Positions 1-64,000 of a stretch of DNA of 64,000 nt are shown in pieces. The notes beneath the pieces were generated by a model that saw only the letters and a program-made list of their open reading frames with translations, did not search any database and was not told where the DNA came from. The position numbers and the translations under genes were made by a program. Each line of letters starts with the position of its first letter. Within the stretch, counting starts at the first letter, position 1. The stretch lies in the NCBI GenBank assembly GCA_947631235.1, contig CANRKO010000004.1:62001-126000 (forward strand). The letters run 5' to 3'. This DNA comes from an uncultured Clostridia bacterium (lineage in GTDB: Bacteria; Bacillota; Clostridia; UBA1381).

Positions 1-1480
1 AGTATGCAATCTTAAAAGCGAAATCGAGATATTTAGGTTCCACGATTAGGAAATCGGCGTAAACCGTGATTTTATCAATAATTTCGGAGTACACACCGTC
101 GGAGAAACGCGTTTCGCTTTTTATTGTGTCGAGCAAATCCGAGCCGCGCTGTCTTTCGGTTCTGATTTTTTGCTCGTTTGCGAGAGCGTCAAGCTGCGAG
201 GTAAGATGTGTGAGTTCCTTGTCGTATTCGGCGGCAAATCGTTCCCTGTCAGTTTCGGTTATTTTGCCCGCGAAGTAGCCGTCGAGCATTTTGAGCCGTT
301 TACGGTTTACCTCGTTTATTTTTTCGGATATTCGCGCCGCACGGGTATCGTCCGTATCGGTAAGCGTTTCTATTTCCCTTGCGACTTCCGCCGCCGCGCT
401 GTCAAATTCGTCGGCGAAAAAATCCGAGACGTATTCCAATACAGTTTTCAGCGACTTGTCGTTGACCGTCCGCATACCGCAGCCCGATTTGCCTTGTCGT
501 GAACGTGTGCGGCACATATGCAATTTATACGTTTCACCGCTTTTGCGCGGTGATTTGCGCGGTGTAAAGCTTGACCCGCAGCAGCCGCAGACTATCTTAA
601 TGCCGAACCCGTGCGGGCGCGTTTTGTTCGCGGACGCTGCGCGTTTCTCTCGTATTTGCCGCGCCTTTTCCCACATTCCTCGGTCTACAATGGGCGCATG
701 GTGGTCGCGGATATAGATTTTGCCGCCGTCGTTTACGACCTTTTTATGAGTGAGATAGTCCGTTGTGATATATTTTTTCTGTATTAAATCACCGGCGTAC
801 TTTTCATTTTTGAGTATGTGCAAAACCTCTTCGCCGCTCCATTTTCCGTTCGTTTTGGGAGGTTTGAACCCCTCCTCGTCCAGTTCGCGTGCGATGACGT
901 GCGAACCCTTGCCCTCGCAGACGTATTTATAAAAAATAAGACGGACAACCTCCGCCTTGTCGTCGTTGACGGTAAGTTGTCCGTTTTTAAGAGTAAAGCC
1001 GTAAATGCTGTTGTTGCCGAACACAACGCCGTTTTCCATGGCTCGCCGCTGTCCCCACCTGACGCGCTCCGACGTTTTGCGGCTCTCCTCCTGCGCGACC
1101 GACGCCATTATCGACAGCCGAAACTCGCCGTCGCCGTCGCGCGTGTCTATATTGTCGTTGATGAAAATAACGCCGACGCCATATGCGCGGAGTTCACGCG
1201 TGTACGCGAGCGCGTCAACGGTGTTTCTCGCGAAACGGCTTACCTCCTTCGTCAGTATGAGGTCTATTTCGCCCGTCCTGCAATCTTCAATCATCTTGTT
1301 AAATCCCGTCCGCTTTGCCGTCTGTGTGCCTGTTACGCCCTCGTCGTAGTACACGCCTGCGAAAATCCAATCGTGGCGTTGTTTTATGTAATTTTCGAAA
1401 TATGCGCGCTGGTTCGCGAGCGAATTTATCTGGTCGTCCTTCTCCGTTGAAACTCTCGCGTAAGCCGCGACGCGCAGCAT
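1..1480 (-). CDS. Large serine recombinase, 3' end beyond the window
   Basis: Large serine site-specific recombinase that would integrate and excise the element it sits in. The frame is open from an ATG at 1480 to the window edge (493 codons visible, stop not seen). Residues 1-150 form the resolvase catalytic domain, starting MLRVAAYARVSTEKDDQ with the nucleophile Ser11 in ARVST. About 150-280 is the recombinase domain (YGF, then NEKYAGD). About 300-350 is a zinc ribbon with CGCC and later GCG cysteines. About 365-440 is a charged coiled-coil stretch typical of this family. A GGGGGCGG ribosome site precedes the ATG. The gene follows the 40-codon gene and the broken dpaA on the same strand, so the dpaA promoter could read into it. 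The family is certain; which element it mobilises is inferred from position. Confidence 0.93.
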   Translation of the reverse strand, partial: MLRVAAYARVSTEKDDQINSLANQRAYFENYIKQRHDWIFAGVYYDEGVTGTQTAKRTGFNKMIEDCRTGEIDLILTKEVSRFARNTVDALAYTRELRAYGVGVIFINDNIDTRDGDGEFRLSIMASVAQEESRKTSERVRWGQRRAMENGVVFGNNSIYGFTLKNGQLTVNDDKAEVVRLIFYKYVCEGKGSHVIARELDEEGFKPPKTNGKWSGEEVLHILKNEKYAGDLIQKKYITTDYLTHKKVVNDGGKIYIRDHHAPIVDRGMWEKARQIREKRAASANKTRPHGFGIKIVCGCCGSSFTPRKSPRKSGETYKLHMCRTRSRQGKSGCGMRTVNDKSLKTVLEYVSDFFADEFDSAAAEVAREIETLTDTDDTRAARISEKINEVNRKRLKMLDGYFAGKITETDRERFAAEYDKELTHLTSQLDALANEQKIRTERQRGSDLLDTIKSETRFSDGVYSEIIDKITVYADFLIVEPKYLDFAFKIAY

Positions 1481-1494
1481 ATTACCGCCCCCTG

Positions 1495-1617
1495 TTATTT
1501 TGTGATAAGCCTTCGGTATTCCTCACGCGTAAGGCGTGAGCGCGCGTACAGTTCCTTCAATATTCCGCGCCTGTACGCCGCTGTGATTTCATGCCTTTGC
1601 CGCCGCGTAAGCTCCAT
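1495..1617 (-). CDS. Small basic protein upstream of the serine recombinase
   Basis: A 40-residue frame (MELTRRQRHEITAAYRRGIL, then KELYARSRLTREEYRRLITK) with its own GGGGGCGG ribosome site, nearly identical to the one in front of the recombinase. It ends 14 nt before the recombinase start, so the two are probably translated from one message. It is rich in Arg and Glu and looks like two short amphipathic helices. Small genes of this kind are often seen beside clostridial serine recombinases; a directionality or accessory role is possible, but nothing in the sequence proves it. I do not recognise a named family. Confidence 0.6.
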   Translation of the reverse strand: MELTRRQRHEITAAYRRGILKELYARSRLTREEYRRLITK

Positions 1618-1631
1618 ATTACCGCCCCCGT

Positions 1632-2099
1632 TTATGTATATGCGGCGGGGCGGCAAAAATAAAACATGAACATAAAAATCCGCTGCACTTTCGCTAATGC
1701 GGTAGGTACGGCGTTGCGCACAGCGAGTTCCTCGCGCTTTAAATAGTCGCGGTAGGCTATGCCGCGCTCGTCAAGTTCCGCCGCGAGCGCGGGACGTATC
1801 TGACCCCCGAAAACGACGGCGGACGGGTTTATGTTATCCAAAAGCTCGTCAATCGTCAGCGGATCGTCGGAGTAGGGCGAGTTCACCGTCACTCCGTCGA
1901 ACGTCACCGGAACGGGCAGTACGACAATATCCGCGCCAAGCACGTAGTCAAGGTCGCTCTCCGCGTCCGCGACGCCGTCAAGCAGCGAGCCGTCCCTGTC
2001 AAAGCCATATAGAAAAACATGAAAACCCTCCGCACGCAAAAGCCGTGCGACGGTAAGCTGTCTTAAATCTCCTCCTATTACGGAAATTGTGTCAAACAT
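1632..2099 (-). CDS. dpaA: 5' part of dipicolinate synthase subunit A, interrupted by the recombinase element
   Basis: Dipicolinate synthase subunit A (SpoVFA/DpaA) makes dipicolinic acid in the mother cell during sporulation. Residues 1-134 match the family N-terminus: FDTISVIGGDLRQL nucleotide-binding start, LYGFD, a conserved VFGG region and the KREELAVRNAVPTA stretch that in intact proteins continues with the Rossmann NAD(P) domain. After Ala134 the sequence changes to unrelated residues and stops at codon 156, whereas the family is about 290-300 residues. The break lies 80 nt before the recombinase-linked small gene, so the loss is explained by insertion rather than decay: the visible part has no frameshift or stop. 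An AGGGGGT ribosome site precedes the ATG. The rest of dpaA, and probably dpaB, should lie beyond the far end of the element. Confidence 0.85.
   Translation of the reverse strand: MFDTISVIGGDLRQLTVARLLRAEGFHVFLYGFDRDGSLLDGVADAESDLDYVLGADIVVLPVPVTFDGVTVNSPYSDDPLTIDELLDNINPSAVVFGGQIRPALAAELDERGIAYRDYLKREELAVRNAVPTALAKVQRIFMFMFYFCRPAAYT
1690..1712. other. Likely attachment junction (att) of the element inside dpaA
   Basis: Similarity to DpaA ends at codons for Val-Pro-Thr-Ala, about 1698-1709. Left of this point the sequence is element-specific and carries no dpaA similarity. The crossover dinucleotide cannot be fixed without the other end. The position is inferred from protein similarity only. 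Confidence 0.5.
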
Positions 2100-2136
2100 A
2101 TGCTCTTACCCCCTGTTTTTGTTTTATCCTGTGGTT

Positions 2137-2164
2137 TATATTATGTTTTCGGCGCGGTTTGTGT
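2137..2164 (-). promoter_or_regulatory. Possible sigma-K type promoter of dpaA
   Basis: On the minus strand CATAATATA (2145-2137) fits the sigma-K -10 pattern CATAnnnTA exactly, and an AC 17 nt upstream (2164-2163) fits the short -35 element. It ends 38 nt before the dpaA start. Bacillus spoVF is transcribed by sigma-K, which makes the match sensible, but the motif is short and could occur by chance. Confidence 0.35.
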
Positions 2165-2199
2165 GAGTCAAATAATTTCGGTGGATTTATTTCATAATA

Positions 2200-2228
2200 T
2201 TGACAAAAGGATATATTTGATGTAGAAT
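2200..2228 (+). promoter_or_regulatory. Sigma-A promoter of the class II aldolase gene
   Basis: TTGACA at 2200-2205, 17-nt spacer, TAGAAT at 2223-2228. It lies 40 nt upstream of the aldolase start and is followed by an AAGGAGG ribosome site. Confidence 0.75.
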
Positions 2229-2268
2229 ATATTTAGTAAAAATATACGAATTTAAGGAGGAATATGTA

Positions 2269-3561
2269 ATGAATTTGGATATGCTCCACCCCGCCGACCA
2301 GCTTGTAATGTTCATGGAAAGAATTTACGGCTACGGCATGACAACGACATCGGGAGGCAATCTCTCAATCCTTGACGACAACGGCGACATATGGATAACG
2401 CCCGGCTCTATCGACAAGGGTTCGCTCACGCGTGACGATATGGTGCGTATCACGCCCGACGGTCAGATCATCGGCAACCACAAGCCGTCAAGCGAATACC
2501 CGTTCCACCAGCATATTTACAAGGCGCGTCCCGACCTCAAAGCCGTGCTGCACGCTCACCCGCCGGCTCTCGTTGCGTTCTCTATCGTAAGAAAGCTGCC
2601 GCACACGAGCCTTATCCCGAACGTAAAGTTCTCGTGCGGCGAGATAGGCATAGCTAAGTACGGTCTGCCCGGCAGCAACGATTTGGGCGACAAGATAGCG
2701 GCTGAATTTATGAAGGGCTTTAACACCGTTATTCTCGAAAATCACGGCGTTGTTATCGGCGCAAAGTCGATGTTCGACGCGTTCAAGTCGTTCGAGACGC
2801 TCGACTTCAGCGCGAGACTCGAGATAGACGCGAACAACATAGGCACGCCGAAGGCGCTTACGGCGGAGCAGATCGACTGGTACAAATCGAGACAGGACAC
2901 GTCGATGGACGAGTTTGTGGCTCACAACATATCGAGCGCGGAAAAAGCGGCGCGCAGAGAGATGTGCAAGCTGATAAAGCGCGCGTACAACCAGCAGCTA
3001 TTTACGAGCACACAGGGTACGTTCTCGCAAAGGATAGACGGCGACAGCTTTATTATAACGCCCACCGGCTCGGACAGAAAGTATCTTGAACCGGAGGATA
3101 TAGTCAAGATAAGCGGCGACTTTAAGGAAATGGGCAAAATCCCGTCGAAGAGCGTGGAGCTGCACAAGGAAATCTACAAGCAGCATCCGCACATCAACTC
3201 GATTATCATAGCCCACCCGCCCTGCATAATGGCGTTCGCGGTCACGGACGAGCCGCTCGACTCGCGCACGATTCCCGAAAGCTACATTCTCATGCGTAAA
3301 ATCCCGAAACTCGAATTCGGCGCGAACTACATGAAACCGAAGGAGACGGCTGCCGTGTTTGAGGAAAACACGCCTATCGCGATTATCGAAAACGACTGCG
3401 TAATCGTAACGGGCAGCGACCTCTTAAACGCGTTCGACCGTCTTGAAGTTGCGGAGTACAGCGCGAAGGCGATTATCGCGGCGAAGGATCTTGGCAGCGT
3501 TGTGGCGATAAACGACGACGAAATAAGCGAGATTGAGGACGCGTTCCACCTCGCGAAATAA
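2269..3561 (+). CDS. Tandem class II aldolase/adducin family protein
   Basis: A 430-residue protein built from two class II aldolase/adducin domains (about 1-205 and 220-425). The family includes zinc-dependent aldolases acting on phosphorylated sugars such as fuculose and ribulose phosphates. The first copy has TSGGNLS, ITPGSIDKG, the HAHPPA zinc-binding motif near residue 95 and ENHGVV near 160; the second repeats the layout with TQGTFSQR, ITPTGSDRKYLE, IIAHPPC and ENDCVIV. In copy two the metal motif reads AHPP without the first His of HAHPP, and ENHG is ENDC, so the second domain may be non-catalytic. Monocistronic: sigma-A promoter at 2200 and terminator at 3572. The substrate cannot be told from sequence. 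Confidence 0.85.
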   Translation: MNLDMLHPADQLVMFMERIYGYGMTTTSGGNLSILDDNGDIWITPGSIDKGSLTRDDMVRITPDGQIIGNHKPSSEYPFHQHIYKARPDLKAVLHAHPPALVAFSIVRKLPHTSLIPNVKFSCGEIGIAKYGLPGSNDLGDKIAAEFMKGFNTVILENHGVVIGAKSMFDAFKSFETLDFSARLEIDANNIGTPKALTAEQIDWYKSRQDTSMDEFVAHNISSAEKAARREMCKLIKRAYNQQLFTSTQGTFSQRIDGDSFIITPTGSDRKYLEPEDIVKISGDFKEMGKIPSKSVELHKEIYKQHPHINSIIIAHPPCIMAFAVTDEPLDSRTIPESYILMRKIPKLEFGANYMKPKETAAVFEENTPIAIIENDCVIVTGSDLLNAFDRLEVAEYSAKAIIAAKDLGSVVAINDDEISEIEDAFHLAK

Positions 3562-3571
3562 GAATTACCGT

Positions 3572-3604
3572 CGAAGGGGCTTAAAAAAGCCCTTTCGTTT
3601 TGCT
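3572..3604 (+). terminator. Rho-independent terminator after the aldolase gene
   Basis: An 11-bp stem with one G-T pair (CGAAGGGGCTT, loop AAAA, AAGCCCTTTCG) followed by TTTTGCTCTTTT, 11 nt after the stop codon. Confidence 0.8.
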
Positions 3605-3704
3605 CTTTTATATTAAATTTGAAAATTTTTTCAAAACGGTGCAACCTTTTGCCGTGCTGAAAAGTATTTACTGTAGAGAGCAAAATTACAGGGAGGTACA
3701 CATT

Positions 3705-5726
3705 ATGAAAAAGATTGTTTCACTGATTGCCGCGGCGGCGGTTATGATGGGATTTACTTCGGCGTTCGCCGACAACAACGCGGACGAGCTGCAAAAGGTA
3801 CTCGTGAGCGTTAAGCCGCGCGTCGGCGTAACGGACGAGTACACGGAGTTTACGAGCCGCACGTTTGCGACGGATAGCGGTAATTCCTATATGTTTAACT
3901 GGCGCACCGAGGACGGAGACAAAAATATAAGCGTGACGGCGTACGAGGACGGTGTTATTACCTCGTACAACAGCTATGAGAGCTCCGACGGGTACGACGG
4001 TCCGAAAATGGCGTCGATGCCAAAAGAAGATGCGAAGGCAATAGCCGAATCGTTCGAGGATAAAATCAACCCCGATTACCCGTACGAAACGGAAATTTTC
4101 GAGCGCGGCAGCGCGTCTCTTTACGACGGCGTGCGGAATTTCGGCATAACGGTGTACATAAACGGCGTGCCGCTGAGTGAAACGGGCAGTATCGGCGTTG
4201 ACACCGTGAGAGGAACCGTTACGTCGTACTCGGTGTGGTACGATCCCACAGCGGCGGTTGATTATGAGTCGGCTGACACGTTTATCGGCGCTGACGCGGC
4301 AAAGAGCGCGTACAAGGAAAAGCTCGGTATGGAGCTTGTGTATTCGAGCTTTTACGATTACGACAGCGATAAGCTTACGTTCTACCCCGCGTATGTGCAG
4401 AAATCGTCATACGGCAGATACATTAACGCTCTGACCGGCGAGGTCGAGGATATAAACCGCAATTACCAAGTCTTTACCTCGGGCGGCGGCGCAACCGCGA
4501 ACATGAAGGCGGAGGACGCGTTGGAGAGTGGTTTAAGTCCGCGCGAAATAGAGGAAATAGACAACATAAACGGTCTTATATCAAAGGCGGATATTGAAAA
4601 GCAGATAAAGGACAACAAAACGCTCGCCGTCCCGTCCGATATGAAGGCGGAGCGCGTGAACCTGTATAAAGACACGTCGGAGGACACTTACTTCTACAAC
4701 ATCAGCATGACCGCGTCCGACAATGATAAGTACGTTCGCGTCACGGCAAACGCGAAAACGGGCGAGATTATTTCATTCAGCATGAGCCGCGATTACGACG
4801 TGAACGAAAAGGATATTGAGTACACGTACAAAAATGACGACGTGCTTAAAGCTCTCGCGGGCGGTAAGGCTGACGAGTACGTGTACAACGAGGAAACAAG
4901 CGGCTACGACAGATACGTAAACGGCGCGAGAGTGGAGCGCGACGGCGCGTATATGACGCTTACGAACGGCGTTCTTACAAACTACAGCATAACGTATTCC
5001 GACGTTGAATTTCCGTCGGTAGAGGGCGTTATGACCGCCGACGAGGCTGCCGACGCGTTCTTTGCGCAGATGGAATACAAACCCGTCTGCATGGAGACGT
5101 ACCGTGAGGACGGAGCGCATATTGTTCCCGTTTACGCGTATGACGGCTCGTACACGTCGGTAAATCCGTTTACGGGCAAGCTTATCGACTGGCGCAATCA
5201 AGAGGTGACGGGCGCGGAGGACGAACCTCTCTCCTACTCCGACATATCGGGTCACTACGCTGAAAGCTATATAAACGCGCTCGCGGAGTACGGCATAGGC
5301 TTTGAGGGCGGCAGCTTTAAGCCGGACGAGAAGATAACGCAGTCCGACCTTCTGACGCTTTTGACGTTCGTGTCCGGCGGCGAAAGCGTTATCGTAAGGT
5401 ACGGCAGCACCGAGCAGATCGACGCGGCGTATTCGCGCGCGGCTGCGGGGAATATTATAAAAGACGGCGAGCGTGACGACGACGCGGTTATCACGCGTGA
5501 AATGGCGTCGGTGTACCTCATACGCGCTATAGGCGCGGAGGAGTACGCGAAGTACGACGACATTTACGTCACGCCCTATTCGGACGTTACGGAGAACAAG
5601 GGTTATATCGCGCTTTTGACGGCTATGGGCGTTGTAAAGGGCGACGAAAACGGCAGCTTTAACCCGAAACGCGAGATCACGCGCGCGGAATTTGCGGTAA
5701 TGCTGTACAACTATTTGAACAGATAA
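3705..5726 (+). CDS. Secreted YcdB/YcdC-domain protein with C-terminal SLH domains
   Basis: A 673-residue exported surface protein. The start at 3705 is chosen because GGGAGG lies 9 nt upstream and the product then begins with a signal peptide (MKKIVSLIAAAAVMMGFTSAFA). The body, about 30-505, carries two YcdB/YcdC-like repeats of beta-rich, Asp/Tyr-rich sequence with PepSY-like stretches such as ALTGEVEDINR and NAKTGEIISF; their biochemical role is unknown. The C-terminus has SLH-type repeats (YSDISGHYAESYINALAEYG; a middle, weaker copy; PYSDVTENKGYIALLTAMGV with ITRAEFAVML), which anchor proteins non-covalently to cell-wall polymers. It stands alone between two terminators. I see no catalytic motif. 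Confidence 0.85.
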   Translation: MKKIVSLIAAAAVMMGFTSAFADNNADELQKVLVSVKPRVGVTDEYTEFTSRTFATDSGNSYMFNWRTEDGDKNISVTAYEDGVITSYNSYESSDGYDGPKMASMPKEDAKAIAESFEDKINPDYPYETEIFERGSASLYDGVRNFGITVYINGVPLSETGSIGVDTVRGTVTSYSVWYDPTAAVDYESADTFIGADAAKSAYKEKLGMELVYSSFYDYDSDKLTFYPAYVQKSSYGRYINALTGEVEDINRNYQVFTSGGGATANMKAEDALESGLSPREIEEIDNINGLISKADIEKQIKDNKTLAVPSDMKAERVNLYKDTSEDTYFYNISMTASDNDKYVRVTANAKTGEIISFSMSRDYDVNEKDIEYTYKNDDVLKALAGGKADEYVYNEETSGYDRYVNGARVERDGAYMTLTNGVLTNYSITYSDVEFPSVEGVMTADEAADAFFAQMEYKPVCMETYREDGAHIVPVYAYDGSYTSVNPFTGKLIDWRNQEVTGAEDEPLSYSDISGHYAESYINALAEYGIGFEGGSFKPDEKITQSDLLTLLTFVSGGESVIVRYGSTEQIDAAYSRAAAGNIIKDGERDDDAVITREMASVYLIRAIGAEEYAKYDDIYVTPYSDVTENKGYIALLTAMGVVKGDENGSFNPKREITRAEFAVMLYNYLNR

Positions 5727-5736
5727 ATTTGAGTAC

Positions 5737-5768
5737 AAAAACGGGACGGCAAAATGCCGTCCCGTTTT
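5737..5768. terminator. Bidirectional terminator between the SLH gene and hisS
   Basis: Perfect inverted repeat with stem AAAACGGGACGGC, loop AAAAT. Its arms give A and T tracts on both strands, so it can end transcription of the plus-strand SLH gene and of the minus-strand cell-wall cluster. Confidence 0.88.
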
Positions 5769-5802
5769 CTGTTAAGAAAAGGATTTTAAAAATGAATTGA
5801 CT

Positions 5803-7032
5803 TTATTTAAGCTCGCGTATCTCGTCCGCATTGTCGGTGAAGCAAAATCCCGAATAGCCGTTTTCGGCAAGTCTGTCAAGGTATTTTGACAGCTTTTTCG
5901 GTTTTTCCGCAAGCGTTACCTCGTACGTTGCGCGAAGTGTTTCGGCTGTCCTTACCGCGTTTACAACGTCGTCCCTGTCGAATATCAGCGCAATTCTCTT
6001 TTTTGCCTGCGGCAGCGCGTTTTTCTCCTCCGACATTATCGCGAAAATACGTTCAAAGCCGATTGAAAAACCCACCGCAGGTACGTTCTCGCCTGTAAAT
6101 TTGCCGATAAGGTTGTCGTATCTGCCGCCTCCCGCGACCGAGCCGCGGAACTTATCCGACACGATCTCAAACACCGCGCCGGTGTAGTAGCCCTGTCCGC
6201 GCACGAGCGATATGTCAAACTCCACACCGTATCTGCCGTCCGCAAGTTCCCCCGACGCGTTTATGATAAACTCAGCGTCTTTGGTAAGTTCATCGCCGCA
6301 TATTTCCTTTATACGTTCGAGCGTTACGGGCGACGAGAACATTTCGGCAAAACGTTCCGTGACTTCGCCGTCAAAGCCCTTGTCCGTAAGTTCCGCCTTA
6401 ACACCGTCAAGACCTATTTTGTCAAGCTTGTCAAACGTGATGCACACGCTGTCAAGGCTGTCCTCCGCAAAACCGAGTTTCGTTAAAAGCGCGCGCAGTA
6501 TGCGGCGGTCGTTTACCTTTACCGTAAAACCGTTCATGCCGAGCGCGAGCAGCGCTTTCGCGGTCGTGTGTATAAGTTCGACCTCGCACGACGGCGACGA
6601 CGAGCCGATTATATCTATATCGCACTGCATAAACTCGCGCAGTCTGCCCTTCTGCGGACGCTCCGCGCGGTACACGCGGTCAATCTGTATGCACTTCGCG
6701 GGAATAAGCAGCTTTTCGCGGTTGTTCGCGAAGTAGCGCGACAGCGGCAGCGTGAGGTCGTAGCGCAGTCCCATATCCGCAAGGTTCTTTTCATCGCCCG
6801 TTTCGAGCGCCTTTTGCAGCTTGTCGCCGCGCTTTAATATCTTGAATATAAGGTTTAAATTGTCTCCCCCGTCGCTCTTGTCGAGGTTCTCTATATCCTC
6901 GACCGCCGGCGTCATTATGCGTTCAAAGCCCGCGTCGGTATACGTTTTGAGTATCGTCTGCTGAATGTAGCCGCGCAGTCTTGCCTCTTCGGGGAGATAG
7001 TCGTTTGTACCCTTTACAGTTGTTTTTTTCAT
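5803..7032 (-). CDS. hisS: Histidyl-tRNA synthetase, unusual type
   Basis: Class II synthetase that charges tRNA-His. 409 residues, slightly short. It has the N-terminal KGTNDYLPEE motif 1 region, RYDLTLPLSRYFA, motif 2 (RAERPQKGRLREF), a histidine-binding loop LVRGQGYYTGAVFE and motif 3 (GFSIGFERI). Two things are odd. The usual bacterial LVRGLDYYTRT loop is LVRGQGYYTGA, keeping the Arg but replacing Asp with Gly; and motif 2 continues FMQCDIDIIG, closer to archaeal/eukaryotic-type enzymes. The C-terminal anticodon-binding domain is only about 65 residues. The ATG directly follows the murG stop, so it is the last gene of the cell-wall operon. A HisZ-type regulatory subunit is the alternative, but the retained motifs favour a synthetase. 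Confidence 0.8.
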   Translation of the reverse strand: MKKTTVKGTNDYLPEEARLRGYIQQTILKTYTDAGFERIMTPAVEDIENLDKSDGGDNLNLIFKILKRGDKLQKALETGDEKNLADMGLRYDLTLPLSRYFANNREKLLIPAKCIQIDRVYRAERPQKGRLREFMQCDIDIIGSSSPSCEVELIHTTAKALLALGMNGFTVKVNDRRILRALLTKLGFAEDSLDSVCITFDKLDKIGLDGVKAELTDKGFDGEVTERFAEMFSSPVTLERIKEICGDELTKDAEFIINASGELADGRYGVEFDISLVRGQGYYTGAVFEIVSDKFRGSVAGGGRYDNLIGKFTGENVPAVGFSIGFERIFAIMSEEKNALPQAKKRIALIFDRDDVVNAVRTAETLRATYEVTLAEKPKKLSKYLDRLAENGYSGFCFTDNADEIRELK

Positions 7033-8139
7033 TTACCCGTTTCCTTTCGACATTTTTATCATCAGTTCGTATATGCGTTCGAGCGCGTCGGTTCTCGCGA
7101 TTTTTTTGAGGTTCGCCGACATCAGTTTAAGCTGCGCTTCGTTTTCCACGAGCGACATCATCTTTTCGTACAGCTTGTCGGACGTAAGTTCGCTTTCGAG
7201 TATTACCGCAGCGGCGTTGTTCGCTTCAAATTCGCGCGCGTTCTGCTCCTGGTGGTTGCGCACAACGTTCGGCGACGGTATCAGTATCGACGGCTTGCCG
7301 AGCGCGGCAATCTCGCTTACCGTTATCGCGCCCGCGCGCGACACGACCACGTCGGCTGCGGACATATAGTCAGCCATGTTGTCTATATACGCCGTTATTT
7401 TCACGTTGTCGCCGACCGTTATATTCTTCGCGGCAATCGTCTGCATAACCTTGTCGTAATTACGCACGCCCGTGCCGAACAAAAGTTCTATTTCCTGCTC
7501 CGCGTTTATGCGGTCGAGCATGTCTATCACGGTGTCGTTTATCTTGTCCGCCCCGAGACTGCCGCCGAAAATCATCACGAACGGCTTTTTTATGCCGAGC
7601 CTGTCGCACGAAGTCTGCTTGTCCGCATCGAGAATTTCCTTGCGTATGGGATTGCCGGTCACAACGCACTTATCCTTGTGTTTCATGTGGTTCACCGTTT
7701 CCTCAAAGCTCAAAGCAAGGTACGTGACGTAATTTTCCGCGCCTTTTACCGTAAGCCCGGGGTACACGTTCTGCTCGTGTATGAGCGACGGTACGCCCGT
7801 TTCCTTCGACGCCATGGCGACCGGGCCGCTCACGTAGCCGCCCGTGCATACGATGCAGTCGGGCTTAAAATCCCTGATTATCTCGGCGCAGTCGCGGCGC
7901 GACTGCATAAGCTTTTTGACTACGGATATATTTTTAAGCAAATGCCGTCTGTCAAAGCCCTCTATGTCGATATATTTAATGTCGTAACCCGCCTTCGGCA
8001 CAAGGCGCGTCTCCATGCCGCTTTTCGTGCCTATAAAAAGCGCCTTAAAATCGTCGTCCCGCGATTTCGCGTAGTCGGCGATTGAAATTGCGGGGTTGAT
8101 GTGACCCGCCGTGCCGCCGCCGGCAAATATTACTCTCAT
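7033..8139 (-). CDS. murG: MurG, UDP-GlcNAc:lipid I transferase
   Basis: Peripheral membrane glycosyltransferase (GT28) that adds GlcNAc to lipid I to give lipid II at the inner face of the membrane. 368 residues, the normal length. The N-terminal glycine loop FAGGGTAGHINPA binds the lipid substrate, and the C-terminal half has the UDP-GlcNAc site (VVSRAGAITVSEIAALGKPSILIP, then HQEQNA). AAAGGAG precedes the ATG. It follows ftsW by 11 nt and is joined directly to hisS, so all three are in one operon. Confidence 0.97.
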   Translation of the reverse strand: MRVIFAGGGTAGHINPAISIADYAKSRDDDFKALFIGTKSGMETRLVPKAGYDIKYIDIEGFDRRHLLKNISVVKKLMQSRRDCAEIIRDFKPDCIVCTGGYVSGPVAMASKETGVPSLIHEQNVYPGLTVKGAENYVTYLALSFEETVNHMKHKDKCVVTGNPIRKEILDADKQTSCDRLGIKKPFVMIFGGSLGADKINDTVIDMLDRINAEQEIELLFGTGVRNYDKVMQTIAAKNITVGDNVKITAYIDNMADYMSAADVVVSRAGAITVSEIAALGKPSILIPSPNVVRNHQEQNAREFEANNAAAVILESELTSDKLYEKMMSLVENEAQLKLMSANLKKIARTDALERIYELMIKMSKGNG

Positions 8140-8150
8140 AGTAATCTCCT

Positions 8151-9320
8151 TTAATCCTTAATTGAATAGCGTGATATGTTCAGCAGTATGCCCATTTCGA
8201 GCAAAAGCGTCAGTATCGCCGTACCGCCGTAGCTGAAGAACGGCAGCGACACGCCTGTATTCGGCACGCTTGACGTCGCGACCGCTATATTGAGTATCGT
8301 CTGTATCGCAAGCTGCGCGGCTATGCCGAGAGCCACAAGCGACGAATATGTATCGGGCGCGTTTGCCGCTATCTTTATCGCTCTGAGTATCAGCGCCGCG
8401 AACAGGAGCATTACTACCACCGCGCCGACAAGTCCGAGTTCCTCGCACACGATCGCGAATATGAAGTCGTTGTACGGCTCTGGGAGGTAGGAATATTTCT
8501 GCACGCTCTGTCCGAGTCCGCGTCCGAATATGCCGCCCGAGCCTATCGCGTAAAGTCCCTGCGCGACCTGGTAACTCTGGTTCCGTATATCCTTAAACGG
8601 GTCTAAAAAGCTTGTTACTCTCGCCCACCGCACCGGACTCACCGCGTGGATCGCGATTATTCCTATGGGCATAATTATAAGCAGTCCTATGAGCATCGGT
8701 TTTATCGGCGTGCCTCCGGCTATCATTACCGTAACGCCGATACCCGCTATAACTATCGCGCCGGACAGGTGCGTTTCCATAAGCATAAGTCCGAGCACAA
8801 TTATAAGCACTCCTATAAACGGAAGGTTGCCGCCCGGCTTTTTCAGGTTGTATTTGCCCGTGTCGATCTGTTTCGCAAAGTAAATCGCGATAACGGGTTT
8901 CATAAATTCCGACGGCTGCAGTTGGATAAACGGCGTGTTGAGCCACCTTCGCGAGCCGTTCAGCCTTACGCCTACACCCGGCACAAGCACGCACACGAGA
9001 AGTATTATACATATGAGCATCATCGGGTTCGCGAATTTTTTATACACGTTGTAATTTATCCGCGACACAACGAACATTCCCGCAAGTCCCGCAGCCGCGC
9101 ACGACGCCTGCTTTATAAAGAAGTAGTACGGGTTGCCGTAGATGGTGCTGCCCGCCGGCGCGGACGACGATAGGAGCATTACCAATCCGAAAAAGAGCAG
9201 TAAAATAACTATGAACAAAAACGTGTAGTCCATATCTCCCGCCTGTATTCTTACCGCGTTTTTACGCGGAGGTATTCCTTTTTGCCGCGAAGTTCCGCTT
9301 AACGTGGATGCTCCCGCCAT
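8151..9320 (-). CDS. ftsW: FtsW/SpoVE-type peptidoglycan polymerase (SEDS family)
   Basis: Polytopic SEDS glycosyltransferase that polymerises lipid II together with a class B PBP. The product is 389 residues with a Lys/Arg-rich cytoplasmic N-terminus (about 1-30) and roughly ten membrane helices. Family signatures are GVRLNGSRRWLN, QPSEFMKP, the long extracellular loop ending in SYQVAQGLYAIGSGGIFGRG with QKYSYLPEPYNDFIFAI, and NTGVSLPFFSYGG near the end. The start at 9320 fits AAAGGTG 7 nt upstream; an in-frame GTG lies three codons earlier. It sits between mraY and murG, the usual place; FtsW for division and SpoVE for spore cortex cannot be told apart here. Confidence 0.93.
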   Translation of the reverse strand: MAGASTLSGTSRQKGIPPRKNAVRIQAGDMDYTFLFIVILLLFFGLVMLLSSSAPAGSTIYGNPYYFFIKQASCAAAGLAGMFVVSRINYNVYKKFANPMMLICIILLVCVLVPGVGVRLNGSRRWLNTPFIQLQPSEFMKPVIAIYFAKQIDTGKYNLKKPGGNLPFIGVLIIVLGLMLMETHLSGAIVIAGIGVTVMIAGGTPIKPMLIGLLIIMPIGIIAIHAVSPVRWARVTSFLDPFKDIRNQSYQVAQGLYAIGSGGIFGRGLGQSVQKYSYLPEPYNDFIFAIVCEELGLVGAVVVMLLFAALILRAIKIAANAPDTYSSLVALGIAAQLAIQTILNIAVATSSVPNTGVSLPFFSYGGTAILTLLLEMGILLNISRYSIKD

Positions 9321-9350
9321 GCTTATCACCTTTTCCGTTTTATGCTGATT

Positions 9351-10382
9351 TTATACAAGTATGCCAAACCACGCGATCACACATAGTATTGCCGTGGCAA
9401 GCGTAAATATTATAACTATTTTCTTCTCGCTCCAGCCGCATTTTTCAAAATGATGGTGTATCGGCGTCATTTTGAATATTCTTCTGCCCTCGCCGTACTT
9501 CTTCTTTGTAATCTTAAAGTAGGTCGTCTGCATTATTACCGACAGTGTTTCCATGAGGTACACAAAGCCGACGATTATAAGGAATATCGTCATTTTGAGG
9601 TCAATCGCCATAAGCGCGGCGGCAGCCCCCAGAAACAGCGAACCCGTGTCGCCCATAAACACCTTCGCGGGATATTTGTTGTAGCAAAGGAACGCCAAAA
9701 GTCCGCCCAAAAGCGCGGCGGCGAACACCGTTACGCCCGTTTCGGAAAACCGCATGTACGCTGTGAGCATAAAGAACAGCGCGACCACAGCCGTTATGCT
9801 TGACGCAAGTCCGTCAAGTCCGTCCGTGAGGTTTACCGCATTTACCACGCCGACTATCACGAACATGATAAACGGTATATACAGCCACAGCGGCATTGTC
9901 CATTCTATAGTTGTGAACGGTATTATGATCGCCGTGTTAAGTTCGCCGAGCGCGTACATCGCCACAACGTACACCGCTGCAAGCAGCACTTGCAGCATAA
10001 ACTTCTGTATAGCGGTAAGTCCGAGGTTGCGCTTTTTTACGACCTTTATATAGTCGTCTATAAAGCCGATTATACCGAAACCGAGCGCGACGGCGAAGAT
10101 TACTATACATCTCGCGAATTTCGGCGAAAAGTTGCCCTGAAGAGCGAACATTACCGACGCAGCGGCAACTCCGACCGCTATGCCCGTTATAAACATTATA
10201 CCGCCCATTGTCGGAGTACCCGACTTTTTTTGATGCCACTTCGGACCCTCCTCGCGGATCTCCTGTCCGAATTTAAGCCTCCTAAGCCACGGTATAAACA
10301 CCCTTCCGAGCAGCAGCGTTACCGCGAACGACGCGATAAGCGGCAAAAGCGCGAGCATTGCAAGTTCCTTTATACTGTCCAT
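9351..10382 (-). CDS. mraY: MraY, phospho-MurNAc-pentapeptide transferase
   Basis: Integral membrane enzyme that transfers phospho-MurNAc-pentapeptide to undecaprenyl phosphate, making lipid I. 343 residues with about ten membrane segments. Hallmarks seen: KSGTPTMGGIMF near residue 55, the Asp pair in GFIDDYIK near 107, NLTDGLDGLA near 185, MGDTGSLFLGA near 247 and the TPIHHHFE motif near 308. It lies 13 nt after murF in the same transcription unit. Confidence 0.97.
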   Translation of the reverse strand: MDSIKELAMLALLPLIASFAVTLLLGRVFIPWLRRLKFGQEIREEGPKWHQKKSGTPTMGGIMFITGIAVGVAAASVMFALQGNFSPKFARCIVIFAVALGFGIIGFIDDYIKVVKKRNLGLTAIQKFMLQVLLAAVYVVAMYALGELNTAIIIPFTTIEWTMPLWLYIPFIMFVIVGVVNAVNLTDGLDGLASSITAVVALFFMLTAYMRFSETGVTVFAAALLGGLLAFLCYNKYPAKVFMGDTGSLFLGAAAALMAIDLKMTIFLIIVGFVYLMETLSVIMQTTYFKITKKKYGEGRRIFKMTPIHHHFEKCGWSEKKIVIIFTLATAILCVIAWFGILV

Positions 10383-10395
10383 TTTTTACACCTCT

Positions 10396-11754
10396 TTAGT
10401 TATCCTTTATCGCGTTGTAAACCTCTTCAAATCTCATGCCGTGCGACGCTTTTATAAGCACCGCGTCGCCCTCTTTTAAAGCGTCTTTTACGAAATTGCA
10501 AGCCTCCAGCGTCTTGTCGAACGCGTGTATCTCACTTACGCCCTGCTCCTTTGCTCCGCGCGCGAGGTTTTTCATATTCTCGCCCGCCGTCACAAGCACG
10601 TCTACGCCCGCGTCTTTTACGTATTTCGCGAGACCGTAATGCGCCGAGGGTGCGTGTTCACCCATTTCGAGAACGTCGCCGAGTACCGCGACGCGCCTTT
10701 TCGCGTCGGTCGCGGCGAGTACCTTTAGCGCAGCCTTTATCGAGTCGGGCGAGGCGTTGTAGCAGTCGTTTATTATCGTTACGCCCTTGTAGTCCTCGAC
10801 CGCAAGTCTCTGCGCCGTCGGCTCAAACGTCTTTATGCCGCGCAGTATATCCTCCATGGGAATTTTAAACTCTATACCCGCGCATATCGCCGCTAGCGCG
10901 TTGTACACGTTATGCTCGCCCGGTACGGCAAGTTCCGCCGCGTACTCCGTGCCGTTTACGACAGCCGTGAACGATATGCCGTCGAGACCCTTGTTTACAA
11001 TATCCTTCGCGTACACGTCGTTACCGCTGTCCAAACCATAGCGCACGACCTTGTATTCGCCCTTTACAGTGCGGAGAAAGTCGTTGTCGCCGTTTACAAT
11101 AAGCGTGTTGTCCTTGCCGAAACGGTTTGTTATCTCCATTTTAGCCTTGAATATTCCCTCGCGCGAGCCGAGATTTTCAATGTGCGACTCGCCGATGTTC
11201 GTTATTATCGCGGCGTCGGGCTTGCCTATCGAGGCAAGGTAGTCTATCTCGCCGAAATGGTTCATGCCCATTTCGAGCACAGCCGCCTCATGCTCCTTTT
11301 CGAGATGAAAAATTGTAAGCGGCAGACCGATGTCGTTATTGAAATTAGCCTCCGTTTTAAGAGTGTTGTACTTCTGCGATATTACGGAGTACACCATATC
11401 CTTCGTCGTCGTCTTGCCGACGCTGCCCGTAACGGCTATGGTCGGAACGTTATTCTTTTCCTTATAATACGCGGCAATCGCGCCGAGAGCCTTCTTCGTG
11501 TCCTTTACGCGTATAATCGTCTTACCTATAAAAAGCTCAGTTTCCTTCGATGTGAGCGCAGCCGACGCGCCGAGTTCGAATGCCGCGCGTATAAACTCGT
11601 GACCGTCGAATTTGTCGCCGACGAGCGGTATGAACAACTCGCCCTCTTTAATCTCGCGCGAGTTTGTGGATATGCCTTTTATCACGGTTTCATCGCCGCC
11701 TATGAGCGTTCCGCCGGTCGCTTTAATTATTTCTTCCGTCGTTAAAGACTGCAT
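10396..11754 (-). CDS. murF: MurF, UDP-MurNAc-tripeptide:D-Ala-D-Ala ligase
   Basis: Cytoplasmic ATP-dependent ligase that adds D-Ala-D-Ala to the UDP-MurNAc tripeptide. 452 residues with the three Mur-ligase domains: N-terminal substrate domain (ISTNSREIKEGELFIP), central ATPase domain with the P-loop TGSVGKTTTKDM and NNDIGLPLT, and C-terminal domain (INDCYNASPDSI, AVLGDMLE-like AVLGDVLEMGEHA). It follows murE by 82 nt; that gap holds a GC-rich hairpin at 11809-11828 with only a weak T tract, which could attenuate rather than end transcription. Confidence 0.96.
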   Translation of the reverse strand: MQSLTTEEIIKATGGTLIGGDETVIKGISTNSREIKEGELFIPLVGDKFDGHEFIRAAFELGASAALTSKETELFIGKTIIRVKDTKKALGAIAAYYKEKNNVPTIAVTGSVGKTTTKDMVYSVISQKYNTLKTEANFNNDIGLPLTIFHLEKEHEAAVLEMGMNHFGEIDYLASIGKPDAAIITNIGESHIENLGSREGIFKAKMEITNRFGKDNTLIVNGDNDFLRTVKGEYKVVRYGLDSGNDVYAKDIVNKGLDGISFTAVVNGTEYAAELAVPGEHNVYNALAAICAGIEFKIPMEDILRGIKTFEPTAQRLAVEDYKGVTIINDCYNASPDSIKAALKVLAATDAKRRVAVLGDVLEMGEHAPSAHYGLAKYVKDAGVDVLVTAGENMKNLARGAKEQGVSEIHAFDKTLEACNFVKDALKEGDAVLIKASHGMRFEEVYNAIKDN

Positions 11755-11836
11755 GATTATGACCTTTAACCCCTTTCGTAAATATATCGTGCGTATTACA
11801 TAAACAAAGGCTGCCGCTTGTGACAGCCCTTGTATT

Positions 11837-13273
11837 TTACTTATTCAAATGCTTGTAAACTACAACTCTTTCGTCAAAATCTATCTTTTCCTTACCGATT
11901 ATCTGGTACGTTTCCTGACCCTTGCCGGCAAGGATTATAACGTCGTCCTTTTCGGCATGGTCGAGAGCGTAGCCTATCGCCTCGCGGCGGTCGGCTATGA
12001 CGGTGTACTTGCCGTCCGTCTTTTTCATACCCTCCTCGATACTGTTAATTATCGCCATCGGATCTTCGGTGCGCGGGTTGTCGGAGGTGATTATGCTGTA
12101 GTCCGACAGCCGTCCCGCGATTTCGCCCATTATCGGACGCTTTGTAGCGTCGCGGTCGCCTCCGCAGCCGAACAGCGTTATTACCCTGCCCTTCGCGAAA
12201 TCCTTTACGGCGGTTATGATGTTTTCAAGTCCGTCGGGCGTGTGCGCGTAATCTATGATTACGGTGTAGTCGGTGTCAGTCGGAACGACCTCGACGCGTC
12301 CTGCAACACCCGTCGCTTTTTCAAGTCCTCTTATTATCGTCGGTATATCTATGCCGAGCTGCAGCGCCGCGCCGAACGCGCATATCGCGTTATACACGCT
12401 GAACCTTCCCGGTATCACTATATGAACGGGGTACTTTTCCCCGTTATACACAACGTCAAAATCCGTGCCGCGAGCCGTTATGCGGATATTCTCCGCCTGA
12501 AGGTCGCAGCCGTCGCCGAGACCGACTTTTATAATGTCGCACGGCGCGGTCGCGGCTATCTTCCTGCCGCCCTCGTCGTCAAAGTTTACGACGCCCTTCG
12601 CGCTTATGTCAAACAGCTTTGCCTTTGCGGCGAGGTAGTTTTCCATAGTCTTGTGGAAATCGAGGTGGTCGCGCGTAAGATTTGTGAACACGCCGACGTC
12701 AAAACGGCAGCCGTGTACTCTTTCAAGCTCCAGCGCGTGACTCGACACTTCCATTACAACGCCGTCCGCGTCGCTCTCCGCCATTTCCGCGAACAGCTTC
12801 TGCAATTCCAGCGCGTTCGGTGTCGTGGGGGTGGTGCTTTGTGTGACAAGCACCTTGTCGCCGATTATATTCTGGTTCGTGCCGATAACGCCTATAAGCA
12901 TACCCGCCTCCTCGACGATGCTTTTTATAAGGTACGTTATGGTCGTTTTGCCGTTCGTGCCGGTAACGCCTATAAGCTTAAACTTCTTCGAGGGGTTATC
13001 ATAATATTTGCAAGCCATTTCGGCTATTTCCTTACGCGAATTTTCAACGTACCAAACGGGAACGCTTACGTCTATCGGGTCCTGCGCGACAATTACAGCC
13101 GCGCCGTTCTTTACCGCCGCTGCGGCGTACTTGTGTCCGTCTGTTTCAAAGCCCTTAATGCACACAAACACATTACCCGGGAGTACGCTGCGAGAGTCGT
13201 ACGCTATGCCCGTAATGTTAATATCCTCGTGTTCCTCGAGCCATTTTGCTCCGAGAAGTTCACTTGCCAACAT
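11837..13273 (-). CDS. murE: MurE, UDP-MurNAc-dipeptide:meso-diaminopimelate ligase
   Basis: Cytoplasmic ligase that adds the third amino acid to the peptidoglycan stem peptide. 478 residues: N-terminal domain with AYDSRSVLPGNVFV, ATP-binding GVTGTNGKTT at about 103-111, STTPTTPNA and the HTRDHLD-type loop TRDHLDFH. The C-terminal domain has TSDNPRTEDP near residue 395; DNPR is the pattern that binds meso-diaminopimelate rather than lysine, so the wall is likely of the meso-DAP type. It lies 18 nt after the PBP gene. Confidence 0.96.
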   Translation of the reverse strand: MLASELLGAKWLEEHEDINITGIAYDSRSVLPGNVFVCIKGFETDGHKYAAAAVKNGAAVIVAQDPIDVSVPVWYVENSRKEIAEMACKYYDNPSKKFKLIGVTGTNGKTTITYLIKSIVEEAGMLIGVIGTNQNIIGDKVLVTQSTTPTTPNALELQKLFAEMAESDADGVVMEVSSHALELERVHGCRFDVGVFTNLTRDHLDFHKTMENYLAAKAKLFDISAKGVVNFDDEGGRKIAATAPCDIIKVGLGDGCDLQAENIRITARGTDFDVVYNGEKYPVHIVIPGRFSVYNAICAFGAALQLGIDIPTIIRGLEKATGVAGRVEVVPTDTDYTVIIDYAHTPDGLENIITAVKDFAKGRVITLFGCGGDRDATKRPIMGEIAGRLSDYSIITSDNPRTEDPMAIINSIEEGMKKTDGKYTVIADRREAIGYALDHAEKDDVIILAGKGQETYQIIGKEKIDFDERVVVYKHLNK

Positions 13274-13291
13274 TTATAATTCCCCCTTTGT

Positions 13292-15577
13292 TTAATCCGA
13301 GGTCAACTGACGGAATTCAACGCCGATTACCGTAGCCGGTGCAACCTTCTCGCCCGGCTCGATGCTCTGCTTTACGGCATACGCTCCCTTTTCCTCGCTG
13401 TGTCCCGCGCCGATCACTTCAAAGTTCAGCCCGCACAGCGCGAGCGTGTACTCCGCGTCCTCGACCGAGACGCCGCTGAGGTCGGGTACGGTAACGGTAT
13501 CCGATTTGTCTCGCTCCTCCGTGTATATTATTACAGTTGAATTTTCTCCTATCATTACTCCCGGCTGCGGCAGTTGATCTACAACTCTGTCTCCGTCGCC
13601 GACAATATTTATGTAAAGTCCGGCGTCGGCTATTTTTTCACGAGCCTCAGACTCTTCAAGCTGTCTTACGTCCGGCACTTCGACTCTCACGTCGGGCGTT
13701 TCGTTTTCGGTGTACTGTTTCTCTATGCCGAGATAATTCATCGAGTCCTCTATGATTTCTCCCACGATCGGGGCGGCGATCGTACCGCCGTACTTGTTGT
13801 CCACCTGCGGCTCGTCGAGCATTACAAGGCATACAAGTTCGGGGTCGTTCGCCGGTGCAAATCCGATAAAGGACGCGATACGCTTTTCCTCCTGACGGTT
13901 GCCTTTCTCGGACGTTCCCGTCTTGCCGCCAATGCGGCAGCCTTTTACATAGGCGTTTTTACCCGTTGAAGTCGAGAGCGACACGACCGATTCGAGAATT
14001 TCGCGCATCTTCTGCGACGTGTCCTCGGATATTACGCGCGCTACTTCCTCCTGTCCGTAACTCTTTACCACGCCGTTTGAACCGCGTATTTCCTTGACTA
14101 TTCTCGGTTTCATTCTCACGCCGCCGTTGACGACTGCCGAAACGGCTGTGACAAGCTGTATCGGCGTTATCTGAAAGCCCTGTCCGAACGAACTTGTGGC
14201 GATGTCCACGTCGCTCATTCTGTTGTGGTAATATATACTCGACGCCTCTCCCACCAATCCCATATCGGTTGTATCGGTAAGTCCGAAGGCTCTGAAGTAT
14301 TCCATGAATTTATCCGCGCCGAGGCGAAGTCCGAGTTCCATAAACACTGGGTTGCAGGAGTTTTGAACGCCCTCGACAAACGTCTGCGGTCCGTGACCGT
14401 CGGTGTTCGCGCAGCTTATTTTTCTGTCCGCGACTATCTTAAATCCCGGGCAGTAGAACGTTGAATTGAGATCTACAACGTGTTCTTCGAGCGCCGCCGC
14501 AGCCGTTATTATCTTAAAGGTCGAACCCGGCTCATATGTGTCGGATATTGCCTTATTTCTCCACATCTTGTTTCGCGCAGCCGCAACCTCCTCGTCGGTG
14601 AGGTTGTCTATTGTCTTTTTCGGTTTCGGCGTCGCGCTTGCGCCGTCCTCGTCGTCCTCGTCCTCATCCTCGTCGATTGTTTCCGTATATTTGAGCGCGT
14701 ATTTTTCAAACTGCTCTATATCGTAAGGATTGTTGACGTCAAAATCGGGCTTTGTTGCCATCGCAAGTATTTCTCCCGTTTTCGGGTTCATTATTATACC
14801 CGCCGCGCCTTCTTTAAGTTCATCCTCCGCGACAGCCTCCTCCAAGTGCTTTTCAAGGAAATGCTGCAGCGTTTCGTCTATCGTCAGAACGACGTCGTAG
14901 CCCTTTACCGCACCGTTTATGTATTCCGCCTGCTGCGCCTTCAGCGTCGTGCCGTCGGCGTTTTGGTTCTGCTCGATGCTGCCGTTCTTACCCATGAGCG
15001 CGTCGTCAAACGTAAGCTCCACGCCCTGTATGCCGTTGTTGTCATAACCCGTAAAGCCGAGTACGTGCGGCGCGACGTTAAACGGGTAATAACGTTTTGA
15101 GTCCTCCTCAAAGTATATGCCGCTGAACGCCTTTGCCGTTTCGGTGTCGTTGTCGGAGCTTAAAAGTTCCTTTACCGCGGTCGTTTCGTCCGTTGAAAGA
15201 CGCTTTTTTATAACCTGGTACCTGTTTTCCTTCGTAATAAGCTTGCGTATTTCGTCGGGTTTCATATCTATTATCGGTGCAAGCTTTGACGCTATAATGT
15301 CGGCGTTGCCGTCAGCCTTAACGTCCTCTGGATTGCATATCAGCGTGTTCGCCGACGCGCTTTCCGCGAGTACCTTGCCGTTACGGTCGTAAATCGTGCC
15401 GCGTGACGCGGTTATTACGCCCGAACCCTGCTGCTGCGCCCTCGCCTTTGCCGACAACTCCTCGCCGCGTATTATCTGCCAGTAACCCACGCGCAGCGTA
15501 AGAGCCGCAAGCGCGATCACCACCGCCGCAGCAATGACTGCGCTTTTTTTGTTTATTTCATTGAGTGACGGTTTCAT
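13292..15577 (-). CDS. Class B penicillin-binding protein with PASTA domains (SpoVD/Pbp2B type)
   Basis: Membrane-anchored transpeptidase that crosslinks peptidoglycan with its SEDS partner. 761 residues: short cytoplasmic start, one membrane helix (about 11-30), dimerisation domain with RGTIYDRNGKVLA, transpeptidase domain with S352-T-F-K355, S407-C-N409 and K552-T-G554, then two PASTA domains (about 635-760). An Asp/Glu-only run followed by Ala, Pro and Lys (about 302-320) forms a low-complexity insert shortly before the active-site Ser. Two PASTA domains would suit division Pbp2B, while cortex-specific SpoVD usually has one; only one class B PBP is present in this cluster, so it may do either job. 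Confidence 0.93.
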   Translation of the reverse strand: MKPSLNEINKKSAVIAAAVVIALAALTLRVGYWQIIRGEELSAKARAQQQGSGVITASRGTIYDRNGKVLAESASANTLICNPEDVKADGNADIIASKLAPIIDMKPDEIRKLITKENRYQVIKKRLSTDETTAVKELLSSDNDTETAKAFSGIYFEEDSKRYYPFNVAPHVLGFTGYDNNGIQGVELTFDDALMGKNGSIEQNQNADGTTLKAQQAEYINGAVKGYDVVLTIDETLQHFLEKHLEEAVAEDELKEGAAGIIMNPKTGEILAMATKPDFDVNNPYDIEQFEKYALKYTETIDEDEDEDDEDGASATPKPKKTIDNLTDEEVAAARNKMWRNKAISDTYEPGSTFKIITAAAALEEHVVDLNSTFYCPGFKIVADRKISCANTDGHGPQTFVEGVQNSCNPVFMELGLRLGADKFMEYFRAFGLTDTTDMGLVGEASSIYYHNRMSDVDIATSSFGQGFQITPIQLVTAVSAVVNGGVRMKPRIVKEIRGSNGVVKSYGQEEVARVISEDTSQKMREILESVVSLSTSTGKNAYVKGCRIGGKTGTSEKGNRQEEKRIASFIGFAPANDPELVCLVMLDEPQVDNKYGGTIAAPIVGEIIEDSMNYLGIEKQYTENETPDVRVEVPDVRQLEESEAREKIADAGLYINIVGDGDRVVDQLPQPGVMIGENSTVIIYTEERDKSDTVTVPDLSGVSVEDAEYTLALCGLNFEVIGAGHSEEKGAYAVKQSIEPGEKVAPATVIGVEFRQLTSD

Positions 15578-15619
15578 TACCTCATTCCCTCTAAATTCAA
15601 TTCATAGGACTTCCAAGAA

Positions 15620-16111
15620 CTATTTTATGCTGAAAAAGTTTACAATATAACCGCACGCGCCCTTTATCATGTTCATGATCCTGTTTCCTGTGCCTTCCAC
15701 CTCGCCGGCTGTCTTTTCGGTCATATCGTCCTGCTTTACGTTGACGTAAATTATCTGATATTTTTCGGGGCGCTGCATACCGAGCCTTGTCGTCGCCTGC
15801 TTTTCGATTTCCGCGAGGTCAACGCTCTGCTCCATATCAAAAACCATCTGGCTCGTCGCCGCCTCAGTGTCGGCAAGCTGTCTGCGCAGCGAGGCAATCT
15901 GCCTGTCGCCCTCGTTTACGGCGACAAACTGCGAAATCATAAAACTCGCCGAAACGGCAACGACAGCGATAACGCAAACCCTGCGAATCATTTTATTCCT
16001 TAACGCCATCTGCTTTCTTGTCCTTCTAACCTGTTTCTTCTTACGTTTCTTCTGCGGGGGACGCTTGGGGCGTTCCTCGGGCAATTTGTATGCCAGATTA
16101 CCGTAATTCAT
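15620..16111 (-). CDS. ftsL: FtsL-like septum initiator protein
   Basis: Small bitopic division protein. 163 residues: a very basic cytoplasmic start (Lys/Arg-rich about 10-40), one membrane helix (about 45-65, VCVIAVVAVSASFMISQFVA), then an extracytoplasmic coiled-coil (about 70-105, ASLRRQLADTEAATSQMVFD) ending in IEKQATTRLGMQRPEKYQI, the usual septum-formation-initiator ending. The start at 16111 is preferred because AAGGAG lies 6 nt before it; an in-frame ATG at 16147 would overlap rsmH. Position between rsmH and the PBP gene supports FtsL. The C-terminal tail of about 40 residues past the coiled coil is longer than usual. Confidence 0.8.
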   Translation of the reverse strand: MNYGNLAYKLPEERPKRPPQKKRKKKQVRRTRKQMALRNKMIRRVCVIAVVAVSASFMISQFVAVNEGDRQIASLRRQLADTEAATSQMVFDMEQSVDLAEIEKQATTRLGMQRPEKYQIIYVNVKQDDMTEKTAGEVEGTGNRIMNMIKGACGYIVNFFSIK

Positions 16112-16130
16112 ATAAGTCTCCTTAATGTCC

Positions 16131-17063
16131 TCAAAGCTTTTCGGCAACCCTCAGTTTCGCGCTTTTGCTCCTCGGATTGCCGGCACATTCCTCTGCGTCC
16201 GGAAGTATCGGCTTACGCGTGACAAGCTTTACCGTGGGCTTGTTTCCGCACACGCACACCGGAAAATCCTTCGGGCATGTGCAGCCCTTGCTCATTCTCG
16301 CAAATTCCTGCTTAACTATTCTGTCCTCCAGTGAATGAAAGGTGATAACCGCAAGTCTGCCGCCGCTTTTGAGCGCGTCCGTGAAGTCGGTAAGCGCCGT
16401 TTTGAGCGCGTCGAGTTCGCCGTTTACCTCTATTCTTATCGCCTGAAATACCCTTTTCGCGGGGTGTCCGCCGTCCGTTCTCGCCTTTGCCGGCACAGCC
16501 GCCTTTATCACGTCCACAAGTTCGTGCGTGGTTTCAATAGGCTTTTCGGCGCGGCGTTTGCATATAAACTCCGCGATGCGCTTTGACCATTTTTCCTCGC
16601 CGTACTCGTAAAATATACGCGTAAGTTCCTCGCACGGGTAACCGTTTACAACGTCGCGCGCGCTTTTCCCCGACTTGTTGTCCATTCGCATATCAAGCGG
16701 AGCGTCGTGCATATACGAGAACCCGCGTTCGGGATTGTCAAGCTGGTACGAGCTTACTCCTATGTCGAGCAGTGCGCCGTCTATTTTGTCAATCGACAAA
16801 TCGGAAAGTATTTTTTTCACGTTTCCGAAATTGTCGTTTACAGCCGTAAATCTTTCTCCGAACCGTTCAAGACGTTTCGACGCGGCTGCGACAGCCTCGC
16901 TGTCACGGTCTATGCCTATTAGACGGCAGCTGTCGTTTGAGGCGAGTATTCCGTACGAATGACCTCCGCCGCCGAGCGTGCCGTCAACGTACACGCCGTT
17001 TTCCTTTACGCGGAGTGCGGCTATGCTTTCCTCATACAAAACCGAGATATGCCGAAAATCCAT
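16131..17063 (-). CDS. rsmH: RsmH (MraW), 16S rRNA C1402 N4-methyltransferase
   Basis: SAM-dependent methyltransferase that modifies C1402 in the decoding centre of 16S rRNA. 310 residues, normal length. Starts FRHISVLYEESI; SAM loop YVDGTLGGGGHS near 25-36; LLDIGVSSYQLDNPERGFSY near 100; HPAKRVFQAIRIEVNGEL near 210; C-terminal NPRSKSAKLRVAE. It lies 15 nt after mraZ as the second gene of the cluster. Confidence 0.97.
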   Translation of the reverse strand: MDFRHISVLYEESIAALRVKENGVYVDGTLGGGGHSYGILASNDSCRLIGIDRDSEAVAAASKRLERFGERFTAVNDNFGNVKKILSDLSIDKIDGALLDIGVSSYQLDNPERGFSYMHDAPLDMRMDNKSGKSARDVVNGYPCEELTRIFYEYGEEKWSKRIAEFICKRRAEKPIETTHELVDVIKAAVPAKARTDGGHPAKRVFQAIRIEVNGELDALKTALTDFTDALKSGGRLAVITFHSLEDRIVKQEFARMSKGCTCPKDFPVCVCGNKPTVKLVTRKPILPDAEECAGNPRSKSAKLRVAEKL

Positions 17064-17078
17064 AACCGTTCTCCTTGC

Positions 17079-17522
17079 TTAAATGTTCAGGTCATATTTT
17101 AATATGCCTTCCATCATGACATCATCCGAAAGCTGCGTCTGGTAACGCTCCCATTCCTCGCTGTCCCAAATTTCGAGACGCGTGTTCGCGCCGACAAGCA
17201 CGACGTCCTTTTTAAGTCCGGCGTACTCCACGAGCCGCTTTGAAATGGGCACTCTGCCCTGCTTGTCAACGTCCGCCGAACTCGCTTTGCCGAAAAACAG
17301 ACGCGCAAACGCCGCCGCATTCCTGTCGGTTGCGGTCGGCAGTCTGTTTATTTTCTCCGCAAGCTTGTCCCATTCCTCCTGCGTGAACAGCAGCAGGCAT
17401 TTGTCGGACATCGAACGGGTGACATATACCGTCTCGGACATCTTTTCCCTTACCTTCGCGGGCAGAATTATTCTTCCGCGCTCGTCAAGCTGTCGGGGAT
17501 ACTCGTCCACAAAATTTACCAT
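17079..17522 (-). CDS. mraZ: MraZ, transcriptional regulator of the cell-wall cluster
   Basis: Ring-forming AbrB-like DNA-binding protein that represses its own dcw operon. 147 residues with two SpoVT/AbrB-type repeats: EYPRQLDERGRIILPAKVRE near the start and SADVDKQGRVPISKRLVEYA near 80. The start at 17522 is chosen because AGGTGA lies upstream and the family begins just there; an in-frame start at 17615 would run through the promoter and the MraZ boxes. Confidence 0.95.
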   Translation of the reverse strand: MVNFVDEYPRQLDERGRIILPAKVREKMSETVYVTRSMSDKCLLLFTQEEWDKLAEKINRLPTATDRNAAAFARLFFGKASSADVDKQGRVPISKRLVEYAGLKKDVVLVGANTRLEIWDSEEWERYQTQLSDDVMMEGILKYDLNI

Positions 17523-17580
17523 TATATATGTCACCTGCCTTTCGGATAATTCGGAGTTTCCCAAGACGCATGGTTTTTTA

Positions 17581-17614
17581 CCCCATTTGCCCCAATTCAC
17601 TCCCATTAACTCCA
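17581..17614 (-). promoter_or_regulatory. MraZ-box operator repeats
   Basis: On the minus strand TGGAG, TGGGA, TGGGG and TGGGG follow at about 9-11 nt steps. MraZ binds three or more TGGGN repeats at about 10 nt spacing in front of the dcw cluster. Here they begin at the end of the -10 box and run across the likely start of transcription. Confidence 0.75.
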
Positions 17615-17642
17615 TTTTAAACTAATTTTACGAAAAATGCAA
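17614..17642 (-). promoter_or_regulatory. Sigma-A promoter of the mraZ cluster
   Basis: Minus strand TTGCAT (17642-17637), 17-nt spacer, TAAAAT (17619-17614). It lies about 90 nt upstream of the mraZ start, directly beside the MraZ boxes, so MraZ binding would block it. Confidence 0.7.
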
Positions 17643-17692
17643 TACTTTTTTTATTTTTCGTACCCTTACTTTTCATTATTTTTCCTTTCCTC

Positions 17693-17721
17693 TTGTAATT
17701 TTTGCGGAAATACGGTATAAT
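17693..17721 (+). promoter_or_regulatory. Sigma-A promoter reading towards lgt
   Basis: TTGTAA at 17693-17698, 17-nt spacer, TATAAT at 17716-17721. The lgt start is about 180 nt downstream, so the message has a long AT-rich leader. Confidence 0.6.
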
Positions 17722-17768
17722 GAAACAGCGGCAGTTGAATGTGAACCATATATATTGTTAAATTTTGG

Positions 17769-17796
17769 ATATACACATACTATATATTGTGTATAT
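17769..17796. repeat. Inverted repeat in the lgt leader
   Basis: A perfect 9-bp inverted repeat (ATATACACA, 10-nt loop, TGTGTATAT) in the 384-base stretch between mraZ and lgt. It could be an operator or a weak RNA hairpin. The rest of this stretch holds the two promoters and the MraZ boxes; otherwise I see only AT-rich sequence. Confidence 0.45.
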
Positions 17797-17906
17797 TGCT
17801 ATTATATCACAAATGTTGCAGAATGTGAATAGAAAAATTAAAATTTGATTGCCGAAATATTACAGAAATATTTCAAGCAAATCAGCAAAATTTTGGAGGT
17901 TTTTAC

Positions 17907-18719
17907 ATGAATAATATTTCCTTCCCCAGCATAGGGCTGAGCATGAATATAGACCCCGTGGCATTTCACGTGGGTTCGCGCCCCGTGTACTGGTACGCGA
18001 TTATAATACTCGGCGGCTTTCTTCTCGCGATGCTTTTCGTGTGTGCGACATGCGAAAAACGCGGCGTTAAAAAAGATAATATCTGGGATATCGCGCTGTA
18101 CGGTCTCGTCACGGGCATAATCGGCGCGAGAATTTACTATATACTGTTTTCACCCGGCGAGTTCCACTCGTTTGCGGATATGGTGAAAATATGGAACGGC
18201 GGTCTCGCGATTTACGGCGGTCTGATTGCGGCGGCGATTACGGCGTATGTCTACTGCCGCGTAAAAAAAATAAACACCCTTAAGGTGTTCGACGTGTGCG
18301 CACCCGGACTGTTTCTCGGTCAGGCGATAGGTAGGTTCGGAAATTTCACGAACGCCGAGGTGTACGGCGGCGAGACGTCCTCGCTGCTCGGCATGAGCAT
18401 AAACGGCGCGCCGCCCGTTCATCCGCTGTTTTTGTACGAGGCAGTGTGGAATTTAATAGGGCTTGCGATAATGCTGCTCCTGCGCGACAAGAAAAAGGCG
18501 GACGGTCAGGTGTTCTGTTTTTACCTTATGTGGTACTCGTTCGGCAGATTTTTCCTGGAGGGTATGCGCGATCCGGCTTATGTGCTGTTCGTAATACCCG
18601 ATAAGTTCGGCATATCGCAGCTTGTGGCGATCATACTGTTCGTCCTCGCCGCTGCCGCAGCGGTGGCTCTGCATATAAGAAAGAAAAGAATGAGATATAT
18701 GAAAATTACGATAAAATAA
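17907..18719 (+). CDS. lgt: Lgt, prolipoprotein diacylglyceryl transferase
   Basis: Membrane enzyme that moves diacylglycerol from phosphatidylglycerol onto the lipobox Cys of prolipoproteins. 270 residues with about seven membrane helices. Seen: RPVYWYAIIILGG near the start, GLVTGIIGARIYYI, WNGGLAIYGGLIAA near 93, the signature GQAIGRFGNFTNAEVYG near 140, and HPLFLYEAVWNL near 172. A GGAGG ribosome site precedes the ATG. It is followed at once by a terminator and is transcribed away from mraZ. Confidence 0.97.
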   Translation: MNNISFPSIGLSMNIDPVAFHVGSRPVYWYAIIILGGFLLAMLFVCATCEKRGVKKDNIWDIALYGLVTGIIGARIYYILFSPGEFHSFADMVKIWNGGLAIYGGLIAAAITAYVYCRVKKINTLKVFDVCAPGLFLGQAIGRFGNFTNAEVYGGETSSLLGMSINGAPPVHPLFLYEAVWNLIGLAIMLLLRDKKKADGQVFCFYLMWYSFGRFFLEGMRDPAYVLFVIPDKFGISQLVAIILFVLAAAAAVALHIRKKRMRYMKITIK

Positions 18720-18743
18720 AGGGCTGTAAAAACAGCCCTTTTT
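18719..18743. terminator. Bidirectional terminator between lgt and mgtE
   Basis: Hairpin AAAGGGCTGT-AAAA-ACAGCCCTTT with T tracts on both strands, between convergent lgt and mgtE. Confidence 0.85.
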
Positions 18744-20089
18744 TACGCTATATTAAAAAATTTCGCGGCAATGGTAAAATAAATCAGTATCGACGCCGCG
18801 TCCACTATCGTGGTAATAAGCGGCGCAGCCATGACGGCGGGGTCAAGCTTGCAGCGTTTCGCGAGCATCGGCAGCGTGCAGCCTATAAGCTGCGACACGA
18901 CCACTATCCCCGACACCGACAGGCTCACGACAAGCGCAATCGTTAAATCGTGATTCATGATCCATATTCGTATGCCGTTTACGACCGACAGCGTTACGCC
19001 GATTATGACCGACACCCTAAGTTCCGTCCACACGACTTTGAAGAAGTCTCTAAGCTTTATCTCTTCAAGGCTCATGCCGCGTATTATCATCGTGGAGCTT
19101 TGCGAGCCGCAGTTGCCACCCGTACTCATAAGCATCGGTATGAACGATATTAAAATCGGTACGGACGCGCAAGCCGCCTCGTACCTCTGCAGTACCGCGC
19201 CCGTCACTGCCGCCGACAGCATAAGCACAAGCAGCCATACTATCCTGTTTCGCGCGTGCTTTATGTCCGAGGTTTTGAAGTACGACTCCTCGTTCGGCGC
19301 GATAGCTGCCATTCGCTCGATGTCCTCCGTTACCTCGTCCTGCATTACGTCGATAGCGTCGTCGAACGTGACGATGCCGACAAGCCGTCTCTCGTCGTCA
19401 ACAACAGGCATCGCGGCAAAGTCGTAGTGGCTCATCTCACGCGCCACGTCCTCCTTGTCGTCGTGCGTGTGGACGCAGATAATCGTCTTGTCCATTATTT
19501 CCTCGATACGTTCGTCCTCGCCCGCGAGCAGCAAATCCTTTATCGGAAGGTAGCCGAGCAGAGTGCGGTCGTCGTTCGTCACAAAGCAGGTGTACGCCGT
19601 TTCCGCGTCGGCAATCGTGCGGCGTATGCGCTTTTTCGCGTCGCTTACCGTCATTTTCGGGCGCAGACTTATATAGTCCGTCGTCATGAGCGAACCGGCG
19701 CTGTCCTCGGGATATTTCAGAATTTCGTTGATTGTGTGGCGCATTTCGGGGTCGGTGTTCCTCAGTATACGTTTTACAACGTTCGCGGGCATCTCCTCTA
19801 CAATGTCCGCCGCGTCGTCTATATAAAGTTCGTCGAATACCTCTTTAAGTTCGCTGTCGGAAAAGCCGCGTATGAGCATTTCCCGGTCATCGCTGTCCAT
19901 AAGCGCGAACACAGCCGCCGCAAGGTCTTTCGGCAGCAGGCGGAACAGAATGGGTATGCTGTCGTTTTCGACTTCCTCGAATATGACGGCTATATCCGCC
20001 TCGTTCATCGACGAAAGCACGTCGCGGAGCGACGAGTATCTTTTGTTTTTAAGCAGTGTTTCGACCGTTTCAGCCATCATCGACGCCAT
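18743..20089 (-). CDS. mgtE: MgtE magnesium transporter
   Basis: Homodimeric Mg2+ channel/transporter gated by cytoplasmic Mg2+ sensing. 448 residues: N domain of superhelical repeats (about 1-130, with LPKDLAAAVFALMD and DDAADIVEEMPANVV), two CBS domains (about 135-255, MTTDYISLRPKMTVSDA and MPVVDDERRLVGIVTFDDAIDVM), a connecting helix and five membrane helices from about 285, including the pore region STGGNCGSQSSTMIIRG. Own sigma-A promoter; the roughly 60-nt leader is too short for an M-box. Confidence 0.96.
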   Translation of the reverse strand: MASMMAETVETLLKNKRYSSLRDVLSSMNEADIAVIFEEVENDSIPILFRLLPKDLAAAVFALMDSDDREMLIRGFSDSELKEVFDELYIDDAADIVEEMPANVVKRILRNTDPEMRHTINEILKYPEDSAGSLMTTDYISLRPKMTVSDAKKRIRRTIADAETAYTCFVTNDDRTLLGYLPIKDLLLAGEDERIEEIMDKTIICVHTHDDKEDVAREMSHYDFAAMPVVDDERRLVGIVTFDDAIDVMQDEVTEDIERMAAIAPNEESYFKTSDIKHARNRIVWLLVLMLSAAVTGAVLQRYEAACASVPILISFIPMLMSTGGNCGSQSSTMIIRGMSLEEIKLRDFFKVVWTELRVSVIIGVTLSVVNGIRIWIMNHDLTIALVVSLSVSGIVVVSQLIGCTLPMLAKRCKLDPAVMAAPLITTIVDAASILIYFTIAAKFFNIA

Positions 20090-20125
20090 ATTCGCCGCCC
20101 CCTTCCCGCAAATTTTCTCTACTAT

Positions 20126-20154
20126 ATTATACCCTCATTTTACGGCTCTGTCAA
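20126..20154 (-). promoter_or_regulatory. Sigma-A promoter of mgtE
   Basis: Perfect consensus on the minus strand: TTGACA (20154-20149), 17-nt spacer, TATAAT (20131-20126), 37 nt before the mgtE start. Confidence 0.85.
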
Positions 20155-20184
20155 TTTCCCGCGCAAAAAATTTTATGATTATGC

Positions 20185-20213
20185 TTGACATTTATCCGTT
20201 TTACATGTATAAT
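20185..20213 (+). promoter_or_regulatory. Sigma-A promoter of tRNA-Asp
   Basis: Perfect TTGACA (20185-20190), 17-nt spacer, TATAAT (20208-20213), ending 17 nt before the tRNA. Confidence 0.9.
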
Positions 20214-20230
20214 ATCTAAATGTCGGGAAT

Positions 20231-20307
20231 GGCCCGGTAGTTCAGTTGGTTAGAACGCCAGCCTGTCACGCTGGAGGTCGTGAGTTCGAGCCTCATCCGG
20301 GTCGCCA
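20231..20307 (+). tRNA. tRNA-Asp (GTC)
   Basis: 77-nt cloverleaf with a 7-bp acceptor stem (GGCCCGG with CCGGGTC, one G-T pair), D arm with AGTTGGT, anticodon stem CCAGC/GCTGG with loop CTGTCAC giving anticodon GTC, T arm GTTCGAG, discriminator G and an encoded CCA end. Own strong promoter and terminator, so it is a single-gene unit. Confidence 0.97.
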
Positions 20308-20310
20308 TAC

Positions 20311-20353
20311 AAAAAGAGGATATTGAAATTTAAATTTCAGTATCCTCTTTTTT
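20311..20353. terminator. Bidirectional terminator after tRNA-Asp and trmD
   Basis: Long hairpin with arms AAAAAGAGGATA and TATCCTCTTTTTT; its inner part, GAAATTTAAATTTC, is itself a palindrome. It overlaps the trmD stop codon and serves both converging units. Confidence 0.85.
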
Positions 20354-21086
20354 ATTTTTCATTTTTGTACCGTTCCAAAAATTCGCGGTCGTCGTCGGTC
20401 AGTTCCGCATTTTCAAGCATATCGGGGCGCTTTTTTAAGGTTTCGATAAGCGACTGCTCCCTTTTCCACTTCTCTATGTTCGCGTGGTGACCCGATATTA
20501 AAACCTCGGGTATCTCAACGCCGTGCCACTCCTGCGGGCGCGTGTACTGCGGGTACTCCAACAGTCCCGAATAGTGCGACTCGTTCTCGTATGAACTGTC
20601 AGCCGCAAGCACGCCCGGTATAAGGCGCGACACCGCGTCTATCACAGCCATCGCGGGTATCTCGCCGCCCGTTAAAACAAAGTCGCCAATAGAAATTTCC
20701 TCGTCCACTATCTCGTCTATGACGCGGCGGTCAACGCCCTCGTAGTGACCGCACAGCAGCACTATATGCTCTTCCTTTGCCAGTTCCTTCGCGACGGACT
20801 GGTTGAACACCCTGCCCTGCGGCGACATATATATCGTGCGCGGCTTATAGTCAAGCCCGTCCGTCACAGCCTTGTACGCGTCGTACACCGGCTGCGGCGA
20901 CATTAGCATCCCTCCCCCGCCGCTGTAAGGGTAGTCGTCAACCTTGCGGTGCTTGTTTTTCGTGTAGTCGCGTATATCGGTAAAGTTCAGTTCTATTATG
21001 CCGTTTTCACGCGCTCTGCCGATTATGCTGTCGCCGAGCACGGCTTCGAGCATTGCGGGGAAAAGCGTCAGAACGTCAAATTTCAT
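20352..21086 (-). CDS. trmD: TrmD, tRNA (guanine37-N1)-methyltransferase
   Basis: SPOUT-fold methyltransferase that makes m1G37 next to the anticodon and prevents frameshifting. 244 residues. Seen: KFDVLTLFPAMLEA, HRKVDDYPYSGGGGMLMSPQP, the knot sequence LLCGHYEGVDRRVIDEIVDEEISIGDFVLTGGE near 110-145 and GLLEYPQYTRPQEWHG. Its ATG overlaps the rimM stop by one base (TAATG), so the two are translationally coupled. Confidence 0.97.
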   Translation of the reverse strand: MKFDVLTLFPAMLEAVLGDSIIGRARENGIIELNFTDIRDYTKNKHRKVDDYPYSGGGGMLMSPQPVYDAYKAVTDGLDYKPRTIYMSPQGRVFNQSVAKELAKEEHIVLLCGHYEGVDRRVIDEIVDEEISIGDFVLTGGEIPAMAVIDAVSRLIPGVLAADSSYENESHYSGLLEYPQYTRPQEWHGVEIPEVLISGHHANIEKWKREQSLIETLKKRPDMLENAELTDDDREFLERYKNEK

Positions 21087-21595
21087 TATAAATCCTCCAA
21101 ACCGTCGATAAGATGCACCGTCACGTTGCCGCCGTCAATATCGACGTTTAGCACCGTTTCGTCCGTCACGGGTATGAGCAAATCCTTCATACCATCGCGC
21201 TTTACCTCGTATATATCGCTCGCGCCCGTGTTTATAACGTCGGAAATTTTACCGATTTCGCGTCCGTCGTCCGTCACGACCGTAAGACCTATCAGGTCGG
21301 CGATATAGTAAACGCCGTCGGGCAGCTCGCCGAGCATATCGCGCTCCGCGTACAGCACGCGGTTCTTGTACTTTTCCGCGTCATTTATGTCGGTTATCTC
21401 CCTGAAACGCACTATGATGTTGCCCTTCTGGTACTTCACGCCGCTCAAAGTAAGACGCTCGTAGTCGTCCTTCGTTTTCACGTACGCGTATTCTATATCC
21501 TCAAACTGTTCGGGGTAGTCCGTCCACGGCACGACCTTAACCTCGCCGCGCAGACCGTGGGTGTTGACTATCTTTCCGACTTCAAGCAAATCCAT
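21086..21595 (-). CDS. rimM: RimM, 16S rRNA processing protein
   Basis: Ribosome maturation factor that binds S19 and helps 30S head assembly. 169 residues: N-terminal RimM domain (VGKIVNTHGLRGEVKV) and C-terminal PRC-barrel (DLIGLTVVTDDGREIGKISDVINTGASDIY, then LLIPVTDETVLNVD). GGAGG precedes the ATG. It forms a two-gene unit with trmD. The usual partners rpsP, the KH-domain gene and rplS are not next to it. Confidence 0.95.
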   Translation of the reverse strand: MDLLEVGKIVNTHGLRGEVKVVPWTDYPEQFEDIEYAYVKTKDDYERLTLSGVKYQKGNIIVRFREITDINDAEKYKNRVLYAERDMLGELPDGVYYIADLIGLTVVTDDGREIGKISDVINTGASDIYEVKRDGMKDLLIPVTDETVLNVDIDGGNVTVHLIDGLEDL

Positions 21596-21624
21596 ATGGG
21601 TATCCTCCGTATTTGTTTATGTAA

Positions 21625-21656
21625 ACGAAAAAGGCTGCGCCGCGCAGCCGTTTCGT
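21625..21656 (-). terminator. Terminator after hisB
   Basis: On the minus strand a hairpin with core GGCTGCG/CGCAGCC is followed by TTTTTCGTTT. It begins at the hisB stop and suggests that rimM-trmD is transcribed separately. Confidence 0.65.
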
Positions 21657-22273
21657 TATTCCATTGTCCACTCGATCTTACCCGCGACGCCGCTCGTCAT
21701 GCCCTTGCGCGCCTCGCTCACCGCGAACGCGTGGTTCAAAGCCGAACCGACGCTGCGGTAGATAGCTTCCCAGATGTGGTGTCCGTTGTGACCTTTTTGC
21801 AAATCTATGTGCAGCGTACACATCGCGCCCTGCGCAAAGCCCTCGAGGAACGTTTCCAAATCCTCGCTGTCCATACCCTCGACCTTTGCCGCGGGCGTAT
21901 TGCCATGGTAGTCGATGTCTATGTACGCCCTGTCCTCAAAGCTTATCGCGCACTCCGCCTTTGCCTCGTCGATAATACCGACCGCGTCGCCGAAACCCGC
22001 CGCGCCGTCAGTTTTTTGCACGTACTCGCGCGCCGCCTTGCCCATAGCCATACCGAGATCCTCGCATATGACGTGCGTAAGCGTAAACTCGTCGAGTTTT
22101 ATGTCGGTTTCGATATTAAATCCGCCGCGCCACGCGATATGCTCAATCATGTGACTGAGAAACGGCAGCGGTGTTTTTATATTCTTTCTGTAGTCGGGCT
22201 TGATCGGCGAAAAGTCGAACACGACCTTCATTTCCGATTCCGTGGTTTTGCGCGTAACCTGTACCTTTTCCAT
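21656..22273 (-). CDS. hisB: HisB, imidazoleglycerol-phosphate dehydratase
   Basis: Mn-dependent dehydratase that makes imidazole-acetol phosphate in histidine synthesis. 205 residues, monofunctional form. Metal-binding pairs are visible: PFLSHMIEHIAWRGG near 38, HVICEDLGMAMGKA near 70, the related DYHGNTPAAKVEGM near 125 and GHNGHHIWEAIYRSVG near 160. Canonical proteins usually read HxxHHxxED in several of these places; the first here reads SHMIEH and the third HGNTPAAKVE. It lies 2 nt after hisD. Confidence 0.93.
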   Translation of the reverse strand: MEKVQVTRKTTESEMKVVFDFSPIKPDYRKNIKTPLPFLSHMIEHIAWRGGFNIETDIKLDEFTLTHVICEDLGMAMGKAAREYVQKTDGAAGFGDAVGIIDEAKAECAISFEDRAYIDIDYHGNTPAAKVEGMDSEDLETFLEGFAQGAMCTLHIDLQKGHNGHHIWEAIYRSVGSALNHAFAVSEARKGMTSGVAGKIEWTME

Positions 22274-22275
22274 GA

Positions 22276-23574
22276 TTATTTCCTTTCTTTGACCGCGAGA
22301 CCGTGCGTATCAAATCCCTCAACTTTCGCGAATCTGTACGCGTAGTCCCTTACCTTTTCAAATCCGTCCTTCGACGCGTAGCCGACCGACGAACGCTTTA
22401 AGAAATCCAGCACACTTACCGACGAATACGTTTTCGCAAAGCCGCCCGTCGGAAGTATAGCGTTGGGGCCTAAAACAAAGTTGCAGAGCGTTACCGGCGT
22501 GTAGTCGCCCAGAAGTATCTCGCCCGCGTTCTTGATTTTCGGGAGCGTGTCGAACGGTTTTTCCGTCATTACCTCCATATGCTCCGGCGCGTAGTCGTTT
22601 ACGAACGCGATAGACTCGTCGAGCGACTCCGTCAAAATCACGCCGCCGTAGGTGGTGAGGTTCGTTTCGATAAATTCCTTGCGTTTGGGCGATATTTTTC
22701 CAAGCTGACGGTTCACGATTGGGATCACAGCGTCAACGAGTTCTCTCGAATGTGTAACGAGGAGCGCCGCGCTGTCGGGGCCGTGTTCCGCCTCTATCAT
22801 CCAGTCGAGCGCGACCTTTTCGGGGTCGGCTTTTTCGTCGGCGAGAACGATTATCTCGCTCGGGCCTGCCGGGAGTCCCGCGTCGATCTGACTTGCCAGA
22901 ACTCTTTTTGCCGCCGTGGCGTAGCTGTTACCCGGGCCTATTACCTTGTGGCACTTCGGGATCGTTTCCGTACCGTACGCGACAGCCGCTATCGCCTGTA
23001 TGCCGCCTACCTTGTATATTTCCGTGATACCTATAATTTTCGCAGCCGCGAGTATCGCGTCGTCGACCTCGCCCTTTTCGTTCGGGGGCGTTACAACGAC
23101 GATTTTCGGCACTTTCGCAACGACCGCCGGAATACCGAGCATACATAAAACCGACGGGAACGAGCCTTTGCCGTGCGGCACGTACAGGCACACGTCCACT
23201 ATCGGCGTTGTTTTCTCGCCGACCATAAGACCGTCGTCCACCATCGTGAACCACATTTCCTCGGGCAGTTGTTTCTCGTGGAAGTCGTATATATTCTTGT
23301 ACGCGTACTCTATCGCCTCGCGCGTTTCCTTGTCAAGACGGTTGTAGCCCGCCTCGATTTCCTCGGGCTTTACCTTCATCTGGTCGGCAGTAAGCTGTAC
23401 GCGGTCAAACTTAGCCGTGTATTCGAGAACCGCCGCGTCGCCGCGGTTTTTGATGTCGTCGGAAACCTCCTTCGCGACCTTCATCTGCTCCGTTATGTCG
23501 AGCTCGGCGCGTTTCATTATGAAGTCGTATTGCTCCTTTGTCATTTTTGAAAGCTCGTATATATTGGGCTGCAT
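22276..23574 (-). CDS. hisD: HisD, histidinol dehydrogenase
   Basis: Zinc enzyme for the last two steps of histidine synthesis (L-histidinol to L-histidine with two NAD+). 432 residues, normal length. Seen: VPHGKGSFPSVLCML, VVTPPNEKGEVDDAILAAAKI, AVAYGTETIPKCHKVIGPGNSYATAAKR near 210, GPSEIIVLADEKADPE and AEHGPDSAALLVT near 265, and the C-terminal EVMTEKP/GDYTPVTLCNFVLGPNAILPTGG region. It lies 18 nt after dnaJ with no terminator between. Confidence 0.96.
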   Translation of the reverse strand: MQPNIYELSKMTKEQYDFIMKRAELDITEQMKVAKEVSDDIKNRGDAAVLEYTAKFDRVQLTADQMKVKPEEIEAGYNRLDKETREAIEYAYKNIYDFHEKQLPEEMWFTMVDDGLMVGEKTTPIVDVCLYVPHGKGSFPSVLCMLGIPAVVAKVPKIVVVTPPNEKGEVDDAILAAAKIIGITEIYKVGGIQAIAAVAYGTETIPKCHKVIGPGNSYATAAKRVLASQIDAGLPAGPSEIIVLADEKADPEKVALDWMIEAEHGPDSAALLVTHSRELVDAVIPIVNRQLGKISPKRKEFIETNLTTYGGVILTESLDESIAFVNDYAPEHMEVMTEKPFDTLPKIKNAGEILLGDYTPVTLCNFVLGPNAILPTGGFAKTYSSVSVLDFLKRSSVGYASKDGFEKVRDYAYRFAKVEGFDTHGLAVKERK

Positions 23575-23592
23575 AGTATCTCTCCTCGTGTT

Positions 23593-24717
23593 TTATTTGA
23601 ATATATTTTTCATTTTATCGTAGAACGATTTCTTTTGCTTGTAGTTCCTGTCCTCGTCAAAGCTGCGGAGGATCTCCTTTTGCCGTGCACTTAAATTGCG
23701 CGGCACTTCAACCGTCACCGTAACGTACTCGTCGCCGCGCGACTTACTTCTCAGATACGGTATACCCTTGCCCTTCATTCGGAATTTCGAGCCTGTCTGC
23801 GTGCCTTCGGGGATTGTGAACTCGACCGCGCCGTCGAGCGTCGGCACTTGTATCTTTGCGCCGAGCGCAGCCTGCGCGAACGTTATCGGCATATCTATAT
23901 ACACGTCGTACTCGTCGCGTTTGAAAATCTCGTGCGGACGCACACGCACGGTAATGAGCAAATCGCCGCTGGGCCCGCCCTTTGCTCCCGCCTCGCCTTT
24001 GCCGGAAAGCTGTATCGTCTGACCGTTGTCGATGCCGGGGGGTATCTGTACCTCTATCGTCTTATTTTTGCGCACAACGCCCGTTCCTCGGCAGTCGCGG
24101 CACGGCTCTTTTATGATTTTACCGTCGCCGCGGCACTGAGGGCAGACCGTTTCCGTGGTCATGTAGCCCAAAATGGTGCGCTGTCTCGTCTGGACGCGTC
24201 CCGTGCCGTGACAGTTTTGACACGTCTCGACGGGCGTACCCTTTTTCGCGCCCGTACCGCCGCACGTTTCGCACTTCTCCTGCGCCATCACGTTTATTTT
24301 CTTCGAGCAGCCGAACGCCGCCTCCTCAAATGTAATGTCTATAACCTGACGTATGTCTGCTCCGCGCTTGGGACCGTTTCTCGTTCGTCCGCCGCCGAAA
24401 CCGCCGCCGAATATGTCGCCGAATATATCTCCGAAGTCAAAGCCGCCGAAACCGCCGCCGTTAAAGCCGCCGCCCACGCCGAAATTCGGGTCTACGCCCG
24501 CGTGACCGAAACGGTCATACTTGTCTCTCTTGTCCGCGTCGGAAAGAACTTGGTATGCCTCGTTGACTTCCTTAAACTTCTCCTCGGCATCCTTGTCGCC
24601 GGGGTGAAGGTCGGGGTGGTACTCCTTGCTCTTCCTGCGGAACGCTTTCTTTATTTCATCGTCCGACGCGCCCTTTTGCACGCCCAGGACTTCGTAATAA
24701 TCTCTCTTATCCGCCAA
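23593..24717 (-). CDS. dnaJ: DnaJ (Hsp40) co-chaperone
   Basis: Co-chaperone that delivers clients to DnaK and stimulates its ATPase. 374 residues: J domain with HPD (YHPDLHPG) near 35, Gly/Phe-rich region (about 75-115), four CxxCxGxG zinc repeats ([32 protein letters not shown]; about 140-205), then the C-terminal client-binding domains. The TTG at 24717 is preferred because the protein then begins [11 protein letters not shown] like its relatives and AGGTG is well spaced; a GTG three codons upstream is the alternative. It has its own promoter, apart from dnaK, and leads into hisD-hisB. Confidence 0.95.
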
Positions 24718-24737
24718 TTTTTTCACCTGCCTGTGAT

Positions 24738-24766
24738 ATTATACTAAATTTGGTTCGGTTTGTAAA
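24738..24766 (-). promoter_or_regulatory. Sigma-A promoter of dnaJ-hisD-hisB
   Basis: Minus strand TTTACA (24766-24761), 17-nt spacer, TATAAT (24743-24738), about 20 nt before the dnaJ start. No CIRCE copy is visible beside it. Confidence 0.75.
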
Positions 24767-24807
24767 GAGGTATTTTGTTTGTATAAGGAAATTGTGGTTA
24801 ATGGTTA

Positions 24808-24910
24808 AAACCCCTCCGACGCCTACGGCGTCACCTCCCCTAGTAGGGGAGGCATACGGTGAGGCTCCCCTACTAGGGGAGCTGTCACACGCAGTGTGAC
24901 TGAGGGGTTT
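24808..24910. repeat. Modular palindromic repeat, copy 1
   Basis: 103-bp element bounded by AAACCCCTC and GAGGGGTTT. Inside are four small palindromes in order: GACGCC/GGCGTC, CTCCCCTAGTAGGGGAG, CTCCCCTACTAGGGGAG and GTCACACGCAGTGTGAC. It lies between dnaK and dnaJ. Related copies are at 36307-36425 and, in two halves, 42151-42260. Confidence 0.85.
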
Positions 24911-24940
24911 AATGCGCCGAATCACAATTTACCGCAAACG

Positions 24941-24962
24941 GGGGCTGCCGTGTGGCAGCCCC
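24941..24962 (-). other. GC-rich hairpin just after dnaK
   Basis: GGGGCTGCC and GGCAGCCCC separated by 4 nt, starting 9 nt past the dnaK stop. On the minus strand it is followed by CGTTTG, not a real T tract, so it may stabilise the 3' end or act as a weak terminator. Confidence 0.45.
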
Positions 24963-24971
24963 GCGCACATT

Positions 24972-26825
<1,854 letters not shown>

Positions 26826-26868
26826 CTAAATTTTATGTCCTTGATTTTTAATATGTTCAAAACGCGCG

Positions 26869-27396
26869 TCAGTTCGCGACCTTTACCATACTGTGGCGCA
26901 CGACGCGTCCGTCCTTGTATTCGTAGCCCTTCATAAGCTCCTCCACAACGGTGTTGTCGTCTATCGTTTCGTCCTCGACGTGCATTACCGCGTTGTGAAG
27001 GTTCGGGTCGAACTGTTCGCCCTCGGCTTTTATCGGCTTTACGCCAAGCTTTTCAAGCGTGTCGGCGAATTGCTTTAATACCATTTCAACGCCCTCTTTA
27101 AGCTTTACCGCGTCCTCGGACTCGACCTCGATTTTAAGCGCCCTCTCCAAATTGTCGCCTATCGGAAGTATCGCCGCAGCCGCGTCTATCACCGCGTCGC
27201 CGTAACGCATATCCTTTTCGCGCTGACTGCGCTTGCGGAAATTGTCAAACTCGGCGTACAGACGCATATATTTATCGGTCTGCTCCTTTAATTTATCCTC
27301 GGCGGACGTTTCAGCCGTTTCCGTCGTTTCGGCGGTTTCCGTTCCGTCCTCCGTTTCTTCCTGCTGCACGTTTTCCGTCTTTTCCTTTTCACTCAT
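26869..27396 (-). CDS. grpE: GrpE, nucleotide exchange factor of DnaK
   Basis: 175 residues. An acidic, Glu/Thr-rich disordered start (about 1-35, with TETAETTETAETS) leads into the long coiled-coil helix (YMRLYAEFDNFRKRSQREK) and the C-terminal beta-wing (GEQFDPNLHNAVMHVEDETIDDNTV, then EELMKGYEYKDGRVVRHSMVKVAN). Second gene of the hrcA operon. Confidence 0.96.
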   Translation of the reverse strand: MSEKEKTENVQQEETEDGTETAETTETAETSAEDKLKEQTDKYMRLYAEFDNFRKRSQREKDMRYGDAVIDAAAAILPIGDNLERALKIEVESEDAVKLKEGVEMVLKQFADTLEKLGVKPIKAEGEQFDPNLHNAVMHVEDETIDDNTVVEELMKGYEYKDGRVVRHSMVKVAN

Positions 27397-27417
27397 TTAT
27401 ACGGTATTCTCCTTTCC

Positions 27418-28449
27418 TTAACTGCCGTTCATGTAGTATTTTACAAGCTTTTCTATCTCATTTGAAATTAAATCGAGACTTGCGAACACCTTTGAGTAGT
27501 TCATTCGCTTTGGCCCTATGACCGTCAGCTTGCCCGCGCCGCCGGACGGCAGCGTGTAGTTCATGCTGACAAGCGAGCTGTCCTGTAAAATTTCAAAATC
27601 GTTTTCCTTGCCTATTTTGGCGTTAATACCCTCGCCGGTGTCGGCGGCGGCAAGCTTTTTAAGCTTTTCCTTGTCGTCGAGGAACGACAACATTCCCCTC
27701 GCCTTCTCAACGTCGGCAAATTCGGGATAACTCAATATTGAATCGGCGTTCGTGACGTATATCTCCGTTTCCGCGTCAGCCGTAACCGTGTCGTAAAGAC
27801 AGTCAAGTATTTTGTCAAGCGCGCTTTCTTTTATAAACCCTTTCGCGCCGTCCTTTATTTTATCAAGCGCGCCGCGTGTGACCTCGTGCGGCTTAATGCC
27901 CGCAAGCGACTTGTTGAGTATCTGCGCCAGTCTCTCGCAGCCCTCGCCCGACAGGTTTACGTTCACCGACGCGCTCCTTACCCTACGCGTCACGATAATC
28001 AGCATAACGGTGTGACTTTCGACGGCAACAACGTCTATCTTTTTAATCTCGCTGTCGTCGTCCTTCGGCGCTGATATTACCGTGGTGTACTCCGTGAGGT
28101 TCGAGGCTATCGCGCCCGCGTAGCGTATGAGTTTTTCGAGTAGGCTCACGCGGCTTTCCAGCATATTTTGAAGCTGTGCAACCGCGTCCATGCCTATCTT
28201 GTAATCCTGCATAAGCGAGTTTACGTAGAAACGGTAGCCCTCGTCGGACGGTATCCTTCCCGCCGAGGTATGGGGCTGAATCAGATAGCCCATTTCCTCC
28301 AAATCCGCCATTTCGTTGCGTATGGTCGCGCTCGAAAGTCCGAGGTTTTCCTTTTTGGAGATCGCGCGCGAGCCGACCGGCTCAGCCGTACCGATGTATT
28401 CGTCAATGATTGCCTGAAGGATTTTCTTTTTTCTGTCGTTTAAATCCAT
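27418..28449 (-). CDS. hrcA: HrcA, heat-shock repressor
   Basis: Winged-helix repressor that binds CIRCE and is kept active by GroE. 343 residues, the family's usual length, with the N-terminal DLNDRKKKILQAIIDEYIGTAEPVGSR helix-turn-helix and LSSATIRNEMADLEEMGYLIQPHTSAGRIP wing, then the GAF-like domain. The ATG at 28449 has GGAAGGA in front; a TTG six codons upstream is a weaker choice. First gene of hrcA-grpE-dnaK and surely self-regulated through the CIRCE next to it. Confidence 0.96.
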   Translation of the reverse strand: MDLNDRKKKILQAIIDEYIGTAEPVGSRAISKKENLGLSSATIRNEMADLEEMGYLIQPHTSAGRIPSDEGYRFYVNSLMQDYKIGMDAVAQLQNMLESRVSLLEKLIRYAGAIASNLTEYTTVISAPKDDDSEIKKIDVVAVESHTVMLIIVTRRVRSASVNVNLSGEGCERLAQILNKSLAGIKPHEVTRGALDKIKDGAKGFIKESALDKILDCLYDTVTADAETEIYVTNADSILSYPEFADVEKARGMLSFLDDKEKLKKLAAADTGEGINAKIGKENDFEILQDSSLVSMNYTLPSGGAGKLTVIGPKRMNYSKVFASLDLISNEIEKLVKYYMNGS

Positions 28450-28479
28450 CGCAATCCTTCCTTTCAACCGGTTTCTTTG

Positions 28480-28506
28480 TTAGCACTCGTTCTCGTCGAG
28501 TGCTAA
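28480..28506. promoter_or_regulatory. CIRCE operator
   Basis: Exact consensus TTAGCACTC, 9 nt, GAGTGCTAA, placed between the hrcA promoter and its ribosome site, where HrcA binding blocks the operon. Confidence 0.97.
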
Positions 28507-28513
28507 CAAGTAT

Positions 28514-28542
28514 AAGATACCATTATTATACGGAAAAGTCAA
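28514..28542 (-). promoter_or_regulatory. Sigma-A promoter of hrcA-grpE-dnaK
   Basis: Minus strand TTGACT (28542-28537), 17-nt spacer, TATCTT (28519-28514), directly upstream of CIRCE. Confidence 0.7.
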
Positions 28543-28602
28543 GCGGTTCATTCAACTTTTAACAAATTATTCATAAATTATATGGAAAGTGGTTGCAAAT
28601 AA

Positions 28603-28622
28603 AAAGCTCGTTACCGAGCTTT
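28603..28622 (-). terminator. Terminator after the first toxin-antitoxin pair
   Basis: Hairpin AAAGCTCG-GTAA-CGAGCTTT followed on the minus strand by TTATTT. It separates the toxin gene from the hrcA promoter. Confidence 0.75.
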
Positions 28623-28631
28623 GTTTTTCTA

Positions 28632-28883
28632 TCATAGATTTTTGTATACTTGTCCGCGGCTGTCAACGTCAATAACGACCACCACCAACCTGCCGTTGTC
28701 AACGATATATATGGCACGATATTTTCCTATACGCAATCGCATCAACCCGTCATGTCCTCTTAACGGCTTTATATCCTCGCCCTTCGGAAGTTTTTCTATC
28801 TCCCTGACAATTCTTATCCGTTCATTCGGCGACAGTTTGTCCAGAAATTTCTTGGCGCTTTTCTTTAATACAATGCGGTACAT
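28632..28883 (-). CDS. RelE/ParE-family toxin
   Basis: 83-residue basic protein (MYRIVLKKSAKKFLDKLSPN, then IRIVREIEKLPKGEDIKPLRG, LMRLRIGKYRAIYIVDNGRL, VVVVIDVDSRGQVYKNL). The KxxKKFLDKL helix, the PLRG turn, RLRIGKYRAIY and the DSRGQVY ending are those of RelE-type toxins, many of which cut mRNA on the ribosome. The ATG overlaps the stop of the upstream small gene (TAATG), the normal antitoxin-first coupling. ParE-type gyrase poisoning cannot be excluded. Confidence 0.85.
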   Translation of the reverse strand: MYRIVLKKSAKKFLDKLSPNERIRIVREIEKLPKGEDIKPLRGHDGLMRLRIGKYRAIYIVDNGRLVVVVIDVDSRGQVYKNL

Positions 28884-29101
28884 TACGCGATACCCCATTC
28901 CTTTTTACATTCATCGAGCGAATATTCCTCGTCCTTTGACGGGTCGGGATCGTCCAAATATCGTTGATACAGCGATTCGCAGAACATTTCGTCTTCAATA
29001 TCGTCATCAAACTGCATTCCCTGTAACAGCATCACTATATAAGGCATTTTATATTCGGGCAAAGCGTTGATTATATCTATGGCTTTTTCTCTGTTTGACA
29101 T
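28883..29101 (-). CDS. Antitoxin partner of the RelE-like toxin
   Basis: 72-residue acidic protein (MSNREKAIDIINALPEYKMP, later DDDIEDEMFCESLYQRYLDD and SKDEEYSLDECKKEWGIA). Such short Asp/Glu-rich proteins with an N-terminal helical part are common partners of RelE-family toxins in Clostridia. The ATG at 29101 is preferred over a GTG at 29110 that would sit on the AGGAG ribosome site. Function is inferred from its coupling with the toxin and its own promoter. Confidence 0.75.
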   Translation of the reverse strand: MSNREKAIDIINALPEYKMPYIVMLLQGMQFDDDIEDEMFCESLYQRYLDDPDPSKDEEYSLDECKKEWGIA

Positions 29102-29135
29102 CGTAATCACACTCCTTGCTTGTTTTTATGTATAT

Positions 29136-29164
29136 AGTATATCATACGGATATGTAATATGCAA
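29136..29164 (-). promoter_or_regulatory. Promoter of the first toxin-antitoxin pair
   Basis: Minus strand TTGCAT (29164-29159), 17-nt spacer, TATACT (29141-29136), 35 nt before the antitoxin start. Confidence 0.7.
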
Positions 29165-29185
29165 GCGCAATGTTTTTGTGCTTTT

Positions 29186-29458
29186 TCAAAATATATCGCT
29201 GTGAGTTCCCGTTCGGGTCAGGTAGAGAATAAGATTTTCACCGTCGATTTCGTAGACCAAAAGCCAGTCGGGAGTAATGTGACATTCACGACAGCCTTGG
29301 TATGCCCCGCTCAGACTGTGGTCTTTATATTCGGCGGGCAGTTGTCTTTCTTCCGCAAGTATCCCGATAACCTTCTCAAGCAATCCTTTATCGTATCCCC
29401 GTTTTTTAATGCGTTTATAATCTTTCTTAAAGATACTATGGTATTTAATCGTCAGCAT
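29186..29458 (-). CDS. YafQ-family toxin
   Basis: 90-residue toxin of the RelE superfamily, YafQ type: YHSIFKKDYKRIKKRGYDKG start, LPAEYKDHSLSGAYQGCREC, HITPDWLLVYEIDGENLILY and the TRTGTHSDIF end. Conserved YafQ catalytic-type residues (DHxLxG, C/RECHI, LxRTGTHSDLF) are all present, so it looks active as an mRNA endonuclease. Its start overlaps the antitoxin end by 14 nt. Confidence 0.9.
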   Translation of the reverse strand: MLTIKYHSIFKKDYKRIKKRGYDKGLLEKVIGILAEERQLPAEYKDHSLSGAYQGCRECHITPDWLLVYEIDGENLILYLTRTGTHSDIF

Positions 29459-29717
29459 CCAAATCCTCCATTAACTCCGCAACGGAAGAAAATCCGCGGC
29501 TTAAACCGACTCCCTGTCTTGTCTCGGCTATCGCCCTCAACGTTTCGGAGTTCTGCGTTGACATTTCAAGCCGAAAAGGGATAGCCTGTTCACGGACAGC
29601 CTGTCTGAGAAATATATTCACAGCCGTGCTGAGATTGAGTCCGAGACTTTCAAAAAGTTTCTGCGATTCCTGTTTCAAAGCCGAATCAATTTTAATGGTC
29701 GTACTTACTGCAGCCAT
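29445..29717 (-). CDS. RelB/DinJ-family antitoxin
   Basis: 90-residue antitoxin with a ribbon-helix-helix start (STTIKIDSALKQESQKLFES, LGLNLSTAVNIFLRQAVREQ, AIPFRLEM) and a long C-terminal toxin-binding tail. Typical partner of YafQ; it should repress its own promoter. GGAGG precedes the ATG. Confidence 0.9.
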   Translation of the reverse strand: MAAVSTTIKIDSALKQESQKLFESLGLNLSTAVNIFLRQAVREQAIPFRLEMSTQNSETLRAIAETRQGVGLSRGFSSVAELMEDLDADD

Positions 29718-29738
29718 ATTATCGCCTCCTTTAATTAT

Positions 29739-29768
29739 ATTATACAGCCGTTATACATACTTTGTCAA
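29739..29768 (-). promoter_or_regulatory. Promoter of the RelB-YafQ pair
   Basis: Minus strand TTGACA (29768-29763), 18-nt spacer, TATAAT (29744-29739), about 20 nt before the antitoxin start. Confidence 0.8.
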
Positions 29769-29800
29769 TACTATTATAGCTCAATAATCACATTATATAC

Positions 29801-29832
29801 AAAAAAAGAAGTCCCTGCGGACTTCTTTTTTT
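29801..29832 (-). terminator. Terminator after rpsT
   Basis: AAAGAAGTCC-CTGC-GGACTTCTTT with A and T tracts, directly after the rpsT stop. Confidence 0.85.
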
Positions 29833-29833
29833 C

Positions 29834-30097
29834 TTATGATATTTTTGCGAGTTTAAGAGCAAGCTGCGACTTCTTTCTTGCAGCGTTGTTCTTATGGAGA
29901 ATACCCTGGCTGACGCCCTTGTCAAGCTTCTTGACCGCGTCGTTAAACAAAGCCTGTACATTCTCCTTATCGCCCTCGCTGACAGCCGTTTCAAACTTCT
30001 TTATCGCCGTCTTGAGAGCCGTTTTGTGAGAGAGATTTATGAGCGTCTTTTTTTCAGCTACTCTTACTCTCTTCTTTGCCGACTTAATGTTTGGCAC
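29834..30097 (-). CDS. rpsT: Ribosomal protein S20
   Basis: Small-subunit protein that binds 16S rRNA. 87 residues, the normal length, starting at GTG (PNIKSAKKRVRVAEKKTLIN), with FETAVSEGDKENVQALFNDA and the basic end GILHKNNAARKKSQLALKLA. The GTG at 30097 is chosen for a GGAGG 9 nt upstream and family length. Single-gene unit with own promoter and terminator. Confidence 0.96.
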   Translation of the reverse strand: MPNIKSAKKRVRVAEKKTLINLSHKTALKTAIKKFETAVSEGDKENVQALFNDAVKKLDKGVSQGILHKNNAARKKSQLALKLAKIS

Positions 30098-30139
30098 TTC
30101 TTGTACACCTCCGCGAAATATAATCTTAAATACCGTAAT

Positions 30140-30168
30140 ATTATATACCAACGCGCGTGTGATTGCAA
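30140..30168 (-). promoter_or_regulatory. Sigma-A promoter of rpsT
   Basis: Minus strand TTGCAA (30168-30163), 17-nt spacer, TATAAT (30145-30140). Confidence 0.75.
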
Positions 30169-30270
30169 GAAGTTTTTTGCTTTTTCGGGGGATTTATATA
30201 ATTTGACCAAAACAATGCCGAAATAGCCGTTTTTCACTGTGAAATTTATGTAAACCCTTGGCAAAATATC

Positions 30271-31014
30271 CTACATTTTGAGCATTGTCTTGTAATACGC
30301 GAGACTTTTCGGGTTTATGTCAAGCTGCGTTAAAACGTACCACTCCGCGAGAGAGCCGAGCCGCGCCGTAAGGTCATCCGACGCGGTAAAAGACAGCATT
30401 TTCTTATCCTCCGACGACACTATATACGAAAGCGCCCGATACAGCGCGCCGTCAAATTTTATAATATTACCGCCGCCGCACTTTTTACATACCGCCCCGC
30501 CCTTTTCAACGTCGAATGCGTACACGTCGCCGCCGCCGCAGGACGAGCAGCCGACGAGGCTTGGCATATACCCTTCGGCGCACATCATTTTAAGTTCGTA
30601 CACCGCCTTTACCTTCGCCGCGTCCTCGTTCTTGTACGCGAGAGCGTACACGCAGTTGAGGAAAATATGCAGCAGTCTCGCGTCGGGATTGCCCGAACCC
30701 AAAATCCCATACGTTATATCCGCAAGATACGCGCAGAGCGAAAGCTTTTTTATATCCTCCGTCACGGGCAGGAACGCGTCTATTGTGTCGGACGATCGGA
30801 CTGTCATAATATCACTGTTAGCCTTTGACGACAATTCAAAATCAGCCCAGCAAAGGAACTGACCGGAGGCGGCAGCCTTGCTTCTCGACTTTCCCGCGCC
30901 GTAGCTTACCGCCTTCACTATACCGCAGTCCTCGGTGAATATGCTGAGCATCCTGTGACCCTCGCCGTAATCGGTCTGTCTTATGATAATACCCTTCGTC
31001 CTGATTTGCGCCAT
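30271..31014 (-). CDS. recO: RecO, DNA repair protein
   Basis: RecFOR pathway protein that loads RecA on SSB-coated DNA and anneals strands. 247 residues: OB-fold N-terminus (TKGIIIRQTDYGEGHRMLSI), helical middle, and a zinc finger with CSSC and CKKC near 155-180. It is the last gene of the yqfC operon; its first 34 nt overlap the yqzL end in another frame. Confidence 0.94.
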   Translation of the reverse strand: MAQIRTKGIIIRQTDYGEGHRMLSIFTEDCGIVKAVSYGAGKSRSKAAASGQFLCWADFELSSKANSDIMTVRSSDTIDAFLPVTEDIKKLSLCAYLADITYGILGSGNPDARLLHIFLNCVYALAYKNEDAAKVKAVYELKMMCAEGYMPSLVGCSSCGGGDVYAFDVEKGGAVCKKCGGGNIIKFDGALYRALSYIVSSEDKKMLSFTASDDLTARLGSLAEWYVLTQLDINPKSLAYYKTMLKM

Positions 31015-31160
31015 GGATTTTCCTTTTCCTCGTCGTCATAGCAGCCCGACGCCCACTTGTATAACAGGTACGACTCTATATTGCCTGTCTGCAAAAAAGT
31101 GTCCCAGTTATTGCCTGTCTGCGTCACGGGCTCGATTGCGATTTCCGTTTCCTCGTTCAT
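30981..31160 (-). CDS. yqzL: YqzL-family small protein
   Basis: 59-residue protein (MNEETEIAIEPVTQTGNNWD, TFLQTGNIESYLLYKWASGC, YDDEEKENPWRKSGRRVLS). The core WDTFLQTGNIESYLLYK matches the YqzL family, whose gene in Bacillus sits between era and recO, as here. GGAGG is found just upstream. The protein overlaps recO by 34 nt, so translation may be coupled. Role unknown. The C-terminal tail past YKW is longer than in Bacillus. Confidence 0.85.
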   Translation of the reverse strand: MNEETEIAIEPVTQTGNNWDTFLQTGNIESYLLYKWASGCYDDEEKENPWRKSGRRVLS

Positions 31161-31232
31161 TTCCCTAACCTCCGATTAATGTAGTGTTTTTATGTTTGTC
31201 CTTTGCTGCGGAGGTTATACTGTCACTATTTG

Positions 31233-32135
31233 CTATTCATTTTTTAAGCCGAAATTTTTAATCAGATAATCGCTGTTGCGCCAGTCGGGCTTTACCTTTA
31301 CCCACAACTCGAGATACGCTTTTTTGTCGAGCATTTTCTCTATGTCGCCGCGCGCCATCGTGCCGATTTTTTTCAGCATATCGCCGTTCTTTCCTATAAT
31401 AATGCCCTTGTGCGACGCTTTCTCGCAGTAGATCGTCGCGTATATGTTCGTTATCTTCGGCTTTTCCTGCATTTTCGTTATCTCTATCGCGACGCCGTGC
31501 GGCACCTCCTTGTCGAGCAGCCACAGCATTTTCTCGCGTATTATTTCAGCCGCTATCTGCTTTTCCGACCGGTCGGTGACGGTTTCGGGGTCGTAAAACT
31601 CGGGGCCTTCCTCCAGATATTCCTCTATGTCGTGAAGGAGTATGTCCACGCCGTCGTTCGTTTTCGCGCTTATCGGCACTATCGAGTCAAAGCCGTACAT
31701 ACTCGAATAGTCGGCTATGACCGGCAGCAGTTCCTCCTTACGCATGAGGTCTACCTTGTTCAGCACGAGTATGCACGGCAGACCCGTTTTGTCTATGCTC
31801 TTTACTATTTCACGCTCCGTGTCCTGTATCCTTCGGCTCGCGTCCACGACAAAAATAAGCACATCCGTGTCATCCATGCTCGACGCTGCGGCGTTTACCA
31901 TGTACTGACCGAGCTTGTTGTGCGGCTTATGTATGCCGGGCGTGTCGGTAAAAATTATCTGTTCCTCGTCGGTCGAATACACCGCGAGTATTTTGCTGCG
32001 CGTTGTCTGGGGCTTGTCGGATATTATCGCTATCTTCTGTCCGACTATCGCGTTCAGAAGAGTAGATTTGCCGACGTTCGGCATACCGATTATTGCCGCG
32101 AAACCCGATTTGAAATGTTTGTTTTCCTTTTTCAT
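31233..32135 (-). CDS. era: Era, ribosome-assembly GTPase
   Basis: GTPase that binds the 3' end of 16S rRNA during 30S maturation. 300 residues: G1 GMPNVGKSTLLNA near 17, G2/switch KPQTTRSKI, G3 DTPGIHKPH, G4 NKVD near 125, G5 ISAKTNDG, and a C-terminal KH domain with KGIIIGKNGDMLKKIG near 240. Confidence 0.98.
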   Translation of the reverse strand: MKKENKHFKSGFAAIIGMPNVGKSTLLNAIVGQKIAIISDKPQTTRSKILAVYSTDEEQIIFTDTPGIHKPHNKLGQYMVNAAASSMDDTDVLIFVVDASRRIQDTEREIVKSIDKTGLPCILVLNKVDLMRKEELLPVIADYSSMYGFDSIVPISAKTNDGVDILLHDIEEYLEEGPEFYDPETVTDRSEKQIAAEIIREKMLWLLDKEVPHGVAIEITKMQEKPKITNIYATIYCEKASHKGIIIGKNGDMLKKIGTMARGDIEKMLDKKAYLELWVKVKPDWRNSDYLIKNFGLKNE

Positions 32136-32155
32136 ATTTTTCTCCCGTACTTGGT

Positions 32156-32644
32156 TTAGTCCCGCGTTATGCCGAGCGACGCGAGTACGCTCTCCTGTTT
32201 TTCGTTCATCACGCGCTCGCCCTCCGCGTCGTCAACGTGGTCGTAGCCCAAAAGGTGCAGCATCGAGTGCGCCGTCAAAAACGATACCTCGCGCAGCAGG
32301 CTGTGACCGTACTCCTTCGCCTGACGCGCCGCGCGTTCCATCGAAATCACTATATCGCCGAGCATAACGCACTCGCCGTCCGTTTCGTATTCGCCGTCGG
32401 CAATGCCGTTTTCGTCAAATTCGAGCAGCGGGAACGACAAAACGTCGGTAGGCTTGTCTATATCGCGGTTTGACTTGTTTATTTCGCGTATCGTCTCGTC
32501 GTCGGTGAGCGTGACACTTATCTGCGCGTCAAAATCACATTCCTCGCTTTCGAGCGTTCTCTCGCACACACGACGTATCGCGATTTCTATCTCCTCCGTT
32601 ACCGGCAAAGCATCCTGCCCGTTTTCAAGAATTATGTCAACCAT
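32156..32644 (-). CDS. ybeY: YbeY, rRNA maturation endonuclease
   Basis: Zinc-dependent ribonuclease for 16S 3' end maturation and ribosome quality control. 162 residues with TDDETIREINKSNRDIDKPTDVLSFPL, GDIVISMERA and the zinc motif HSMLHLLGYDH near 127. Its first codons overlap the phoH end by 8 nt. Confidence 0.96.
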   Translation of the reverse strand: MVDIILENGQDALPVTEEIEIAIRRVCERTLESEECDFDAQISVTLTDDETIREINKSNRDIDKPTDVLSFPLLEFDENGIADGEYETDGECVMLGDIVISMERAARQAKEYGHSLLREVSFLTAHSMLHLLGYDHVDDAEGERVMNEKQESVLASLGITRD

Positions 32645-33626
32645 TGTTCCTCCGTCTCGCTCTCTTTCTCTCCTGTTCCTCGTCGTACTTCGCGTATGCT
32701 TTTATAATCTGCTGCACAAGCGGGTGGCGCACAACGTCCTTTTCGGTAAACTCGCAGAACGCTATACCCTCGATGCCTTTAAGTATCTTCATGGCTTCTT
32801 TAAGTCCGCTGCGCTTTTCGCCGGGAAGGTCTATCTGCGTAATGTCGCCCGTCACGATTGCCTTCGAGCCGTAGCCGATACGCGTCAGGAACATCTTCAT
32901 CTGCTCCGGCGTGGTGTTCTGCGCCTCGTCGAGAATTATGAACGCGTTGTCGAGCGTTCTGCCGCGCATGTACGCAAGCGGCGCGACCTCTATCACGCCC
33001 TTTTCCTGATATCTCAAAAATCCCTCGCCGCCGAGCATCTCGTACATTCCGTCATAGAGCGGTCTCAGATACGGGTCAACCTTGTTTTGCAAATCGCCGG
33101 GCAGAAATCCGAGTTTTTCGCCCGCTTCGACCGCAGGGCGCGTCAGAATAATACGGTTTACCTCCTTGCTCCTAAGAGCCGTAACGGCTCTCGCGACGGC
33201 AAGGTACGTCTTGCCCGTGCCGGCGGGACCGATGCCGAATATGATGGTGTTATTGTCTATGGCCTCGACGTAACGCTTCTGACCGAGTGTTTTTGTCTTT
33301 ATCGGGTGTCCCTTCACGCTCACGGCTATGCAGTCGTCGCCCATCATCTTTATGTCGATGCCGCCGTGCTCCTGTATCATTTCGAGCGCGTACATCACCT
33401 TTTGCGTGTCCACTCTCTCGCCCCTGCCTATGATTTGCACGAGCATATTCACAACGTCGAACGCCTTATCCACGTTTTCCTCGCCGCCCGTTATGTGGAG
33501 CGAGCCGTCGCGCGCGGCGATGTTTACGTTCAGCGTCTTTTCCAAAAGCTTTACGTTCTCGTCAAAGCTGCCGAAAAGATTTGCAATATCAATCTCCTGC
33601 GGTACTTCTATCTGTCTCGTCGTCAA
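32637..33626 (-). CDS. phoH: PhoH-like ATPase (YbeZ)
   Basis: P-loop ATPase that works with YbeY in rRNA processing. 329 residues: N-terminal KH-like part (NVNIAARDGSLHITGG), Walker A FGIGPAGTGKTYLAVA near 130, TRPAVEAGEKLGFLPGDLQ, Walker B AFIILDEAQNTTPEQMKMFLTR near 225 and TGDITQIDLP. The TTG at 33626 is chosen because AAAGGAG lies 9 nt upstream; an ATG at 33677 would overlap yqfD by 89 nt. Even so it overlaps the yqfD end by 38 nt. Confidence 0.93.
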   Translation of the reverse strand: MTTRQIEVPQEIDIANLFGSFDENVKLLEKTLNVNIAARDGSLHITGGEENVDKAFDVVNMLVQIIGRGERVDTQKVMYALEMIQEHGGIDIKMMGDDCIAVSVKGHPIKTKTLGQKRYVEAIDNNTIIFGIGPAGTGKTYLAVARAVTALRSKEVNRIILTRPAVEAGEKLGFLPGDLQNKVDPYLRPLYDGMYEMLGGEGFLRYQEKGVIEVAPLAYMRGRTLDNAFIILDEAQNTTPEQMKMFLTRIGYGSKAIVTGDITQIDLPGEKRSGLKEAMKILKGIEGIAFCEFTEKDVVRHPLVQQIIKAYAKYDEEQERKRARRRNNG

Positions 33627-34845
33627 TATTTTTCTCTCCTTTATCCTCCGCCGCCCCGATAGGTACGGACGCGGCAATGTTTTCCGTGAAATTCATCCTT
33701 ACGGTTACTTTTATTGTTTCATTATCGGTCTGTTCGTATTCAATGCTCTTGTCGTCAAGCTGCGCGCCCGGTGTAAGCTCCTTCGCGATTTTTTCTTCAA
33801 GTTCGTTCTTCGCGTTTTCAAGCACCGTTTCGAGCGGTATCTGCTCGGTCGTGACGTTTACCTCGTCAAACTCGACGGTATTGAGCGCGACGCCGCTGTA
33901 GCCGAAAAACGGTATGTTAAGCTCAAATCGGTTCTCGGTGCGGTCGCAGTTTTCGTACGTCACATTTCCGTGCGGCAGCGACAGTGCCTTGCCGAAAAGC
34001 TCGAGTACGCGCAACCGCTTGCGTCTGCCCGTCGGAGTGCGTACCTCGCGCGTCAGCTTATATTCGCCAGACGCGGTATGCGTTGTGTACGCGCGTACCT
34101 CCGCTATGGAGTGGATCAGTATGTACTTTTCGGCGTCGCCCTCGCGGTACGCCGAGACCGTACCCGCCACGAGAAGGTCGCCCGTGTTTACCGCGTCGCC
34201 CTCTCTCACGCGTTCCTCGCCCGCCTTGACGGTCATGCCGCGCACCACTCCGTCGCACGACGCGACAATGTCGCACGGCTCGCTTTTGTCCACGACCGAG
34301 GGCGGTATTATTTTCTCGTATACCTGCACTCTCGCCTTTACGCCGTCGATGTACACCCACGCCCACGCGAGACCGTCCGTGCCTTCGAGCAGCTTTTTCT
34401 TCATCGTCATACCGTCGGGCAGACTTTTTTTGAGACTGCCGCGCTTTACGCCTATCCCGTCGAGCGTCGCGGTTATGCTGTCTATGTATTTGTCGTCCGC
34501 GCCGTCTATTTCGATAAGCCATATTCGTCCCGCGCACTGCGCCGCTATGACGACGCATATCGAAACGGCGATAAGGAGCGGTATACGGTACCTTCTTGCG
34601 TAAGCTGCGCGGCGGACGGTGTGCTTTTCCTTTATCCGTACCCTTACGCGGCACTTTTTCGCCGCGTCCCGCACACGCGTAAAATCGCGCGCGTCCATTT
34701 CTATGAGTATACCCTTGTCCGACAGCCGCGCTCCGTAAATTCTAAAGCCGCGCCTTAGGCATATGCTTAAAAATCTCGGTGCGTTTTTCCCATACACGTT
34801 TATTATAACATATCCGCGCAGAAATTTAAAGAACTTATTTAACAT
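33589..34845 (-). CDS. yqfD: Sporulation protein YqfD
   Basis: Membrane protein of the spoIV/YqfD family, made in the mother cell in Bacillus under sigma-E and linked to spore development. 418 residues: small N-terminal domain (FFKFLRGYVIINVYGKNAPR), basic stretch, one membrane helix (about 88-107, IPLLIAVSICVVIAAQCAG), then a large extracytoplasmic region (IEIDGADDKYIDSI, WAWVYIDGVKARVQVYEKI, CDIVASCDGVVRGMTVKAGE). It overlaps yqfC by 11 nt. Confidence 0.92.
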   Translation of the reverse strand: MLNKFFKFLRGYVIINVYGKNAPRFLSICLRRGFRIYGARLSDKGILIEMDARDFTRVRDAAKKCRVRVRIKEKHTVRRAAYARRYRIPLLIAVSICVVIAAQCAGRIWLIEIDGADDKYIDSITATLDGIGVKRGSLKKSLPDGMTMKKKLLEGTDGLAWAWVYIDGVKARVQVYEKIIPPSVVDKSEPCDIVASCDGVVRGMTVKAGEERVREGDAVNTGDLLVAGTVSAYREGDAEKYILIHSIAEVRAYTTHTASGEYKLTREVRTPTGRRKRLRVLELFGKALSLPHGNVTYENCDRTENRFELNIPFFGYSGVALNTVEFDEVNVTTEQIPLETVLENAKNELEEKIAKELTPGAQLDDKSIEYEQTDNETIKVTVRMNFTENIAASVPIGAAEDKGEKNIDDETDRSTAGD

Positions 34846-35116
34846 TTTTTACCTCGTACTCTATTTTTTTAAACCTTCCGCTTATAAGTATATCCTCGCG
34901 CCGCACAGCCGCTATTTCGAGTTTGTCTCCGTAAACCGTCACTCTGCCTATGCCGGAGGACACGCTTATCGAATTTTCGTCAAAGCCCGCGATGCCGCGG
35001 TAGTTTTCTATATATATCTCCCTATCGCCCGTAACCGTTATGCGCGGCATGTCCATTATGACGTCCTTCGGCACGCCCCACGCGTCGGCTACCAGCTCCG
35101 ACAGCTTTTTTCCCAT
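34835..35116 (-). CDS. yqfC: Sporulation protein YqfC
   Basis: 93-residue protein (MGKKLSELVADAWGVPKDVI, MDMPRITVTGDREIYIENYR, GIAGFDENSISVSSGIGRVT, then GDKLEIAAVRREDILISGRF) of the YqfC/YabP family, sigma-E dependent in Bacillus. First gene of the yqfC-yqfD-phoH-ybeY-era-yqzL-recO unit, the conserved Firmicutes order with pgpH, dgkA and cdd missing. The ATG at 35116 has GGGAG upstream; a TTG two codons earlier is the alternative. Confidence 0.92.
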   Translation of the reverse strand: MGKKLSELVADAWGVPKDVIMDMPRITVTGDREIYIENYRGIAGFDENSISVSSGIGRVTVYGDKLEIAAVRREDILISGRFKKIEYEVKNVK

Positions 35117-35200
35117 TCTCAATCACTCCCTTTTTATTTTTATGTGCATTTTACGCGTTTATGTACAATATTATGTTATGTGCGTGCGGAGGTGTTTTTT

Positions 35201-36295
35201 ATGAAAAAGGAATTGAAGATAACGAAATATTTGCTGTGGATATTCGTCCTGGGAACGGTCGCGCTGCTTGTCGCGAACGCGCAGAAGGCTATAGATTATT
35301 CACGCGACGCTTTGAATTTGTGTTTTGAAATGATCGTGCCGACGCTGTTTCCGTTTTTTATATGCTCCGGACTTCTCATATATTCCGGCTTTTGCGAGGT
35401 TATGGCGAGGGCGTTTCGGTTCTGCATGTATCCGCTGTTTAAGGTCGCGCCGGCAGGGTCGAGCGCGTTCGTGCTCGGTATTGTAAGCGGCTATCCATTG
35501 GGCGCGGTCACGGCGGGCGAACTTTACGCGAACAACTACCTTTCAAAATCCGAAGCGGAACGGCTTTTGTCGTTTTGCAGCAACTCCGGACCGCTGTTTA
35601 TTTTAGGTTCGGTCGGTATGGCTGTGTACTCGAATATGCGGCTTGGCGCGGCTATGTACGTGACGCACATACTCGCGGCGATAACGGTCGGTGTGCTGTT
35701 TCGGTTTTACGGCAGGAACAAACATTCCTCCCCTCCCACGATTATGACAACGCCGGAGCGCGGCATGGGCGAGATTTTCGACGTCGCGCTGCAAAACGGT
35801 ATACGCAGTATTCTCACGGTATGCGGTGCGGTGCTGTTCTTTTCGGTCGCGTCGCGGCTTTTATTGGGTATTCTGCCGCTTGGCGGCACAGCGGACGCAG
35901 TTGTGTCGGGACTTATGGAATTTGTGACAGGTACGGTCAAGATTGCCGCGCTCGATATGGCGTTGTCTAAAAAGCTCATACTTACCGCCGCGATAGTCGG
36001 ATTTGCGGGCGTGAGCGTTCACGCGCAGGTTATGGCTGTTATAGCGCGGTACGATTTGAGCCTTTTCCCGTACATCGCGGGTAAGGCTCTGCACGGCGTA
36101 TTGGCGGCGGCGTATATGGCTGTGTATCTGCACTTCGCGCCCGTTACGGAGACGGTCATGGTTTCGGGCGCGCATATGAGTAAGGCGTTTTGCGCGGCGA
36201 GTTTGTTTGAACTTGTCACCGCCGCAGCAGCCGTCGCCGCGTTCCTCGCATACGCGGTCGCGAGATATGTAAAAGGGAGACGGGCGCGGGTGTGA
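35201..36295 (+). CDS. ylbJ: Sporulation integral membrane protein YlbJ
   Basis: 364-residue polytopic membrane protein with about eight helices and the nucleoside-transporter/FeoB gate-type fold. Seen: ALNLCFEMIVPTLFPFFICS near 40, APAGSSAFVLGIVSGYPLGA near 90, SFCSNSGPLFILGSVG near 130, FVTGTVKIAAL near 250 and FAGVSVHAQVMAV near 280. Required for a late sporulation stage in Bacillus. The ATG at 35201 has GGAGG upstream; a longer open frame through the divergent yqfC region is not used. Transcribed away from yqfC. Confidence 0.9.
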   Translation: MKKELKITKYLLWIFVLGTVALLVANAQKAIDYSRDALNLCFEMIVPTLFPFFICSGLLIYSGFCEVMARAFRFCMYPLFKVAPAGSSAFVLGIVSGYPLGAVTAGELYANNYLSKSEAERLLSFCSNSGPLFILGSVGMAVYSNMRLGAAMYVTHILAAITVGVLFRFYGRNKHSSPPTIMTTPERGMGEIFDVALQNGIRSILTVCGAVLFFSVASRLLLGILPLGGTADAVVSGLMEFVTGTVKIAALDMALSKKLILTAAIVGFAGVSVHAQVMAVIARYDLSLFPYIAGKALHGVLAAAYMAVYLHFAPVTETVMVSGAHMSKAFCAASLFELVTAAAAVAAFLAYAVARYVKGRRARV

Positions 36296-36306
36296 TTTGG
36301 GATTAT

Positions 36307-36425
36307 AAACCCCTCCGACGCCTTCGGCGCCACCTCCCCTAGTAGGGGAGGCTCACGATATGCGGCGCTCACCGTATGGCTCCCCTAATAGGGGAGCTGT
36401 CACACGTAGTGTGACTGAGGGGTTT
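36307..36425. repeat. Modular palindromic repeat, copy 2
   Basis: 119-bp copy of the 24808 element in the 226-base gap between ylbJ and the adenine deaminase gene, with the same AAACCCCTC/GAGGGGTTT ends. The first inner palindrome reads GACGCC/GGCGCC, and the middle has about 16 extra bases between the two CTCCCCTA modules. A fragment of the second repeat type (GGTCGCCCCTAC) follows at 36429-36440. Confidence 0.85.
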
Positions 36426-36474
36426 TACGGTCGCCCCTACGGTACCCATCGCAATTACACCGATAAACAAAATA

Positions 36475-36503
36475 TTTACATTTCCCAAAATTTATGATAC
36501 AAT
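36475..36503 (+). promoter_or_regulatory. Sigma-A promoter of the adenine deaminase gene
   Basis: TTTACA (36475-36480), 17-nt spacer, TACAAT (36498-36503), 18 nt before the start codon. Confidence 0.7.
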
Positions 36504-36521
36504 CACATAGGGTGAAACAAT

Positions 36522-38168
36522 ATGAAAAACATATCACAATACATCAATACCGCGATGGGGCGCGAAAGCGCGGACTTAATATTAAAGGGCGGGAACGTCG
36601 TAGACGTGTTCACGGGTACGGTCAAAAAAGCTGACGTTCTCATAAAAGACGGCGTTATATGCGGCGTGGGCAGCTACGGCGGCGAAAACGAGGTTGACGT
36701 AAGCGGAAAGTACGTCATGCCGTCGTTCGTTGACGCGCACGTGCATATAGAGTCGTCCATGGTAACGCCCGCCGAGTACGCGGCGGCTGTCGTTCCGCAC
36801 GGCGTTACGACCGTTATCGCCGACCCGCACGAGATTACAAACGTGTGCGGCACGGACGGCACGGACTATATGCTCAAAGCGTCGGAGGGTATCGCGCTCG
36901 ACATTAAGCTGATGCTGCCGTCATGCGTTCCCGCCGCGCCGTTTGAACACGCGGGCGCAACGCTTACAGCCGAGGACACAAATAAAATCAAGGACAAATT
37001 CTTCGGCATAGGCGAAATGATGAACTACCCCGGCATACTCGCGGCTGACGGCGAAACGCTCGGTAAGCTGTGTCTCGACAAAATCGACGGTCACGCGCCG
37101 CTTGTCACGGGACATGAGCTTGACGCTTACGCCGCTGCGGGCATTAAAACCGACCACGAGTGCAGCCGCACCGACGAAATGCTCGAAAAAATCAGCAAGG
37201 GTATGTATGTGCTGCTGAGAGAAGGCACGCTGTCACGTGACGTTGCGCGGCTCGCGGGCGGCATAAACGGCTACACGCTGCGCCGCTGCGCGTTCTGCAC
37301 CGACGACCGTTTCGTAGGCGATATTCTGCGCTCGGGCAGCATTGACAACTGTATAAGAACGGCGCAGTCATGCGGCGTTGACGATATTGACGCAATTATT
37401 ATGGCAAGCCTTAACGCGTGCGAGATGTACGGACTTAAAAACCGCGGCGCGGTCGCCCCGTCATACGCGGCGGATATAGTAGTCGCGGACGACCTAAAGC
37501 TTACGAATATACTCATGGTGTACAAGGACGGCGTGCTTGCCGCGAAGGACGGCAAGGCTCTGTTTGAGATTAAGAACACCGACGCGTCGAAGGTTACGGA
37601 CACGGTTCACCTTCCCGAAATAACGCCCGAATTTTTCGCGGACGATATGCGGGACGAGTTTTACGCGATAGAGCTTGTTCCGCACGCGATCGTGACGAAA
37701 AAGGTCACGGCGCACAAAGGCGATAATCTGAGCAAGGTGTGTGTCATAGAGCGACATCACAACCTCGGCACGAAGGGTATCGGGTACGTCACGAATTACG
37801 GCATTACGGGCGGCGCGGTCGCCTGCTCGATAGGTCACGACAGCCACAATGTAATCGTCATAGGCGACAGCGACGCGGATATGGCTCTCGCCGTGAACAC
37901 GCTCGGCAAAAGCGGCGGTATAGCCGTGTGCGGCGGCGGTGAGGTCATGGCGTATCTGGAGCTTGAAATAGCCGGACTTATGACGCAAAAAAGCGCGTCC
38001 GAAACGGCGGAAATTCACGACGAGCTTATAAAAGCCGCGCGTTCCTTAGGCGTTACCGAGGACGTTGACCCGCTGCTCGCGCTCGCGTTTCTGCCGCTGC
38101 CGGTCATACCCGAAATACGCGTCACCGACGGCGGATTGTTCGACGTTACTGAATTTAAATTCATATAA
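36522..38168 (+). CDS. ade: Adenine deaminase (AdeC type)
   Basis: Amidohydrolase that turns adenine into hypoxanthine plus ammonia for purine salvage. 548 residues: N-terminal composite domain (ADLILKGGNVVDVFTG), the metal site VDAHVHIESSMVTP near 70, VTTVIADPHEITNVCG near 102, IDGHAPLVTGHELDAY near 185, RRCAFCTDDR near 255, and the C-terminal domain with HNLGTKGIGYVTNYGITGGA, SHDSHN-like IGHDSHNVIVIG near 440 and GGIAVCGGGEVMAYLELEIAGLM. Stand-alone gene. A purine riboswitch is not seen in the 18-nt leader. Confidence 0.95.
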   Translation: MKNISQYINTAMGRESADLILKGGNVVDVFTGTVKKADVLIKDGVICGVGSYGGENEVDVSGKYVMPSFVDAHVHIESSMVTPAEYAAAVVPHGVTTVIADPHEITNVCGTDGTDYMLKASEGIALDIKLMLPSCVPAAPFEHAGATLTAEDTNKIKDKFFGIGEMMNYPGILAADGETLGKLCLDKIDGHAPLVTGHELDAYAAAGIKTDHECSRTDEMLEKISKGMYVLLREGTLSRDVARLAGGINGYTLRRCAFCTDDRFVGDILRSGSIDNCIRTAQSCGVDDIDAIIMASLNACEMYGLKNRGAVAPSYAADIVVADDLKLTNILMVYKDGVLAAKDGKALFEIKNTDASKVTDTVHLPEITPEFFADDMRDEFYAIELVPHAIVTKKVTAHKGDNLSKVCVIERHHNLGTKGIGYVTNYGITGGAVACSIGHDSHNVIVIGDSDADMALAVNTLGKSGGIAVCGGGEVMAYLELEIAGLMTQKSASETAEIHDELIKAARSLGVTEDVDPLLALAFLPLPVIPEIRVTDGGLFDVTEFKFI

Positions 38169-38181
38169 CAACATACAAAAC

Positions 38182-38238
38182 GGGGACACTAAAATTTTAG
38201 TGTCCCCTATTTTAGTGTCCCCGCACTTTAGTGTCCCC
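38182..38238. repeat. Palindrome plus direct repeats between ade and adhE
   Basis: A perfect 26-bp palindrome at 38182-38207 (arms GGGGACACTAAAA and TTTTAGTGTCCCC) is followed by two further right arms (TTTAGTGTCCCC at 38211-38222 and CTTTAGTGTCCCC at 38226-38238), spaced 15-16 nt. The last copy supplies the adhE stop codon and final His codon. The hairpin may also end transcription between the two converging genes. Confidence 0.8.
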
Positions 38239-40807
38239 GATATGCGTTCATCATAATTTCCTCTATCTCGCTCACAAGCGGCAGACGCGGATTTGCCGTC
38301 GTGCATTGATCCTCAAACGCCTTTTCCGCTATCTCGCCGAGCTTTTCGGCATACGTTTTTTCGTCTATGCCGCACTCGGCAAACGAAAGCGGCTCGTCCA
38401 CTTCCTTCATCAGATTTATAATCGCGTTCACAAGACTCTCCACTCCCTCTTCAGCCGTTGACGCGGGGAGATTCAGCGCCGCGGCGATTTCGGCGTACTT
38501 TTTATCGGCTTTGAAACGGTCGTACTTCGGGAACGACACAAGCTTTGACGGCTCGGTCGCGTTGTAGCGTATGACGTGCGGCAACAACACGGCGTTCGCT
38601 CTGCCGTGCGGTATATGGTACTCGCCGCCTATTTTGTGCGCGATTGAGTGGTTAAGTCCCAAAAACGCGTTCGTAAACGCCATACCCGCTATACAGCCGG
38701 CGTTGTGCATTTTTTCACGCGCCGTCTCGTCCGACGCGCCGTTTTTGTACGCGCGCGGCAAATATTCAAACACAAGCTGCACCGCCTTTATCGCGAGTCC
38801 GTCGGTGTAGTCGGACGCCATGACCGACACGTAAGCCTCTATCGCGTGCGTGAGAACGTCGAGACCCGTGTCGGCAGTCGCGCTTTTCGGCAGCGTCATA
38901 ACAAACTGCGGGTCGATTATCGCTACGTCGGGCGTAAGCTCGTAGTCGGCAAGCGGGTATTTCATGTTGTTCTTTTTGTCGGATATTACGGCGAAACTCG
39001 TTACCTCCGAACCCGTTCCGGACGTGGTGGGTATCGCGACGAGCCGCGTCCTGCCCATTTTCGGGAACTTGAACGCGCGTTTCCTGATGTCGAGGAAACG
39101 CAGTCTGAGCGCGTTAAAGTCAACGTCGGGGTGTTCGTAAAAAAGCCACATACCCTTTGCCGCGTCCATCGCGCTGCCGCCGCCAAGCGCGATTATAACG
39201 TCGGGCTTAAACTCGTTCATCATCTCCGCGCCCGCGCGCACCGTTTCTATCGACGGGTCGGGTTCAACGTCCGAAAAAATCTCGGAGTGAACGTATTTTT
39301 CGCGCTTGCGCAGATAGTACAGAACCTTGTCCACGTAGCCGAGCTTTACCATGCCGGGATCCGTGACGATAAACGCGCGGCTTATGTCGGGCATTTTTTC
39401 AAGGTACTGTATGGAGTTGCGCTCGAAATATATTCTGTCGGGAATTTTGAACCACTGCATATTTACTCTCCTTCGCGCCACCCTTTTCCTGTTTATGAGG
39501 TTCATCGTCGTGATATTGCCGCTTACGCTGTTGCCGCCGTAGCTGCCGCAGCCCAAAGTGAGCGACGGCATATTCGTGTTGTAAATGTCGCCTATCGCGC
39601 CGTGCGAGGACGGCGAGTTTACTATAATGCGGCTCGCCTTCAGCACGTCCGAAAATTTCCTTATAACTTCCTCGTCGCGGGCGTGGATCACCGCGCTGTG
39701 ACCCATACCGTGAAACATAACCGTTTCCTCCGCCTTCGCTATTCCCTCGTCAGCCGAATTTACGGTAATGTAGGCGAGTACGGGACTAAGCTTTTCGCGT
39801 AAAAGCGGATATTCCCCGCCCACGCCGTCCACTTTCGCGATAAGGATTTTCGTGTTCTTCGGAGCGTTTATACCCGCGTTTTCGGCGATAAAGTCCGCGC
39901 TCTTTCCCACTATTTCGGGATTTACCGAGCCTTTTTCACTGTTTATGCAGTAGTCAGAAAGCGGCTTAACCTCATCGTCGCGCACGAAGTAACAGCCGTA
40001 CTTTTCCATAAGATGCTCAAAGTCCTCGTGTATCTCATTATCGACTATCACTGTCTGTTCCGACGCGCAAATCATGCCGTTGTCAAACGTCTTTGAAAGT
40101 ACGAGGTCGTTTACGGCACGCTCCAAATCCGCGCTTTTGTGAATGTAGCACGGCACGTTGCCTGGCCCCACTCCGAGCGCTGGCTTACCCGTCGAGTATG
40201 CGGCTCTTACCATACCGCTGCCGCCCGTGGCAAGCACCGTCGCGACGCCGGGGTGGTTCATAAGCGCGGTCGTGGCGTCCACGGACGGATGTTCGATCCA
40301 CTGTATGCAGTTTTCCGGTGCGCCCGCTTTGACAGCCGCGTCGCGCACGATTTGGGCCGCCTTTGCGGAGCATTTCTGCGCCGCGGGGTGGAAACCGAAA
40401 ATTATCGGGTTACGCGCTTTTATGCACGTTATCGCCTTAAACAGCGTCGTCGAGGTCGGGTTCGTGACGGGCGTAACTCCGCATATAACGCCCACGGGTT
40501 CGGCTATAACCTCGTAGTCCTCCAAATCGCTCTGCTCTATCACGCCGACGGTTTTCTCGTCCTTTATGGAGTGATACACGTACTCTGTCGCGAACATATT
40601 TTTCGTGATTTTGTCCTCGTACACTCCCCTGCCCGTTTCCTCAACCGCCATCTTCGCAAGCTTCATATGCTTGTCAAGTCCGGCGAGCGTCATCGCTTTA
40701 ACGATTTTATCAACCTCGTCCTGCGTAAAACTCATAAATTCTTCGAGCGCCTTCTGCGCCTTTTTAACGTATCCGTCTATCATTTCATCTATGTTTATAT
40801 CAGTCAT
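38228..40807 (-). CDS. adhE: AdhE, bifunctional acetaldehyde-CoA/alcohol dehydrogenase
   Basis: Fermentative enzyme that reduces acetyl-CoA to acetaldehyde and then ethanol, regenerating NAD+. 859 residues, full length. N-terminal aldehyde dehydrogenase domain (about 1-440): GVTPVTNPTSTTLFKA, ATGGSGMVRAAYSTGKPALGVGPGNVP, catalytic Cys in NGMICASEQ near 246. C-terminal iron alcohol dehydrogenase (about 455-859): ALGGGSAMDAAKGMW, PTTSGTGSEVTSFAVI, ATADTGLDVLTHAIEAY and the iron-binding NHSIAHKIGGEYHIPHGRAN near 735. GGAGA precedes the ATG. I could not find a clear promoter or Rex site in the 150 nt upstream. Confidence 0.97.
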   Translation of the reverse strand: MTDINIDEMIDGYVKKAQKALEEFMSFTQDEVDKIVKAMTLAGLDKHMKLAKMAVEETGRGVYEDKITKNMFATEYVYHSIKDEKTVGVIEQSDLEDYEVIAEPVGVICGVTPVTNPTSTTLFKAITCIKARNPIIFGFHPAAQKCSAKAAQIVRDAAVKAGAPENCIQWIEHPSVDATTALMNHPGVATVLATGGSGMVRAAYSTGKPALGVGPGNVPCYIHKSADLERAVNDLVLSKTFDNGMICASEQTVIVDNEIHEDFEHLMEKYGCYFVRDDEVKPLSDYCINSEKGSVNPEIVGKSADFIAENAGINAPKNTKILIAKVDGVGGEYPLLREKLSPVLAYITVNSADEGIAKAEETVMFHGMGHSAVIHARDEEVIRKFSDVLKASRIIVNSPSSHGAIGDIYNTNMPSLTLGCGSYGGNSVSGNITTMNLINRKRVARRRVNMQWFKIPDRIYFERNSIQYLEKMPDISRAFIVTDPGMVKLGYVDKVLYYLRKREKYVHSEIFSDVEPDPSIETVRAGAEMMNEFKPDVIIALGGGSAMDAAKGMWLFYEHPDVDFNALRLRFLDIRKRAFKFPKMGRTRLVAIPTTSGTGSEVTSFAVISDKKNNMKYPLADYELTPDVAIIDPQFVMTLPKSATADTGLDVLTHAIEAYVSVMASDYTDGLAIKAVQLVFEYLPRAYKNGASDETAREKMHNAGCIAGMAFTNAFLGLNHSIAHKIGGEYHIPHGRANAVLLPHVIRYNATEPSKLVSFPKYDRFKADKKYAEIAAALNLPASTAEEGVESLVNAIINLMKEVDEPLSFAECGIDEKTYAEKLGEIAEKAFEDQCTTANPRLPLVSEIEEIMMNAYRGH

Positions 40808-40901
40808 TTCACTCTCTCCTTCGGCGGTTTCTTCTCCTTTTAATATCCGCCGTGCGCGTGCAAAAAATACCTGCGGCGCGTGAATATTTTGCTTTTTTAT
40901 A

Positions 40902-40930
40902 TTGATTTAAAAGGTAAATTGAGGTATAAT
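40902..40930 (+). promoter_or_regulatory. Sigma-A promoter of azlCD
   Basis: TTGATT (40902-40907), 17-nt spacer, TATAAT (40925-40930), 30 nt before azlC. Confidence 0.75.
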
Positions 40931-40959
40931 TACTGTATATACGGTAAATGGGGTAAATT

Positions 40960-41667
40960 ATGGAATTAAATGGGATAAAACAGTTTAAAAAAGGCGCGCT
41001 GCTCGGTCTGCCTATCGCGCTCGGTTATCTGCCGGTGTCGTTCGCGTTCGGCATTAAGGCGGTGGCGAACGGTATCGCGCCGATATGGTCGATTATAATT
41101 TCAATGACAAACTTAACGTCAGCCGGACAGGTTGCCGCTATAGACATAATAGGCGCTGCCGGAACGTACGCGGAAATGGCGCTCACAACGCTTGTGATAA
41201 ACGCGCGGTACATGCTCATGTCAATATCGCTGACGCAGAAGATGAGGAAATTTTCAATGGGTAAAAAACTCGCGGCGGCATTCGGCGTAACTGATGAAAT
41301 CTTTATCGTCGCGTCAACCACTCCGTACGAGATTACGTTTCCGCTTATGCTCGGACTTATCGCCATACCGTATATCGGCTGGACGGTCGGCACGGCTCTC
41401 GGCTCGTTCGCGGGCGGACTTTTGCCCGAGTACCTCGCGAGGGCTATGGAAATATCGCTTTACGCGATGTTTATCGCGATAATCGTACCGGCTGTCAAGA
41501 GGGATATTAAAATATTGTTTGCGGCAGCGGTAGCCGTGGCGATAAGCGCGGCGATGTATTTTCTCGCTCCGTTTATTTCGTCGGGCTGGGTCATAATCAT
41601 AGCGGCTGTCACGGCGAGCGCGCTCGGCGCGACCTTCTTCCCGAGAAAGGGGGCTGACGGCGAATGA
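40960..41667 (+). CDS. azlC: AzlC-family branched-chain amino acid exporter subunit
   Basis: Large subunit of the AzlCD/YgaZH two-part exporter for branched-chain amino acids and analogues. 235 residues, about five to six membrane helices: KKGALLGLPIALGYLPVSFAFG start, TSAGQVAAIDIIG, LTTLVINARYMLMSISLTQK near 75-95 and FGVTDEIFIVA near 108. Overlaps azlD by 4 nt (ATGA), so the two are coupled. Confidence 0.92.
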   Translation: MELNGIKQFKKGALLGLPIALGYLPVSFAFGIKAVANGIAPIWSIIISMTNLTSAGQVAAIDIIGAAGTYAEMALTTLVINARYMLMSISLTQKMRKFSMGKKLAAAFGVTDEIFIVASTTPYEITFPLMLGLIAIPYIGWTVGTALGSFAGGLLPEYLARAMEISLYAMFIAIIVPAVKRDIKILFAAAVAVAISAAMYFLAPFISSGWVIIIAAVTASALGATFFPRKGADGE

Positions 41668-41963
41668 GGATATTTGTTTACGTGCTTATCATGGCGGGCG
41701 TTACATATCTGATACGCGCTCTGCCGTTTATACTGCTGCGCGGCGAAATTAAGTCTGTGTGGCTGAGGTCGTTCTTCTACTACGTGCCGTACGCGGTGCT
41801 GGGGGCTATGACGTTTCCCGCGATATTTTTCTGCACCGGCTCGGTCGTCGTTTCGGCAATCGGGTGCGCGGCGGCGATATGCACCGCGTTCCTCGGCGGC
41901 GGACTTGTGACGGCTGCGGTCGTGAGCGTCGCGGCTGTGCTGCTCGCGGGTTTGGTGATGTAG
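41664..41963 (+). CDS. azlD: AzlD-family small subunit of the exporter
   Basis: 99 residues with about four membrane helices (LIMAGVTYLIRALPFILL, then YVPYAVLGAMTFPAIFF and the Ala/Val-rich end VTAAVVSVAAVLLAGLVM). The TYLIRALPF motif and the YVPYAVLGAM turn are AzlD hallmarks. Confidence 0.9.
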   Translation: MRIFVYVLIMAGVTYLIRALPFILLRGEIKSVWLRSFFYYVPYAVLGAMTFPAIFFCTGSVVVSAIGCAAAICTAFLGGGLVTAAVVSVAAVLLAGLVM

Positions 41964-41970
41964 ATAGGCG

Positions 41971-42145
41971 GGCGGGCGACCGCAAGGGTCGCCCCTACGA
42001 CACGCAAAATGAAAATTGTAGGGGCATGCGGGCGAACACGGTTCGCCCCTACGGCGTTAATTTATAAAATTGGGCGTAGGGGACGGCGCCCACGACGTCC
42101 CGTTCACATCGTTAATCCGTAGGGGCGACCCTCGCGGTCGCCCGT
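41971..42145. repeat. Cluster of GGGCGACC-type hairpin repeats
   Basis: This fills most of the first half of the 329-base gap between azlD and fbp. Hairpins with GGGCGACC/GGTCGCCC arms lie at 41974-41994 and about 42124-42143; a variant GGGCGAAC/GTTCGCCC is at 42030-42048; a decayed copy (GGGGACGG, then GACGTCCC) lies between. Most are joined to GTAGGGGC or GCCCCTAC. The remaining bases hold the split palindromic repeat and the fbp ribosome site; I see no gene here. Confidence 0.75.
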
Positions 42146-42150
42146 TGTAA

Positions 42151-42260
42151 GGCTCCCCTATTAGGGGAGCTGTCACACGCAAGTGTGACTGAGGGGTTTA
42201 TTCGCTGCAAAACCAAACCCCTCCGACGCCTTCGGCGTCACCTCCCCTAGTAGGGGAGGC
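42151..42260. repeat. Modular palindromic repeat, copy 3, halves in swapped order
   Basis: The right half of the 24808 element (GGCTCCCC to GAGGGGTTT, 42151-42199) comes first, then 15 unrelated bases, then the left half (AAACCCCTC to GGGGAGGC, 42215-42260). The order right-then-left suggests two neighbouring copies that each lost their outer half, or a permuted copy. Confidence 0.75.
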
Positions 42261-42292
42261 ATATATTATAAATTCAGAAAGGATGGTACCAT

Positions 42293-44260
42293 ATGGAATA
42301 CGATATTGACTATCTCACGCTGTTGTCGCAGCAGTACCCGACGGTCAAGGCGGCGGCGAAGGAGATCATACACCTGCAGTCAATGCAAAAGCTGCCGAAA
42401 CTCACGGAGCATTTTATGAGCGACATTCACGGCGAATACGAGTCCTTTCTGCACATATTAAAGAACGCGTCGGGCGTTATAAAAGACAAAATCGCGCTCA
42501 TTTACGGGCGCACGCTGTCCGAGCGCGACAGGCAGATACTCGCCACGCTCATATACTACCCCGAACAAAAGCTGGAGCTTATAAAATCACAGGTCGAGGA
42601 CATCGACGACTGGTACAGAATTACGCTCTACCGCCTTATCGAGATATGCCGAGTCATAGCGTCGAAGTACACGCGTGCAAAGGTGCGCTCGTTCCTGCCG
42701 CAGACGTTCGGCTCGACGATCGACGAGCTTATCCACGCCGACAACGATTACGGCTCGGACAAGTCCAACTACTACAACGAAACGATTTCATCCATAGTCG
42801 AACTCGGTCAGGCGGACGCGTTTATAGTCGATATTTCGACGCTTATACAGACGCTCGCGATAGGCAATCTTCACATCATCGGCGACATATTCGACCGAGG
42901 TCCGAGAGCCGATATTATACTCGACACGCTCCAAGGCTACCACAGCGTAGACATTCAGTGGGGCAACCACGACGTTGAGTGGATGGGCGCGGCGGCGGGT
43001 TCGCTCGCGTGTATCGCGAACGTCATATCAATATCCACAAAGTACGCGAATTTCGACTGCCTTGAGGACGGGTACGGAATAAATATGCGCCCGCTAACGG
43101 TGTTCGCGCTTGAAACGTATGCGGACGACCCGTGCGAACGGTTCAAGCTGCGCAATCCCAACGAGGTGAGAATGTCGCGCCATGACGAGAACGTGTGGGC
43201 GCGTATACATAAGGCAATCTCGATTATCGAGTTTAAGCTGGAGGGTCAGCTTATTCTGCGCCATCCCGAATTTGAAATGGACAGCCATCTTATGCTTGAC
43301 AAGATAAATTACAAGGACGGCACGATAACGCTCGACGGTGTGACGCACAAGCTTACGGATACCAACTTCCCCACCGTCGATCCCGAAAATCCGTTCGAGC
43401 TTACGAGTGAGGAAAAGGAGCTTATGGAGCTTTTGCGCACGTCGTTTCTGCGCAGCGAAAAGCTGCAGAAACACATACGTTTTCTGTACGAGAAGGGCGG
43501 CATTTACCATTCCTGCAACAACAACCTTCTCTACCACGGCTGCATACCGATGAACAGCGACGGCACGTTCCGCGAGGTGACGCTCGCGGGCAAAAAGTTA
43601 AAGGGCAAGTCGCTCATGGATATGGCTGACAAAATCGCGCGTGACGGCTTTTTCGGACGCAGGGGTTCAAAGGCGAAGGAGTACGGCGAGGACTTCCTGT
43701 GGTTCCTATGGTGCGGCTGCTTTTCGCCGCTGTACGGCAAAAACAAAATGACGACGTTCGAGCGTTACTTCATCGAGGACGAAAGCACGTGGACGGAGAT
43801 AAAGGACGAGTATTACCGCCTTGTCGAGCAGCCGGAGGTGTGCGGCATGATTTTGGACGAGTTCGGCATTGACAAAAACGCGTACTCGCATATTATAAAC
43901 GGTCATGTGCCTGTTAAGATTAAAAAGGGCGAAAGTCCTATCAAGGCGGGCGGTAAGCTTATCGTGATCGACGGCGGTCTGTCGAGGGCGTACCAGAAGG
44001 TCACGGGTCTTGCCGGTTACACGCTGATATTTAACTCGCACGGTCTACTTTTAAGCGCGCACGACGCGTTTGTGTCGGCGCAGAGCGCGATACAGAAGGA
44101 AAAGGATATTTATTCCACTCTCGACGTAATTGACCTCGCGCCGAAACGTCTGCTCATAGAGGACACCGACGCGGGCGCGGCGCAGGCTAAGCGCATACGC
44201 GAGCTTAGAGCGCTCATGGACGCGTACCAAAACGGCACGATTAAACAAAATTTTAATTAA
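42293..44260 (+). CDS. fbp: Fructose-1,6-bisphosphatase, class 3
   Basis: Gluconeogenic phosphatase of the Firmicutes-specific class 3 (metallophosphatase fold). 655 residues, normal length. Metal-site motifs: FMSDIHGEYESFLHIL near 40, IGDIFDRGPRADIILD near 197, WGNHDVEWMGAAAG near 222, INGHVPVKIKKGESPIKAGGKLIVIDGGLSRAYQ near 540-575. Follows the repeat cluster; no clear promoter is seen in front of it. The next gene starts 12 nt downstream. Confidence 0.97.
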   Translation: MEYDIDYLTLLSQQYPTVKAAAKEIIHLQSMQKLPKLTEHFMSDIHGEYESFLHILKNASGVIKDKIALIYGRTLSERDRQILATLIYYPEQKLELIKSQVEDIDDWYRITLYRLIEICRVIASKYTRAKVRSFLPQTFGSTIDELIHADNDYGSDKSNYYNETISSIVELGQADAFIVDISTLIQTLAIGNLHIIGDIFDRGPRADIILDTLQGYHSVDIQWGNHDVEWMGAAAGSLACIANVISISTKYANFDCLEDGYGINMRPLTVFALETYADDPCERFKLRNPNEVRMSRHDENVWARIHKAISIIEFKLEGQLILRHPEFEMDSHLMLDKINYKDGTITLDGVTHKLTDTNFPTVDPENPFELTSEEKELMELLRTSFLRSEKLQKHIRFLYEKGGIYHSCNNNLLYHGCIPMNSDGTFREVTLAGKKLKGKSLMDMADKIARDGFFGRRGSKAKEYGEDFLWFLWCGCFSPLYGKNKMTTFERYFIEDESTWTEIKDEYYRLVEQPEVCGMILDEFGIDKNAYSHIINGHVPVKIKKGESPIKAGGKLIVIDGGLSRAYQKVTGLAGYTLIFNSHGLLLSAHDAFVSAQSAIQKEKDIYSTLDVIDLAPKRLLIEDTDAGAAQAKRIRELRALMDAYQNGTIKQNFN

Positions 44261-44272
44261 GGAGCAATCAAA

Positions 44273-45352
44273 ATGAACTACAATAACGAACCGCTGCACA
44301 TCTCGCTCAAAGCGCCGCACGGCACGTACGAGGTAACCGTTTCCGTCACGGCGCACGAGGATATTACGTTTACGGTTTACGCGCAGTCAAGGCGTGTCAT
44401 GGTGCAGAATTATGAGATGAAAAAGGGCGAAAGCCGCGACTTTACGTTTAACGTCAGCGTGTGCGACAAGCTGCGCCGCGACGAGGACGACATAATCGCA
44501 AAGGGCGTGGAGATAGACATTGCGTGCGACGGTGATTTTACGGCTGTTGCTACCGCGTCGCCCGTCGATATTCCGGTGATTTACATAGCCGGCGACTCCA
44601 CCGTTACCGACCAGCCCGCCGAGTACCCGTACACGCCGTCGTCAACGTATTGCGGCTGGGGTCAGATGTTCCCGATGCTGCTCCGATGCGGTATCGCGGT
44701 CGAAAATCAGGCGCAGTCGGGCAGCGCGACAAAGGATTTTATGGAGATAAATTTCGCGGCGTTTAAGGATAAAATCAAAAAGGACGATTTCCTTATTATA
44801 GAGTTCGGTCACAACGACCAGAAAATCGCGGAACTCGGTGCGTTCACGGGCTACGCCGACAATCTGCGGTACCTCGTTGATTTTGCGCGTGAAAAGGGCG
44901 CGAAACCGATAATATGCTCGCCTATCAACCGCATACTGTTCAACGAGGACGGCACACTGTTAAATCTGTTGGGCGACTACCGCAACGCCGTAAAAGCCGT
45001 GTGCGAGGAAAAGGACGTTCCGTTTATCGACCTGTGGACGCGCACGACCGAGTTTTTTGAAAGAGCCGGTGCGCGCAAGGCGTGGGACTACTTCTGGGGC
45101 GACGGCGGAGGAAGGGACTACACGCACACAAACGACATAGGCGGCGGCATTATCGCGAGGTTTGTCGGTCAGGAGATGATAAGGCTCGGTATTGAGCCTA
45201 TCGCGTCACTGCTCAAGGCGGATATGCTCGGCGTTGAGACGCCCGACCCCGACCCCGGCGCGAAACCTATGAACGCAAAAGAAATCGAGCATATTAAGAC
45301 GATAGGTCTTGTGAATATGCCCGATATAGATAAGGATATAACGAATTTATAA
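44273..45352 (+). CDS. SGNH hydrolase, rhamnogalacturonan-acetylesterase-like
   Basis: 359-residue esterase predicted to remove acetyl groups from pectin rhamnogalacturonan. N-terminal beta-rich domain (about 1-95), then SGNH fold: IYIAGDSTVTDQPAEYPYTP (nucleophile Ser near 109), WGQMFPMLL, NQAQSGSATKDF, EFGHNDQK near 183 and DYTHTNDIGGGIIARFV near 282 with the catalytic Asp/His. No signal peptide is seen, so it may act on imported oligosaccharides. It shares a unit with fbp, 12 nt away. Confidence 0.85.
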   Translation: MNYNNEPLHISLKAPHGTYEVTVSVTAHEDITFTVYAQSRRVMVQNYEMKKGESRDFTFNVSVCDKLRRDEDDIIAKGVEIDIACDGDFTAVATASPVDIPVIYIAGDSTVTDQPAEYPYTPSSTYCGWGQMFPMLLRCGIAVENQAQSGSATKDFMEINFAAFKDKIKKDDFLIIEFGHNDQKIAELGAFTGYADNLRYLVDFAREKGAKPIICSPINRILFNEDGTLLNLLGDYRNAVKAVCEEKDVPFIDLWTRTTEFFERAGARKAWDYFWGDGGGRDYTHTNDIGGGIIARFVGQEMIRLGIEPIASLLKADMLGVETPDPDPGAKPMNAKEIEHIKTIGLVNMPDIDKDITNL

Positions 45353-45359
45353 AGAGTAT

Positions 45360-45388
45360 TTGACATTTTTGTGGGGATTTGTTATAAT
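45360..45388 (+). promoter_or_regulatory. Consensus sigma-A promoter of a small RNA
   Basis: Perfect TTGACA (45360-45365), 17-nt spacer, TATAAT (45383-45388). No gene follows on the same strand before the terminator at about 45468. Confidence 0.88.
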
Positions 45389-45394
45389 ATGTTC

Positions 45395-45468
45395 AACAGA
45401 GGTGATGGATGGGCAATCACCTTCGGAAACGGAGGTCAACCCATCAAGGCTAGCCTCTGTTTTTTTTG
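45395..45468 (+). ncRNA. Stand-alone structured small RNA, unknown family
   Basis: About 74 nt between the promoter and a T9 tract. Three nested helices can form: P1 ACAGAGG/CCTCTGT (45396-45402 with 45454-45460), P2 GATGGG/CCCATC (45408-45413 with 45440-45445) and P3 CCTTCG/CGGAGG closed by a GAAA tetraloop (45420-45425 with 45430-45435). P1 plus the T tract is the terminator. The two internal loops (TGATG opposite AAGGCTAG; CAATCA opposite TCAA) could also pair with each other through TGAT/ATCA. It is not SRP, 6S, tmRNA or any riboswitch I recognise. A short frame from 45391 runs through it without a ribosome site. Confidence 0.6.
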
Positions 45469-45486
45469 CCAGAAAATAGATTATGA

Positions 45487-45519
45487 AAAAGGCTGCGCGT
45501 TTTGCGCAGCCTTGTTTTT
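45487..45519. terminator. Terminator after the GGDEF gene
   Basis: AAAAAGGCTGCGC, loop GTTTT, GCGCAGCCTTGTTTTT; gives T tracts on both strands and ends at the GGDEF stop codon. Confidence 0.85.
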
Positions 45520-47854
45520 AAAGCTTTTCTTTTGTTTTGTCCTCGTACCATTCAAACATACTTCTGTGGCGGTCTTTCTCGCGCTTTACCGCAAAGTGCG
45601 CCTTGCTAAAACCGATACCGCCTTCCTCGCCGTCCTTTAAGACGTACGCGCCCGTTCTGACCACGAGGTCTACGCCCGGGTATTTCTCGTTCTGGCGGCG
45701 GCAGAAGGTTTCATACTCGGTTTTGTACTTTTTGATAAGATTGTAGTCGTACCTGCCTATGCGGAACGCGCAAAGGAAATTGTCCGTGCCGTTCACGTGT
45801 CCGAATACGGCGCGGGCGGGTTCGGTATTGCCGCTTATAAATCTGCCGAAGTCGGCGAGCATATCGTCGCCGGCGCGGTAACCGTATTTCAGATTTAACT
45901 GTATCATGTTGCCGAACTCACAGTGGAACACGACTATATCCTCACCGTTTTCCGCCGCGAATTTGCGCAGTCTGCCGAGTTCCGTGTAGAATTTATCCAT
46001 ATTGTAGAGACCCGTGCGCTTATCGACATCCACTTCCTTCTGCAGTTCTATCTCGCGCTGCGTGCCTCTGCCCGCCTGCGCGATGAACATCGTCATGATT
46101 TTCGTCGCGATATTCAGACCTTCCTGCTCCTCTTCCTTCCATTCCTTGTTCTTGTCAAAGCGTATACAGGTGAACATATAGAAATTCTCGTCGGTGGTCG
46201 TGTCGGCGATGTAAATCATGCTGTAGTCCTTGTTCTTCTCAAACTCGCGCTGGAATTTCGACGAAAAGCCCTCGGTATTTTCCGGAGTGACGCTGAACAC
46301 GGGATTTTTCTCAAAGTGGTTGCGGAACTTCATTATATCCGAGTGAACGTAATAGCCGCTCTTTCCGGCGTTGTTGTGGAACTCGGAGTCTCGCGACCAC
46401 TCGTAGCGCACGGTTATGAGGTCGTCCTTGCTGTTCACCTGCATGACCTGCATCCAGTCGAAGTCGAATTTCGCGGTGATATATTTTATTATGCCGTAGA
46501 TAGTGTCGTCGTTCGTTTTGGCGGCGGCGGAAAGTTCGAGGAATACCTTCATCAAATCCTTCTGCTCCAGCATTTCCTTGCTCGTGTCGTCGTCCGTTTC
46601 GTAATCTATGGCTCTGCCGCTGCTCTCGTCCATGCCGTCGTTGTAAAGCTGCCACTGCGCCTTACCGTTCTTTTTCGCAGCGTACAGAGCCTTATCCGCC
46701 TTTTCAAACATATCCTTGTAGCGCGGCTGCTCGTCAAACTGCTCGCCGAGCGAAATACCGATACTGCACGACACGTTTCCGCCGTTCGCGAGACGGAAAT
46801 CGAGAATTTTAAGTATTATTTTATCGGCTGTCTCCTTGACTTCCTTTTTGTCGGCTGCGAACACGAACAGGAAAAACTCGTCGCCGCCGTACCGTCCGGC
46901 TATCGAGAAATTCGGGCGTATGTCAGCCAAAACGTGCGCCACCATTTCTATTACCGTGTCGCCGTAAAGGTGTCCGTAATTGTCGTTTATACTCTTAAAG
47001 TTGTCGATATCCATTACGAGCAGCGCGTAGTCGCGGCGGTCGGAGTTTTTCTTTAAGTAATCCTCGATGCGCTTTACCGCGGCGTTTCTGTAGTATATGC
47101 GGAGATTTGAGTCCATCTCCGCCTCAGCCTGACGCTCCTTCGCCTTTGTTTTCTCGTCCTCTATGTCCACCATTACGCCGAAAACGCGGGCAAGATGTCC
47201 GTCGTCGTCGTAATCAAACTGGCGCGTAACGCGATACCACCTGTATTTGTCTTGTCCCGGCAGCATTATCTGCGCGGCGAGAACGCTCTCTTCGGGGTTG
47301 TATATGTTGTTTAAGAAAAATTCCCTGTTTTCGGGGTGGAGAGCCTCGGGCGGCATACCCGCCTCGTCGCCTACGTTCTTCACTATCTTAACCGAGCTGC
47401 CGTCGCCGTCGGGCATGTAGAAGGTGTGCGTTTTCTTTTTGAGATTATGCTCGAATACGATATTTTTCGAGTCGCACATCGTTTCCGCGAATTTTTCCTT
47501 CTCGTTTTCCGCCTCCTCAGCCATAAGGCTGTACTCCGTCGCGTCCCATAAAATACCGAGGAGCGCATCGTCCGCATACTGCGAAACGGTCATTTCTATC
47601 GTCTTTGTTCTGTTGCCGCATTTCGCGGTATATGTAATTTTTTTGCTGTCGCCGCCCTGCGCCTTTGCGGCTGCCGTTTCAAGCTGTTCGCCATACTTGT
47701 CGGATATATTAAGATTTACATCATCATCGTTTGAGAACGAAGAAAAATAGACTTCGTTCGCGTAAAGAACCTTCCACGGCGCGTGGTTCTCAAAAGCTAC
47801 CGCGCCGCACGGCAATCTGTTAAGTTCGTCATCGGGGAAACGGCATTTATTCAT
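45518..47854 (-). CDS. Soluble diguanylate cyclase with PAS-like domains and a second, degenerate GGDEF domain
   Basis: 778-residue cytoplasmic signalling protein. Two PAS-like domains (about 15-110 and 125-240), an active-looking GGDEF domain (about 270-400; GRYGGDEFFLF with GGDEF at 323-327, MDIDNFKSINDNYGHLYGD upstream), a GAF-like region (about 445-590) and a C-terminal GGDEF-like domain (about 610-745) where the signature is replaced by VNGTDNFLC and the metal Asp region is altered, so it should be inactive. No RxxD inhibition site stands before the first GGDEF. No membrane helix. It probably makes c-di-GMP in response to an internal or ligand signal. A strong AGGAGG ribosome site; stand-alone gene. 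Confidence 0.9.
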   Translation of the reverse strand: MNKCRFPDDELNRLPCGAVAFENHAPWKVLYANEVYFSSFSNDDDVNLNISDKYGEQLETAAAKAQGGDSKKITYTAKCGNRTKTIEMTVSQYADDALLGILWDATEYSLMAEEAENEKEKFAETMCDSKNIVFEHNLKKKTHTFYMPDGDGSSVKIVKNVGDEAGMPPEALHPENREFFLNNIYNPEESVLAAQIMLPGQDKYRWYRVTRQFDYDDDGHLARVFGVMVDIEDEKTKAKERQAEAEMDSNLRIYYRNAAVKRIEDYLKKNSDRRDYALLVMDIDNFKSINDNYGHLYGDTVIEMVAHVLADIRPNFSIAGRYGGDEFFLFVFAADKKEVKETADKIILKILDFRLANGGNVSCSIGISLGEQFDEQPRYKDMFEKADKALYAAKKNGKAQWQLYNDGMDESSGRAIDYETDDDTSKEMLEQKDLMKVFLELSAAAKTNDDTIYGIIKYITAKFDFDWMQVMQVNSKDDLITVRYEWSRDSEFHNNAGKSGYYVHSDIMKFRNHFEKNPVFSVTPENTEGFSSKFQREFEKNKDYSMIYIADTTTDENFYMFTCIRFDKNKEWKEEEQEGLNIATKIMTMFIAQAGRGTQREIELQKEVDVDKRTGLYNMDKFYTELGRLRKFAAENGEDIVVFHCEFGNMIQLNLKYGYRAGDDMLADFGRFISGNTEPARAVFGHVNGTDNFLCAFRIGRYDYNLIKKYKTEYETFCRRQNEKYPGVDLVVRTGAYVLKDGEEGGIGFSKAHFAVKREKDRHRSMFEWYEDKTKEKL

Positions 47855-48044
47855 TTTTCCTCGCCTCCTGAATTAAAATTTTACCTATTATAATAGTATA
47901 TTTTATCACAAATTCCGTTTAAAGTAAATATTTATGGCGGCTGCAAAATGAAAACCGTATAATTTTACAAAAAAAGTGCGGATTTATTGTGCAGTTTCAA
48001 TAGTTAATTTTATATTTTTCTATAAAATGTACGCATATTATCTA

Positions 48045-48081
48045 AAAAATTGAGCCCGACAGCATATACACTGTCGGGCTC
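48045..48081 (-). terminator. Terminator after the SLH-glucosaminidase gene
   Basis: 11-bp perfect stem GAGCCCGACAG/CTGTCGGGCTC with 8-nt loop, then AATTTTTT on the minus strand, 10 nt past the stop. The 236-base gap upstream to 47854 otherwise holds only AT-rich sequence. Confidence 0.88.
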
Positions 48082-48090
48082 CTTTTAATA

Positions 48091-49188
48091 TCAATACCGT
48101 TTCATCTCGTCGAGCATTCCGAGAATTTGATAGCCGTAATTTATATCGGGACACCACTTGCCGCCGAGCTGTTCCACATATGCTACCGTTCCCGCCCATT
48201 CGGTCGTGAGAGCGACGTAGTAGCGGTCATGCACCTCGCCGACGGGGTCAAGACCCGTGTACGCGCACATATGGTTAAAGTGCGCTCTTACTCCGTCCTC
48301 CGGCGTCGCGAACGACTCGTGATCCTCCGTCGCGTCGCCTTTTGAGTCCTTGATTTTTATGCCCGCCCAGTTGTTCATCTCCGGCAGCACTGCGCCGCCG
48401 TAATTGCCGTAACCCGTTTCCTTGCCCGCCTGCGCGTACATAACGTCGGGGCGTATGCCGAACACCTCGCCGTAGTACCAGTATAGCGGCGCGGCGTTAA
48501 TGAAAAGTTCCGAGCCGCCGCATGCCGTCGCCCATCTGACCGCCTGTTCCTCGCTGACCTCGCTCTCGCCGAATATCGACGTTAAGCCGTCCGTCGGGTT
48601 TAGCGCGCGGTACAGTATGCAGCAAGCCTCGGCGCGTGTCAGTAAGTCCTTCGGGTGCAAAAGCGCATTTTCGTCGCCGCGCATATACAAATTTTTAACT
48701 GCCGTTTCCACAAGATTTTTGTACGCGTCGTCAACCTCCGCGCCGTCGTCAAAGCTGTAATTCGCGACCGAGAAACTGCTTGCCGCCTTTCCACCCGACG
48801 CCTTCACGAGCGTCGCGGCAAATTCCTCGCGCGTCACGTACTCGCCGCCGTTAAAATTCTCGCCCTTTACGGGCATACAGTCCTGTATCGCGAGCGAGTA
48901 CGGATAGTACCAGTCCGTTGTCTTAGAGTCGGCGAAAATCGTTTCGTCCGCCTGCGTGAGACCGAACGCGTCAGTAAATATACGCGCCATCTGCGCGCGC
49001 GTTATATTGCCGCCTAGGTCGAAATCGCCGTACTCGTCGCCCGACAGTATATCGTTGTCGTAGCAGTACAGAGCAGCCGTTTCAGCCCACGGGTACGCTT
49101 TTATTTCCTTATTGAGACTTCCCGCGAACGCGGCTGTCGGCGCGGCGGCAAGCGTTAATGTCAGTATTGTCGATATGATTTTTTTCAT
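48091..49188 (-). CDS. Secreted SLH protein with a glucosaminidase-type domain
   Basis: 365-residue exported wall enzyme. The ATG at 49188 is chosen because the product then opens with a signal peptide (MKKIISTILTLTLAAAPTAA). Three SLH repeats follow (about 25-210; GNITRAQMARIFTDAFG, EYVTREEFAATLVKA and KDLLTRAEACCILYRAL). The C-terminal domain (about 225-365) has MYAQAGKETGYGNYGGAV and NNWAGIKIKDSKGD, the layout of beta-N-acetylglucosaminidases with Glu as likely acid, which cut the glycan strand. It lies 56 nt after dacF on the same strand. Confidence 0.85.
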   Translation of the reverse strand: MKKIISTILTLTLAAAPTAAFAGSLNKEIKAYPWAETAALYCYDNDILSGDEYGDFDLGGNITRAQMARIFTDAFGLTQADETIFADSKTTDWYYPYSLAIQDCMPVKGENFNGGEYVTREEFAATLVKASGGKAASSFSVANYSFDDGAEVDDAYKNLVETAVKNLYMRGDENALLHPKDLLTRAEACCILYRALNPTDGLTSIFGESEVSEEQAVRWATACGGSELFINAAPLYWYYGEVFGIRPDVMYAQAGKETGYGNYGGAVLPEMNNWAGIKIKDSKGDATEDHESFATPEDGVRAHFNHMCAYTGLDPVGEVHDRYYVALTTEWAGTVAYVEQLGGKWCPDINYGYQILGMLDEMKRY

Positions 49189-49244
49189 TTGATTTGTCCT
49201 TTCGCTGTATTGTAAGCGTATTTTACCACACTTTTCCCGATTTT

Positions 49245-50450
49245 TCAAGTGGCAGCGTCGTTTTGCGGCGCGTCGGGCTGCGGCGTCGGCTCGCACTTGT
49301 CCGCGCCGCCGAAGAACACGGACAAAATAAGTTCGCGCAGCATAGCCGTTATACCCTTTTTATTAACGTCCGCCGCAGCGGTAAGATCTATCTCGTCTAT
49401 CACCTCGCCGCCGCGTTTCACGCGCACCGTACCAAGCTTATCGCCCGCCTTTACGGGCGCGGTAACGTTGTCGTTAAACACAATTTCCTTTTCTATATCT
49501 TCCTCGCCGCCCTTTTGGGTAAGCACCGAGCAGCCGTCCGAGGCTATCGTTTCCACTCTGTCCGTCTCGCCTTTCGCGACGGATACGCTGCCCATATTGT
49601 CGCCCGCGGCTACCTGTACGTTCACGGAGTAATTCGCGAAACCGTAGTCAAGCATAGCGCGTGCGCCGTCAAACCGTTTCGCGCTCGTCGGCGCACCGAG
49701 TATTACGGCGATAAGCTGCATATCGTCGCGTTTTGCGCTCGCGGACAGACAGCACAGCGCCTTCGACGTCGAGCCCGTCTTTAAGCCGTTCGCACCGTCG
49801 TAATAGTGTATCAGCTTATTTGTGTTCGCAAGCTGGAACTTGCCGCCGCGTAACGTGTCCGTCCATATGGAAGTATAGTTAAAAATGGTCTTGTGCTTTA
49901 AAAGCTCGCGCGACATTATCGCCACATCGCGTGCGCTGGAGTAGTGGTTGTCGGCGTCAAGACCGTTCGTGTTTACAAAGTGCGTATTCTTCATGCCGAG
50001 TTCCTGCGCCTTCTTGTTCATCATATCCACAAACGCGCTCTCACTTCCGGCAAGATGCTCGGCCATAGCGACGCAGCCGTCGTTCGCGCTCGCGACGGCG
50101 ATACCTTTAAGCATATCGTTTACGCTCAGTTTCTCGCCCGCCTCAAGGAACATCGTGCTGCCGCCGTAGCTCATCGCGTTTTCACTGACCGTCACAATAT
50201 CGTCGAGCGTCAGCGTGCCGTTATCGACCGCCTCCATTATAAGCAGCATCGTCATTATTTTCGTAACGCTCGCTATCGGCACCTGCTCGTCCGGCATCAT
50301 CTCGTACAGCACCTCGCCGCTGTCAGCCTCGATAAGAATTGCGGCTCGCGCGTCTATGCCGAGGTTCGGCGCGTCCTCGCCCTCCGCAAAGACGTTTATT
50401 CCCCCGAGCGTGAGGGACAGGCATATCATTAAGCATATTATTTTTTTCAT
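49245..50450 (-). CDS. D-alanyl-D-alanine carboxypeptidase (DacF-like, PBP5 family)
   Basis: 401-residue exported serine peptidase that trims the terminal D-Ala from stem peptides. Signal peptide (MKKIICLMICLSLTLGGINVFA), then PIASVTKIMTMLL with catalytic Ser and Lys near 60, SAND near 120 and GANGLKTGSTSKA near 220. The C-terminal beta domain (about 285-370) is followed by a helix (GITAMLRELILSVFF) and a Pro/Gln-rich tail; the helix could be an amphipathic membrane anchor. dacF and the SLH glucosaminidase form a small wall-remodelling unit. Confidence 0.93.
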   Translation of the reverse strand: MKKIICLMICLSLTLGGINVFAEGEDAPNLGIDARAAILIEADSGEVLYEMMPDEQVPIASVTKIMTMLLIMEAVDNGTLTLDDIVTVSENAMSYGGSTMFLEAGEKLSVNDMLKGIAVASANDGCVAMAEHLAGSESAFVDMMNKKAQELGMKNTHFVNTNGLDADNHYSSARDVAIMSRELLKHKTIFNYTSIWTDTLRGGKFQLANTNKLIHYYDGANGLKTGSTSKALCCLSASAKRDDMQLIAVILGAPTSAKRFDGARAMLDYGFANYSVNVQVAAGDNMGSVSVAKGETDRVETIASDGCSVLTQKGGEEDIEKEIVFNDNVTAPVKAGDKLGTVRVKRGGEVIDEIDLTAAADVNKKGITAMLRELILSVFFGGADKCEPTPQPDAPQNDAAT

Positions 50451-50534
50451 ATTTTTACTCCTTTCTAATTTTTAGGATATGCCGTTTGTCCGCGTTTATA
50501 CTATAAATTCAGAATTTGGGGCGTTGCACAGACT

Positions 50535-50855
50535 TTACTGCCGATGTGCCGCTGTAATTGTTTTCAAGCTGTCTATTATCACTGAAAGAGCATTAATATC
50601 ATTATCACTTAACCCGGTAACATCAAGACATTGTGCTGTATCATGCCGCGGTATATTTGAATATCCGAGCAAATAATCAAGGCTTACGCCAAAATGTTCC
50701 GCGAGTGTTATTAACGATTTTTCGTTCTTGGGAAAATGTTTTCCCAGCTCATATGCACTTATCATATTTGCGGACACGAATAACAACTTTGCAATGTCCT
50801 TTTGTTTCTCGTCATTATCCTCGCGCAGACTCTTTAATCTTTCACCGAAAGTCAT
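50535..50855 (-). CDS. XRE-family transcriptional regulator
   Basis: 106-residue regulator: helix-turn-helix (about 1-60; MTFGERLKSLREDNDEKQKD, IAKLLFVSANMISAYELGKH, FPKNEKSLITLAEHFGVSLD), LDYLLG linker and a helical C-terminus. The ATG at 50855 with TGAGGTGA upstream is preferred over a GTG at 50864. Transcribed away from the zinc-ribbon gene; an operator-like repeat sits between them. More AT-rich than the wall genes nearby. Confidence 0.88.
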   Translation of the reverse strand: MTFGERLKSLREDNDEKQKDIAKLLFVSANMISAYELGKHFPKNEKSLITLAEHFGVSLDYLLGYSNIPRHDTAQCLDVTGLSDNDINALSVIIDSLKTITAAHRQ

Positions 50856-50930
50856 ATAGATCACCTCAGTAATATTGTATCTAAAAACAATATAAATTCT
50901 CGAAAATTCTCATAAAACATTATTTTTGTA

Positions 50931-50959
50931 TTGACAATCTCGTAAAATGAGATTATAGT
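50931..50959 (+). promoter_or_regulatory. Promoter of the zinc-ribbon gene with an operator in its spacer
   Basis: TTGACA (50931-50936), 17-nt spacer, TATAGT (50954-50959). The spacer is a perfect inverted repeat, AATCTC, 7 nt, GAGATT (50936-50954). Two further half-sites, ATTCTCGAAA and ATTCTCATAA, lie at about 50896-50915 towards the XRE gene. A protein bound here would block the promoter. Confidence 0.7.
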
Positions 50960-50995
50960 TATATATATAATATTTTTATGAAAGGAATATTCATT

Positions 50996-52378
50996 ATGAA
51001 GTATTGTTCAAAATGCGGATCTCAAAATCCAAACGAATTCAATTTCTGTGCCAAATGCGGAAATTCCATAGAGGATGCAGAAATTAAACCGGAAGAAACA
51101 TACGAAATTGCGGATGCCATAGCTGCACCCACGGCAGAACAAAAAGTAAAAGCATCGAAAACGGGTATAGCCGCGCTGATATTATCTATTATAGGCTTTT
51201 TGACGGCATTTATCAAAGTCGGCTTAGTTTTGGACATTATTGCTGTTGCTCTGGGAATAATTTCGTTAATTCAATCAAAGAAAAAGCCGTCAAAAAAAAG
51301 TTTGCCGATTGCCGGAATTATTATCGCGGCTTGCTCTCTTATTCTGTCTTTGGGGCTTATATGGGAATCGGTTGCGTCAATATTTAATATAGGAAGGAGC
51401 GACGCGACTGTTGCGGCTGATAATCTTATAATGGAAATCGGCGAAGTAACGCTTGACAGCACAGACAAAATAAAACAAGCCGAGGACGCTGTTTCGGCAC
51501 TTAGCGAAAATGAAAAGGATAGACTTAAATACGAAAAAGTGCTTGAAAAAGCAAAAAACGAATATACGGATTTGCAAGCTGAGGAAGTAGAAAATAAAAT
51601 TTCGGCAATAGGCGAGGTAACGCTTGACAGCGATGGGGCGATTTCCGATGCACGCAATGCTTTTGACAACAGCACCGACGAGGTAAAAAACCTCGTAAGC
51701 AACTCACAGGTTTTATCGGATGCAGAAAAGACTCTCTCGCAATTACGAACTGCGAATGTTGAAAATATGATTGCTAAAATCGGCGAGGTAACGCTTGACA
51801 GTGAAGCTGCCGTTAATGAGGCGCAATCCGAGTACGACAAACTGCTCGATGAGGATAAACAGAAGGTTTCCAACGCATCTACGCTCAGCGCGGCAACAGC
51901 GAAGCTGAAAGAATTAAAACTTTCTTCGGTAATAGGCAAATTAACCACCGAAACCGATAAGGTTCAGGGAGCAACATTCTATAAGCCCCAATGTATGCCG
52001 GAATACGCTGATATACGCTGCTATATCCTGCCATATATTGGAAAAGATACGAATAATACATGGCTGCGTATGGACATACATTATACAGGTGATTCGTGGG
52101 TTTTCTTTAAAAGCATAGAAGTTGTTGCGGATGGTACGCATTACTCAAAAAACTTTAACTATTTTGACGTTAACCATAGTAATTCCGGCGGTGTAGTTTG
52201 GGAGTGGATTGACACAGAAGTCGGAAACCGTGATATTGAGATGCTCAAAGCTATAGCAAATTCAAACGAAACAATAGTCCGTTATAAAGGTGATGCTTAT
52301 ACATATGATTTGACCGTTACAAGCAGCGATAAACAGGGAATTAAAGATGTTCTTACCGCCTACGAGGCGATGAAGTAA
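50996..52378 (+). CDS. Zinc-ribbon membrane protein with three tandem repeats
   Basis: 460-residue protein of unknown function. N-terminal zinc ribbon (YCSKCGSQNPNEFNFCAKCG), acidic linker, two membrane helices (about 53-80 and 97-118; DUF4190-like), then three repeats of about 60 residues each beginning with IGEVTLDS (near 138, 199 and 261), helical and Glu/Lys/Asp-rich. The C-terminal part (about 320-460) is a beta-rich domain (TFYKPQCMPEYADIRCYILP, GDSWVFFKSIEVVADGTHYS). The ATG at 50996 has AAAGGAA upstream. It is AT-rich, with codon use unlike its neighbours, and may have been acquired. The XRE regulator next door is the likely controller. Confidence 0.75.
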   Translation: MKYCSKCGSQNPNEFNFCAKCGNSIEDAEIKPEETYEIADAIAAPTAEQKVKASKTGIAALILSIIGFLTAFIKVGLVLDIIAVALGIISLIQSKKKPSKKSLPIAGIIIAACSLILSLGLIWESVASIFNIGRSDATVAADNLIMEIGEVTLDSTDKIKQAEDAVSALSENEKDRLKYEKVLEKAKNEYTDLQAEEVENKISAIGEVTLDSDGAISDARNAFDNSTDEVKNLVSNSQVLSDAEKTLSQLRTANVENMIAKIGEVTLDSEAAVNEAQSEYDKLLDEDKQKVSNASTLSAATAKLKELKLSSVIGKLTTETDKVQGATFYKPQCMPEYADIRCYILPYIGKDTNNTWLRMDIHYTGDSWVFFKSIEVVADGTHYSKNFNYFDVNHSNSGGVVWEWIDTEVGNRDIEMLKAIANSNETIVRYKGDAYTYDLTVTSSDKQGIKDVLTAYEAMK

Positions 52379-52386
52379 ATAATATA

Positions 52387-52418
52387 AAAAACCGCCGGAT
52401 CAAATCCGACGGTTTTTT
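52387..52418. terminator. Bidirectional terminator between the zinc-ribbon gene and xerD
   Basis: AAAACCGCCGGAT-CAA-ATCCGACGGTTTT, one mismatch, with A and T tracts on both sides. Confidence 0.85.
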
Positions 52419-52425
52419 GTTTTCT

Positions 52426-53307
52426 CTACGCTCTGGGGTGGGCCTTTAAATACACGTCCTTTATTCTGCTGTTCACGACGCGGGAGTAAAGCTGCGTCGA
52501 GGAAATGTCGGCGTGACCCATCATCTCCTGAATTGAACGCAAGTCTGCTCCGTTTTCGAGCAGGTGCGCCGCGAACGAGTGGCGCAGCGTGTGGGGCGTG
52601 ATCTCGGCCTGTATGCCCGCCTCGGTTCTGTAATGCTTTATAAGTTTCCAAAAGCCCTGACGCGACAAACGCTGTCCGCTCATATTGACGAACAGAGCCG
52701 CCTCGTTTTCATTGCGGATCATATACGGTCTCGCGTCGGACAAATACTTTTCGAGCGCGCTGTGCGCCGCCGCGCCCATGGGAATAATTCGTTCCTTCTT
52801 TCCCCCTCGGCAGCGGATAAAACTCATCGTCATATTGACGTCCGATATGTTGAGGTTTATAAGTTCGCTCACGCGTATGCCCGTGGCGTACAAAAGTTCG
52901 AGCATAGCCTTATCTCTCATGCCCTTATTGTCAACGTCCGAGGGCTGATCCAAAAGCCACTCGACTTCCGCGCCCGTGAGTATCTGCGGCATCTTTTTTT
53001 CAACGTGAGGCGCCTCCAGATTTGCGGTCGGGTTTGACGATACAAGACCGCGCCGCTGCAGGTACACATAAAACGAGCGCAGCGATGCAAGCGTTCTCGA
53101 TACCGTCGCGCTCGCCTTGCCGTTTTTCTGCAGGTAAAGCAAATATGACAGCACGGTTGTCTTTGCCGCCGCCTCCGCTTGTATTCCGTTTTCGTCGAGA
53201 TAGGCGATGTACTGTGTGACGTCGCGTTTGTACGATTCCACCGTGTTTGCGGACTTGTTTCCCGTCTCCGTCATAAAGTTCGCGTAATCCTCAATGTACC
53301 TGTTCAT
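52426..53307 (-). CDS. xerD: XerD-type tyrosine recombinase
   Basis: 293-residue recombinase for chromosome dimer resolution or related events. SAM-like N-terminal domain (about 1-85), catalytic domain with Arg in ATGIRVSELI near 145, Lys in GGKKERIIP, HTLRHSFAAHLLENGAD near 240, GHADISSTQLYSRV with His and the nucleophile Tyr near 275. Placed directly downstream of spoIIM as in Bacillus, which favours a housekeeping XerD over a phage integrase. Confidence 0.92.
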   Translation of the reverse strand: MNRYIEDYANFMTETGNKSANTVESYKRDVTQYIAYLDENGIQAEAAAKTTVLSYLLYLQKNGKASATVSRTLASLRSFYVYLQRRGLVSSNPTANLEAPHVEKKMPQILTGAEVEWLLDQPSDVDNKGMRDKAMLELLYATGIRVSELINLNISDVNMTMSFIRCRGGKKERIIPMGAAAHSALEKYLSDARPYMIRNENEAALFVNMSGQRLSRQGFWKLIKHYRTEAGIQAEITPHTLRHSFAAHLLENGADLRSIQEMMGHADISSTQLYSRVVNSRIKDVYLKAHPRA

Positions 53308-53341
53308 CTTGTGTGCCTCCCGCTTACCGTTTCGTTACTTA

Positions 53342-53375
53342 TATTTCAGTAGTATTACATTTTTATTTCAGCAGT
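53342..53375. repeat. Two direct repeats upstream of xerD
   Basis: TATTTCAGTAGT (53342-53353) and TATTTCAGCAGT (53364-53375), one mismatch, 22 nt apart, 35 nt before the xerD start. Spacing of two helical turns would suit a dimeric DNA-binding protein. Confidence 0.45.
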
Positions 53376-53466
53376 GTTATTGTACCACCATTTTTTTCAT
53401 TTGTAAAGCCCTATTTTCCCTTAGAATGTCCTCCGAAGGGGTATTTTATTCTATTTTTTTCCATTT

Positions 53467-54057
53467 TTATGATATTTTTGGAAGTACCCAATTCATAAAT
53501 GTTGTGGTCAAAAACCCGTCCGAAAATGATGCGGCACTAAATATGGCAATCATAAAAATTCCGAAAAAAATGTAAGAAAAAATAAAATTTTTTTGGAATT
53601 TATTTTCGCAGCGCGAAAAAATGACGCTCACAGCCGACAATATCAGAGCCGCCGGCACGGTTATGAGCATCGACGGCGACGACGCCAGCATTGCCGCTAT
53701 CCCCTTCGCGCCGTATGCGCGGATAAACGACGCGGCTGTAAAGCCGGTTATAAAGCCCTTTCTTATTATAACGGCTCCCGTGACGAGAAATCCGAAACGG
53801 AAGAAACCCATTGCAAAGATTATCGCGAATGTTATCAAATTGGACACAAACGAGCTTTTAAAGACAACCGCGCCGCTTTCATGCACCGCGTCGGGCGAAA
53901 ACACACTTTTCAAATACTCCGTGACGTTCGCGCCCACGCTGTCCCAGCCCTTTATCAGACAGGCGCAGCCCGCCGTCACCCCCAGCGCGAGCATAAAAAA
54001 CAACGCGGCGTACACGCCCGTTCTCGCGCCTCTTTCACCGTTACTGCTCATCTTCAT
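53467..54057 (-). CDS. spoIIM: Stage II sporulation protein M
   Basis: Mother-cell membrane protein of the SpoIIDMP complex that thins septal wall and drives engulfment. 196 residues with about five membrane helices: VYAALFFMLALGVTAGCACL near 15, FKSSFVSNLITFAIIFAMGFFRFG near 67-90, AVIIRKGFITGFTAASFI near 95 and SSPSMLITVPAALILSAV near 128. AAGGAGG upstream. A GCATATTT at 54138-54131 with AATAAATC 13 nt further on could be a sigma-E promoter. Confidence 0.92.
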   Translation of the reverse strand: MKMSSNGERGARTGVYAALFFMLALGVTAGCACLIKGWDSVGANVTEYLKSVFSPDAVHESGAVVFKSSFVSNLITFAIIFAMGFFRFGFLVTGAVIIRKGFITGFTAASFIRAYGAKGIAAMLASSPSMLITVPAALILSAVSVIFSRCENKFQKNFIFSYIFFGIFMIAIFSAASFSDGFLTTTFMNWVLPKIS

Positions 54058-54127
54058 TGTCCCGCCCCCCTCCTTCTATCCTATTCGCAAAATTTCTCGA
54101 TATGTCACAGATTTATTTTAAAAACGG

Positions 54128-54156
54128 TTGAAATATGCCGCGATTTGTGATATAAT
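54128..54156 (+). promoter_or_regulatory. Sigma-A promoter of the toroid protein gene
   Basis: TTGAAA (54128-54133), 17-nt spacer, TATAAT (54151-54156), 33 nt before the start. It overlaps the possible spoIIM promoter on the other strand. Confidence 0.8.
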
Positions 54157-54189
54157 ATTTATGTATGTTTAACCAAAGGGGATTACAAT

Positions 54190-55764
54190 ATGAAGAAAAA
54201 GATTGCGGCGATTGTGTGCGCGGCGGCAATGTTAATTCCGTCCGTGTGTATATGCGCCGACTACGACGAGAATAATTTAATAAAAACGATAAACGACGCA
54301 GCCGCGTGGAAAGACGAATACGACAGTCCTTTCTACAGCATAGGCACGGCAAGCTCCAATTTGTATATCACCACTCTCCGCCGTCTCGGCAAAAGCTGTG
54401 ATTACGAGTCGTATTTAAGCGGTCTCGACGGCGTTGCTGCGGGCTACGGCGCGGAGCACAACGCGGCGGATATGCAGAAAACCGTTCTCGCAGTCATATC
54501 GTCTTACGGCGACGCGCAAAATGTCGGCGGCAGAGATTTGGTTGCCGACAGCACATATATGAGAGACGCGACCGCACCGCTTTCAAAGGACGGCTGCGAC
54601 GCGTATTCGTGGGCGCTTATCGCTCTGGAGGCGGGCGGATACGAAATTCCCGATGGTGCGAGCGTAAGCAAAGACGAGATTATAGCGTCGCTGCTCTCGT
54701 ACCAGAACGGCGACGGAAGTTTCGGCGGCGTACTGTCCACGGCTGCGGCGGTGACGGCTCTCGCTCCGTATGTGCATACAAGCGGCGCATATACAATAAC
54801 GCAAAAGCAGACGGGCTGGACTATAGACGTGTCTCCCGAAGATGCGGTCGAGAGCGCTCTCGCGTATCTTTCCGAGGCGCAGATGAAGGATGGCGACTGG
54901 GGTAACCTCAACGCTACAGCCATGACGATTATCGCGCTCGACTCGGTAGGCGTCGATTGTGAGACAAGCCCTTACTTTTCCGCGAGAGACGGTAACGCTC
55001 TCGACGGACTTATGTCATATAAAAATAAAGACGGCGGATTTTCGTACGACGAGATGAAGTCGGACGGAGAATCCACGTCATATGCGCTTTGCGCGCTTGC
55101 GAGCCACCTCGGCTTTAAACAGGGCCGCGCGGCATTTTTCAGGCTCGACGCGGGAGATACGATTTCTCTCGCCGTTCCCACGCCTTCCCCCGCCCCGTCG
55201 CAAAGCCAAACAAATTCAGGCACGGCAACAACGCGTCCTGCGGCTACGCCGCGTCCGACGGCAACGGTGCGTCCCGCGTCAACGCCGCGTGTTGTGACCC
55301 CGCGTCCGGCTGCCACGCCGAAAAACACGATGCGTCCGACAAAGACGGCTGCGCCCGCGCCTTCAATATCGCCTTCCGCACGCCCGTCGGCTCTGCCGAC
55401 CCCACGTCCTACGAGGCGGCCCGCGCTTGTCGGTCCGGTGGAAATGCCCGGTCCAATGCCGACGGAAAGCCCCGAACCCAATCTCAAAGGCGGCGGTACT
55501 GCGTCACACAAAACCGGAAACGGCAAGACTGCGGCTATCGTTTTAAGCGTAATCGCGCTCTTGCTTATAGCGGCGTTCGTAACGCTTACGACGCTTAAAC
55601 ATAGAGGTAAGCTTAAGAGTAATTCGTTCCTCGGCAAACTCATGGGAGTTGCTCCCGAGCCGCCAAAAACGGCAGCCAGAGCGCACCGACGAACGGAAGA
55701 ACACCGAAAATTCGAAAAACGCGAACGGTACAAGGAACGCCTGAAATACAATAAACGAAGATAA
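54190..55764 (+). CDS. Surface protein with an alpha/alpha-toroid domain, Pro/Thr linker and C-terminal membrane anchor
   Basis: 524-residue protein with a signal peptide (MKKKIAAIVCAAAMLIPSVC; a lipobox is not evident). About 25-325 resembles prenyltransferase/squalene-cyclase repeats: SLLSYQNGDGSFGGVLSTAA, ALAYLSEAQMKDGDWGNLNA, GLMSYKNKDGGFSYDE. About 330-430 is a Pro/Thr/Ala/Arg-rich linker with TPRPT-type repeats, then a membrane helix (about 452-472, AAIVLSVIALLLIAAFVTLT) and a very basic tail rich in Arg and Lys. Topology would be toroid outside, tail inside. Such domains occur in secreted binding proteins (for example with cobalamin or glycans); no catalytic Asp box is seen. Confidence 0.8.
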   Translation: MKKKIAAIVCAAAMLIPSVCICADYDENNLIKTINDAAAWKDEYDSPFYSIGTASSNLYITTLRRLGKSCDYESYLSGLDGVAAGYGAEHNAADMQKTVLAVISSYGDAQNVGGRDLVADSTYMRDATAPLSKDGCDAYSWALIALEAGGYEIPDGASVSKDEIIASLLSYQNGDGSFGGVLSTAAAVTALAPYVHTSGAYTITQKQTGWTIDVSPEDAVESALAYLSEAQMKDGDWGNLNATAMTIIALDSVGVDCETSPYFSARDGNALDGLMSYKNKDGGFSYDEMKSDGESTSYALCALASHLGFKQGRAAFFRLDAGDTISLAVPTPSPAPSQSQTNSGTATTRPAATPRPTATVRPASTPRVVTPRPAATPKNTMRPTKTAAPAPSISPSARPSALPTPRPTRRPALVGPVEMPGPMPTESPEPNLKGGGTASHKTGNGKTAAIVLSVIALLLIAAFVTLTTLKHRGKLKSNSFLGKLMGVAPEPPKTAARAHRRTEEHRKFEKRERYKERLKYNKRR

Positions 55765-55800
55765 TAAAAAGCCCGCGTGCGCGGGCTTTTTATTATCTTC
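55757..55800. terminator. Bidirectional terminator between the toroid gene and the oleate-hydratase-like gene
   Basis: A perfect 20-bp inverted repeat with 4-nt loop; arms start GAAGATAATAAAAAGCCCGC. The stop codon of the toroid gene is inside the left arm. Confidence 0.9.
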
Positions 55801-55807
55801 ATATTCC

Positions 55808-57442
55808 TTACTTAAAATTTTTCTTCAGCATTTTCTTTATGCTCGCAAGCGAGAGTTTCGGCGCGGTATAAACTCTGCGGCGGTTTGACGCAAGCCTGTA
55901 CGCGGCTGTTTTTGCGGTCGTCACGGTAAATTCCTCGGTGAATACCGAGCCGTCGCCGTCGGCGAAGTCGCCCGATACGGCAAGATTTGTCACGCCCGTG
56001 GGTATAATTTCAAGTTTCGACTGAACGGGTGCGAGGTATGCTCCGTCGTACCGTCTGTGGCACGGGATTACGTTCACTACCGTTTCGCGTATATCGTCCC
56101 ACGCCTCGTCGAGATTGAGGCACGACACAAGCTCGTAGAGAATTTCCGCGCCGGAGCAGTTCGTCATCGGCTTGCCGCTCTTTTCGCCCTCCACGTCGTA
56201 TCTGCTCGCCGTTCCCCATATTACAGCCGTTTCCTCGTCCATATCCTTGAAGTGCGATGCGGGTACGGCGCAAATCGTCATTTTCCACGCAGAGTTGTCG
56301 AGCACTATAACGCCGTCCGAACCGAGTGCGCCGCACGTTACGCGGTCGATAAGTTCGGGCAGCATATGATTTTTGAGCGTTATTGTAAACTCCTCCGCCA
56401 TGGTGTCGTCGCTTTCGTCGAACAGAGCCGACGGATTTTTGAACGCGCTGTGTTTCTCCGCTATCTTCTCCCAAAGAAGGTACGGCTCGCCGAAACAGCG
56501 CGGCGCACTCTCGTCAAAGCTGCCGAACGTTTCGCACTCAGCCATTTCGTCGGTCGGGAGTATGCAGACGTCGCCGTCGTTCAGATAAACAATTCGTCTC
56601 ACGCCGTTATCGGTGTAGTGAATTGCCTCGACCGCGCCGCTTTCAAAATCAATGTCTGTCGCGTACGCTCCCTCGCACACGTCTATACCCATCGAAATAA
56701 TATGCGCTTTAAGCGGCTCGGTTATTTCCTCATGCCTGTCAAAATCAAACGGCATCGTACCCGACAGCGCGTCGTCCATATGCGCGACGGCGTTTACAAA
56801 CTCGTAAGCCGACGAACCCTCGTTGAACCCGTAGGATGCGCGAACGAGTTTCCAAAAGCTCGTGTCGAAGAAATCGTCGTCGAACACGGTTCTCAGCGGC
56901 AGCGATACAAGATTTTCCTTTCTGCCGCGCATAAGTTCGATTATATCGCGTCTGTACTCCTTTGACAGACGGATTTTCGTTATATCCGTAACGTCGCCGC
57001 TTTCGTCGATAAACGTTATACCGCGCATTGCGGGGCGGGTGTTGTATATATTAAGAATTTCGTCGCATACCGTGAGGTCGGGAATTTCGAGCGACTGCAC
57101 GTCCTTTATAACGTCGAACAGATTTTTGCTGTTTTTGTCGTCTATGATTTTTCCTCTGCGGCAGATATAGCCGTCCTCGGCGTTTCCACGCTCATATTTT
57201 CTGTCGGTGAGGACATGGATATTTTCGGGCTTAACGCCGCAGTCACGCGCCAAATACAGCGCCGCCGCGTACGCGCTCATACCGCCGCCCAGAATGTAGG
57301 CGTTGGCGTTTTTGAGTTTTTCAATTTTCGCCGCGTCCTCGCGTCTGTTTTTATTGTAGCGGTACACCAAATAAGCCGCGCCCGCAGCCGCAGCCACCAC
57401 CGCGCCGACCGCCATTATCTTTTTTAAATCGCTCTTTTTCAC
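55808..57442 (-). CDS. Oleate-hydratase-family flavoprotein with N-terminal membrane anchor
   Basis: 544-residue FAD protein of the oleate hydratase (myosin-cross-reactive antigen) family, which add water to cis-9 unsaturated fatty acids. FAD loop NAYILGGGMSAYAAALYLAR near 46, then EDGYICRRGKII, FWKLVRASYGF, SGTMPFDFDRHEEITEPLKA, GEPYLLWEKIAEK and the end LAVSGDFADGDGSVFTEEFTV. Unlike the usual soluble enzymes it starts with a basic stretch and a membrane helix (about 10-27, MAVGAVVAAAAGAAYLVY). The GTG at 57442 fits the GGGGG ribosome site; a TTG at 57472 is in frame. Substrate is inferred from family only. Confidence 0.82.
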   Translation of the reverse strand: MKKSDLKKIMAVGAVVAAAAGAAYLVYRYNKNRREDAAKIEKLKNANAYILGGGMSAYAAALYLARDCGVKPENIHVLTDRKYERGNAEDGYICRRGKIIDDKNSKNLFDVIKDVQSLEIPDLTVCDEILNIYNTRPAMRGITFIDESGDVTDITKIRLSKEYRRDIIELMRGRKENLVSLPLRTVFDDDFFDTSFWKLVRASYGFNEGSSAYEFVNAVAHMDDALSGTMPFDFDRHEEITEPLKAHIISMGIDVCEGAYATDIDFESGAVEAIHYTDNGVRRIVYLNDGDVCILPTDEMAECETFGSFDESAPRCFGEPYLLWEKIAEKHSAFKNPSALFDESDDTMAEEFTITLKNHMLPELIDRVTCGALGSDGVIVLDNSAWKMTICAVPASHFKDMDEETAVIWGTASRYDVEGEKSGKPMTNCSGAEILYELVSCLNLDEAWDDIRETVVNVIPCHRRYDGAYLAPVQSKLEIIPTGVTNLAVSGDFADGDGSVFTEEFTVTTAKTAAYRLASNRRRVYTAPKLSLASIKKMLKKNFK

Positions 57443-57575
57443 TCGGCTCAACCCCCGAACTGTATAATTCAATGTTATTATGTCTATTCTACCACAAAAA
57501 ATTTATTTTGTACAGTTATTTTTTTCGATTTACAGATAATTTTAACAAAAATTTAAAGAATTTTATGTAATCTTA

Positions 57576-57604
57576 TTTACACATTGCTGTAATTTTGTTA
57601 TAAT
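57576..57604 (+). promoter_or_regulatory. Sigma-A promoter of the GH43 genes
   Basis: TTTACA (57576-57581), 17-nt spacer, TATAAT (57599-57604), 33 nt before the first GH43 start. Confidence 0.75.
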
Positions 57605-57637
57605 ATATATTATTATTTTTTTATGGAGGATTATTTT

Positions 57638-59953
57638 ATGATAAAAAAGACAGCCGCACTTACGGCGGCTATATGTATTGTCTGCGGTACGCTTTGTCCT
57701 GCCGTATCCGCCGCCAAATACGAGGGCGCGGCAACGTACAGCGTCACCTTTGACGAGGGCGGCGGAGCGTACGAGCTTATGGACGGCGCGTCGCTCGCGG
57801 ACGGCGCGGACGGCAAGGCGGTAAAGCTTGACGGTACGAAAAATCAGTACGTCAGGCTTGCCGACGATATTACGGAAGGTCTTACGGGCGACTACTCTAT
57901 CTCGGTAGACGTGTACCCCGAAAACGAAGCGTCGTTCGCGCGTGTGTTCGACCTCGCGAGCGACCAGAATAATTTTATGTACTTTACCACCTGGGGCGGC
58001 GGCGTGCCAAAGTTCCGCTACAAGGGCGACGATTTGTATTCGGACGGCGTTTTCTTCAAGCTGAATGAGTGGAACCACGCTGTTATCACACGCAAGAGCG
58101 GCGAGGCACGGCTGTACATAAACGGTGAAATCGCGGCAACTTCAACGTCGTTCGTAAACGATTTGGGGCTTTTGGGTAAAACGGGACAAAACTATCTCGG
58201 CAAGTCGCAGCAGCCGCAGGACGTGTATTTCACGGGTATGATCGACAACTTCGAGATACGCGATTACGCGCTCACCGAAAAGGAAGTAAAGCTTGCGTCA
58301 AACGCCGACACGGTCGAGGTTAAGGCGGGCTTTGATTACACGGCTGACGGGAACGTCACATCGTACGCCGAGGTCAAAAATTACAAAAATAAGCCCGTTC
58401 GCTGCTCGCTCGTGAGCGCGGTTTACGATAAGGACGGCAGTCTTGTTTCGGTAAAAACGACAAAGAGCGTCACGCTCGCGCCCGGTGAAACGGCTGACAG
58501 TATGGCGAACACGATTGAGATAAACGACGACGCGCACACGGTCTCCGCGTATCTGTACACCGACGCGAGCGGTATCGGGCGCGTCGCGTCGGAGGTAATT
58601 ATGAAGGGCAGATACAGCATTGAACCGCTCCCCGTTGACACGCTCGACAACACCGTCGGCGTGCATGACCCGAGTATTTTCAAAGACCCGAAAAGCGGTA
58701 CGTATTACGTGTATTCCACGGGCATGATTGACATTTTCAAATCCGACGACCTGAAAACGTGGACAAAAACGATGAACACGCTCCCCGAAGTGCCGCAGTG
58801 CGTATACGATGCGTACAGGCACGACGACAAATCGCAGTATTCCAACATCTGGGCGCCCGATATGTACTACGACGAGAACGACACGGCTACCCCCTACCAC
58901 CTCACCTGCTCGTACTCGGACGCGTTCGGTCAGAACAATTCGGCGATAATTCTGTTTAAATCCGCGTCGCCGGAAGGCCCGTGGGAGAACGGACAAATCA
59001 TATTCCAAAGCAAGAGCGACGACAAGGAACTCGGCAGGGTAAACGCGATCGACTCAAATATCTGCGCCGACCGTGAAACGGGTCAAAAGTATATGGTTTA
59101 CGGCTCGTTCTGGGAGGGCATACATATTAAGGAATTAAACGACGACGGCACGGTCAAGAATCCGTCAACCGTCGGAACGCGCATTATGAGCCGTTTCCGC
59201 GGCATAGGAGGCCCCGAGGGCGCGTACGTTGTCTATAACGAGGACACCGGCTATTATTACCTTTTCACGTCCTACGACAGTCTGTCCGACACATACCAGA
59301 TACGCGTGGCGCGTTCAAAGAGCATAACAGGCCCCTACGTTGACGAGAACGGAAACAGCGTTGACCGCTACGACGACCCCGAAAGCGAGGCGAACAACAC
59401 CTACGGCTACAAGCTTATCGGCTCGTATCAGTTCCCGATGGGTACGACGTACTACGGCCCCGGTCACAACAGCGTGCTGCACGACGGCGGCGACTGGTAT
59501 CTCGTCCACCACATCCGCACCGTAAAGGGCGGCTACGCGACGCTCAACGTCCGCCCGATGTACTGGAACGCCGACGGCTGGCCCGTTGTAACGCCCGAAC
59601 GGTATCAGGATGCTGACAGCGGCGACGGTGAAAAGTTAAACGCCGACAATATCGCGGGTCAGTGGGATTACATTTCAATCGGCGACAACACAAACGCCAT
59701 GCTCACATCGAAAAAACTCGTGCTGAACGCCGACAAAACGCTGACGCTCGGCGATGCGTCGGGAACGTGGGACTATGCCGAGGGCGATACGGACGTTATA
59801 ACGCTTAATATCGGCGATGAGGTCGTGACGGCGTTCGTAAGTCTCGCCTGTGACAGCGACACGGGAGCGCAAACGATACAGTTCACCGGCACAAACCAAA
59901 ACAACGTAACAAAATGGGGCAAGAAAGCGATAAGCTCCGTTGTATATAAGTAA
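57638..59953 (+). CDS. Secreted GH43 arabinanase-like glycosidase with LamG domain
   Basis: 771-residue exported enzyme predicted to cut arabinan. The ATG at 57638 has GGAGG upstream and gives a signal peptide (MIKKTAALTAAICIVCGTLC). About 30-215 is a LamG/concanavalin-like domain (DYSISVDVYPENEASFARVF, NEWNHAVITRKSGEARLYIN). About 320-660 is a five-bladed GH43 domain with GVHDPSIFKDP (catalytic Asp), NAIDSNICAD (Asp), GGPEGAYVVYN (catalytic Glu) and YGPGHNSVLHD. The tail (about 665-771) is a beta domain often found on endo-arabinanases. It is followed 24 nt later by a second GH43 gene. Confidence 0.88.
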   Translation: MIKKTAALTAAICIVCGTLCPAVSAAKYEGAATYSVTFDEGGGAYELMDGASLADGADGKAVKLDGTKNQYVRLADDITEGLTGDYSISVDVYPENEASFARVFDLASDQNNFMYFTTWGGGVPKFRYKGDDLYSDGVFFKLNEWNHAVITRKSGEARLYINGEIAATSTSFVNDLGLLGKTGQNYLGKSQQPQDVYFTGMIDNFEIRDYALTEKEVKLASNADTVEVKAGFDYTADGNVTSYAEVKNYKNKPVRCSLVSAVYDKDGSLVSVKTTKSVTLAPGETADSMANTIEINDDAHTVSAYLYTDASGIGRVASEVIMKGRYSIEPLPVDTLDNTVGVHDPSIFKDPKSGTYYVYSTGMIDIFKSDDLKTWTKTMNTLPEVPQCVYDAYRHDDKSQYSNIWAPDMYYDENDTATPYHLTCSYSDAFGQNNSAIILFKSASPEGPWENGQIIFQSKSDDKELGRVNAIDSNICADRETGQKYMVYGSFWEGIHIKELNDDGTVKNPSTVGTRIMSRFRGIGGPEGAYVVYNEDTGYYYLFTSYDSLSDTYQIRVARSKSITGPYVDENGNSVDRYDDPESEANNTYGYKLIGSYQFPMGTTYYGPGHNSVLHDGGDWYLVHHIRTVKGGYATLNVRPMYWNADGWPVVTPERYQDADSGDGEKLNADNIAGQWDYISIGDNTNAMLTSKKLVLNADKTLTLGDASGTWDYAEGDTDVITLNIGDEVVTAFVSLACDSDTGAQTIQFTGTNQNNVTKWGKKAISSVVYK

Positions 59954-59977
59954 ATTTCAAATAAAGGAGAGAGTGAA

Positions 59978-62900
59978 ATGAATAAACTGACAAAAAAGTT
60001 CCTAAGCGGCTTGATTTCGGTTTCGATGCTGCTTGCGGCTGTTCCCGCGGTTGTATCGGCTGACGAGCTGCCTACGGACGAACTGCTCTTTAACGCGACG
60101 TTCGACGAGACCGGCACAGGCAGCGGCTCGTTTACGGCGACAACAGGCGGAACGGTTACCGAAAAGGGCGCGGTTTCGTATGTTGACAGTTGGGACGGCA
60201 ACAGCAAGGCGCTCAACATCTCGTCCAAGGATGCGGGAAACTATCTTGAGCTTGCGGACGGGCTTTTACAGGGCAAGCAGGCGGCGACCTTCGCGTTCTG
60301 GCTCAAAGCCGACTCGCCGAGCACGCCCAACTGGCCCTTTATGAACACCTGCGAAACATCGCATGAGTCAAACAAAGAGAAATACATAGGCATGCTCGCT
60401 ACCTCGGAAAACATTACCGTTGAGCGATACAACAACACGGGCAGCCGTTTAAGCTCCGTAACCGCGCCGTCGACCGCCGACTGGCAGTATGTTGTCGCGG
60501 TGTATGAGTCAAGCGGTACAAAGCTGTACTCAAACGGCAAGCTTATTGCATCCGACAGCGTAACGGTCGATGTTCCGGCGCTGTTTACCGCAACCTCCAA
60601 AACGTGGATAGGTCACGCGAACTGGGGCATCGGCGAGGGTTTCCAAGGCTCTATCGACGATTTCCGCATTTACGGAAGAGCGCTCACTGCAGATGAGATA
60701 GCGACACTTTCGGCTGACGGCGCGAAATACGCCTCGGCGCAGCTTATTGCTGAGGACAACTGCTACATAGCCGACACGCATTTTTATATCGGCGACACGG
60801 AGATATTCTCGCTTGCGCCGGAGTATTTGTCCGACGTATATATCTCCGATTTAAGCACCGACACAATGTCGTTTAAACTCTACAACGCGAAATCGGCGGG
60901 CACAAAGAATCTGCACGCATACGCCGCCGAATACACAGCGGACGGCAGACTCGTTAAAGTTGAGGTTAAAGATAAATTCCCCGAGGTAACCTCGGACGCG
61001 GCGGCGGATATTACCGTTCCGTTTACAAAAACCAACGCGGCGGACAGCGTAAAGCTGCTCGTGTGGAAGGACATGGCTCCCGTTTCGCAGAGCGCGCCCG
61101 AAAGCACAACGCTTAAAGCGGTTGCCGACGTTAAAAATCACACGACGAAGGACGGCAATGTTTCCGTCGGGATGTATTACGTTGACGCCGAAGGAAACGA
61201 ATATCCTCTCGGCAACGCGGTTGAGAAAGAAATCAAATCGGTCAACGAAGACCAAATCACGCTGACCTACACCGGCACAATTCCCGTGTCAGCCGAAAAG
61301 GTTATCGTAAAAACGACCGTACCAAAGGGCAGCGCGACAAAGGATTACACCGCCGCGACGCTTTACTGCGGTGTAAAATCTCCTGTGATCACTCCCGCGG
61401 ACAGCGGCACGACCACCGACGGCGCGCACGACCCGTCTATCGTGAAATTCCCGAACGACGATACATATTACGTATACTCGACGCACCATCTTATCTTCAC
61501 ATCGGAGGATTTGATAAACTGGAAAAAATATGACTTCACAAATATAAACGCGTCAACCATTTCACCGAAAACAAACGCGTATATAAACAGCAATTACTCC
61601 GGCACGACAATGAACGGCACATACTGGGCGCCGGATGTAATATACCGTCCCGATGATACCGCGCATCCTTACTGGATGTACATTTCGCTCTCGTGCGGCT
61701 TGGGCGGCAGGAACTCGGCAATCGCGCTTGAAAAGTCCCCCACTCCCCTGTTCTGGGCGGATCCCGACCAGTCAAAGGTCAGCGCTATCGAGGACGCGGG
61801 CGTGGTATTCGCGACCAAAGAAAACAGCAGTTACAAGACAAACGCTATCGACGCGAACATTTACACCGACACCCACGGAACAGCCGACGCAAGCGATGAT
61901 ACTCCGTATTTTGTCTGGGGTTCGTTCTGGGGCGGCATACAGGCTGCTCCCCTGACGGACGACGGACTTGTTAAAGGCGTGACGTATCAAGACGGAAACG
62001 CGACGCTCGCAAGCTGCCAAAACTTCGGAACGTCGATATTCACACAGAAAAACGGCGTTGCGGGTCCCGAGGGCGCGTGGATGATAGAGCACGGCGGAAA
62101 CCGCTACGCGTTCACCTCCTACGGCTGGCTCGGCTCGAACTACAACACGCGTGTTGCCAAGAGTCCGCTTTCGACTTCATTCAGCACGTCAAACGGCTGG
62201 AATTTGACCGACGCGAACGGCGTTACGATGTACAATCAGCAGTCGGCGGGCAGCACGTCCAAGACGACCGGATATAAGATGATAGGCTCGTACCGTTTGG
62301 GCGACGGCTCAAGGGAAATTAAAACGCGAAGAATTGATGACAACTTTGACAATTACTACGTAGACTCAAAAAGCGGCGACGCTATGATTTATTACGGTCC
62401 GGGTCATAACAGCGCTATTGAAACGGATGACGGCGAAACCTTCTATGTTTCGCACACGAGAAAGGGAGAAATTGAAATAGCGGCGACGCTACAGGTAAGA
62501 AAAATGCTCTGGACAGCCGACGGCTGGCCCGTTGTCGCACCCGTTACCTATTCGGGCGAGGTCGAGCAGGCTTTGCCTAAGAATATGATTGTCGGAACGT
62601 ATGATCTTGCGTCAGTAGGTCAGACAAAGATTATCGGCAGTCAAATCAACAGCAGCGGCAGACTTATAAACCGCAATTACGATTTGCCTGTGTTCTCGTC
62701 AAAGGTGACGCTCGGCGCGGACGGTAAAATGACAAACGCGGACGGCGCGGAAATCGGTACATGGACATATGATAACGACCACACCGTTACGCTTAAATTC
62801 ACAAAGAACGGCGACACATCGAACAACAAGGATGAGTTTTACAAGTCTGGCGACACTATGACGCTTTATGCGATGTTTGAGTACGACAAAGACACCGCGA

Positions 62901-64000
62901 GTCCCGTAGTCGGTCTTACCGGTACGGATCAGAACCATGTTACGCAGCTTGCGACAAAATCGGTATTGAACGAACTCCGCACCAAACCCGACACAGTCGA
63001 AGAACCGGCGGCGAAGTCGATAGCAAAAAGCGCGGGCGGTAACCCCGAAATAACCGCCGACGGCAACGGAAATATAGTTTATACCGGCGACCCCGCCGCA
63101 ACGGTTATTGACACTGACAACGACGGAGAAGGCGATACCGTTTACCTGATTGTCGGACATGACGATTCTCACGACTCCATCGCGGAACCCGACGATGATT
63201 ATTCTATGCCAAACTGGCTGGTATACACCTCAACGGATATGAAGGAATGGACATACAAGGGCGTTGCCATGAGCGCTGATAAGAGCAGTATCACATGGAC
63301 CAGTTCGGGACATTCCGCATGGGCAAGTCAGATGGTGCCGTATAATGGCAAGTATTACCTCTACTTCTGCACATGGGACAGCACTTCCTCGGGCAAGCAG
63401 TCGATAGGCGTTGCTGTCGCGGATAGCCCCGAAGGTCCGTATAAAGACATAGGTCACCCGCTTGTAAAGGGCGATTTCACAACGCCCGAATCGAGCAACT
63501 ATAACGATATTGACCCGACAGTGCTTATCGACACTGACGAGGAAGGCAACGAGCACCGCTACCTCGCGTGGGGCAACGGCAAATACTATATCTGCGAGCT
63601 TAACGAGGATATGATCTCCGTTAAGGACATTGACGACGACGGCGAAATCGTAATGCACAAGGACGTTAGGGAAAAGAAAATCAAGTCGATGGGCGGCGGT
63701 ACATTCACCGAGGCTCCATGGCTCTACAAGCGCGGCGATAAGTATTACCTGTTCTACGCCATGAACTGGCGCGAGGAAATAGCGTATGCCATGACGGACG
63801 ATCCGTTTAATGGCAGATACGATTTCAAGCAGATCATAATGCCGCCGACGGCGACCTCGAACACAAACCACCCGTCGGTAATCGACTTCAAGGGTAAGAC
63901 GTATTTCATATACCATAACGGCGCACTTCCCGACGGCTTCGGTCACAGACGTTCGGTATGTATTGACGAACTTAAATTTGACGAAAACGGCTACGTATAC
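59978..64000 (+). CDS. Secreted multidomain GH43 protein with two catalytic modules, 3' end beyond the window
   Basis: Open for 1341 codons to the window edge. Signal peptide (MNKLTKKFLSGLISVSMLLA), LamG domain (about 30-250), linker, first GH43 arabinanase-type module (about 480-870; TDGAHDPSIVKFP, TNAIDANIYTD, VAGPEGAWMIEH, YGPGHNSAIE), beta domain (about 870-1000), and a second, different GH43 module from about 1025 (YTGDPAATVIDTD, NYNDIDPTVLIDTD, GGTFTEAPWLYKRGDKYYLF), closer to xylosidase/arabinofuranosidase types. Two activities on one chain could cut the arabinan backbone and side chains together. AAAGGAG upstream; 24 nt after the first GH43 gene, so one operon. SLH or other anchors may follow outside the window. 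Confidence 0.88.
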   Translation, partial: MNKLTKKFLSGLISVSMLLAAVPAVVSADELPTDELLFNATFDETGTGSGSFTATTGGTVTEKGAVSYVDSWDGNSKALNISSKDAGNYLELADGLLQGKQAATFAFWLKADSPSTPNWPFMNTCETSHESNKEKYIGMLATSENITVERYNNTGSRLSSVTAPSTADWQYVVAVYESSGTKLYSNGKLIASDSVTVDVPALFTATSKTWIGHANWGIGEGFQGSIDDFRIYGRALTADEIATLSADGAKYASAQLIAEDNCYIADTHFYIGDTEIFSLAPEYLSDVYISDLSTDTMSFKLYNAKSAGTKNLHAYAAEYTADGRLVKVEVKDKFPEVTSDAAADITVPFTKTNAADSVKLLVWKDMAPVSQSAPESTTLKAVADVKNHTTKDGNVSVGMYYVDAEGNEYPLGNAVEKEIKSVNEDQITLTYTGTIPVSAEKVIVKTTVPKGSATKDYTAATLYCGVKSPVITPADSGTTTDGAHDPSIVKFPNDDTYYVYSTHHLIFTSEDLINWKKYDFTNINASTISPKTNAYINSNYSGTTMNGTYWAPDVIYRPDDTAHPYWMYISLSCGLGGRNSAIALEKSPTPLFWADPDQSKVSAIEDAGVVFATKENSSYKTNAIDANIYTDTHGTADASDDTPYFVWGSFWGGIQAAPLTDDGLVKGVTYQDGNATLASCQNFGTSIFTQKNGVAGPEGAWMIEHGGNRYAFTSYGWLGSNYNTRVAKSPLSTSFSTSNGWNLTDANGVTMYNQQSAGSTSKTTGYKMIGSYRLGDGSREIKTRRIDDNFDNYYVDSKSGDAMIYYGPGHNSAIETDDGETFYVSHTRKGEIEIAATLQVRKMLWTADGWPVVAPVTYSGEVEQALPKNMIVGTYDLASVGQTKIIGSQINSSGRLINRNYDLPVFSSKVTLGADGKMTNADGAEIGTWTYDNDHTVTLKFTKNGDTSNNKDEFYKSGDTMTLYAMFEYDKDTASPVVGLTGTDQNHVTQLATKSVLNELRTKPDTVEEPAAKSIAKSAGGNPEITADGNGNIVYTGDPAATVIDTDNDGEGDTVYLIVGHDDSHDSIAEPDDDYSMPNWLVYTSTDMKEWTYKGVAMSADKSSITWTSSGHSAWASQMVPYNGKYYLYFCTWDSTSSGKQSIGVAVADSPEGPYKDIGHPLVKGDFTTPESSNYNDIDPTVLIDTDEEGNEHRYLAWGNGKYYICELNEDMISVKDIDDDGEIVMHKDVREKKIKSMGGGTFTEAPWLYKRGDKYYLFYAMNWREEIAYAMTDDPFNGRYDFKQIIMPPTATSNTNHPSVIDFKGKTYFIYHNGALPDGFGHRRSVCIDELKFDENGYVY

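Follow-up and report, generated by a model that had tools for sequence, protein, structure and literature searches.

What becomes of dpaA when its reading frame breaks off within a few hundred bases of a serine recombinase gene? The stretch analysed here (the window, 64,000 nucleotides, contig C4:62001-126000) raises this question at its very beginning. It belongs to the genome of a gut bacterium, 2.09 Mb in size and 86% complete (G000), and its left edge is not a contig edge, as C4 extends beyond window position 1. The product of dpaA makes dipicolinate, which is needed for spore heat resistance.

Two insertions in one dpaA gene

The initial annotation had described dpaA as intact for 134 codons and then switching to foreign sequence, and had expected a short identical core at both ends of the element, with the dpaA 3' part and dpaB beyond it. 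The features that bear on this are the following.

Window 2138..2165, minus strand: sigma-K-type promoter of dpaA, a motif match, CACA-N16-CATAATAT
Window 1698..2099, minus strand: dpaA 5' piece, codons 1-134, with the DpaA N-terminal domain (PF16924, 1.9e-29)
Window 1702..1716 (C4:63702-63716), minus strand: site-A core CAACGCCGTACCTAC at the dpaA 5' junction, with an identical copy at the far end (C4:55305-55319)
Window 1680..1701, minus strand: element-side arm at the 5' junction, CGCATTAGCGAAAGTGCAGCGG, an inverted repeat of the far-end arm CCGCTGCGCTTTTGC
Window 1495..1617, minus strand: 40-codon ORF directly upstream of the recombinase, a candidate recombination directionality factor
C4:61930-63480 (window 1..1480 and 70 more bases to the left), minus strand: site-A large serine recombinase, 516 aa, catalytic motif YARVST
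Window 1..1716, minus strand: the window's portion of element A, 8.4 kb in all
C4:54941-55300: downstream part of dpaA at the far end of element A, resuming at C4:55300
C4:54965-54975: site-B junction core CCGGCGGGGTG, with its second copy at C11:16181-16191

After codon 134 the dpaA frame enters non-dpaA sequence and runs on to a stop at window 1632, giving 155 aa in total. Element A, 8,397 bp long, lies between two identical copies of the 15-bp core, across which dpaA resumes in frame; the inverted repeat of its arms has a p of 0.002 against shuffles. The recombinase, on the same strand as the dpaA 5' piece as originally described, has the Pfam domains Resolvase, Recombinase and Zn_ribbon_recom. 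Only the placing of the small gene 80 nt away needs correction: the 40-codon ORF overlaps the end of the 155-aa dpaA frame. To the left of the window the element carries an amino-acid ABC transporter, an EamA transporter, a GNAT acetyltransferase and a two-component system, and none of its genes is a phage structural or packaging gene that would mark it as a prophage.

What resumes at the far end of element A is a middle piece of 108 codons (135-242), which is cut a second time at codon ~243. The 3' piece, the last ~45 codons, lies on contig C11, directly followed by an intact dpaB, and ~1 kb from it there is a different serine recombinase of 509 aa. The gene is thus in three pieces, split by two elements that each have their own recombinase; the original observation is confirmed and was an underestimate, the second insertion having lain outside its view. 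No stops or frameshifts occur within the pieces, so that the absence of decay claimed for the 5' part holds for the downstream pieces as well. A sequence search of the 86% complete genome found no second N- or C-terminal half of dpaA, and hence no intact copy elsewhere that would have spoken against the proposal.

Element B of this genome, which has a relaxase and mobilisation-type genes, spans a contig gap. The ~55 kb from the site-B junction to the contig end (C4:1-54964) hold an apparent NRPS-type gene, very large surface-type proteins and transporters. This whole stretch may be part of element B; as C4 and C11 do not overlap, and as relatives of some of its genes occur elsewhere in genomes whose dpaA is intact, we do not take it as one proven element. 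Several copies of a secreted-protein gene family (MKRFTLGFIIGGVICSALTGFAVEYAVTANPFP...) lie in or near site-B elements (L037/L031-L036; L044/L045/L161); the copy tested has no Pfam match.

Sites, junctions and recombinases among relatives

Searches of relatives and of the class yielded 30 genomes with a split dpaA, at four sites that coincide with the most conserved DpaA motifs (a slash marks the cut).

Site A: NAVPT/AEGA, 18 genomes
Site B: PGG/VDF, 12 genomes
Site C: SLPG/K, 5 genomes
Site D: codon ~187, 1 genome (G131; L157, L158), core CATGGATAAAGGCAAAC, 17 bp

No recombinase was found in the assembled ends at site D. Six genomes have two insertions in dpaA, at A and B (G000, G008, G010, G011, G446) or at B and C (G041), and in four cases only one dpaA piece was recovered (site A of G445 and G446, site B of G019, site C of G066). 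Within the order of the source genome dpaA is split in 14 of 33 dpaA-bearing genomes (~40%), a count over genomes with a completeness of 90% or more, to which the window's own (86%) was added; outside it, in a sample of the class, the figure is 4 of ~175 (~2%).

Could such splits arise from assembly or binning? Most of the genomes are MAGs, some pieces lie on different contigs, and pieces assigned to G033 and G010 may be foreign. However, for 19 elements both ends are on one contig, in independent assemblies that include the isolate Butyricicoccus sp. Marseille-Q5471, which leaves an artefact with a negligible probability. Five species (G000, G005, G008, G010, G011) have element A by common descent, with a 5-kb backbone that is 89-95% identical and other cargo that varies. 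Four of the five are labelled as rabbit-gut 'Lapin' MAGs.

The cores range from 2 to 19 bp. A script found in-frame rejoining for 31 of 33 junction pairs, one of these (A_G444) by a spurious match; this pair and the two that the script left unmatched (A_G447, C_G062) were read by eye and have cores of only a few bases. Read in this way, all 33 pairs fit an in-frame rejoining. Inverted repeats between the element-side arms were present in 20 of the 27 elements that could be tested, with CCTTATCCAAAT...ATTTGGATAAGG as an example from site B, and this is the form expected of a serine-integrase attP. The rejoined element end (attP) had no matches in viral contigs, a weak test for an excised junction or circle.

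Among the recombinases of 390 aa or more (15 A, 10 B and 4 C), every enzyme belongs to the family of its insertion site. Site-A enzymes score 359-1165 bits to the window's recombinase and at most ~114 to the B-type, while all site-B elements carry the B-type (436-1140 bits) and all site-C elements the C-type (602-1148 bits). In a maximum-likelihood tree, B and C each form a single clade with 100% support; the A-type falls into a main clade, comprising 13 rows and one contig from a fecal phage collection that lacks the target, and a pair from two distant genomes. All 8 homologues in the GTDB genome collection with at least 45% identity over most of the protein, one of them in the Butyricicoccus isolate, adjoin a split dpaA; lower full-length matches do not lie beside one, and L117 is a partial match only (63% over ~125 residues). 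A phage origin of the A-type recombinase was considered and rejected: its nearest full-length viral relatives reach ~43% identity or less, with no dpaA at the loci fetched. Searches of viral contigs gave one distant match for the B-type and none for the C-type.

Some recombinases depart from the common form. At site B of G008 the gene is split (GLSF/DRPEF) at two contig ends (C12, C13; L062 start, L161 end), which suggests an element nested inside element B; this copy may be locked through its split recombinase. The site-B enzymes of G037 (L069) and G048 (L068) lack a segment aligned to the coiled coil, which is thought to block excision in the absence of a directionality factor.

What, then, sets expression and direction? 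The initial annotation had proposed that the dpaA promoter drives the recombinase. This fits G000 and G005, where nothing lies between the two, but it is not general: in G011 the dpaA 5' piece and the recombinase have a gene of 3.3 kb between them, encoded on the opposite strand, and the recombinases of G009, G012, G029, G427, G444 and G446 point in the reverse direction. A sporulation promoter directly upstream of the recombinases was likewise rejected, as sigma-E and sigma-K matches at these positions were not above shuffles. The 40-codon ORF beside the recombinase has tblastn matches in 11 site-A elements, whatever the orientation of the recombinase; it matches Pfam below cut-off only and has no NCBIfam and no PHROG family. 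By its position and recurrence, it would be the best candidate for a recombination directionality factor.

Selection on the pieces and probable rebuilding of the gene

Over the divergence of the five element-A species, omega is 0.03-0.10 for the dpaA 5' piece and 0-0.06 for the middle piece; for the 3' piece, in a set that also includes G001, it is 0-0.16. The recombinase of the element-A species has an omega of 0.12-0.20. The motif mACm-N15/17-CATAnnnT, a candidate sigma-K-type promoter that would place dpaA transcription in the mother cell, was found in 24 of 27 relatives at no more than 130 nt ahead of dpaA; shuffled sequences gave a mean of 0.27 and a maximum of 2. The source genome has uninterrupted sigK-, sigE- and sigG-like genes as well as spoIVA. 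Taken together, this argues that all pieces of dpaA are under strong purifying selection as one protein although the gene is split, for which excision at sporulation is the best explanation.

These data bear on two further readings. Mobile elements might have landed in a gene that the lineage no longer used, having stopped making dipicolinate; the frequency of splits, ~40% of species in the order, and the damaged recombinases of some elements would suit such a pseudogene. Yet the pieces have neither stops nor frameshifts and kept a low omega (about 0.03-0.16) in five species while split, the sigma-K promoter, the sporulation sigma factors and spoIVA are all intact, and the cores are in frame, so that we regard this as distinctly improbable. 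Still less probable, to a degree that we would give it little weight, is a split enzyme whose pieces act as separate polypeptides without any excision. The cut at site A does seem to fall near the border between DpaA_N and the nucleotide-binding domain, but the cuts at sites B, C and D fall within the second domain, the downstream pieces lack a plausible start codon where they begin at the junction, and each site has kept its own recombinase family, still under selection.

We therefore consider it very probable that dpaA is rebuilt in the mother cell by excision of the elements, which are inherited via the forespore; excision itself, its limitation to the mother cell and the factor that sets its direction are what we infer. 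In this scenario the dpaA of the source genome is a composite gene, with elements at NAVPT/AEGA (site A, 8.4 kb) and KPGG/VDF (site B, large), that would be split and silent during growth. Late in sporulation, each recombinase, probably together with a directionality factor, would join its own two core copies, and each element would leave as a circle, so that the mother cell would have an in-frame dpaA-dpaB operon under the sigma-K promoter. The elements would stay in the forespore and thereby be passed on.

Cargo and relation to known intervening elements

Across the elements the cargo consists mostly of host-type genes, among them, as read from sequence, apparent type IV pilus, PTS and peptide-transport genes. 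The site-A element of G427 (L154-L156) has, by Pfam, an HsdM-type methylase and a DarT/Macro pair inside dpaA. The site-C element of G041 (L073/L162/L074) has a phage terminase, the only one among the elements examined. Three site-B elements carry glmS or nadE.

G027:C183:8049-9878 (L052): GlmS equivalog, within a 4.2-kb site-B element
G037:C6:45227-47134 (L069): glutamine-dependent NAD synthetase (nadE), within a site-B element
G048:C7:53268-55178 (L068): glutamine-dependent NAD synthetase (nadE), within a site-B element

A single sequence search of these MAGs found no other full-length glmS in G027 (98% complete) and no other full-length nadE in G037 (97%) or G048 (91% complete). Of the sister species, G046, G052 and G059 have weak nadE matches to short ORFs of ~250 aa elsewhere, which are probably a short NadE; G047 has no such match. 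Tentatively, and with the chances slightly against it, some elements may be kept by hostage genes: the sole copy of an essential gene that the host has (glmS in G027; nadE in G037 and G048) would have been captured or replaced by the element. This would amount to a programmed DNA elimination that separates soma from germline, in which germline excision carries a built-in penalty.

The same cargo bears on the possibility that these are ordinary mobile elements (an IME, a prophage or a genomic island) whose attachment site is a conserved coding motif and which excise sporadically, without a link to sporulation. Variable cargo such as the DarT/Macro pair, the HsdM-type methylase and the terminase agrees with this, as do the relaxase and mobilisation-type genes in element B of the source genome. 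However, element A is vertically inherited and stable in five species with functional dpaA pieces, the target is a putative mother-cell gene, and sporadic loss of an apparently sole-copy glmS or nadE would be costly. We deem this reading unlikely, if the least so of the alternatives, and retain excision in the mother cell.

With the skin, vfbin and gin kind of element, those in dpaA share an insertion in the coding region of a sporulation gene, an encoded serine recombinase, short direct repeats and a precise excision that is predicted to restore the frame. Closest is vfbin, a serine recombinase element in spoVFB (dpaB) of Bacillus weihenstephanensis (PMC4191935, PMC5595907), in that both lie in a gene for a dipicolinate synthase subunit, in the same pathway and operon. 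Unlike vfbin, the dpaA elements occur in clostridia and hit subunit A rather than B, at four sites, with at least three recombinase families and with two insertions in one gene; in the source genome dpaB is intact and free of an insertion. As with skin in sigK of B. subtilis and C. difficile (PMC5025042, PMC6957869), a mother-cell gene would be rebuilt by a recombinase, and the small ORF near the recombinase start recalls skr of skin, which overlaps spoIVCA; unlike there, sigK is intact in the source genome and element A is without phage genes. Like gin in gerE of B. cereus (PMC5595907), the elements are non-prophage intervening elements with a serine recombinase, but they lie in another gene and carry host housekeeping and transport genes. 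SP-beta in spsM and yin in yabG (PMC4191935, PMC10747680) also lie inside sporulation genes, with attL and attR rejoining in frame; these are prophages or prophage-like, whereas most dpaA elements examined are not prophages. In the literature searched (subscription papers and preprints outside its scope), split sigK, spoVFB, spoVR, gerE, spsM, yabG and kamA are described and dpaA (spoVFA) was not found, in keeping with the original suggestion of a new target. The split of dpaA would thus be a new target and a multi-site version of the known intervening elements of sporulation genes.

dpaA would accordingly be added to the few sporulation genes that are interrupted and then reassembled. It appears as a hotspot, in view of the ~40% of species affected in one clostridial order, the four sites, the distinct recombinase families and the genomes with two insertions. 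With the Butyricicoccus isolate there is a cultured strain in which excision can be tested. Hostage cargo, for its part, suggests a reason why elements persist in the germline. If this reading is true, a growing cell that excises would lose the gene as the circle dilutes, while the dying mother cell would be unaffected; if the sole copies are confirmed, loss of the element would be lethal in a growing cell and excision in the mother cell free of cost.
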